A DNA stretch of 32,425 bases from Actinomycetes bacterium (GTDB taxonomy: Bacteria > Actinomycetota > Acidimicrobiia > Acidimicrobiales > JAJZXF01). The notes beneath the pieces were generated by a model. It was given only the letters and a program-made list of their open reading frames with translations, had not been told where the DNA came from and made no database searches. Location of the stretch: NCBI GenBank assembly GCA_021802485.1, contig JAJZXF010000022.1, positions 1 through 32,425 on the forward strand, read 5' to 3'. The translations under genes and the position numbers were made by a program. This document shows positions 1 through 32,425 of this stretch, in pieces. Each line of letters opens with the position of its first letter. Within the stretch, counting starts at the first letter, position 1.

Positions 1-331
1 GGGTCCTCGCTGTTTCGTGTGGGTTTGGGGAGTTCCGGGCCAAGTCATGGTTCCCGATCCGCGCGGTGCGACGGCACGATCGCTTGTGGACATTCACGAC
101 ATCAACGTCACCAAGCTGCGGTCAAGGCTGGCCGAAGGCCACCCGGAGGGCATGGCCTTTACGGCAGCGTGACCTGGACTTTCATGGGCTCGATGATGGA
201 GACGGACCGCCGCCAGGCGGTCCTGAGTGCACCCGATGTGCTGCGCTGGGCTGGGTGCTTGCAGCGAAGGAAGGGTTGGTCTGCGGGCTGCTGTTCGGTG
301 GATGCCTACCCACACGAAACAGCGAGGAGCC
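1..331. mobile_element. 331-bp inverted-repeat element (MITE-like, possibly ISL3-related)
   Basis: The first 24 bases and bases 308-331 are inverted repeats of each other with one mismatch; bases 4-24 pair perfectly with 308-328. The outer ends read GGGTC and, on the other strand, GGCTC. The interior (25-307) has no convincing gene. The ATPase reading frame on the minus strand is homologous to its family up to base 332 and turns to nonsense exactly at the repeat boundary, so the segment looks inserted. The end sequence reminds me of ISL3-family termini, which usually make 8-bp target duplications, but that assignment is from memory and weak. The left end coincides with the window edge, so the left flank and any target duplication (predicted from the right flank 332-339) cannot be seen. 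Confidence 0.6.
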
Positions 332-1213
332 TCGAAGGGCCGCGGTGACCAAGGATGTATCGGTCATGTGATGCTTTGGCCGTTTCACAAGCCGTGACGG
401 CCCGTTGTTGGTCCACGCTGGCAAAGCCTCAAACACAAAAAGGTCCGACAGTACGCTCTCGTAGGCTCCGGCGCTCATCCTTGCAATTCCAGCAGCGCCG
501 TTGATCGCCTTGTCTTCAACTATCCCTTCCGTGTTGACGCATAGCGCCTCGAAGTATCGACTGAGTAGCACCGGGCCCTGCACTCCACCAAGGGCTTTGG
601 CGTCCCGGGTCACCAGCTGATCGACGTAAGTTTCAAGCCACACTTGCCTGGCAGCTCCACTGAGCTGGAGGACGGGTTGGGGAAATCGTCCTCTCAGGGC
701 GAGATCGATGTAACCGCGCAAATCAGGATGATCGGCGGGAACCGGGAACTGCTCCATGTCGGCGCGGCTCAGCCGATCGAGGATTCCCGACCCCTCGCGG
801 CGACCCGCCGTCTCTTGGACACTGAGGCCGTGCAGTGTCAGGCTGACCACCCGAGCGATGCCAGAACACGCATTGCCATCTCATCGGCCGCGGGCACTGC
901 CAGTGAGAAGGAACCGCCCGGGACGGGAGTCTTCGTCGACGGCGCGTCCTGCCGCCCCGATCACCTCGGAGACTTCCTGGCATTCGTCGAGGAGCACGGG
1001 CTCAGCAATCGCCCGGAGTGCGGCATCGGCGCCAAAGCGAGACGCTGCCGTCTCGGCAGCCACATCGACTCACACAAGGTTTCGAGCCAACCGAGACGCC
1101 GTGGTGGTCTTCCCTGTAGCACGAGGGCCAACGATCAGCAGCGCCGGCAGCTGGGAGAACAAGTCTGCCAGAGAGCCATCAATAAGATGCAAAAGGTAGG
1201 CTGTGACCAGCAC
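332..1213 (-). pseudogene. Broken AAA_14/DUF4143 ATPase
   Basis: On the minus strand a single frame from a possible GTG at 1213 reads as an ATPase of the AAA_14 + DUF4143 family. A Walker A motif (GPRATGKTT) starts about residue 29. It is followed by an LLDECQEV Walker B-like segment, the sensor-like GRFLLTGSARG, and the DUF4143 segments WLETYVDQLVTRDA and LPAWTNN...RLVKRPKHHMTD. Two in-frame TGA codons interrupt it, at 1072-1070 and 883-881. The C-terminal part is lost at base 332, where the inverted-repeat element begins. A TAG codon in frame lies at 1228-1226. Proteins of this family are usually about 400 residues; here roughly 290 codons remain. The gene is very probably dead. Its normal role is unknown; such ATPases are often linked to mobile or toxin-like loci. 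Confidence 0.8.
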
Positions 1214-1723
1214 AGCCCCGGTCCGCTAGCGCTTTCGCCCACGGTTGACTAGCGCCTTAGTCCAATAGCTGGTGGCACCTTAGACCACGTTCCGGACGCG
1301 ATCTGGCCGGGTGGCCTCTGACGCCTCGTCCTCCAGTTCTATGGGCGGACCAGCCACGATCAGCGTGCACTTCAGACGAGTTCATGTAGTTCGAATTCCC
1401 TATCTCCTGGCGCTCGCGCGTCGGTGACCTGCGCACGAGCTACCACAGCTAAGCCTCCCCGATTGCAAGGTCCCAGTCGCTGCATGAGACACCGCCAAGC
1501 ATCGCAGGCCAATCGCATGATCGTCCGGCATCCACACATGAAGGCGTGGTGGTGGTCTTGGCCTCACGCAATGCAAACCGGTACCGTTACCAAGTGGGAG
1601 AAGACCACGGCGAATGAAACGAGGCCATGACGTGTGAGCAAGTATGGTCACGTTTTCAGTAACAGAGCGATTTGGAGATGGAGATGCACCGATGACGCGA
1701 ACACATAACAGGGGGCTGTCCGC
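1214..1723. other. Intergenic stretch, no gene recognised
   Basis: About 500 bases between the ATPase remnant and the plus-strand acyl-CoA synthetase. Short open frames exist on both strands, for example one of 68 codons at 1424-1630, but none resembles a known family and they lack ribosome binding sites. The last 80 bases must hold the promoter of the synthetase gene; I could not pick out convincing -35/-10 boxes. The AGGGGG at 1710-1715 is the ribosome binding site for the TTG start at 1724. Confidence 0.5.
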
Positions 1724-3280
1724 TTGACTTCCCTCCTTACCGACCAGCTCCGCATGATGGCAGAGCACTACCCAAATGAGGTGGGCTACCAGGTACTTGA
1801 CGGAGGCTCCCTCACATTCGCTGAGTGGGAACGCACCTCGAACCGCCTCGCGCGGGGGCTGGCTGGCCTCGGCATCTCCAAGGGGGACAGGGTCGCTGTG
1901 TACTTCGAAACCACTGACGCACTCCAGTGGATACTCTCTTACAGTGCTATCCATAAGGCTGGCGCAGTAGTTGTGCCCCTGAACATCCGCCTTGCGCCTC
2001 GAGAGCTGGCACTCATCCTGGAACATTCGGGAACGCGGGCTCTCCTCACCGCTGGTGGGCTTGCACCTACTGCCGCCTCGCTAGCCGCTGATACGCAGTC
2101 ACTATCGTGGCTCGTCACGGGAACTCTTGACTCCGACGACAACCAGCGCGTGGAAGCCGATCTCCCGAGCCCGCAGGTCAGTCGCTTCACCGAGATCAGC
2201 CTGAAGGATCTCCTGGACAGTGACGACAGCGCCTTTCAGGTAGAGGTCACCGAAGATGATCTCGCTGACGTCATGTACACCTCGGGCACCACGGGCATGC
2301 CAAAGGGTGTCGCGGTCAAACACAAGAGCGCATCCCTGCTCCCAAACGCGGTGCCACCCTGGTCGAACTCCGCCTGGATGCACTCAAGCCCGCTGTTCAC
2401 GTTTGCAGGCATAAGTTTCGTCTACAACCCAATGAAACTCGGTATGACCGGCCTCTACCAACCGCAGTTCGACTCCGCTCGATGGATCCGCGCCGTCGAG
2501 GAGGAACGGCCCGCGGCCGCCTTCATCGTGCCAGCGATGGCCCGGCTCCTCCTAGCCTATCCTGGGTTCGAAACCGCTGATCTGTCTTCGATCACGATCC
2601 TTGCCGTTGGGAGCGCACCGATAACCCCATCCACGCTGGCTGCTCTCCAGGAGCGCATGCCGCATGCAATGGTGACGAACGGCTACGGCCTCACCGAAGC
2701 CGGGCCGGCCTTCTGCGCTATGCCTGCTGGTGAGTCAGAGCGCCACCCCGGGTCGGTCGGCAAGCCAATGCCGCCGATGGAGGTCCGCATCGTAGAAAAC
2801 GACGAAGATCAGCCAGCGGGCCAGGTTGGAGAAGTCCTGATACGCATGGCCGGCAGGGAACGCGAGTACTTCAATGATCCCGAGGCAACTGCGCGCACTT
2901 GGGTCGACGGCTGGCTCCACACCGGTGACCTCGGATATCTGGACGAAGAAGGGTATCTCTACCTTGTCGGACGAGACAAGGAGGTAATCATCCGGGGTGG
3001 GAACAATATCTATGCGATCGATGTCGAGTCAGCGATACTGGAGCACCCTAGGGTAGAGGATGCGGCGGTGATCGGCGTGCACCACGACGTCCTCGGAGAG
3101 GACATCGCTGCCTTCGTCGAGCTCCGACCGGGGACCACGCTCTCGGTCGAGGAGTTGCGCTCGTTCTGCTCGGAACGTCTCGCTGATTACAAAGTACCCC
3201 GCAAGGTCACCTTCGTGGCCGAGCTCCCTCGCAACGCAACCGGAAAGGTCATGAAGCGGCTCCTCACTCCGAGGAGCTGA
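1724..3280 (+). CDS. AMP-forming acyl-CoA synthetase (FadD-like)
   Basis: A 518-residue member of the ANL adenylate-forming superfamily, which activates a carboxylic acid to its CoA thioester through an acyl-AMP. Visible motifs in order are: YTSGTTGMPKG (P-loop-like, from about residue 185), NGYGLTEAG (about 318-326), LHTGDLG (about 398-404), GRDKEVIIRGGNNIYAIDVE (hinge region) and TGKVMKR with the catalytic lysine near 508. The length is normal for the family. The start is TTG at 1724, chosen because AGGGGG lies 8 bases upstream and the N-terminus aligns with the family; no better ATG fits. It is transcribed towards the minus-strand crotonase, ending 39 bases from it. The substrate is not evident; the neighbours suggest a fatty-acid-like or side-chain acid feeding the adjacent CoA pathway. 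Confidence 0.9.
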   Translation: MTSLLTDQLRMMAEHYPNEVGYQVLDGGSLTFAEWERTSNRLARGLAGLGISKGDRVAVYFETTDALQWILSYSAIHKAGAVVVPLNIRLAPRELALILEHSGTRALLTAGGLAPTAASLAADTQSLSWLVTGTLDSDDNQRVEADLPSPQVSRFTEISLKDLLDSDDSAFQVEVTEDDLADVMYTSGTTGMPKGVAVKHKSASLLPNAVPPWSNSAWMHSSPLFTFAGISFVYNPMKLGMTGLYQPQFDSARWIRAVEEERPAAAFIVPAMARLLLAYPGFETADLSSITILAVGSAPITPSTLAALQERMPHAMVTNGYGLTEAGPAFCAMPAGESERHPGSVGKPMPPMEVRIVENDEDQPAGQVGEVLIRMAGREREYFNDPEATARTWVDGWLHTGDLGYLDEEGYLYLVGRDKEVIIRGGNNIYAIDVESAILEHPRVEDAAVIGVHHDVLGEDIAAFVELRPGTTLSVEELRSFCSERLADYKVPRKVTFVAELPRNATGKVMKRLLTPRS

Positions 3281-3319
3281 CCGAGCTGGGGCCCGGCCAT
3301 GCAGGTCCTTTGGTCTCGA

Positions 3320-4261
3320 TCACCAGCCTTTGAAGTCAGGCTCGCGCCGCTCGACGAAGCTCATCATGCCTTCACGAGCATCAACGGTAGCGTTCACGAG
3401 TTCCTGTGCAGCGGCCTCCTCCCAAAAGGAAGTAGCTCTGTCGACTTCGAGGGACTGGTTCACCAGCCGTTTCGCCACACCAATTGCCTTCGTAGGGCTC
3501 CGGGCCAGCCTCTGGGACACCTCGGCCAACGTCTCTCGGAGCTCAAGGCGCGGCACGACGCGATTCACGAGGCCAATCCGGTAAGCCTCCTTGGCCGGCA
3601 GGTCGTCACCGAAGAAGAACAGCTCCTTTGCCCTCTGGGGACCGATGAGCCTTGCAAGCAGGTACGCGCCGCCTGCATCCGGGGCAAGTCCACGCCGGAC
3701 AAAAACCTCGATAAATCTCGCCTCCTCTGCAGCGATAACGATGTCGCAGGCGAGTGCGAGATGCATTCCACCACCCGCAGCAGTTGCATTTACCCCCGCC
3801 ACCACCGGTTTCTCGCAGTCCAGGACGGCCTCCACCAGACGCTGCCAGCCCTTGCGAATCGTCCGGGCAGCGTCGCCAAGCGTATGTTCAGGTGCTCCCT
3901 GCGGCCGTGGTGCACCCCCAGCCACCTGCTGAACCCCTCTTGCGTAGCTTGCTCCCCTGGACGTCGCCCGCAGGTCCGCACCGGTGCAGAAACCCTTCGT
4001 GCCTTCAGCAGTGATCACCACGCACCGCACCCCGAGATCACCGGAGGCGTCCTCGAGCGCCGCCGAGAGCTCGTCGCGCATCCCCGGTGTGAGAGCGTTC
4101 GCTGAGTCAGGCCGGTTCAGGGTTAGCCAGAGCACCCCGCTATCTACTCGCTTGACCAAGTCGGCCGCGACGTTTACGCCCTCTCCCTCGGGCCTCTCCC
4201 CCGCTGGCGACCCGCCAGCATCAACAGATTCCTGCCTCGTGTCAGATCTCGGTTCCTGCAC
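3320..4261 (-). CDS. Crotonase-fold enoyl-CoA hydratase/isomerase
   Basis: A 313-residue crotonase-superfamily protein. The oxyanion-hole segments are GFCTGADL (90-97) and ATAAGGGMHLALACDIVIA (159-177). The N-terminal 35 residues are an unusual Gly/Pro/Glu-rich extension, but the GTG start at 4261 is supported by GGAAAGG three bases upstream. Compared with rat enoyl-CoA hydratase, the position of Glu144 is His167 and that of Glu164 is Phe187, so the classical two-glutamate hydratase machinery is absent. Asp195 in a PDAGG motif could provide acid-base chemistry, as in isomerase-type members. It is the last gene of a minus-strand operon, 17 bases after the NDP-forming acyl-CoA synthetase. It may be an isomerase or an atypical hydratase; the reaction is inferred only from fold and context. 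Confidence 0.85.
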   Translation of the reverse strand: MQEPRSDTRQESVDAGGSPAGERPEGEGVNVAADLVKRVDSGVLWLTLNRPDSANALTPGMRDELSAALEDASGDLGVRCVVITAEGTKGFCTGADLRATSRGASYARGVQQVAGGAPRPQGAPEHTLGDAARTIRKGWQRLVEAVLDCEKPVVAGVNATAAGGGMHLALACDIVIAAEEARFIEVFVRRGLAPDAGGAYLLARLIGPQRAKELFFFGDDLPAKEAYRIGLVNRVVPRLELRETLAEVSQRLARSPTKAIGVAKRLVNQSLEVDRATSFWEEAAAQELVNATVDAREGMMSFVERREPDFKGW

Positions 4262-4278
4262 TGACCTTTCCTTTTCGC

Positions 4279-6519
4279 TTATCGTGCACTTGCATTTGAC
4301 GTCGATCGCCGTGAAACCGCAAGCGCATCCAGAGCGACCGCTGTGTCATGGGTAACGCACAAAGGGTTCACGTCCAACTCCACAAGTTCATCTGCCAGGT
4401 CCAAAGCCATGTGCTGGACCTTCATGATGCAGCTGGCCAAAGCCCCGATGTCTGCCTTCGGCGCTCCCCTATAACCTTGGAGGAGCCGACTGCCCTTCAA
4501 CTCGAAGATCATTCGCCTCGCCTCTGACAGCGGGAACGGCGGAACTCTGAACGCGACGTCATCAAGCAATTCGACCAGCACGCCACCCATCCCGAGCATC
4601 ACGACCGGACCGAAGAGCTCATCGCGAGCTATCCCGAGCACCGTCTCGACCCCCCCGGCGACCTGCTCACATACGAGAACTCCCTCAGGAGCCCCGCCTC
4701 CGAGCTCCGCTGAGGCCCGCTCGAGCAGGCGCCCATAGGTTGAGCGCACTGCCGCGTCGCTAGACACCCCGACCGCGACCAGCCCCAGATCGGACTTGTG
4801 CGACAGCTCCGAGGATGCTGCCTTCATCACTACCGGATACCCGATCCGCCTCGCAGCCGATAGCGCCTCCGAGCGGGTCGTGCACACCTCCTCCCGGGTT
4901 ACGGGGATTCCGTAGGCAGCGAGCAACTGCTTCGAGCTGTGCTCGGAGAGCCCCTGCTCCAGCACAAATCCGCTTGCCGATTCTTGGGCCAGTGCTCCTC
5001 GGTGAGACCCCGCTGCAAGGATCCTCCGTGCAGCAGCAGACCCCGGAGACCTTCGCATCGCAGCGGAATCGAAACCTGAGCGGTAACTCCTCACATGCTC
5101 TGCATGATCAAACCAAGCTTTGGCAGCAAGCACGGCATTCGAGAAGGTCCTAAAGCATGGCACGTCGCTCTTGAGCAACACCTCCCTGTAGGCTGTTTCA
5201 TCGCCGACAGGCGACCCCCACACGACGAAAATGGGCTTCGACGTTGTCGCCGAGACGTCCACAAGGTCCTTGGCCAGCCGGTTGCCCATTGATGCAAGTG
5301 CGCCGGTGATTGGACAGATCAACAGCTCCACAGCTGGGTCAGCGACGATCGCATCCAGTATCTTCCTTCCCCGCCAGTCCGCAGATGGTGCCCCGCCGTT
5401 GTCGACGGGATTCGAGACGCTCAAGTATGGCGGTATCCATTCGTGCAGCTGCTCCTGGGTAGCCCGCGAGAGCTTCGGCAGTCCAAGGCCAGCAGCCGCG
5501 ACCAGATCCGCCATGTGAGCCCCGGTGCCACCCGAGATCGAGTAGACACACACCCCCCTGTGCAAACGCCGGTGCCGCGGCTTAGCCCCAGCGCGATGCT
5601 GGGCTGTGCTAGCCAAAGGAGAGCGGGCGAGAGCGGCAGAGACGTCAAGAAGTTCGTCGAGACAATCCACTCTCAGGATCCCGAACTGGCGGAACACGCC
5701 CGATACGACGGCATCGGAACCAGCGAGGTGGCCAGTATGAGCCTTGGCCATCTCCCTGCCTGCAGAGGTCCGGCCAACCTTCACCGCCACCACCGGGACC
5801 CCTCTCTTTGCCGCGTGGTCCGCAGCAAGCATCAGAGATCGGCCATCTTTGAAACCCTCTACGTAACACGCGATAGCACCGACGTCGGGCTGGTCCGCAA
5901 AGTAAGTCATGAAGTCCGCGACTTCAAGATCGACCTCGTTTCCCGTCGGAGCCCAGTGCGAAAGCCGGATCCCAAGCTCTTGGCCCTGGAATATTGGCCG
6001 TCCCTGGTGGCCGCTCTGGGTGATAAGCGCAATTGACTTACCCGGGAGATCCTCGCGAAAAGATTCGAACGCGTTCAGATTCGTGTTAGGGCCAAGAACG
6101 TGCAAGTCGCTAGTACTAATGATCGACGCCAATTCAGCTTGGAGCCTCTCGCCTTCAGCTCCGACCTCCGCAAACCCTGCGGCAAAGACGACGGCAAACT
6201 TCGCCTTGCGCTCGATCGCCTCACGAATTATCGGTATCGGATCACCGACCAACACCGCCACGAGGTCAATCCCCTCCGCAACGTCGTAGAGGGAGGGGTA
6301 ACAGCGGACGCCTCCCACCTCCGCGCGCGTCGGGTTGATGGGGTACACCGTGGCTCCAGCCGCTCTGGCCCACTTGCGGATCTTCTCATACATCGCAGTG
6401 TTCGGACGCCTCGGAGTATCCGAGGCTCCGACAACAGCGACGCTGCGAGGACGAAAGAATAGATCGAGATCAAGCTTCCTTGGCTCGATGGGTCGTCCGC
6501 CTACGTCTTCACGCCTCAT
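4279..6519 (-). CDS. NDP-forming acyl-CoA synthetase, fused alpha-beta type
   Basis: A 746-residue protein of the ADP-forming acetyl-CoA synthetase/succinyl-CoA ligase superfamily. An N-terminal CoA-binding Rossmann domain (SVAVVGASDTP from residue 26) is followed by succinyl-CoA-ligase-like flavodoxin domains (ITQSGHQG; YSISGGTGAHMADL). The C-terminal ATP-grasp domain runs from about 530 (LLAAYGIPVT; GYPVVMKAAS; LVELDVNPL). Such fused proteins interconvert acyl-CoA plus ADP and phosphate with acid plus ATP, or act as acyl-CoA ligases. Its ATG overlaps the stop of the upstream CaiB-type gene in an ATGA, implying translational coupling. The combination with a CoA-transferase and a crotonase suggests one CoA-ester pathway. 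The exact acyl substrate and direction are unknown. Confidence 0.88.
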   Translation of the reverse strand: MRREDVGGRPIEPRKLDLDLFFRPRSVAVVGASDTPRRPNTAMYEKIRKWARAAGATVYPINPTRAEVGGVRCYPSLYDVAEGIDLVAVLVGDPIPIIREAIERKAKFAVVFAAGFAEVGAEGERLQAELASIISTSDLHVLGPNTNLNAFESFREDLPGKSIALITQSGHQGRPIFQGQELGIRLSHWAPTGNEVDLEVADFMTYFADQPDVGAIACYVEGFKDGRSLMLAADHAAKRGVPVVAVKVGRTSAGREMAKAHTGHLAGSDAVVSGVFRQFGILRVDCLDELLDVSAALARSPLASTAQHRAGAKPRHRRLHRGVCVYSISGGTGAHMADLVAAAGLGLPKLSRATQEQLHEWIPPYLSVSNPVDNGGAPSADWRGRKILDAIVADPAVELLICPITGALASMGNRLAKDLVDVSATTSKPIFVVWGSPVGDETAYREVLLKSDVPCFRTFSNAVLAAKAWFDHAEHVRSYRSGFDSAAMRRSPGSAAARRILAAGSHRGALAQESASGFVLEQGLSEHSSKQLLAAYGIPVTREEVCTTRSEALSAARRIGYPVVMKAASSELSHKSDLGLVAVGVSSDAAVRSTYGRLLERASAELGGGAPEGVLVCEQVAGGVETVLGIARDELFGPVVMLGMGGVLVELLDDVAFRVPPFPLSEARRMIFELKGSRLLQGYRGAPKADIGALASCIMKVQHMALDLADELVELDVNPLCVTHDTAVALDALAVSRRSTSNASAR

Positions 6520-8870
6520 TCGAGCGCGCCTTGTGCAGCCAGCTCCGCCTGTTCCGGGCCCGAAAGCCCCAGAATCTCGCCGAGAACGTACGCGTTGTCC
6601 TGGCCAAGGGTCGGCCCCGTGCGCTCGTACCCCGCTTGCGATCGAGAAAGCCTGAAGCCGTTTCGCTCGTAGACCCCCTTGCCAATGAGGGGATGTTCCA
6701 TCTCCACGAAGTGCTTCCGGAACGAAAGCTGCGGGTCAGCAAGCACGTCCACGAAGTCCTGCACAGGCACCGCCTCGATCCCCGCTGCCTGGAGAAGCTC
6801 CGCTATCTCATCGCGATCCCTGACCGCGGTCCAAGATGTTATCGATGCCTCCAGCTCGCTGGCCCGACGCAGACGGTCTTCGACATTGTCGAAGACCCGA
6901 GTGTCGATCCCCACTATCGCAGCAAGGCGACGCCACTCCTCGTCTCCCCAGCAAGCTATCGCTATCCAGCGGTCCTCCCCCTTGCAGGCGAACACGCCAT
7001 GCGGCGCGCTACGCTCCGAGCGGTTTCCCCTACGGCCTGAGACGTGGTCATTGCAGGTGTAATCCATCACCCATGGTGACAGCGAGTAAACAGCTGCCTC
7101 GACTTGGGAAAGATCCAGGTAAACCCCCTTACCGGTCCTCTTTCGCGAGATCAGGGCCGCAGCAAGGGCCGCTGCAGCGAACCGCGGGGAAAGCGAGTCC
7201 GTAATGGTTCCCGCAGGCCCGAGTGGCTCGCGATCCGGCCAACCCGTAAGGAAGTTGTATCCCGACAGAGCAGAGCCCTGGCCACCAAAGCCCGGGTAGT
7301 CCCGATACGGTCCGGTCTGGCCTTGAAGGCACGCGCTGAGCATGACCAGGTCCGGCTTGTCTGAAGCAAGCGAATCGTAGTCAAGACCAAGCGAGCGCAT
7401 TGCACGAGGAGCGAAGTTCTCCGCAACCGCATCAGCCCATCCAATCAACCTCTTTGCGAGCTCCTTGCCCTTGGGATGCTTGAGGTTCAAGGTAACGCTG
7501 AGCTTTCCCGCGTTCAGTCCGTCGAACATGTCAGAGCCTTCCAGCCCGTGGGGATTCGACGGTCCGAGGGCATAGGTGCGCAGGAAGTCCGGCCTAGTGC
7601 GCGACTCGATACGCACAACCATCGCTCCGTTCTCCGCGAAGTACCGGGTAGCGATCGGCCCCGCAGCGCCGGAGCCGAACTCTACGATACGAGTGCCTTC
7701 CCATGCGCCGCGGGCCCCGGAGCTCGGCGCCAATCGCCACGCCCCGCTCTCGTGGCTACCAACACGAGTCCGAGGAGGAATATCAGTCTCGTCAGCCTCG
7801 CATTCACGGATCACCACGAACCGAGTGGGTGCACGATCCACCGGGCCAAGCGGGCCGAAGAAGCCCCGCGCCTCAAGCTGGGCGCTCGCGCATATCTCAC
7901 GCGGCGAACATGCTGGCGCAAGCATGAGGTTGGTCTCGCATGCGATCTCGTACAGCTCCGCCATGGTCTTGGTCCTGAAGTAAGCGCCTATAGGGGCCTC
8001 GATCGCCCGAAGCTCAGCGTCCGAAACCACGTTGTGGTTATAGCTCGCCCAGTCCCGATCGCGCAGCGCCGGCGTTGAAAGACCCGCATCGCGAACGAGC
8101 TCAGAAATCTTCTCGAGGCTTCGAACTCGTGCGGCTCCCCCCCTCAGGCCAAACGACACGTACCCGTCCTTGCAGAGCCAGATCTCCTTCGTCCGGCCAA
8201 TGCTCGCCCCCGACCTCCGGCCCGCAAGACCCGTCTTGAACGCCCGTGCCGGCGCGCACATCGATGCGACCATCACCGCCTCCTGCATCGATACGTCCAC
8301 ATGCTGTGGGACCCCGCTCGCAAGCGCGCTCAACGCGGCGATGACCACCTCGGGCCCGGTATGAGCGTAAGCCGAGGGCTCGCTGCATGCGACCGGCGCC
8401 CTGTCGGGATCGCCCGTCGCATACATATTGCCCGAAGAGGCCATCACGCCAATGTCCGTCGCCTTCCATGTCGACCGCGGACCTGCTGCACCGAACGGCG
8501 TCACATCCACCCAGACCGCGTTTGCACCAGCCGCTCGCCACTCCTGCTCAATTGGCATCGTCCCTGGCCAGCCAGGCGTTGCCAGGACAATGTCCGCTTC
8601 ACGCACGAGATCTGAAATTCTGACCACGCCCTGTTCCCTTGAATCAGAGCTAGCCGGGCTCACTTGCAGAATCTGCTTGCCCGCGGACCATGCAGCAAAC
8701 CTCAACGACTCCCCGGTGTCCGAGCGAAATGGCGGCTCCCTCCTGAGCACATGGCCCTCGGGAGGCTCGACAAGCATGACCTCCGCTCCAAGGTCCGCGA
8801 GAATGCGCCCTGCAATCTGGCCAGGCTCACCCGAGAGATCGACAACGCGGACGCCAGCGAGAAGGCTCAT
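6516..8870 (-). CDS. Tandem CaiB/BaiF (class III) CoA-transferase
   Basis: A 784-residue protein with two CaiB/BaiF domains, at about 1-375 and 389-770, in place of the usual single domain of about 400 residues that works as an interlocked dimer. Class III transferases move CoA between acids through an aspartyl-CoA thioester. By spacing to the following alanine-rich helix, the aspartate of formyl-CoA transferase corresponds to Asp558 (TITDSLSPRF) in the second domain. In the first domain the same position is Tyr168 (EPSAYAHTG), so only one half seems catalytic. I prefer ATG 8870 because AAGGA lies 8 bases upstream and the family N-terminus (AGVRVVDLSG) begins at once. A GTG at 8942 would add 24 residues but has no ribosome binding site. 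It is followed by the NDP-forming synthetase with a 4-base overlap. Confidence 0.88.
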   Translation of the reverse strand: MSLLAGVRVVDLSGEPGQIAGRILADLGAEVMLVEPPEGHVLRREPPFRSDTGESLRFAAWSAGKQILQVSPASSDSREQGVVRISDLVREADIVLATPGWPGTMPIEQEWRAAGANAVWVDVTPFGAAGPRSTWKATDIGVMASSGNMYATGDPDRAPVACSEPSAYAHTGPEVVIAALSALASGVPQHVDVSMQEAVMVASMCAPARAFKTGLAGRRSGASIGRTKEIWLCKDGYVSFGLRGGAARVRSLEKISELVRDAGLSTPALRDRDWASYNHNVVSDAELRAIEAPIGAYFRTKTMAELYEIACETNLMLAPACSPREICASAQLEARGFFGPLGPVDRAPTRFVVIRECEADETDIPPRTRVGSHESGAWRLAPSSGARGAWEGTRIVEFGSGAAGPIATRYFAENGAMVVRIESRTRPDFLRTYALGPSNPHGLEGSDMFDGLNAGKLSVTLNLKHPKGKELAKRLIGWADAVAENFAPRAMRSLGLDYDSLASDKPDLVMLSACLQGQTGPYRDYPGFGGQGSALSGYNFLTGWPDREPLGPAGTITDSLSPRFAAAALAAALISRKRTGKGVYLDLSQVEAAVYSLSPWVMDYTCNDHVSGRRGNRSERSAPHGVFACKGEDRWIAIACWGDEEWRRLAAIVGIDTRVFDNVEDRLRRASELEASITSWTAVRDRDEIAELLQAAGIEAVPVQDFVDVLADPQLSFRKHFVEMEHPLIGKGVYERNGFRLSRSQAGYERTGPTLGQDNAYVLGEILGLSGPEQAELAAQGALE

Positions 8871-8933
8871 CCAAGCGGTCCTTGTCCCCGTGACACACTC
8901 CCACCCCGCATCACCCGGAACAAAGGAGGCGAC

Positions 8934-8964
8934 TTGTGACACGTTACTTTAGAGTGTATACTCT
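8934..8964 (+). promoter_or_regulatory. Sigma70-like promoter with overlapping palindrome
   Basis: On the plus strand TTGTGA (8934-8939) and TATACT (8957-8962) are 17 bases apart, close to consensus. An AGAGT-N4-ACTCT inverted repeat (8951-8955/8960-8964) covers the -10 box, and the minus strand carries TATACA at the same place, upstream of the CoA-transferase. It could therefore be the operator/promoter of the minus-strand gene, a divergent promoter, or both. No clear plus-strand gene follows it. Confidence 0.4.
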
Positions 8965-9011
8965 GATGTAGATAGACAACAGTATCCCAACTAGAAGATT
9001 GTGTGGTTGGA

Positions 9012-9212
9012 ATGATGAGTGCTCGATTAACCGACATAGCAAACGCCTCCAAGAACGGACCAAGAGCTCCTCGAAAAGCTGCACGTGCCGCGATGATGAG
9101 CCGTCACCATGTCCAGCGCTGGCTGGGCAGCCGCCTCGCATGGGAACGCGAGATTCGAAAGATGGCAAAGGCCCCCCGCACCCCGGTGCTCGGGCCTGTC
9201 GCAAGGCATTAG
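9012..9212 (+). CDS. Possible small basic protein, unrecognised
   Basis: A 66-codon open frame beginning ATGATG and ending TAG, rich in Arg, Lys and Ala (for example MSRHHVQRWLGSRLAW near its middle). It lies about 45 bases downstream of the good plus-strand promoter at 8934-8962. There is only a weak GGA before the start codon, and third-position G+C is lower than in neighbouring genes. I recognise no family. It could be a small protein, the remnant of a regulator, or chance. The remainder of 8871-9349 shows no other gene. Confidence 0.22.
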   Translation: MMSARLTDIANASKNGPRAPRKAARAAMMSRHHVQRWLGSRLAWEREIRKMAKAPRTPVLGPVARH

Positions 9213-9349
9213 ACGGACCATCCTGTTCTGGGTGAACGTACCAACCTGGCCCAACGCGCGGACCTGCACCAGCACCGAGGGACGAAGCGACGCATAACCA
9301 ACATGACAAAAGGTGACATAACCACGGACTCCGCCAAGCGATTGGGCGC

Positions 9350-10129
9350 CTAACCAGGCATCGCCATGCCTGCGTCGACACAGAGGACCTGGCCGGTGAC
9401 CAGCCTCGCGTCGTCACTGGCAAAGAACACCGCCGCGCCGGTCAGGTCCTCTGGCTGCAGAGTCTTTCTCATCGCCGTCATGAAGGTGATCATCCCCATG
9501 AGGCTTTCGGGAACTATCTTCTTCGTCGCTTCAGTCATCGTCACCCCAGGCGAAATGCAATTCACGGTGATCCCATACTTGCCAAGCGATCCAGCTAGGA
9601 ATTTCGTCAGGCCGATAACCCCCCACTTGGTCTGGGAGTAGCTAAACGAGGACAGCTCGCGAAACTCCTCATTGCCCGTCGGTGGCGTTAGGTACATGTA
9701 AGCAGCCGATGACGACTGGTTGATTATCCTTCCAGCGCCCTGGTTCACCATGAATGGAGCGACCGCGCTAGCCATGAGCCAGGCGCCATGGAGGTTGACA
9801 TTAAACACGCGCTGAAGATATTCGAAGCTGTTGTCCTGATTGTCGATGTCGTAGTACAGAGCGGCGTTGTTCACTAAGATATCGATCGACCCGAACCGCT
9901 CGTTCACCTCCGCGGCACACCGCTTCGCTGAAGCCTCATCGGATATGTCCGTGGCCACAACGATGACCTCGCCAAGGTGCTCCAACTCCGAGAGCGCTGA
10001 CGCAGCACGGCCAGGATCCACCTCCGCAACAGCGACCCTTGCACCCTCGGCTAGGAACCTCGCGGCATAGGCCTTGCCGATACCCTGGCCGGCACCGGTC
10101 ACGATCGCTGACCTACCCTTCAAACGCAT
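9350..10129 (-). CDS. Short-chain dehydrogenase/reductase
   Basis: A 259-residue classical SDR. It shows the NAD(P)-binding TGAGQGIG (11-18), the structural NNAA (87-90), the catalytic serine region NQSSS (137-141) and YSQTK with Tyr164 and Lys168. The C-terminal VTGQVLCVDAGMAMPG is typical of FabG-like oxidoreductases. The start at ATG 10129 is clear: a full AAAGGAGG Shine-Dalgarno lies 7 bases upstream. A start further out at 10168 would add 13 residues without support. An acidic residue at the end of the second strand (VAEVD, 34-38) hints at NAD rather than NADP. It follows the dehydratase subunit gene by about 90 bases on the same strand and probably oxidises a 3-hydroxyacyl-CoA or ring alcohol of the same pathway. 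Confidence 0.9.
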   Translation of the reverse strand: MRLKGRSAIVTGAGQGIGKAYAARFLAEGARVAVAEVDPGRAASALSELEHLGEVIVVATDISDEASAKRCAAEVNERFGSIDILVNNAALYYDIDNQDNSFEYLQRVFNVNLHGAWLMASAVAPFMVNQGAGRIINQSSSAAYMYLTPPTGNEEFRELSSFSYSQTKWGVIGLTKFLAGSLGKYGITVNCISPGVTMTEATKKIVPESLMGMITFMTAMRKTLQPEDLTGAAVFFASDDARLVTGQVLCVDAGMAMPG

Positions 10130-10222
10130 CGAGGCTCCTCCTTTGCTTTGCCACTCGGACCTTGTCATCGACTGACACAGCTATACTTGCCTGCAGCCGT
10201 GCCCCGCGCTTCATGCGACCCG

Positions 10223-10711
10223 CTACACCCTATGTATTAGGTTGAAGCGACTCGTGACTACCGGCTCGCCGCTGGAATCGTCCGACCAGACGGTCTCGGT
10301 GACGATAAAGGTCATCGTCTTGCCCTTGCTTTCTTTTTCGTAGATGTCCGAGATACGGCCCTTGCCCACGAGCACGTCGCCAACCACCATCGGCCGGTGA
10401 TATATGAACTCCTGCTCACCGTGAAGGAGGAGACCCCCCTGGCCTCGCAACATCGACAGCGCCTCGATCATTGCGTTCTCGCCCGGATCATCAGGTTGGA
10501 TCTCATCGAACTTGCCCCAGTACTCCATCGCGAACGGGTAGGTCGGTGGTACCGGTATCGCCGAAAACCCAGCGGCCGCAGCGGCGCTGGGGTCCCGGTA
10601 CTCCGGGCTCGGATCTTTGACCGCACTTGCAAAGTTCGAAACCGGAGATCTCTCGATCACTACCCGGGATGTCCCTGTCGGCTTTCCTATAACACTCTTA
10701 TCGATCGGCAT
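10223..10711 (-). CDS. MaoC N-terminal/FAS1-like hot-dog dehydratase subunit
   Basis: A 162-residue single hot-dog domain similar to the FAS1-like dehydratase (HadA/HadC, ChsH-type) family. It starts with a short helix (IGKPTGTSRVVIERSPVSNFASAV) and carries the characteristic LLLHGEQEFIYHRPMVVGDVLVGKG segment. These subunits normally bind acyl chains and pair with a second MaoC subunit that supplies the catalytic Asp and His. No such partner is found in the window, and I do not see the hydratase-2 Asp-x4-His motif here. The start is ATG 10711, with GGAG 7 bases upstream. It is the first gene of the minus-strand operon. The probable role is hydration of a 2-enoyl-CoA together with a partner encoded elsewhere. 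Confidence 0.82.
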   Translation of the reverse strand: MPIDKSVIGKPTGTSRVVIERSPVSNFASAVKDPSPEYRDPSAAAAAGFSAIPVPPTYPFAMEYWGKFDEIQPDDPGENAMIEALSMLRGQGGLLLHGEQEFIYHRPMVVGDVLVGKGRISDIYEKESKGKTMTFIVTETVWSDDSSGEPVVTSRFNLIHRV

Positions 10712-10753
10712 CTACACTCCAACACGGTTGGCGGTGACTTGCGTCCTTCCGCT

Positions 10754-10783
10754 ACTCTACTGTGACAGCCACGTCAGTGTCGA
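10754..10783 (-). promoter_or_regulatory. Possible promoter of the minus-strand operon
   Basis: Read on the minus strand, TCGACA (10783-10778) and TAGAGT (10759-10754) are 18 bases apart and lie about 45 bases before the start codon of the dehydratase subunit at 10711. This matches actinobacterial housekeeping promoters (TTGACA/TAnnnT) moderately well. Confidence 0.35.
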
Positions 10784-10795
10784 GCTGGCGGCTAG

Positions 10796-10837
10796 GTGCT
10801 GTCGGTTGGAGACAGCACTCTCCATGGAGTAGCGCTA
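10796..10837. promoter_or_regulatory. Palindrome cluster in divergent intergenic region
   Basis: Within the 318-base gap between the two divergent operons, GTGCTGTC-N7-GACAGCAC (10796-10818) is a perfect 8-bp inverted repeat. It is followed directly by the palindromes CTCCATGGAG (10820-10829) and TAGCGCTA (10830-10837); a further CTCCATGG copy lies a few bases on. The first sits just upstream of the possible minus-strand promoter and is a good candidate regulator site for both operons. The remaining part of the gap (10838-11029) shows nothing else I can name. Confidence 0.4.
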
Positions 10838-11029
10838 GCCTCCTCCATGGGGATGCCACCAGGTTCACACGACCGGCTAAGGAATGAAGGTACCAGGATC
10901 CGGCGCCAGGGCCAATGGCGGCATCCACTAGGCGTCGATCAAGGACACATAACAGAGAACAGAACACACAACTGAGAACGCAGCGGACTGCCAACCCAGG
11001 AACCGGCAAGGAAGGATCGACAGGGACCC

Positions 11030-11962
11030 ATGGGACTGCTTGAAGGAAAAGTGGCAATCGTAACCGGAGCCGGCCACGGCGTCGGCCGTGGCGAGGCGCT
11101 GGAGCTTGCCTCCGAAGGAGCGAGCGTCGTCGTGAATGATCTAGGGGTATCGCTCTCAGGGGACCCTGGTAGCGGGTCAGGATCGAGCCCCGCGGACCAG
11201 GTGGTCGAGATCATCCGGTCCCGAGGTGCAAAAGCAGTGGCAAACCGCGATGACGTAGGTGACTTCGACGGCGCTGCAAACCTCATCCGCCAGGCAATAG
11301 ATGAATTCGGCCGCCTGGACATACTCGTGAACAACGCGGGCATCATGCGAGACAAGATGATCTTCTCGATGACCGAAGACGACTTCGACTCCGTCGTGCG
11401 TGTTCACCTGAAGGGCACCTTCAACACGACCCATCACGCATGCGCCTACTGGCGCTCGGAGTCCAAAGCAGGCAGGCAACCCCGTGCTGCGGTGATCAAC
11501 ACCGTGTCGTCTGCAGGACTGCAGGGCAACGTGGGACAGGCCAACTACGGTGCAGCAAAGGCAGGAATCGCAGCGCTCACCATCATCACCAGCCTGGAGA
11601 TGGTCCGCTACGGAGTCAGGGCAAACGCGATTGCGCCCGGTGGCGTAACCCGCATGTCCGGCACGATCCTAAAGGACCGGGAACTGATGGAGCCCGAAGA
11701 GTACACTACCTTCGATCGCCTGAACCCTGCGAACTCCGCTCCGATGGTTGCGTGGCTTGCGTCAGACGATTCACTCCACGTGACCGGTCAGGTCTTCAGA
11801 GCCGTGGGGTCAAACATCACCCACTACCGCCCCTGGACCCTCGGCGAGTCAGTCGAGACGCCCAACCGCCCAGCAAAGTGGAGTCCAGCGGAGATCGGAC
11901 CAGCACTAAATGCCGGCGTGTTCCACTCCCGCCACCCTGGTCTGCAGATGGGCGGCGGATGA
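11030..11962 (+). CDS. 17-beta-HSD4-type short-chain dehydrogenase
   Basis: A 310-residue SDR of the subgroup containing the dehydrogenase domain of the peroxisomal multifunctional enzyme (HSD17B4/FOX2) and actinobacterial 3-hydroxyacyl-CoA dehydrogenases such as ChsB1. Cofactor motif TGAGHGVG is at 12-19. The subgroup hallmark VVNDLG is followed by a Gly/Ser-rich stretch and ADQVVEIIRSRGAKAVAN. NNAG is present, the catalytic serine lies in NTVSSAG, and Tyr173 and Lys177 are in YGAAK. The start is ATG 11030; the ribosome binding site is weak (AGGGA close by). It heads a plus-strand operon of five genes. The expected reaction is NAD-dependent oxidation of a (3-)hydroxyacyl-CoA to the keto form before C-C cleavage. 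A steroid-side-chain substrate is an inference from the subgroup only. Confidence 0.88.
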   Translation: MGLLEGKVAIVTGAGHGVGRGEALELASEGASVVVNDLGVSLSGDPGSGSGSSPADQVVEIIRSRGAKAVANRDDVGDFDGAANLIRQAIDEFGRLDILVNNAGIMRDKMIFSMTEDDFDSVVRVHLKGTFNTTHHACAYWRSESKAGRQPRAAVINTVSSAGLQGNVGQANYGAAKAGIAALTIITSLEMVRYGVRANAIAPGGVTRMSGTILKDRELMEPEEYTTFDRLNPANSAPMVAWLASDDSLHVTGQVFRAVGSNITHYRPWTLGESVETPNRPAKWSPAEIGPALNAGVFHSRHPGLQMGGG

Positions 11963-12011
11963 TAACCGCTCTGGTGCAAACACCGCACTCAGCAGCAGTG
12001 AAGGTCGGCTA

Positions 12012-13181
12012 GTGGAACTCGGCTGGGGCCCCGAAGAGGAGGCTTTCCGCGCGGAGCTCATCGAGTTCCTCGAACGGGAGGCTCCTGCTGAAGCGGTCGG
12101 CCGGGACTTCGCGACCGCGGGTGAGGATGAGGGTATCCCCGAGTGGGCCCGTGCGTGGCAGGCAAAGCTCTTCGACTCCGGCTGGCTAGTTCCCGGTTAC
12201 CCGCGACACCTCGGCGGGAGGGACGCAACCCCGTCTCAAAGTCTCATCTACGCAGAAGAGCTCGCGTCAAGAGGACTTCCGAGGTCGCTGCACTTCCCGG
12301 GTTACGCAATCGTCGCGCCGAGCCTTCTTGACTTCGGGAACCAAGAGCAGCGCCAGCTCGCCCCTCTAGCGCTGCGCGGTGACACGATCTGGTGCATCGG
12401 AATGAGCGAACCCGAGGCCGGCTCGGACCTCGCGTCGCTTTCCACACGTGCTGAGCGTGACGGCGATCGGTTCGTAGTAAACGGACAGAAGGTGTGGACG
12501 TCATACGCGACCTGGGCCGAGAAGTGCTTCTGCTACGTGCGTACCGACGCAGACGCGCCCAAGCACAAGGGGATCAGCGTTCTCATAATTGACATGAACT
12601 CCAAAGGCGTCGAGGTCCGGCCTCTCAAGCACATCACCGGAAAGGCGAACTTCGCCGAGGTCTTCTTCACCGACGTCGAGGTGCCGGCCGCGAACCTCGT
12701 CGGCAGCTTGAACGACGGTTGGAGAATCACCATGGGGTCCCTGGCCCACGAGCGCGGCGGCCTGTGGGTCCAGGGGGTCGCTGGCTTGGAGCACGTCATC
12801 GGGGTCCTCACCGAACAAGCACACCAACTTGGCATCGAGTCCGACGTAGGGGTGCGCAGGTCGCTCGCGCACGCGTACGCTCAGGTCGCAAGTTTGCGAG
12901 CACTGGGCTACAAGGGATTCTCGACATTCGCTAAGACCAGCTCGTCACCCGAGCACTCCTTCCTCAAGCTCGCATCCTCCGAGATGTCAAAGAGCCTCGC
13001 GGAGCTCGGAGTCCAACTCGAAGGCGGCCTTGGAACCACGCTCGACGACAGCTATATCGACCACGCAGGCCGCTGGGCGAATACGCTCCTCGCCAACTTC
13101 GCGGCCACGATCGCAGGCGGGACCTCGGAGATACAGCGCAACATAATCGCTGAACGGGTGCTCGGCCTGCCGAGGCAATGA
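12012..13181 (+). CDS. Acyl-CoA dehydrogenase (FadE-like, A)
   Basis: A 389-residue flavoprotein that introduces a 2,3-double bond in an acyl-CoA and passes electrons to ETF. Motifs: WCIGMSEPEAGSDLASL (FAD/substrate loop), GQKVWTSYA, KGISVLIIDM, and the C-terminal IAGGTSEIQRNIIAERVLGLPR. At the place of the medium-chain enzyme's catalytic glutamate (YEGTS) there is Gly (AGGTS). Glu247 in LAHERGG fits the alternative position used by isovaleryl- and long-chain-type enzymes. The GTG at 12012 is chosen because AAGGT lies just upstream and the alignment begins there; the frame is open back to 11910 but would overlap the SDR end. It lies 49 bases after the SDR. It may pair with the second dehydrogenase of this operon. 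Confidence 0.9.
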   Translation: MELGWGPEEEAFRAELIEFLEREAPAEAVGRDFATAGEDEGIPEWARAWQAKLFDSGWLVPGYPRHLGGRDATPSQSLIYAEELASRGLPRSLHFPGYAIVAPSLLDFGNQEQRQLAPLALRGDTIWCIGMSEPEAGSDLASLSTRAERDGDRFVVNGQKVWTSYATWAEKCFCYVRTDADAPKHKGISVLIIDMNSKGVEVRPLKHITGKANFAEVFFTDVEVPAANLVGSLNDGWRITMGSLAHERGGLWVQGVAGLEHVIGVLTEQAHQLGIESDVGVRRSLAHAYAQVASLRALGYKGFSTFAKTSSSPEHSFLKLASSEMSKSLAELGVQLEGGLGTTLDDSYIDHAGRWANTLLANFAATIAGGTSEIQRNIIAERVLGLPRQ

Positions 13182-13251
13182 TGATGCAGGCGAGGACCGT
13201 CTCGAAGACCGAATTATTGGCATGCGATCAACTCGGAACGGGTGAGATCTG

Positions 13252-14163
13252 ATGAGCACCACGAGCAACGACAGAGCGTACGAAACTCTTGAAGTCGAGA
13301 CATACGGCTCGGTGACGTGGGTGACCCTCAACCGCCCGGAGGTTCACAACGCCTTCAACGCATCCATGCAAACAGAGCTGAGACACCTCTGGCGTGCGCT
13401 GCGTTCAGACGACTCGGTCAGGGTGATCGTGCTAACTGGAGCAGGTGAGAAAGCCTTTTGTACCGGCATTGACCGCACAGAGACGATCGGGGATACGAGG
13501 TCGGAGCCCCACCAGGACCCAGATGCCCCCGAGCAGACGGCCTCAAGTCCCGAGGCGGTAGGCGAAACCGGGAAGCCTCGCCCGAAGAAGATCGTCGGTG
13601 CGGTGTCAACGCCGTTTATGTTCGATGATCCCGGCGCGAACATCGGGCCAAAGAGCTGCGACCTCTGGAAGCCGGTGATAGCAGCTGTAAACGGCATGGC
13701 ATGCGGTGGTGCCTTCTACATGCTTGGCGAGGCGGACTTCATTATCGCGGCAGAGCACGCGACCTTCTTCGACCCCCACGTTACCTACGGAATGACCGCC
13801 GCCTTCGAGCCGATGCACATGCTCCAGCGAATGCCCCTAGGCGAGATACTGCGCCTCAGCCTCATGGGAAACAATGAACGTCTCTCCGCAAGGCGCGCCT
13901 ACGAGATCGGGCTCGTATCGCAGATCGTGCCCTACAGCGAGCTGACCGAGGCTGCCTCCTGGGCGGCCCAGGCAATCGCCTCACAGCCTCCCCTCGCGGT
14001 GCAAGGAACCTTGCGGGCAATCTGGGCTGCGAGAGAGCTGTCACGTTCACAAGCGCTCGCTCTCGGATTTGCATTCGTCGGCCTCGGCACCGACGCGGAG
14101 TCCATCCGCGAAGGCCAGAACGCCTTCGCGTCTGGAAATCGCAGCGAATGGAGGCTTCGGTGA
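13252..14163 (+). CDS. Crotonase-fold enoyl-CoA hydratase-like protein
   Basis: A 303-residue crotonase-family protein with the oxyanion segments KAFCTGID (67-74) and NGMACGGAFYMLGEADFIIAA. A Glu/Pro-rich insertion of about 45 residues (roughly 82-126) separates the first oxyanion strand from the core. At the rat Glu144 and Glu164 positions I read an aromatic residue (Phe155/Tyr156) and His176 (FDPHVTYG), so this is not a textbook hydratase. Relatives with the FDPHVTYGM signature occur widely in actinobacterial CoA clusters. The start at ATG 13252 is consistent with the usual N-terminus (YETLEVETYGSVTWVTLNRPE). It lies between the dehydrogenase and the thiolase-fold gene, so it probably hydrates or isomerises the enoyl-CoA made by the dehydrogenase. 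Confidence 0.85.
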   Translation: MSTTSNDRAYETLEVETYGSVTWVTLNRPEVHNAFNASMQTELRHLWRALRSDDSVRVIVLTGAGEKAFCTGIDRTETIGDTRSEPHQDPDAPEQTASSPEAVGETGKPRPKKIVGAVSTPFMFDDPGANIGPKSCDLWKPVIAAVNGMACGGAFYMLGEADFIIAAEHATFFDPHVTYGMTAAFEPMHMLQRMPLGEILRLSLMGNNERLSARRAYEIGLVSQIVPYSELTEAASWAAQAIASQPPLAVQGTLRAIWAARELSRSQALALGFAFVGLGTDAESIREGQNAFASGNRSEWRLR

Positions 14164-14203
14164 GTAAAAACACTACGCCACTACACGGAACGAAAGGACG
14201 AAT

Positions 14204-15373
14204 GTGACCTCAAAGCACTCATCGGCTCCCGGGCGCAGGGTCGCGATCGTCGGCGCAGCGCTCTCGGACTGCGGGCGAGTCGACACGAAGAGCCCCTTTG
14301 AGCTTCACCAGCAGGCCTCATCTCGGGCCATAGCCGATGCTGGACTCACGAAGGACGACATCGACGGCTTCATGTCGACTGGCATGGGCGTCCTAGCCCC
14401 TGTCGAGGTGGCTGAGTACATGGGCATCAGGCCAATGTGGGCAGATTCGACGGGCGTAGGAGGTGGAACCTGGGAGTTCATGGTAGAGCACGCCTACGCA
14501 GCGATATCTGCTGGTCTTGTCGATGTCGTAGTCCTCGCCTACGGCTCGACCGCGAGAGCAGACCTGAAGAAGCGCCTACGGAATGCAAACCTCAGCTTCG
14601 GCACGAGGGGTCCCGTGCAGTTTGACGCTCCGTTCGGACACACCCTCATCTCGCGCTACGCGATGACAGCACGGCGCCATATGCATGAGTTTGGCACAAC
14701 CATCGAGCAGCTCGCCGAGATCGCGGTCTCAGCACGGCACAACGCGTCTTTGAACCCAGACGCCTTCTACCAAGAACCGATAACGATAGACGACGTCATG
14801 TTGGCGCAAATGATCGCAGACCCGTTCACGAAACTTCACTGCTGCATTCGCTCCGACGGAGGCGGTGCGATAGTGCTCGCAAGCGAGGAACGTGCCCGGG
14901 ACTGTGCAAAGACTCCCGTCTGGGTGCTCGGCACAGCTGAGGCGGTATCACACACCACTATGAGCGAATGGGAGGACTTCACCGAGTCCCCCTGTGCTCG
15001 CTCCGGCCCGCTCGCCTTTGAAAGGGCTGGGGTGCGCCCAGAAGACGTCGACGTCTGCGAGATCTACGATGCCTTCACCTCGATGGTGCTGCTCAGCCTC
15101 GAAGGGCTCGGGTTCTGCGCCAAAGGAGAAGGTGGTGCGTTCGTTGAGGACGGCCGCCTCAGGGTTGGCGGGGAACTCCCGACAAACACCGACGGCGGCG
15201 GCCTCTCCTCGTGCCACCCGGGAATGCGCGGGATCTTTTTACTCGTCGAGGCCACAAAGCAACTGCGCGGCGAGTGCGGCGCACGTCAAGTTCCTTCAGC
15301 TGAGATTGCCTGCGTGAACGGCACCGGAGGTTGGTTCTCGTCAGCGAGCACAATTATCCTCGGCAGCAACTGA
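14204..15373 (+). CDS. Thiolase-fold lipid-transfer protein (Ltp2-like), cysteine-free
   Basis: A 389-residue thiolase-superfamily protein of the SCP2/lipid-transfer type. The N-terminal half reads RVAIVGAALSDCGR... and ADAGLTKDDIDG. The C-terminal half has VDVCEIYDAFTSMVLL (Tyr288) and GGGLSSCHPGMRG (His338). Where thiolases carry the nucleophilic cysteine it reads STGVGGGT (82-89), and the second catalytic cysteine region reads VNGTGG (371-376). Both cysteines are therefore missing, while the YDAF tyrosine and HPG histidine remain. That pattern fits Ltp2-type retro-aldolases of steroid side-chain degradation, which need a DUF35/ChsH2-type partner that is not in this window. The start is GTG 14204 with AAAGGA 5 bases before it. 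Next to it are a crotonase and a dehydrogenase. A retro-aldolase or a non-catalytic thiolase homologue are both possible. Confidence 0.85.
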   Translation: MTSKHSSAPGRRVAIVGAALSDCGRVDTKSPFELHQQASSRAIADAGLTKDDIDGFMSTGMGVLAPVEVAEYMGIRPMWADSTGVGGGTWEFMVEHAYAAISAGLVDVVVLAYGSTARADLKKRLRNANLSFGTRGPVQFDAPFGHTLISRYAMTARRHMHEFGTTIEQLAEIAVSARHNASLNPDAFYQEPITIDDVMLAQMIADPFTKLHCCIRSDGGGAIVLASEERARDCAKTPVWVLGTAEAVSHTTMSEWEDFTESPCARSGPLAFERAGVRPEDVDVCEIYDAFTSMVLLSLEGLGFCAKGEGGAFVEDGRLRVGGELPTNTDGGGLSSCHPGMRGIFLLVEATKQLRGECGARQVPSAEIACVNGTGGWFSSASTIILGSN

Positions 15374-15382
15374 GGTCGGATA

Positions 15383-16477
15383 GTGGACTTCACCCTCAGC
15401 CTGGAACAGGAGATGATCCGCGATACCGCCCGCGAGCTGTGCGCAAATGAATGCCCGGCTTCGCTCGTACGCGAACACATCGATAACCCATCTGCTGCAC
15501 TCCGACCTTGGCACGCACTCAAGGAGTGGACATCGGTTGCCGACGGGAATCTAGTCGATCTGTGCCTGTTCCTTGAAGAGACCGGCGCATCCCTCTTGCC
15601 CGGACCCTTCTTCGCTACGACAGCGCTGTTCATGCCCATGTTGCACGCGATGCGCGACGCGATGACCCAGACGACAGCCGAGCCCGAGAGCTCCTCGAGC
15701 CCCACCATGAGCATCGATGGCCTTCTCGACGATGTGCGCTCCGGCGAGATCACCGGGACTGTTGCGGTAGCTGGAAGGGATGCCCGCTGGCTTGCAAACG
15801 ATCATCTGACCAAGCACTTCGTGCCGGAGGCTGAGCGAGTCGACCTCATAGCGGTCGTGATGGAGGGACCCAAGGTCGCGATCTTTAGGCGCGACGATGT
15901 CGCGGTGCGCTCCATCAACACCATCGACCCATCCAGGCACCTGGCAGCGGTGGATATCTCCGGTGCTGTTCCCGCCTTAGCAGCCGTAGACCTCGCGACC
16001 GCGGCGTTTGACACGGTCATCGAACGCGCCTTTGTCGCACTCTCTGCGGAGTTGATGGGAACTACCCGCTGGCTTGTCGACTCCAGCATCGAATATGCGC
16101 GCCAACGCCGCCAGTTCGGCAAGCCGATCGGCTCCTTCCAAGCGATCAAGCACAAGCTGGCTGACATGGCGCTGCTCCGCGAGCAGGCATGGAGCTCCGT
16201 GTACTACGCAGCGATGACACATGATGCTGCGATCCAAACGAGCGGTGCTGACTCCAGCACCGCGAGCGTCACGTCACGCCGCGCTGCCCATGTGGCAAAG
16301 GTAATGGCCTCCGAGGCAGCCATCAAGTGTGCGAAGGAAGCCATGCAGATCCATGGAGGCATCGGATATACCTGGGAGCACGATCTGCATCTCTATCTAC
16401 GCAGGGCGTTCGCAACCGAGGACCTCCTCGGCACAACCACCTGGCACCTTGACCGAATCGCGATCGAGATACTCTGA
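15383..16477 (+). CDS. Acyl-CoA dehydrogenase (FadE-like, B)
   Basis: A 364-residue acyl-CoA dehydrogenase of the shorter, divergent type found in actinobacterial heteromeric enzymes. The N-terminal helical domain (DFTLSLEQEMIRDTAREL) and a degenerate middle domain (WLANDHLTKHFVPEAERVDLIAV) are followed by the flavin-binding RRQFGKPIGSFQAIKHKLADM and the C-terminal IHGGIGYTWEHDLHLYLRRA. The typical SEPxAGSD loop of the middle domain is missing. In steroid and related catabolism two unlike subunits form one active enzyme. The pair with the dehydrogenase at 12012 is plausible, since they share an operon. The GTG start at 15383 follows the thiolase-fold gene by 9 bases, with GAGG upstream. It is the last gene of this operon. 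Confidence 0.88.
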   Translation: MDFTLSLEQEMIRDTARELCANECPASLVREHIDNPSAALRPWHALKEWTSVADGNLVDLCLFLEETGASLLPGPFFATTALFMPMLHAMRDAMTQTTAEPESSSSPTMSIDGLLDDVRSGEITGTVAVAGRDARWLANDHLTKHFVPEAERVDLIAVVMEGPKVAIFRRDDVAVRSINTIDPSRHLAAVDISGAVPALAAVDLATAAFDTVIERAFVALSAELMGTTRWLVDSSIEYARQRRQFGKPIGSFQAIKHKLADMALLREQAWSSVYYAAMTHDAAIQTSGADSSTASVTSRRAAHVAKVMASEAAIKCAKEAMQIHGGIGYTWEHDLHLYLRRAFATEDLLGTTTWHLDRIAIEIL

Positions 16478-16811
16478 GCGAAACGGCGAGCGCAAGCCCC
16501 TGGCTCTTGCCATCATGGGGTCGCTCAAGCCCAAGCGCACCCGGTCCACGTGAGTGACACCCACTCCGTAGAGTGGGAGCGATGTCGAAGCAGCTGGCCT
16601 ACCGATCGAGGACGAACGTGGCCTATTCGGCGCGGAATCCAGGCCATCGTTGCGCGGGTTAGCACCACACAACGGGATAGCGTTACTACGGATGCGCAAC
16701 CTCAGGTCCCCGAGGGCGGGCAAACTCTCCAGCGTTGCCTCGCCCCCAAGCACCAGTTGCTTCTCTTGGTACTGATGGGCCAAGAGAACCAACGAACAGT
16801 TCGTCGCCTAG
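16478..16811. other. Intergenic stretch, no gene recognised
   Basis: About 330 bases between the end of the plus-strand operon and the 3' end of the toxin gene. Several overlapping open frames of up to about 100 codons occur on both strands, none resembling a known family. An imperfect GC-rich inverted repeat just after the dehydrogenase stop might act in termination, but it lacks a T-run. Confidence 0.4.
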
Positions 16812-17198
16812 CTATCCAAACGGTCGCCGAGCGTCGATCAGGTCGTCGATGATCTGGAAGTCGCCGACGTTTTCGGTGAGGAGAGGCACTCCCTCTACCT
16901 GCGCAGTGGCAGCGATGGCGAGATCGAGCTGGCGCCGTCTTGGGTTGCCGCCTCGGCGAGCTATCGCAGCGGCGAGTTGACCCCAGACCCGGGCAACCTC
17001 AACACTAACAGGCAGTGGATCGAATGTTGCCTCGACCACTGCGAGCCGGGCTGTGCGACGCGCCCGCTCGTCATCGTCGCCAGCAACGAGAACACCAAAG
17101 TGCAGCTCTGTGATGGAAGCGACGCTGATAGCCGCGACCAAATCGTCCGGTGGGGCAAGTTCGCCAATGAGCACCGACGTGTCGAGCAGGGCCCTCAT
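16812..17198 (-). CDS. vapC: PIN-domain ribonuclease toxin (VapC-like)
   Basis: A 128-residue PIN-domain protein. The four acidic metal ligands expected of VapC nucleases are visible: Asp6 (LLDTSVLI), Glu31 (SITELHFGV), Asp92 (LDLAIAATA) and Asp113 (NVGDFQIID). VapC toxins cleave tRNA or rRNA when released from their antitoxin. Its ATG overlaps the antitoxin stop in an ATGA, typical of such pairs. It is intact and of normal length. The target RNA cannot be deduced. The pair lies between two CoA-metabolism operons and points to past mobile-DNA activity there. Confidence 0.92.
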   Translation of the reverse strand: MRALLDTSVLIGELAPPDDLVAAISVASITELHFGVLVAGDDDERARRTARLAVVEATFDPLPVSVEVARVWGQLAAAIARRGGNPRRRQLDLAIAATAQVEGVPLLTENVGDFQIIDDLIDARRPFG

Positions 17199-17443
17199 GA
17201 AGCGAACGGGTCCACGACGACGCCTGCTGGCAGTCGCTCGAGGTCGGCATCGAGCCCCCGAGGTGCCTTTCCTCGCCAGATATCGGCAAGTGTCGCGCCG
17301 CTCACCCAGCGGCGGCGATGTGCCGGGCCGAGCTCGGCAACGGGGCGACCGGCGACCGTCACGGTGAGGATCTCGCCAGCCTCGACCCGACGAAGCACCT
17401 CGCCGACCTGATTGCGTAGCTCCTTTTGTGCGATGTCGCTCAT
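17195..17443 (-). CDS. vapB: Phd/YefM-type antitoxin
   Basis: An 82-residue antitoxin with the Phd/YefM N-terminal DNA-binding fold (MSDIAQKELRNQVGEVLRRVEAGEILTVTVAGRPVAEL) and a C-terminal Arg/Trp-rich tail that would thread into the toxin. The start at 17443 is preferred over 17452 because the second lies inside the 34-bp palindrome and the family begins with the helix ISQxELRN. The gene has no obvious Shine-Dalgarno; the operator palindrome directly precedes it, so a very short or leaderless transcript is likely. It probably represses its own promoter through that palindrome with the toxin as co-repressor. Confidence 0.9.
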   Translation of the reverse strand: MSDIAQKELRNQVGEVLRRVEAGEILTVTVAGRPVAELGPAHRRRWVSGATLADIWRGKAPRGLDADLERLPAGVVVDPFAS

Positions 17444-17444
17444 G

Positions 17445-17478
17445 GTGAACATGGTAGCAGAACTGCTACCATGTTCAC
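17445..17478. promoter_or_regulatory. 34-bp perfect palindrome, antitoxin operator
   Basis: Two perfect 16-bp arms, the left reading GTGAACATGGTAGCAG (17445-17460), surround a central AA (17461-17462). The palindrome abuts the antitoxin start codon and contains the possible alternative start. Palindromes of this GGTAGCA-TGCTACC kind are typical binding sites of VapB-like antitoxins, so autoregulation is the natural reading. Confidence 0.8.
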
Positions 17479-17876
17479 TTGAAAGGACGAGGTCGGGCTG
17501 AAGGGCCTGGAGCCGATCCCGGGTGCGCCGAGAATGTCATCCGAAAACTGCAGCCTGTCCCTTGACGCCAGGTAGCGGCTCCGAAGAGCCCCCTGACCGA
17601 GCGACCCTGTCGCTCCTTTACCGGCCATGCTGTCCGGTGCACCAAGCAACCACCTAGTGATTCTTCTTCGCCGCTCTGGTCGCCAGACAGGAGCCTTTCT
17701 CTTGGAATCGAGGAGCGCTTCTCAACCACTCTTCTAGCAGTTGGAAGGAGTCTCGTCCCGCCTCGACCGGGTCTTTGCGGAGGCTTGCTGGCGGATGTAG
17801 CTCTGAGCTGGCTCGTCGGCAGTCGACCCGACATTGACTTGCACCATGCGTCGCAATTGCGATGCTCGCCAGACGC
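17479..17876. other. Intergenic stretch, no gene recognised
   Basis: About 400 bases between the antitoxin operator and the 3' end of the PaaK-like ligase. Open frames on both strands (up to about 120 codons on the minus strand) look non-coding by composition and have no family resemblance. It may be decayed sequence associated with the toxin-antitoxin insertion. Confidence 0.4.
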
Positions 17877-19283
17877 TTATCGCTCCACAACCCTCGTCGC
17901 TTTGAAGCCTGAACGCGGCAATGTTCCTCTGGCGAGCACTTCCACCTGGGCCCGAATCCCCAAGTGGTCACGTACAGCGCTCGCACACCGCTCGGCTATC
18001 GAAAGCGCGTCGAGCACCGCGCCTGGGCTCTCAGCAGCCACGCGAGAACTGCTTGAGACGCCTCTCAGCTCGCTCGTCCCGCTTTGTTCGTCAACAGCGC
18101 CACGCGAAAATGGACCCTCCACCCGCACGACAAGCTCAGCTTGCTCATCCAAGGGCCTCACCACCTGGTACTCGAGCACTGGTTCAGCTACCTCGCCAAC
18201 AGACCTGAGGGCACTCTCGAGCTCAGAGACCTGGAAGCGCTTGCCCTGAGAACACAGCAGATCTTTGAACCTGCCACCCCATAGGCCCCGTATGGTCGTC
18301 TCGCCACATGGGCACGGGTCGCGAAGGATTGCGCAGGCCTCTTCTAAGTCGTAGCGAAGGAGACCGTTGTCGCGATCCAGAGTCGTGACGACGAGGTTGC
18401 CCCACTCGCCATCTGGCACCTCCTTGCCGGTCTCAGGATCAACCGCCTGGACCACAGCCCAGTCCTCGTGGATATGGGCTCCCGGACTCTGGCCGCAGGG
18501 ACCCCCAACGAACGAGTAGCACTCTGCTCCAGCGGTCATCAAGGGCATTCCCTTGCCAAGCCCGAAACCAGGCAGTCCCTTGAACTCGAGGCCAGCATCC
18601 GCTGGCTTAATCCCCAGCTTCTTTGCCACCTCGAAAAACCGCCCGGTCGAGAAACCCATGAACGGAATGTCCGGCTTCACGCGGGTCCAAAATCTCAGCC
18701 CCTGCTCCGCGAGTTCGTCAGTATCGGGTGGCGGGACCCACACGGTGAGTAGCCCAAAGTACTCGTAGGCGCCCGATAGCATCATGCCCCCGCCATATAG
18801 GTACCCAGGATGAGCATGCGTCACTATCATCCCCGGGCGATACCCCATGCGCCACCAATTTCGCGCGGCAGACTCGTACTCAACCCAGAGGTCATGGCGC
18901 GTCCACAGGATAATCGTCGGAGTGCCTGTCGTCCCGGTGGATGTTCCAAGCCTCACGCATGCTCGTGGATCGGTGAACCTGTACTCGCCCCACGGCGGCG
19001 CAACTGCCTCTGAGTCTCTCAGCTCTTGCTTCCTCGTGAGTGGCACTTGATCAAGCTCCGCGACCCCACATACGTCATCTGCGGAGCTGATCCCAGCGTC
19101 CCGGAGCTTCTCGGCGAAGAGCTTAACCGGACCCCCCAGGATCTTCGCAATGAGATCTCGGAGCCGTGAGGCCTGCACCTCTCTGAGCTGCTGTGGGTCT
19201 GCGGCCTGCATCGCAGGATCCCACAGCACCTGGTCTGGGTCGCGCTTGGCAGGACCCAAGATATCTGCCTTCGTGGCGTACAC
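17877..19283 (-). CDS. PaaK-like phenylacetate-CoA ligase family protein
   Basis: A 468-residue adenylate-forming enzyme of the PaaK/AMP-ligase group. It shows LGTSTGTTGTPT (113-123, ATP P-loop), PIAF-like central strands (MGFSTGRFFEV), LLRYDLEEACAIL followed by the cysteine motif CPCG, and a C-terminal GTLPRSGFKATRVVE with the likely catalytic lysine. Family members ligate CoA to aryl or other carboxylates. The C-terminal domain contains a Ser-rich insertion (SGTSELRGVSSSSRVAAES). The start is GTG 19283, backed by GGAGG five bases upstream. It is transcribed away from etfBA with 405 bases between. The substrate is not evident; an aromatic or ring-derived acid is plausible. Confidence 0.87.
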   Translation of the reverse strand: MYATKADILGPAKRDPDQVLWDPAMQAADPQQLREVQASRLRDLIAKILGGPVKLFAEKLRDAGISSADDVCGVAELDQVPLTRKQELRDSEAVAPPWGEYRFTDPRACVRLGTSTGTTGTPTIILWTRHDLWVEYESAARNWWRMGYRPGMIVTHAHPGYLYGGGMMLSGAYEYFGLLTVWVPPPDTDELAEQGLRFWTRVKPDIPFMGFSTGRFFEVAKKLGIKPADAGLEFKGLPGFGLGKGMPLMTAGAECYSFVGGPCGQSPGAHIHEDWAVVQAVDPETGKEVPDGEWGNLVVTTLDRDNGLLRYDLEEACAILRDPCPCGETTIRGLWGGRFKDLLCSQGKRFQVSELESALRSVGEVAEPVLEYQVVRPLDEQAELVVRVEGPFSRGAVDEQSGTSELRGVSSSSRVAAESPGAVLDALSIAERCASAVRDHLGIRAQVEVLARGTLPRSGFKATRVVER

Positions 19284-19370
19284 ATCAACCTCCGCTTATG
19301 TCCAGGTGCAGTTCCGCAAATGGCCAGAGTAGTTCGCAGGGCATGCATATGTGAAGCATGTGTGAACCAC

Positions 19371-19417
19371 ACCGTTCCCGGTGAGTGTGCAGTAGTTGCA
19401 CACTCACCGGGAACGGT
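19371..19417. repeat. 47-nt perfect hairpin (21-bp arms)
   Basis: Arms 19371-19391 and 19397-19417 are perfectly complementary with the 5-base loop GTAGT. It lies between the divergent starts of the PaaK-like ligase and etfB. There is no T-run, so a classical intrinsic terminator is not shown. It could be a structured leader of the etf mRNA, a remnant of a mobile palindromic element, or a very long regulator site. Confidence 0.75.
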
Positions 19418-19538
19418 AACTCGCATAGACGTGCCTACCAGTGCTCGCGGCGGCTGCGGGACTCCTTGCGAACGGAGCGGCCACCACCGTCCCAACCGCG
19501 GTTAGTAGGGCAACGATCGTGACAGCACAGATTGTACT

Positions 19539-19590
19539 TTGATCGTCCGGTCCTGAAGGGCCGAGTTTGCGTTCACAGCCGGACGATCAA
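19539..19590. repeat. Inverted repeat, 12-bp arms, 28-nt loop
   Basis: TTGATCGTCCGG at 19539-19550 is perfectly repeated in inverse at 19579-19590, about 100 bases before etfB. A second structured element in the same intergenic region as the 47-nt hairpin. It may be a pair of operator half-sites or an mRNA leader structure. A minus-strand frame of about 45 codons crosses it but lacks a ribosome binding site. Confidence 0.55.
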
Positions 19591-19688
19591 CCGAAACACC
19601 CAGCCGATCCTCGCCAGGAGCAAACTCGCGAACAGCCATTATGTCTTCAGTTGGTGGAAAGGACCCGAAATAGGGAACAATCGGGGTT

Positions 19689-20468
19689 ATGAACGTTACA
19701 GTCTGTGTGAAGCAGATACCCGACCCCGCGAACCCTGCATCGCTGGATCCCGAGACCAATACGCTCGTTCGCGATGGCAAGCTCATCATGGACGACTCCG
19801 ATTCCTACGGCGTGGAGATGGGTTTACAGCTGGTCGATGCTGCTGGAGGAGGCGAGGTCACCCTCGTCTCGATGGTGCCGAACCACGAGGTGAGCGGACT
19901 CAGAACCGCACTCGCGATGGGAGCGGCAAAGGCGGTCCTCGTGAGCGATGAAGCGCTCCGCGGCTCCGATGCACTATCTACTGCGAAAGTTCTCTGCGCC
20001 GCAGTGAAGCGCACTAGCCCAGACCTCGTAATCGCTGCGACTGAGTCAACCGACGGCTACACAGGAACGACGCCCGTGCAGCTTGCAGAGCTCCTTGGGT
20101 ACCCATCGGTGACCTTCGCAAGAAAGATCCAGCTTGCAGGGGCCAAGGTGGTTGTCGAACGCCAGACCGAGGCGGGATACGACGAGATCGAATGCCCACT
20201 CCCGGCCGTCGTAACGGTGACGGCGGGGGTTGTGGAGCCTCGATATCCATCATTCAAAGGGATCATGGCGGCCAAGAACAAGCCCGTGGAAGAGTTCGGC
20301 GTCGCAGACCTCGGGATCGACCCGGCCTCGATAGGCTCACAGGGCGCACGCCAGGAGGTCGTCTCGGTAGTGCCCGCACCAGAACGCGACGCGGGTGAGA
20401 TCGTAGTGGACGAGGGGGACGCTCACGACCAGATCATCGCCTTCCTCGAAACCCTGAAGGTGATCTGA
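19689..20468 (+). CDS. etfB: Electron transfer flavoprotein beta subunit
   Basis: A 259-residue EtfB/FixA-family protein. It has the N-terminal VCVKQIPDP, the GVEMGLQLVDA helix, the AMGAAKAVLVSDE strand-turn and ATESTDGYTGTTPVQLAELLGYP, and the family's LPAVVTVTAGVVEPRYPSFKGIMAAKNK. EtfB binds AMP and, with EtfA, carries electrons from acyl-CoA dehydrogenases to the respiratory chain. ATG 19689 gives the canonical N-terminus; the ribosome binding site is poor (GGGG two bases before). It is followed by etfA after 108 bases. Three acyl-CoA dehydrogenases in this window are obvious electron donors. Confidence 0.95.
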   Translation: MNVTVCVKQIPDPANPASLDPETNTLVRDGKLIMDDSDSYGVEMGLQLVDAAGGGEVTLVSMVPNHEVSGLRTALAMGAAKAVLVSDEALRGSDALSTAKVLCAAVKRTSPDLVIAATESTDGYTGTTPVQLAELLGYPSVTFARKIQLAGAKVVVERQTEAGYDEIECPLPAVVTVTAGVVEPRYPSFKGIMAAKNKPVEEFGVADLGIDPASIGSQGARQEVVSVVPAPERDAGEIVVDEGDAHDQIIAFLETLKVI

Positions 20469-20576
20469 GCCTCGACGCTGCGGGGGCGAAGCCTGAGAAG
20501 GCACGGAACGAAGAAAGAACTATGAAGTGCAAGAACACATAGAACCGCACGCAATATACCGGAATTAGGAGGACAA

Positions 20577-21557
20577 GTGCAGAAGATCTGGGTACTCGTC
20601 GAGCGCACCGGCCAAGGTGCAACGAGCCTTTCCCTGGAATTGTTGACTAAGGCCCGCTCGCTCGCCGACGTAGTGGAAGCCTTCGCCTGGGGTCCCGATG
20701 TCACCTCGCTCGCAGAAGAGCTTGGGCGATACGGAGCGTCAGCTGTCTATGACATTGGTGACATTGAAGGCGCTCTCCCCGGGGTGCCGGTCGCATCGGC
20801 AATAGCAGCACAGCTTGCGGACCAGGCATCCACTGCCTCTCCCGATGCTGTGCTAATCGGCACGAGCTACGACGGCCGTGACGTCGCTGGACGCCTCTCG
20901 GCCGCGATCGACAGGCCGGTGCTCACAAACGCGATCGATCTCGCAGTCGAGGACGGTGAGCTGCGGGCACTCCACGCTATCTTTGGAGGCACGCAGACCG
21001 CGACTTCGCACTTCACAGGTCCCGGACCTGGAATCTTCGTCGTTAGAGCCAAGTCATTCCCAGCAGAGGAAGCCGGCGCACCTGTGACCTGCGAAGTAGT
21101 ACCGGCCAGCCCGGCGAACACTGCAGACACGGGTTCAGCGAAGGTGGTTGCTCGCCACGTGGAGGAGCAGTCAGGGCCAAAGCTGGACGAGGCGGATGTC
21201 GTCGTATCCGGCGGGCGTGGTCTGTCTCAGAAGGAAAACTACGCGATGATCGAGGAGCTAGCGGGCCTACTCCGGGGCGCCCCTGGCGCGTCGCGCGCGA
21301 TAGTCGATGCGGGCTGGGTCCCCTACTCCTACCAGATCGGCCAGACCGGAAAGACCGTAAAGCCGACGCTGTACATCGCCTGTGGGATATCCGGGGCCAC
21401 GCAGCATATGGTCGGGATGAAAGGCGCCAAGAACATCATTGCGATCAACAAGGACCGGGAAGCTCCGATCTTCACCATCGCTGATCTAGGAGTAGTCGGT
21501 GACGTCCAGAAGGTCCTGCCAAAGCTGATCGAGGCTCTCAAAGCCCGTAACGCCTAA
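20577..21557 (+). CDS. etfA: Electron transfer flavoprotein alpha subunit
   Basis: A 326-residue EtfA/FixB-family protein. The N-terminal domain (KIWVLVERTGQGATSLSLELLTKA) is followed by the FAD-binding C-terminal domain with VVSGGRGLSQKENY, IVDAGWVPYSYQIGQTGK, ACGISGATQHMVGM and AINKDREAPIFTIADLGVVGD, all family signatures. The GTG start at 20577 follows GGAGG by four bases. With EtfB it forms the soluble one-electron carrier for the CoA dehydrogenases. Confidence 0.96.
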   Translation: MQKIWVLVERTGQGATSLSLELLTKARSLADVVEAFAWGPDVTSLAEELGRYGASAVYDIGDIEGALPGVPVASAIAAQLADQASTASPDAVLIGTSYDGRDVAGRLSAAIDRPVLTNAIDLAVEDGELRALHAIFGGTQTATSHFTGPGPGIFVVRAKSFPAEEAGAPVTCEVVPASPANTADTGSAKVVARHVEEQSGPKLDEADVVVSGGRGLSQKENYAMIEELAGLLRGAPGASRAIVDAGWVPYSYQIGQTGKTVKPTLYIACGISGATQHMVGMKGAKNIIAINKDREAPIFTIADLGVVGDVQKVLPKLIEALKARNA

Positions 21558-21580
21558 TCACAAGGCGACCAACTCTAGGC

Positions 21581-21618
21581 CCGGCTCTCCATTCGCAGCG
21601 CTCAGAGAACAGAGCCGG
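21581..21618 (+). terminator. Possible terminator hairpin after etfA
   Basis: CCGGCTCT (21581-21588) and AGAGCCGG (21611-21618) can form an 8-bp stem, 23 bases after the etfA stop codon. There is no T-tract and the loop is 22 bases, so termination strength is uncertain; it is the best candidate between etfA and the next gene. Confidence 0.35.
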
Positions 21619-21718
21619 CAACGAAGGGAGAATCCACTACTCCTGATCGCGGAACAAGCAACCCGGCTATCGTGGCCTCCTAGGTGATCGCGCTCGGAGA
21701 ACACGTCGAGGACACGTA

Positions 21719-23143
21719 ATGCTCTTCCCCACTACCGACTTCGCAATGTTCTTCGGCGTCGTGTTCACCCTGAGCTGGCTGCTCAGCCCCTACCCGCGGC
21801 GCTGGAAGCTGTTCATGATCTCGGCCAGCTACTTTTTTTATGGCTGGTGGGACTGGCGCTTTATCTTCCTGCTTGCAGCCTCGACCATCGCAGCACACCT
21901 CGGAGCTCTCGCAATCCACCGGGCGCGCTCGGATGTAGGCCGGAAGCGGGCAATGGTTATATCCGTAGCGGCAAACCTTGGGTTTCTCGGATGGTTCAAG
22001 TACTACGGCTTTGCGGTGGTGAGCTTGGACAATGCTGCCCACGCCCTTGGAGTCGGCCGCCTGCTCCCGCTGCTGCAGATCACGCTCCCGGTAGGCATCT
22101 CGTTCTTTACATTCATGGCAATCAGCTACGTGGTCGATGTTTACCGCGGGATCATCGAACCGGCTCCCGCTATCGACACCGCTGTTTACCTTTCCTTCTT
22201 TCCTCATATCGTAGCGGGACCGATCGTCAGGGGACCCGAGCTCTTGCCCCAGATCAGGGCAAGACGTGACCCGGGTAAGATCGACCTCCCGGGTGCGTGC
22301 TACCTGATCTTCGGCGGGCTGTTCAAGAAGGTCGTCATATCCAGCTTCGTCTCCACGGCAATCGTGAACCCGGTCTTCAATGCCCCGCACTCGCACACCT
22401 CGATAGAGATCCTCTTCGCCGTCTACGGGTACGCAGTCCAGATCTACGCTGACTTCAGCGGTTATACGGACATGGCAATCGGGATTGCGATGCTGCTTGG
22501 ACTCCAGCTACCGCAAAACTTCGATGCGCCGTACACTGCCACCACTCTCCAGGACTTCTGGCGCCGCTGGCACATGACGCTGTCCAGATGGCTCCGGGAC
22601 TACCTTTACATCCCCCTCGGCGGTAGCCACGGAACAGAGTGGACCACCTACCGCAACATCATGATCACGATGGTGCTTGGGGGCCTTTGGCACGGCGCCG
22701 CCTGGACCTTCGCTGCCTGGGGGGCGATCCACGGCATCGGCCAGGTGGTCGGCCATCGCCGCAGGCTCGTGCGTGTGCGCAGGGGAGAGCCAGCAGTTGC
22801 TCGAGGACCCTGGCGCTCGGTCTCCCAACGGGTCGTGACCTTCCACGTCGTCTGCCTTGGATGGGTCTTCTTTCGAGCCGACTCCTTTGGCACGGCTTGG
22901 ACACTCCTCGTCCGCCTCTTCACCGCCTTTGGGCCCGCCCCGCTCGTCACACCAATGGTGCTGCTAGCAATTTCGTTCGGGATCGCGACCCAGTACGTTC
23001 CCGGTCAGTTCCGAGACGGTGCGCAAAGGTTCTTCTCAGGACTGCGCCCAGCAGCCCAGGGCGCGCTCCTCGGCCTTGTCCTGCTCGTGATCACCACGCT
23101 CGGCCCCCCGGGGGTTGCCCCGTTCATCTACTACCGCTTCTAA
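21719..23143 (+). CDS. MBOAT-family O-acyltransferase (AlgI-like)
   Basis: A 474-residue polytopic membrane protein of the MBOAT family, close in pattern to AlgI/DltB-type acyltransferases. These move acyl (usually acetyl) groups across the membrane onto extracellular polymers. It begins LFPTTDFAMFFGVVFTLSW, has many hydrophobic helices, YAVQIYADFSGYTDMAIGIA, DFWRRWHMTLSRWLRDYLYIPLGG (His285) and GGLWHGAAWTF with the likely catalytic His325. The ATG at 21719 follows GAGGA by eight bases. The next gene encodes an SGNH hydrolase, the normal partner in polysaccharide O-acetylation. Confidence 0.9.
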   Translation: MLFPTTDFAMFFGVVFTLSWLLSPYPRRWKLFMISASYFFYGWWDWRFIFLLAASTIAAHLGALAIHRARSDVGRKRAMVISVAANLGFLGWFKYYGFAVVSLDNAAHALGVGRLLPLLQITLPVGISFFTFMAISYVVDVYRGIIEPAPAIDTAVYLSFFPHIVAGPIVRGPELLPQIRARRDPGKIDLPGACYLIFGGLFKKVVISSFVSTAIVNPVFNAPHSHTSIEILFAVYGYAVQIYADFSGYTDMAIGIAMLLGLQLPQNFDAPYTATTLQDFWRRWHMTLSRWLRDYLYIPLGGSHGTEWTTYRNIMITMVLGGLWHGAAWTFAAWGAIHGIGQVVGHRRRLVRVRRGEPAVARGPWRSVSQRVVTFHVVCLGWVFFRADSFGTAWTLLVRLFTAFGPAPLVTPMVLLAISFGIATQYVPGQFRDGAQRFFSGLRPAAQGALLGLVLLVITTLGPPGVAPFIYYRF

Positions 23144-23304
23144 GATCCAACGCACCTGACATGGGCTTTGTTGTACGCGTGACCCTGACACCCCGAGCGT
23201 AGAGGAGAGCTCGCTAGGGCTGCGGAGGCTAGGCGAGAAGCGAAGGCATAACATGGCGTAAGCTTGACATCATTCCCCGAGCGCCTTGAGGCGACCACCT
23301 AACA

Positions 23305-24549
23305 GTGAACCACGATCCCGACGACACCGGCGTCCCCACAACCCGCTCTACGTCCGCGTCCCCGCCCGAGACAGGCCGGGACGCGGACGCTCACGCACGC
23401 GCCGTCATGGTGGTGCGTACCCGAACAGCGCCTACGAAGCTTGGGAACTTGCGCGACTCGTCCTGGAAGGCATGTCAGAGAACCTGGAGCAGATGGCGGG
23501 CGTGGAAGGAGCGTGAGCGTCTCGCTCCATCTCGCAACGCTCCAATACGACGGATCGCCACAGTTGGGCTCATCTGCTTCAGCCTCTGGCTACTACTCGA
23601 TGCACATGCGATGGAACGCTCAGCCCTGGCCTCGCCACTTGGCACCCGACGGAGCGTCTCCATAGCGGTTCTCAGGCCGATCTCGTGGATCAGCGTCCAC
23701 CTCGGCCTCAGCCAAATTGTCACCACTGCACACAGGGCAATGGGTCGCCACGGCGCGAGCGGAGCGCAGCTCGTGATCAAGGGAGCGATGAGCCCCGCAC
23801 GGGGGCCCAGCCATGCGAGCTTGCCAGCCGGATGGCCGCCAGCCCTAAAGGGTCCGCGCTCGCAGGCATCTGCCTCGCCTCCTCCCGTCTACCTCCACCC
23901 CAGCGCGTCGAATCCGCTTCGCGTACTCATTGTAGGAGACTCGATCGGCGAAGACCTGGGCTACAGCCTGGTCAACGACCTTGCCGCGACAGGTGCGGTC
24001 GGAGCCATTCTCGATGCCCACGTCGACACCGGCCTTGCGCGACCCGACTACTTCAACTGGCCGGTCGAGCTGAATGCAGACATGACCAAGTACACGCCTG
24101 AGGTCGTCGTTGTCATGATCGGGGGCAACGACGCTCAGAACTTCCTGGTCGGCAACCAGGTGATGGTGGTCGGCACAGCGGCCTGGGTCGCGGCTTACGC
24201 ACAGCGCGTGGCTCAGATGATGACTGAGGCCACCTCTCGGGGTGCTCGGGTCATATGGGTGGGCATGCCTTCGATGGCAAACCCCACGCTGTCTGCGAGC
24301 ATGAAGCTGATCGACAACATCGACCGCTCTCAGGCCGGCCTTCATGCCGGCGTCACCTACGTGAGCTCCACGGCCGTGCTCTGCGGCCCAGGCGGGAAGT
24401 TCGAGGAGTACCTCACGAACTCGTCCGGAACGGAGATCGCAGTGAGAACACCCGACGGGGTACACCTCGCCATCGGGGGCTCTGAGATACTCTCACAAAG
24501 GGTCATGGCCGTCATGAAGCACAGCCTGCATATCATCCTTCCAAGCTAA
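23305..24549 (+). CDS. Membrane-anchored SGNH/GDSL hydrolase (DUF459-like)
   Basis: Up to 414 residues. After an N-terminal cytoplasmic part comes one membrane segment (about 86-103, VGLICFSLWLLLDAHAM), a Pro/Ala/Ser-rich linker and an SGNH hydrolase domain. The domain carries GDSIGED with nucleophile Ser213, GGND with Asn275, and DGVHLA with Asp384 and His387. It probably works outside the membrane with the MBOAT protein, transferring or removing acyl groups. The start is doubtful: GTG 23305 has no good ribosome binding site, and ATG 23407 is an alternative. Between about 23420 and 23513 another frame (open 23286-23516) has better codon composition, suggesting a frameshift or an overlapping small gene. 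The hydrolase part is secure. Confidence 0.85.
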   Translation: MNHDPDDTGVPTTRSTSASPPETGRDADAHARAVMVVRTRTAPTKLGNLRDSSWKACQRTWSRWRAWKERERLAPSRNAPIRRIATVGLICFSLWLLLDAHAMERSALASPLGTRRSVSIAVLRPISWISVHLGLSQIVTTAHRAMGRHGASGAQLVIKGAMSPARGPSHASLPAGWPPALKGPRSQASASPPPVYLHPSASNPLRVLIVGDSIGEDLGYSLVNDLAATGAVGAILDAHVDTGLARPDYFNWPVELNADMTKYTPEVVVVMIGGNDAQNFLVGNQVMVVGTAAWVAAYAQRVAQMMTEATSRGARVIWVGMPSMANPTLSASMKLIDNIDRSQAGLHAGVTYVSSTAVLCGPGGKFEEYLTNSSGTEIAVRTPDGVHLAIGGSEILSQRVMAVMKHSLHIILPS

Positions 24550-24559
24550 TTTCGCGACC

Positions 24560-25279
24560 GTGGCTGTAACACCGCATGGGAACCAGAGCGAACTTGAGCT
24601 CGCAGTCCGCTCGTTGGAGCATGACATCACATCGTGCAGGGCATGCCCGCGCCTTGTCTGGTGGCGAGAAAAGATAGCTCAGGAACGCAGAGCGGCCTAT
24701 GTCAATGAGCAGTACTGGGGAAAGCCGGTGGCGGGCTTTGGCGACCTGCATGCAAAGCTCCTGGTGATCGGGCTGGCACCCGCAGCTCATGGAGCCAACC
24801 GGACCGGGCGCATGTTCACCGGCGACCGATCTGGAGACTGGCTCTTCGCTGCGCTCCACGCGGCCGGCTATGCGAGCCAGAAGGAGAGCCAGAGCGTTGG
24901 CGACTCGATGCAGCTTCGCGGTGTCTGGCTGACCGCGGCCGTCAGGTGCGCGCCACCGGAAAACAAGCCGGTGCCAAGCGAGCAGGATGCGTGCGCGCCC
25001 TTCCTCGTACGAGAGATGGAGCTCCTCCACGAGGTCCGGGTGGTGATCGCCCTTGGCCACTTCGCCTACAGAGCTGTCACTCGGATCACCGGACTAAGCC
25101 CTCGCCCCCGCTTCGCCCACGGGGCTGAAGTCACGCTACCCGCCAAGACTCCCGGCAGCTTGCCTCGAACTCTCATCTGCTCCTACCACCCGAGCCAGCA
25201 GAACACCTTCACCGGCAGGCTGACGATGCAGATGCTAAGCGCGGTGTTCGAAAGAGCTCGAGACCTCGAAGTGCGATGA
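24560..25279 (+). CDS. Uracil-DNA glycosylase, family 5 (UdgB-like)
   Basis: A 239-residue iron-sulfur uracil-DNA glycosylase of the UDGb type. The cluster ligands are Cys26, Cys29, Cys130 and Cys145. The family-5 motif GLAPAAHGANRTG (71-83), which lacks the polar catalytic residue of other families, is followed by MFTGDRSGDWLF. The third motif HPSQQNTFTGRLT starts at His210. It removes uracil (and often hypoxanthine or other deaminated bases) from DNA in thermophiles and actinobacteria. It follows the SGNH gene after 10 bases. A TAATTT hexamer (24547-24552) seven bases before the GTG could give a leaderless transcript of its own. It ends 4 bases from the convergent F420-related gene. Confidence 0.93.
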   Translation: MAVTPHGNQSELELAVRSLEHDITSCRACPRLVWWREKIAQERRAAYVNEQYWGKPVAGFGDLHAKLLVIGLAPAAHGANRTGRMFTGDRSGDWLFAALHAAGYASQKESQSVGDSMQLRGVWLTAAVRCAPPENKPVPSEQDACAPFLVREMELLHEVRVVIALGHFAYRAVTRITGLSPRPRFAHGAEVTLPAKTPGSLPRTLICSYHPSQQNTFTGRLTMQMLSAVFERARDLEVR

Positions 25280-25283
25280 GACG

Positions 25284-26417
25284 CTATCCAACAACTGGTC
25301 GCAGCACATTCACCAGGCGCGGATGGGGATCCGCGTCAGTGGGCCAGCGCCGCCTGCTCGCTCTCGACAGCCTGCGCAGGAGAGAAACTGCCCCGGGATC
25401 GTCGTCCGCTGGTCTCGTCTGGATCGCGTGATCCGCAATCATCGAGTCCATTATCTCCTTGCCCCGCTCGGTGCGTACGATGACGAGCGTCCACTCGCTG
25501 TAGGCCCCAATGCCGCCAGCGGAGATGTCTGCGTGTTCGGCAGCGAAGTCCGGACAGGCCTTGCAGCCTTCGCGAGTCCACTCGTAGCCTTCCGCGAGTG
25601 GCACCTCACGATAACTGCCGTCCCGCAGCCAGATCTGGAAGAGTCCTTTGATATTGATCTTCGCTATGTCCTCGCGCTTTATGCCATAGCGCTCGTGGAA
25701 CAGCTCATCAAAGATCGCGTCATCAAAGGTCTTCGAGCACAGCAGGCCGATGTTGAGCTGGAAGCGGCGGGCCACCTTCCCCGCCTTGCGGCTTGCCATA
25801 ACCGTTGGCACAGACGACTGACAACCCATGCCGACAAGCGCCAGTCGTTCTGCTCCGGCATCGACAGCGCCTTGATACGACAGCGTATTCGCAGAGTACG
25901 TGTAGCGCGAACCTGCACCGCTAAGAACCTCGTCGCGCGTACGAGCTACCCCCGGCACTGCGTGCCAGCTCCGGCCATCCCCTTCGAGGTATGACAAGAG
26001 GACGGCATCTACTACGTCCTTTTCCAGCGCCCAGATGAGCGCTGCAGAGACAAACCCGCCGTCTTGGCCCGCGTTGTTGATCTCCTCATCCGTCGCCCGG
26101 GCCAAGAACATTTCGATGAATTCACCTGCGACCTCTGACTCCTCGCGTTCTCGACCAAACAAGTACCTGTCACACTCTGCTTCCCAGGTTCGAAAGCGCG
26201 GGCACGCCCGCGTGCAAAGCGTGCACCCGCGGGCCCCGTAGGTGCAGTCCGACGCACCTCCGTGCTCTTCGAAGTGAAACGGCCTGTACCCACCAGCATC
26301 GTCGTATCCGAGCACGTCATACGGGCAGGCAATGACGCAGCCAGCACAGCCGGTGCACAGTCCAGAGGTGACCACTTCAGTAAAGAGCTGCGCCCAATGC
26401 GGCTTCTCTATTGGCAT
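25284..26417 (-). CDS. Coenzyme F420 hydrogenase/dehydrogenase beta-subunit-like protein
   Basis: A 377-residue FrhB/FpoF-family flavoprotein. Two N-terminal [4Fe-4S] sites are visible: Cys21, Cys24, Cys27, Cys31 (CTGCAGCVIAC) and Cys58, Cys65, Cys68, Cys72 (CTLCTRAC). The FrhB core follows, with NNAGQDGGFVSAALIWALE, MGCQSSVPTV, LNIGLLCSKTF, and ACPDFAAEHADISAGGIGA. FrhB proteins pass electrons between reduced F420 and an iron-sulfur/flavin centre; the family also includes enzymes using other acceptors. ATG 26417 is preceded by TAGGCT six bases upstream, suggesting a leaderless message. It stands alone, convergent with the uracil-DNA glycosylase. The electron partner is not seen in the window. 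Confidence 0.9.
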   Translation of the reverse strand: MPIEKPHWAQLFTEVVTSGLCTGCAGCVIACPYDVLGYDDAGGYRPFHFEEHGGASDCTYGARGCTLCTRACPRFRTWEAECDRYLFGREREESEVAGEFIEMFLARATDEEINNAGQDGGFVSAALIWALEKDVVDAVLLSYLEGDGRSWHAVPGVARTRDEVLSGAGSRYTYSANTLSYQGAVDAGAERLALVGMGCQSSVPTVMASRKAGKVARRFQLNIGLLCSKTFDDAIFDELFHERYGIKREDIAKINIKGLFQIWLRDGSYREVPLAEGYEWTREGCKACPDFAAEHADISAGGIGAYSEWTLVIVRTERGKEIMDSMIADHAIQTRPADDDPGAVSLLRRLSRASRRRWPTDADPHPRLVNVLRPVVG

Positions 26418-26423
26418 TGCTAC

Positions 26424-26451
26424 AGCCTAGCTTCGAAGGTGTCCATAGCAA
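26424..26451 (-). promoter_or_regulatory. Leaderless promoter of the F420-related gene
   Basis: On the minus strand TTGCTA (26451-26446) and TAGGCT (26429-26424) are 16 bases apart, and TAGGCT ends six bases before the ATG at 26417. There is no ribosome binding site. The same TAGGCT-N6/7-start arrangement recurs before three other starts in this window. Confidence 0.6.
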
Positions 26452-26489
26452 CGGTATCGGACACTGGAACAGTCCACCTGGCTCGCCGC

Positions 26490-26663
26490 TCAGGCGTCAC
26501 CAGCGACGCCCTTGGATCGCCCGCTACGCCGCTTTGCCCAGGCCTGCCAGCCCATAGCGCCGACAACGTAAGCGGTTATCCAGACCCCAAGCCCGATGAG
26601 CTTGGGCTTGCCTCGCATCTTGTGAACCATGCTCTTGCACTTCGAACACATACGCAACCTCAT
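26490..26663 (-). CDS. Possible small membrane protein with CxxC
   Basis: A 57-residue frame (ATG 26663, TGA 26490) with a CSKC pair at 6-9, a basic stretch (KSMVHKMRGKPK) and one hydrophobic helix (LIGLGVWITAYVVGAMGW, 22-39), then a basic tail. High third-position G+C suggests real coding. No family recognised and no convincing ribosome binding site; a longer start at 26693 is possible. It is upstream of, and on the same strand as, the F420-related gene but separated from it by that gene's own promoter. Confidence 0.4.
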   Translation of the reverse strand: MRLRMCSKCKSMVHKMRGKPKLIGLGVWITAYVVGAMGWQAWAKRRSGRSKGVAGDA

Positions 26664-26770
26664 CTCGCGCCAAGGGTCTCCTCGCTCAACCATAACGCGC
26701 ACCGCGATGATCCCGCTCGTCCTTGTTTCATCCGACGCGGAGCGCTGGAATGGCCTAACAGCGCAAGCGC

Positions 26771-26783
26771 TACAGTGACGACC
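26771..26783 (+). promoter_or_regulatory. Possible leaderless -10 box of the serine hydrolase gene
   Basis: TACAGT (26771-26776) ends seven bases before ATG 26784, and there is no Shine-Dalgarno sequence. The -35 region is not convincing. Confidence 0.35.
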
Positions 26784-27620
26784 ATGAGGCGCGCGCTGGA
26801 CCACCTGGATTCCTGGCCCGTTGAGATAGCTGCAGCGGCTGTTATCTCGGCTGCTAAGAAAACGCCCTTCGTAACAGACAGCGCGGGACCACTGAGTGTT
26901 GAGCTCAGGTGGGCATCGATAACGAAGATCGTCACCGCTCTCGCCGTTCTCGTAGCATATGAGGAAGGGGTCTTGGAGCTGGACGAGCCTTGCGGGCCGC
27001 CGGGAGCTACCGTCAGGCACCTTCTCGCTCACGCTTCGGGGCTTGCCACCGAGGGCAACCGGGTGATATGCGCCCCTGGGCGGCGGCGAATCTATTCCAA
27101 CGCAGGATTTGAGGTCCTAGCAGGCCACCTCGAAGACCGGTCCGGGATCCCCTTTGCCGTCTACCTTGAAGAAGCGGTATTGCAGCCGCTCGGCATGGCG
27201 TCCACCAGGCTCGACGGTTCGCCAGCCTCAGGTGCGATAGGTCCACTTGAAGACCTTGTACGCGTCGCTGAGGAGTTGCTCTCACCTCAGACCATCTCCA
27301 AAGAGACGCTTCGGGAGGCAACCACGGTGGCATTTGACGGCCTCGACGGCGTCCTGCCCGGGTTCGGCCGCCAGGAACCAAACGACTGGGGACTCGGCGT
27401 GGAGCTTAGATCCGAGAAGCATCCACACTGGACCGGCTCGCTGTGCTCTCCGAGCACCTTTGGCCACTTCGGCCAGGCAGGCGGGTTCATCTGGGTCGAC
27501 CCTGAACGGAGATTGGCATGCGCAAGCTTGAGCAACCGGAACTTCGGCGCTTGGGCCGCGCTGCGCTGGCCCAAGCTCTCCGATGCGGTGCTCGCAGAAC
27601 ACCAAAGCACCTACGGCTGA
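26784..27620 (+). CDS. Beta-lactamase-fold serine hydrolase (class C-like)
   Basis: A 278-residue serine hydrolase of the beta-lactamase/DD-peptidase fold. The SxxK motif is Ser45-Ile-Thr-Lys48 (ASITK), the second motif is Tyr104-Ser-Asn106 (YSNAGFEVLA), and the third is the HFGQAGG region near the end. At this size, without a signal peptide, it more likely acts as a cytoplasmic esterase or amidase than as a resistance enzyme. The frame is open far upstream, but ATG 26784 (or GTG 26775) fits the family and the -10 box. It precedes the nucleotidyltransferase gene by about 100 bases. Confidence 0.85.
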   Translation: MRRALDHLDSWPVEIAAAAVISAAKKTPFVTDSAGPLSVELRWASITKIVTALAVLVAYEEGVLELDEPCGPPGATVRHLLAHASGLATEGNRVICAPGRRRIYSNAGFEVLAGHLEDRSGIPFAVYLEEAVLQPLGMASTRLDGSPASGAIGPLEDLVRVAEELLSPQTISKETLREATTVAFDGLDGVLPGFGRQEPNDWGLGVELRSEKHPHWTGSLCSPSTFGHFGQAGGFIWVDPERRLACASLSNRNFGAWAALRWPKLSDAVLAEHQSTYG

Positions 27621-27685
27621 GGCACTCGATTCCGAGAACCATCGCGGCTAGAGGATCTTGGCACCGCTTCGCTCGCTTGAGTATC

Positions 27686-27721
27686 TCGACAGGGCCGGGC
27701 CGTGGACTTAGGCTGGAGCAG
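27686..27721 (+). promoter_or_regulatory. Leaderless promoter of the nucleotidyltransferase gene
   Basis: TCGACA (27686-27691, one mismatch to TTGACA) and TAGGCT (27709-27714) are exactly 17 bases apart, and the ATG at 27722 follows after seven bases. This is the best-formed member of the TAGGCT leaderless set in the window. Confidence 0.7.
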
Positions 27722-28492
27722 ATGAAGGGCGTCATACTCGCCGGCGGGACCGGCACGAGGCTCCACCCACTCACTCGGATCACCAACAAGCACCTCCTGC
27801 CCATCTACGACCGGCCGATGATCAGCTACGCTATCGAGGCGCTCGTCACAGCAGGCATAAGCGATCTGATGCTCGTAACGGGTGGAACGCACGCCGGGGA
27901 GTTCCTGCGTCTTCTCGGCAACGGACATGACTACGGCATTGACCGCCTACTTTACTCCTACCAGGATCGCCCTGGTGGGATAGCTGAGGCGCTTGGACTC
28001 ACCGAGCGCTTCGTCGACGGGGAAAAGGTCGTGGTGATGCTGGCGGACAACATCTTCGAGCTCTCGATCCGCTCGGTGGCCCTGAGATTCCTCGACCAGA
28101 GCGAGGGGGCGCGGGTGGTGCTGAGCCGCATCACAGATCCAGCCCACCTACGCCACTTGGGTGTTCCTGACATCGCCGAGGATAAGAAGATCCGCAGCAT
28201 CATGGAAAAGCCCGCCGACCCCCCGAGCCCGTTCGGAGTCACCGGGATCTACTTCTACGGGCCGGAGGTGTTCGAGGTAATCCCAACGTTGAAGCCGTCC
28301 GGCCGCGGAGAACTGGAGATCACAGACGTCAACAACTGGTATGTCAGGAGGGGACTCATGGACTACGACATCATTGACGGATTCTGGGGAGACGCTGGCG
28401 AGTCGATCGACGCCTACTACGAGGTGAACGACTTCGTCAGAGTTCACGGCGCCAACGGCATAGGCGCCGTGAACTCAGCCATTCGACCTTAG
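27722..28492 (+). CDS. Short RmlA-type sugar-1-phosphate nucleotidyltransferase
   Basis: A 256-residue nucleotidyltransferase of the glucose-1-phosphate thymidylyltransferase family. The signature GGTGTRLHPLT (8-18) is followed by LPIYDRPMISYAIEALVTAGI, VMLADNIFE and the sugar-phosphate region MEKP...FGVTGIYFY, with GRGELEITDVNNWYV and WGDAGESIDAYYEVNDFV. It lacks the C-terminal helical extension of about 30-40 residues found in RmlA of enteric bacteria, like the shorter actinobacterial and archaeal forms. It makes dTDP- or UDP-sugar for cell-surface polysaccharides. Its TAG overlaps the TAA of the convergent ligase by four bases (TTAG), leaving no room for a terminator. Confidence 0.9.
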   Translation: MKGVILAGGTGTRLHPLTRITNKHLLPIYDRPMISYAIEALVTAGISDLMLVTGGTHAGEFLRLLGNGHDYGIDRLLYSYQDRPGGIAEALGLTERFVDGEKVVVMLADNIFELSIRSVALRFLDQSEGARVVLSRITDPAHLRHLGVPDIAEDKKIRSIMEKPADPPSPFGVTGIYFYGPEVFEVIPTLKPSGRGELEITDVNNWYVRRGLMDYDIIDGFWGDAGESIDAYYEVNDFVRVHGANGIGAVNSAIRP

Positions 28493-30120
28493 GGCACCGG
28501 CATTGGAGAATCCCCGGGCGCGAAAGAGGCCGCGCACAATGCTTTTAGCCGTGCGTAATCGATCTTTCCCGACGGAGACCGCTCGAGCGAGCCGACTGTC
28601 ACCATGCGTCTCGGCGCCTTGAAGCCTGCGAGCTTCGACTTCACATGCGCTGCTAGCTCGCTCTGCAATACAGCTACTCCCGGTTCCGTCTCGACCACCG
28701 CACAGATCACCTCCCCAAAACGCTCGTCTGCTAAGCCGACAACCGCTGCATCCCGCACGCCAGGAAAGACCTTGATTACCTCTTCGACCTCTTCCGGATA
28801 AACCTTCTCGCCGCCGGTGTTTATACAAACCGAACCCCGGCCAAGCAACTTTACCGTGCCGTCCTTCTCGACCATCGCGTAGTCTCCAGGAATCGAGTAC
28901 CGTTTCCCGTCAATCACCTTGAATGTGCCTGCACTCTTCTCGGAGTCCTTGTAGTAGCCGATCGGTCCCCGCCCCTCCAGTGCGAGCACCCCAACCTCGC
29001 CGCTTCCTGGCTCGATGTCACGTCCTTCGGCAGTTATAACCCGTGCGTGCTTGCCGAGGGTGAACTCCCCCGTCGAAGACGATGTGGACGAGCTAGCAAT
29101 CGACGACCCCATCCCCACGGCCTCCGAAGATGCGAACAGATCCGCAAGTATCAACGACGGGATCCGTCGAAGAAAACCCGCCTTCACAGGCTCACTCCAG
29201 ATCACGCCCGAAGAGACGATCATCAGCAGCGCGGAGAGATCCCAGCGGTCCGGCGCAGCGTCCAACGCCTCAAGAACTGGCCTGCCAAAGGCATCTCCCA
29301 CGATTACGAGAACGTTGACCCGGTCGCGCTCGATGGTGTCGAGAAGCTCTACAGGGTCGAACTTCCTATTTGCGAGTGTGACGATGGACCCGCCAAGGGA
29401 CATGACGATGAGGGAGGTGAACAAACCAGTGCCATGCATCAGAGGACACGAGGGCAGAATTACGGGCCCCGGGTCGATCAAGGACTCTCGCAACCCAGCG
29501 AGCCCAGTGCCCTCCGGATAGCTGATCGGCGAGGCCGAATTTAGGCTCGCGAAAAGGTCATCCTGGCGCCACATCACTCCTTTGGGCATACCCGTAGTGC
29601 CGCCGGTATACAACAGCAGCAGGTCATCAGGGCTGCGCCCCCAGGTGGGGCGGAACCTGGGCGAGGGGGTCTTCACCAGCTCCTCGTACGCGACGGCCCA
29701 GTCCGGGCAGGGACCCGATCCATCGTCTACCCAGATCCAGGCGCGCACTGCGCGTACGCGAGCACGCAAGGCTTCGACCCGCTCCGAGAAGGAGCCGTGG
29801 AAGATAACCGCCGCAGCGTCGGAATCCTCCCAGATGTGGCCAAGCTCGTCATTCGTGTACCTGTAATTCGTGTTGACCGGAACAAGGGCCGCCTTGAACA
29901 ACGCAAAGGTCGACTCCAGATACTCCGGACAGTTGAACAAGTAATGAGCAACTTTGTCCTGGTGGGATAGACCCAGATCCACCAACGCCTTGGCGAGTCC
30001 GTCAGCCCGTGCGTCGACCTCACGCCAAGTTTGGCGCCGAGTCCCTTGCACCAGTGCAGGCGCATCTGCAAGCGAATCGGCTACAACTTCCCATATGTCT
30101 GCAAAATTCCATTCTGTCAC
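28489..30120 (-). CDS. FadD19-like acyl-CoA ligase
   Basis: A 543-residue AMP-forming acyl-CoA ligase. It carries YTGGTTGMPKG (171-181), LFASSEAVGMG, GRGSVCINTGGEKVYPEEVEEVIK and the C-terminal SPSGKIDYARLK with Lys519. The GRGSVCINTGGEKVYPEEVE pattern resembles FadD17/FadD19 ligases, which activate steroid side-chain acids in actinobacteria; this likeness is from memory of the family, not an alignment. The GTG at 30120 lies six bases after a TAGGCT box that it shares, on the opposite strand, with the divergent acyl-CoA dehydrogenase, so the transcript is likely leaderless. The two genes form an activation and first-oxidation pair. Confidence 0.9.
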   Translation of the reverse strand: MTEWNFADIWEVVADSLADAPALVQGTRRQTWREVDARADGLAKALVDLGLSHQDKVAHYLFNCPEYLESTFALFKAALVPVNTNYRYTNDELGHIWEDSDAAAVIFHGSFSERVEALRARVRAVRAWIWVDDGSGPCPDWAVAYEELVKTPSPRFRPTWGRSPDDLLLLYTGGTTGMPKGVMWRQDDLFASLNSASPISYPEGTGLAGLRESLIDPGPVILPSCPLMHGTGLFTSLIVMSLGGSIVTLANRKFDPVELLDTIERDRVNVLVIVGDAFGRPVLEALDAAPDRWDLSALLMIVSSGVIWSEPVKAGFLRRIPSLILADLFASSEAVGMGSSIASSSTSSSTGEFTLGKHARVITAEGRDIEPGSGEVGVLALEGRGPIGYYKDSEKSAGTFKVIDGKRYSIPGDYAMVEKDGTVKLLGRGSVCINTGGEKVYPEEVEEVIKVFPGVRDAAVVGLADERFGEVICAVVETEPGVAVLQSELAAHVKSKLAGFKAPRRMVTVGSLERSPSGKIDYARLKALCAASFAPGDSPMPVP

Positions 30121-30126
30121 TTTGCC

Positions 30127-30136
30127 AGCCTAGGCT
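30127..30136. promoter_or_regulatory. Palindromic double -10 box, bidirectional leaderless promoter
   Basis: AGCCTAGGCT is a perfect 10-bp palindrome holding TAGGCT on both strands. On the plus strand the box (30131-30136) is seven bases from ATG 30144. On the minus strand (30132-30127) it is six bases from GTG 30120. No ribosome binding site exists for either gene, and only 23 bases separate the two start codons. Confidence 0.65.
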
Positions 30137-30143
30137 GTAGCGC

Positions 30144-31322
30144 ATGGACTTCGCCCTTCCTGGAGATGATGACCCCCGGCGCCAACAAGTTCGCTCCTGG
30201 CTCGAGGCCCACCCTGAGCCGAGCCCGAGAGAGCTCGCCGAGGCTGGATACGTCGCGCCGCATTGGCCAAGGCCGTGGGGACTGGAAGCAGATCCCATCA
30301 CCCAACTCCTCATCGACGAGGAGATCAAACGCGCCGGAATCTCCCGCCCGTTCAACATGATCGGCACGGGCTGGGCAGGCCCGACGATCCTCCACGCTGG
30401 CTCGCAGGAGCAAAAGGACCGGTACTTGATGCCGATCCTTACCGGAGAAGAGATGTGGTGTCAGCTCTTCTCCGAACCCGAAGCAGGGTCCGACCTTGCA
30501 AACCTCTCGACAAGAGCAGTGCGCGAAGGGGATCACTACGTGATCAATGGACAGAAGATCTGGACCTCGCTTGCCCACGAGTCGCAACTCGGCATCCTCC
30601 TTGCCCGCACCGACCCCAGCGCGCCAAAACACGAGGGCATCTCCTACTTCATATGCCCAATGGACACTCCCGGAATCACCATCCGCCCCATCCTTGACAT
30701 GACCGGTATGCACTCGTTCAATGAGGTCTTCCTCGAAAATGTGCGGCTCCCGGCATCGAACCTGGTCGGGGAGGAGAACAAGGGCTGGAGCCTCGCCAAG
30801 GTAACCCTCGGCAACGAGCGTGTCTCAATCTCAGGACGCGGGGCCATCTGGGGCCAGGGATCCACCGCTGCAGACCTCATCGAGGTGGCAAAGTCAGCTG
30901 GTGGGCTGAAGGATCCCGCAATGCGCCAACGCCTTGCTAAGCTCTACATCGAATCAGAGATACTTCGCCTAATCATCTTGCGAACGGTCACCGCAGCGGT
31001 CAAGGGGGAACAGCCCGGCCCCGAGGCGTCAGTGCGAAAGCTCCTCTCCGATGAGCATGGAAAACGGCTCCTCAACCTAGCGAAGGATCTCGCTGGCGCT
31101 GGCGGCATGCTCGCGAACAGGGGGCCGCTCGGCACGGAACCGGGCTGGTGGGACTTCGGGTTCCTTTTCACCCCCGCGATCACGCTCGCAGGAGGAACAG
31201 CTGAGGTGCAGCGAAACATCCTCGCAGAGCGGGTCCTCGGGCTCCCCCGCGAGGTCGATCCCGATGAGGGCGTTCCGTGGTCCGAGCGAGGCAGGCAGGC
31301 AACAACTACGCTGAACGGCTGA
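30144..31322 (+). CDS. Acyl-CoA dehydrogenase (FadE-like, C)
   Basis: A 392-residue acyl-CoA dehydrogenase. Features: WCQLFSEPEAGSDLANLST, GQKIWTSLAHES, GISYFICPMDTPG, SFNEVFLENVRLPASNLVG, and the C-terminal LAGGTAEVQRNILAERVLGLPRE. As in the enzyme at 12012, the classical C-terminal catalytic glutamate position is Gly (AGGTAE), and Glu225 in LGNERVS fits the alternative catalytic position. ATG 30144 is immediately downstream of the shared TAGGCT box. It most likely oxidises the CoA ester formed by the divergent FadD19-like ligase and hands electrons to EtfBA. Confidence 0.92.
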   Translation: MDFALPGDDDPRRQQVRSWLEAHPEPSPRELAEAGYVAPHWPRPWGLEADPITQLLIDEEIKRAGISRPFNMIGTGWAGPTILHAGSQEQKDRYLMPILTGEEMWCQLFSEPEAGSDLANLSTRAVREGDHYVINGQKIWTSLAHESQLGILLARTDPSAPKHEGISYFICPMDTPGITIRPILDMTGMHSFNEVFLENVRLPASNLVGEENKGWSLAKVTLGNERVSISGRGAIWGQGSTAADLIEVAKSAGGLKDPAMRQRLAKLYIESEILRLIILRTVTAAVKGEQPGPEASVRKLLSDEHGKRLLNLAKDLAGAGGMLANRGPLGTEPGWWDFGFLFTPAITLAGGTAEVQRNILAERVLGLPREVDPDEGVPWSERGRQATTTLNG

Positions 31323-31414
31323 CATCGCTGCCCGTCACGGTCCGCACTCACATGGTCGCGCGGACGGTTGCCAGTAAGCCTTTGGCGTGAGGCGAAAAAG
31401 TTACCACACCGGCC

Positions 31415-32208
31415 CTAATGCAGTGGTTCAGGATCATCCTCGCCCGGAAGCGCTAGCAGCGTTTCCCATATCCCCTCGACGAGGAGAGGGTTGAAGACGC
31501 GAACGCCCCGGACATTGAAGCGTTGCTCGCCGTTGTAGAGGACCGCACCTTCGGCGACACGTTTGACCCCCAGGGCGTGGAACTTCTCCAGTCCCCTGAT
31601 AAAGTCTACGGAAAATGTCCCCGCAGACTTTATCTCCACCGGTACGAGAGTACCTCTTCCCCTGATCAGAAGATCAACCTCGTTGCCATGGGAATCGCGA
31701 AAGAAGTACACCTCCGGCCTGATTCCAGTATTCAAGCCCCCCTTTATGATGTCTGCAATCACGAGATTCTCGTAAAGGCTTCCCCGCAACGGATCATGGA
31801 ATGCCTGTTCTGTCGTATGGATGCCCAGCAAGAAGGCCGCAAGTCCCACGTCGGTGAAGAGTATCTTTGAAGACTTGATCACACGTTTGCGGATATTCTC
31901 GGAAAACGGTGGCAGCTCAAACACAATAAACCACCCTTCAGAACCGACAGCCAGTTCTGGATGGTTGTACTCGATACGCCGACGTCGTTCGAGAGTGAAG
32001 CAAGGTTTGTTACCTGCCCGACACGACCCGCTAGCAGTACAAGGAACTTCTGGAATTGCGACAGATCGCGCAACCGGATGAGGTTCCGTACATCACGTTC
32101 GACGTAGGTTTGCAAGTAACTGTTGAAGAACCTACGCGGCTCAAGTTCTTCTTCGTGAAGCCGCGGAAAACATCCACGGACAATCAAGTCCCAACCGGTG
32201 GTGTACAA
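31415..32208 (-). pseudogene. Frameshifted, N-truncated DUF4143 ATPase
   Basis: The upstream piece (from about 32208, GTG) reads GWDLIVRGCFPRLHE, FFNSYLQTYVERDVRNLIRLRDLSQFQKFLVLLAGRVGQ and GVSSTTIQNWLSVL. In a second frame the protein continues WFIVFELPPFSENIRKRVIKSSKILFTDVGLAAFLLGI, with a PD-(D/E)XK-like end (GNEVDLLI...VPVEIKSA). The frames join at about 31934-31938, where a single base seems to be missing (AAGGG run on the minus strand). The AAA_14 ATP-binding half expected before residue 1 is absent; the IS605-type right end begins about 70 bases upstream and may have split the gene. The region has lower G+C than its neighbours, suggesting acquisition. Confidence 0.8.
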
Positions 32209-32232
32209 GGTGTCGCACAGCGACCCGCCGTA

Positions 32233-32273
32233 TCAACCTGAGCTGATGGCATCTACCAATCAGCTCAGGTTGA
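32233..32273. repeat. 41-nt perfect hairpin (15-bp arms)
   Basis: TCAACCTGAGCTGAT (32233-32247) is repeated in perfect inverse at 32259-32273 around an 11-base loop. It lies between the ATPase remnant and the right end of the IS605-type element, only four bases from that end. It could be a target hairpin favoured by the single-strand transposase, or a terminator. Confidence 0.7.
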
Positions 32274-32277
32274 GTAT

Positions 32278-32425
32278 TTGACCTCCTCCCACGGCTAGAG
32301 CCATGGGATTCCGACGTGTCTCCCTGGCTGTCTCGTCGAAGGCATTACGCCGCCTCCGATGCCGTAAGCGAACCACCGGCGGGTGCCGGTGCAGGGATGG
32401 TTGCGCCATCTTCGGTGGCGTTGCC
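32278..32425 (-). ncRNA. Probable IS605 right end / TnpB omegaRNA scaffold
   Basis: Read on the minus strand, the sequence after the tnpB stop contains a CCCATGGCT / AGCCGTGGG hairpin (32307-32299 with 32296-32288). It then runs GAGGAGGTCAA to about 32278, the usual layout of an IS200/IS605 right end. The stem closes fully in RNA of the minus strand through a U.G wobble, but has a C/A mismatch in the plus-strand RNA, which supports a minus-strand omegaRNA. The guide would be the flanking 32277-32258 (ATACTCAACCTGAGCTGATT). The 5' boundary is unknown and lies in or beyond tnpB. Confidence 0.5.
32345..32425 (-). CDS. tnpB: 3' end of tnpB (IS605-type OrfB), partial
   Basis: The last 26 codons of a minus-strand gene that runs off the window, ending ATIPAPAPAGGSLTASEAA and TAA (32347-32345). 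The low-complexity Ala/Pro/Gly tail is like the disordered C-termini of actinobacterial TnpB proteins, but no catalytic motif is inside the window. The identification rests mainly on the hairpin that follows. TnpB is an RNA-guided nuclease of IS200/IS605 elements. Confidence 0.45.
   Translation of the reverse strand, partial: GNATEDGATIPAPAPAGGSLTASEAA

Follow-up and report, generated by a model that had tools for sequence, protein, structure and literature searches.

The window analysed here, a stretch of 32,425 nucleotides, is the whole of contig C147 in a 2.86-Mb genome of 152 contigs (G000), and an element of the IS605 type is cut by its end. The original prediction was that the TnpB of this element would use a guide covering one arm of a perfect palindrome four bases from the element end, and that a target able to fold into a hairpin may matter for single-strand transposition or homing. 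The locus therefore raises the question of what kind of element ends here and whether the palindrome has anything to do with its machinery. The genome carries a heavy load of IS200/IS605 elements, with 27 matches to Y1 transposases and 35 to the TnpB family, and related elements are present in metagenome-assembled genomes labelled Actinomycetes.

Element boundary, target motif and predicted guide

The right end of the IS200/IS605-type element occupies the last 148 bp of the window (32278-32425, minus strand), where it is truncated by the contig end. Read from 32425 to 32278 on the minus strand, it has six further near-identical copies in this genome (97-99% identity). All of these end at 32278/32277 after GGTCAA (32278-32283, minus strand), the right cleavage site, and diverge there, giving one boundary common to seven right ends. 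Subterminal hairpins (CCCATGGCTTTAGCCGTGGG) lie near both element ends. The tnpB 3' tip that had been recognised at this end was found as a remnant (32345-32425, minus strand; ..GATIPAPAPAGGSLTASEAA) with a TAA stop at 32347-32345 and in the same frame as the tnpB genes of contig C99 and locus L105, although the copy itself is most likely a deletion derivative rather than a tnpB-bearing element (see below).

Left ends in this genome begin with CGAAAAGC immediately 3' of TGAC in all six young ends, and TGAC precedes eight of nine left ends once old ends are counted. Since the young left ends directly follow this motif, TGAC is the TAM as read from the sequences. An uninterrupted paralogous site in the same genome (C106) reads ..CCATGAC|ATACTCAAC.., while contig C83, which terminates in a left end, reads ..TTCATGAC|CGAAAAGC.. 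and the window reads ..GGTCAA|ATACTCAAC..; both meet C106 at the same base. The flank of C83 matches the same IS256-family tail that adjoins the right end in the window, up to the first base of the window flank. Insertion thus lies 3' of a fixed short motif, with no target duplication. The six copies and the empty site bear out both the assignment of an IS605-type right end to the minus strand and its termination at GGTCAA, and the left-end motif that the prediction had left to be found is present.

In ISDra2 the guide begins at the first flanking base (PMC8612924). By analogy with the reRNA of that element the guide predicted here is ATACTCAACCTGAGCTGATT (32258-32277, minus strand), with a length of 20 nt, or 16 nt if it follows ISDra2. 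The position originally proposed, 32277-32258, would be right on the same analogy, and the reading is plausible. A search across the genome for TGAC followed by the guide, allowing up to three mismatches, returned nothing besides the locus itself, and no exact guide match was found in viral contigs. Targeting of other IS256 copies by the guide was also considered and rejected, as C106 matches it over 9 nt and then carries an indel.

The predicted guide-RNA scaffold, the parent element and the tnpB tail

The predicted fold of the last 130 nt, read on the minus strand, comprises a closing stem, two hairpins, a short inner stem and a terminal hairpin. The putative omega-RNA core (32321-32397), supported by fold z-score and covariation, is closed by TCCCTG/CAGGGA (32397-32392 with 32326-32321) and contains hairpin A (32391-32385/32380-32374), the inner stem GCT/AGC (32369-32367 with 32329-32327) and hairpin B (32359-32352/32343-32336). 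The terminal hairpin, CCCATGGC-TCTA-GCCGTGGG, follows at 32288-32307. The z-score of the fold is -2.3 for the minus strand and -0.75 for the plus strand. In an alignment of 13 sequences 82.9% of scaffold cells were paired, compared with 34-52% in slid controls, and both-side changes affected 17 cells where shuffles gave 8.8, none of 500 shuffles reaching 17; the number of pairs with a both-side change in the same 13 sequences was not above shuffles. One inner pair of the terminal hairpin (columns 118/125) has been swapped from G-C to C-G in three copies. Prediction and covariation together point to a structured right-end RNA that ends at the element boundary. A search of Rfam gave nothing at gathering thresholds; a weak match to HgcC (RF00062) over the right end at L009:611-773 on the minus strand (20 bits against a cut-off of 50, E 0.019) is a lead only.

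It had been argued that the terminal stem is stabilised by a U.G pair only in the minus-strand RNA. The pair is indeed present there (U32303.G32292) and becomes C.A on the plus strand. The left end, however, contains this hairpin too, T.G pair included, and there it would be read by TnpA and not by a guide RNA, so the strand bias may serve TnpA instead.

The parent of these elements, pieced together from C37 and C99, is 2230 bp long and ends in GGTCAA, with tnpA starting at about position 101 and tnpB at 486. Its TnpA is a Y1 (HUH) transposase that matches the ISHp608 transposase (PDB 2a6m, E 5e-43) and PF01797 (E 2e-41); the window copy itself has no TnpA. The parent TnpB gives a weak but near-full-length match to NF040570 (E 2e-6, below the curated cut-off), and profile matches to the ISDra2 TnpB structures 8bf8/8h1j (E 0.004) and to LaTranC (8e-5). 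The RuvC D, E and D positions are invariant in L105 and two relatives, and the TNB zinc finger is reduced. The family resembles IS608 and ISDra2 of the IS200/IS605 group in its TnpA close to that of ISHp608, its subterminal hairpins, its right end in TCAA and its insertion on the 3' side of a short motif, which leaves no target duplication. It differs in the motif, which is TGAC here, TTAC in IS608 and TTGAT in ISDra2, and in its divergent TnpB with the reduced zinc finger (C-IGG..C-EEH). Just one closely related tnpB is present in the genome, that of C99, and it carries a 1-nt frameshift (one base lost near position 1715). An intact cognate TnpB was not found among the genes of this genome, so that TnpB function may be extinct here. 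The frameshift may also be an assembly error; the tnpB of a relative in another genome (L105) stays in frame through the same region.

Derivatives of the parent fall into distinct deletion classes. In the young class, seen at the left ends in C83, C3 and C5, positions 1-106 are fused to 1839 onwards, leaving 106 bp of left end and the last 392 bp. The older class (C49, C93, C140, C40 and C136) has its junction at an 11-nt repeat, TGTTCTCGGCA, found at about 128-138 and 1815-1825, and some of its members, for example C49 and C93, are complete on a single contig. C126 may represent a third class. The copies in C83, C3 and C5, and those in C49 and C93, have the characters of PATE-like or IS605-type MITEs, with both ends kept, the transposase gene lost and several copies present. 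A near-perfect palindrome of 40 bp (TTGACCTCCTCCCATGGCTTTAGCCGTGGGAGGAGGTCAA; G000:C20:19557-19596, L022:2058-2097) lies 3' of TTGAC within a tnpB-like ORF of another IS605 element and is apparently a terminal-only relic of an element of the window type.

The part of tnpB that the deletions spare is also unusual in its third codon positions. Between the parent and L105 these are 56% identical over the body of the gene (224/399) and 88% identical over 1815-2085 (79/90), and the best 270-nt window of the body reaches 62%; the contrast has a Fisher p of 4e-9, to be taken as a guide only as the boundary at 1815 was picked after the data had been seen. Comparisons with L126 and L128 give equally high third-position identity in the tail. 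The switch in identity, near position 1815 of 2230, falls where the MITE deletions stop (1815-1825 and 1839), and the probability of two breakpoints within 24 nt by chance is 0.02 under a uniform model. The coincidence of the jump with the breakpoints suggests that about 400 nt form a unit at the RNA level. Gene conversion or overlapping coding may also account for the identity; the covariation term of a consensus RNA fold over 1815-2105 was unfavourable, and in a second tnpB clade (L144/L150) the codon-position switch is less clear. The tails of L128 and L126 share a 24-bp insertion that folds as a hairpin of its own (GGCGTCC/GGACGCC in L128, GGTGTCC/GGACGCC in L126), as expected of an extension to an RNA stem.

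It is quite possible, and to us a serious alternative, that the scaffold is a dead fossil, conserved only through the need of TnpA for terminal hairpins and through the youth of the copies. This would fit the lack of an intact cognate tnpB among the genes found in the genome, the scaffolds of old MITE copies, which are merely about 53-70% identical to the parent, and the identity of the left and right hairpins, which recognition by TnpA predicts. Against it, helices beyond the terminal hairpin covary, and independent deletions have retained a right end of about 390-415 bp at whose start, or close to it, the nucleotide-level constraint begins.

Identity of the window copy and origin of the palindrome

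The 148 bp visible in the window cannot separate the parent from a derivative, and the genome also contains an autonomous parent (C99, with C37 or C136 as its left end). On these grounds the window copy might be a complete IS605 element with both tnpA and tnpB, whose TnpB directs its own guide at the hairpin site. We consider this improbable: the only left end with a matching IS256 flank, that of C83, has the deleted form, and the tnpB of the C99 parent is frameshifted. With a deleted left end on one side and a matching target flank, the window copy is most simply, and most likely, a PATE-like MITE of about 0.5 kb (~497 bp) that lacks tnpA and any usable tnpB. C83 and C147 would then be the two sides of one copy, joined by their flanks, with the middle unassembled.

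Transposase-less, multicopy derivatives of IS605-type elements have been described in Haloquadratum walsbyi as PATEs, or palindrome-associated transposable elements (PMC3119063), and a PATE-like element of 271 nt is present in Halanaerobium (PMC7290912). The elements described here are likewise core-deletion derivatives of IS605-type elements with near-terminal palindromes (PMC3119063, PMC7290912). In contrast to PATEs, they are actinobacterial, their deletion class can be identified against a parent, and they keep the guide-RNA scaffold together with a further stretch of about 260 bp from the 3' part of tnpB.

The insertion target was an IS256/Mutator-family element: the flank at 32184-32277 (minus strand) comprises its 3' tail with the right terminal inverted repeat (GTACACCACCGGTTGGGACTTGA) and is 88% identical to C106. 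Membership of this family is indicated by the relatives: that in C106 carries a Transposase_mut gene, and L096, L098 and L099 contain related transposase frames with left terminal inverted repeats. The copy beside the window element differs from these in retaining just the tail and right repeat. It is a remnant without its own transposase, since the gene upstream in C83 is a ribonucleotide reductase and not an IS256 transposase. On its other side it adjoins the C-terminal part of a DUF4143 gene (31415-32208, minus strand), which is read in two overlapping frames that both match PF13635 and which was presumably interrupted by the IS256 element.

The palindrome (32233-32273) lies within this tail. 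Its arms, 32259-32273 and 32233-32247, are 15 nt long, fully complementary and separated by an 11-nt loop; their perfection, the distance of four bases from the element end and the overlap of the 20-nt guide (32277-32258) with one whole arm are all as originally described. Perfect stems of at least 15 bp whose loop does not exceed 25 nt are found at only three places in the window (19371, 17445 and 32233), so the palindrome is not a matter of chance. The two others have settings of their own. At 19371-19417 an inverted repeat with 21-bp arms and a 5-nt loop lies between divergent ORFs that start at 19283 (minus) and 19689 (plus) and is a possible operator or terminator, and the 15-bp palindrome at 17445-17478 spans the start of a small antitoxin-like ORF adjoined by a PIN-like ORF, possibly as the autoregulatory operator of a toxin-antitoxin pair.

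Copies of the IS256 tail in several genomes (C106, L096, L097, L098 and L103) share a quasi-palindrome around GAGCTGATTGACCAGATGTCRTCAGCTC that is imperfect in all except the window copy. In the window copy ACAGG is replaced by CTG, so that the left arm complements the right arm exactly; this looks like a local template-switch mutation within the hairpin. The flanks of 13 other right ends contain no such palindrome, their best stems being 4-8 bp as in random sequence, and a preference for hairpins at insertion sites was rejected on this basis. The palindrome thus belongs to this one target and not to the TnpB machinery. That TnpA prefers sites next to extruded hairpins, or that TnpB needs a foldable target, is for all the closeness of a perfect 15-bp palindrome to the element end very improbable, given those 13 flanks and the quasi-palindrome in IS256 copies without an insertion. 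The tempting link between the hairpin and TnpB targeting, along with its proposed relevance to single-strand transposition or homing, is thus removed as unsupported.

Implications for the TnpB family

It can be said with good confidence that a non-autonomous IS200/IS605-type element of ~497 bp, with the anatomy set out above, has its right end at 32278-32425. An internal deletion would have joined left-end position 106 to position 1839 of the 2230-bp tnpA-tnpB parent, and the Y1 transposase of the parent presumably inserted the product in trans, 3' of a TGAC site in the IS256-family tail. The complete omega-RNA scaffold would have been kept, so that transcription across the right end would give an RNA with 20 nt of flank as its guide. 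If a cognate TnpB were provided in trans, it could cleave the empty site, TGAC plus guide, and so favour retention of the element. That the guide acts in trans today is doubtful. TnpB-driven retention has reportedly been described by Meers et al. in 2023, and IscB/TnpB omega-RNAs by Altae-Tran et al. in 2021.

The ISDra2 TnpB reRNA and the AmaTnpB omega-RNA, of about 126-150 nt (PMC8612924, PMC10278001), likewise combine the tnpB 3' end and right end with a flank guide and a left-end TAM, as predicted here; the nucleotide-level constraint in the present family, in contrast, covers about 415 bp. In at least two independent cases a deletion left the tnpA start region and the last ~390-415 bp in place, the latter apparently constrained at the nucleotide rather than the protein level. 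From this comes the idea, in our view an unlikely one, that the MITEs are mobile guide-RNA cassettes, protected in trans by TnpB as they spread and gaining a new guide with every copy. If it were true, the guide-RNA unit of this TnpB clade would be about 400 nt.

The element is ordinary in kind and well defined in anatomy, and the part worth following is the putative ~400-bp guide-RNA segment kept in its gene-less derivatives. For a divergent actinobacterial TnpB family, sequence alone gives the element boundaries, the TAM, the register of the guide and a model of the scaffold. The empty site allows TAM and guide to be tested directly, and the gene-less derivatives with their scaffold allow the same for protection by TnpB in trans.
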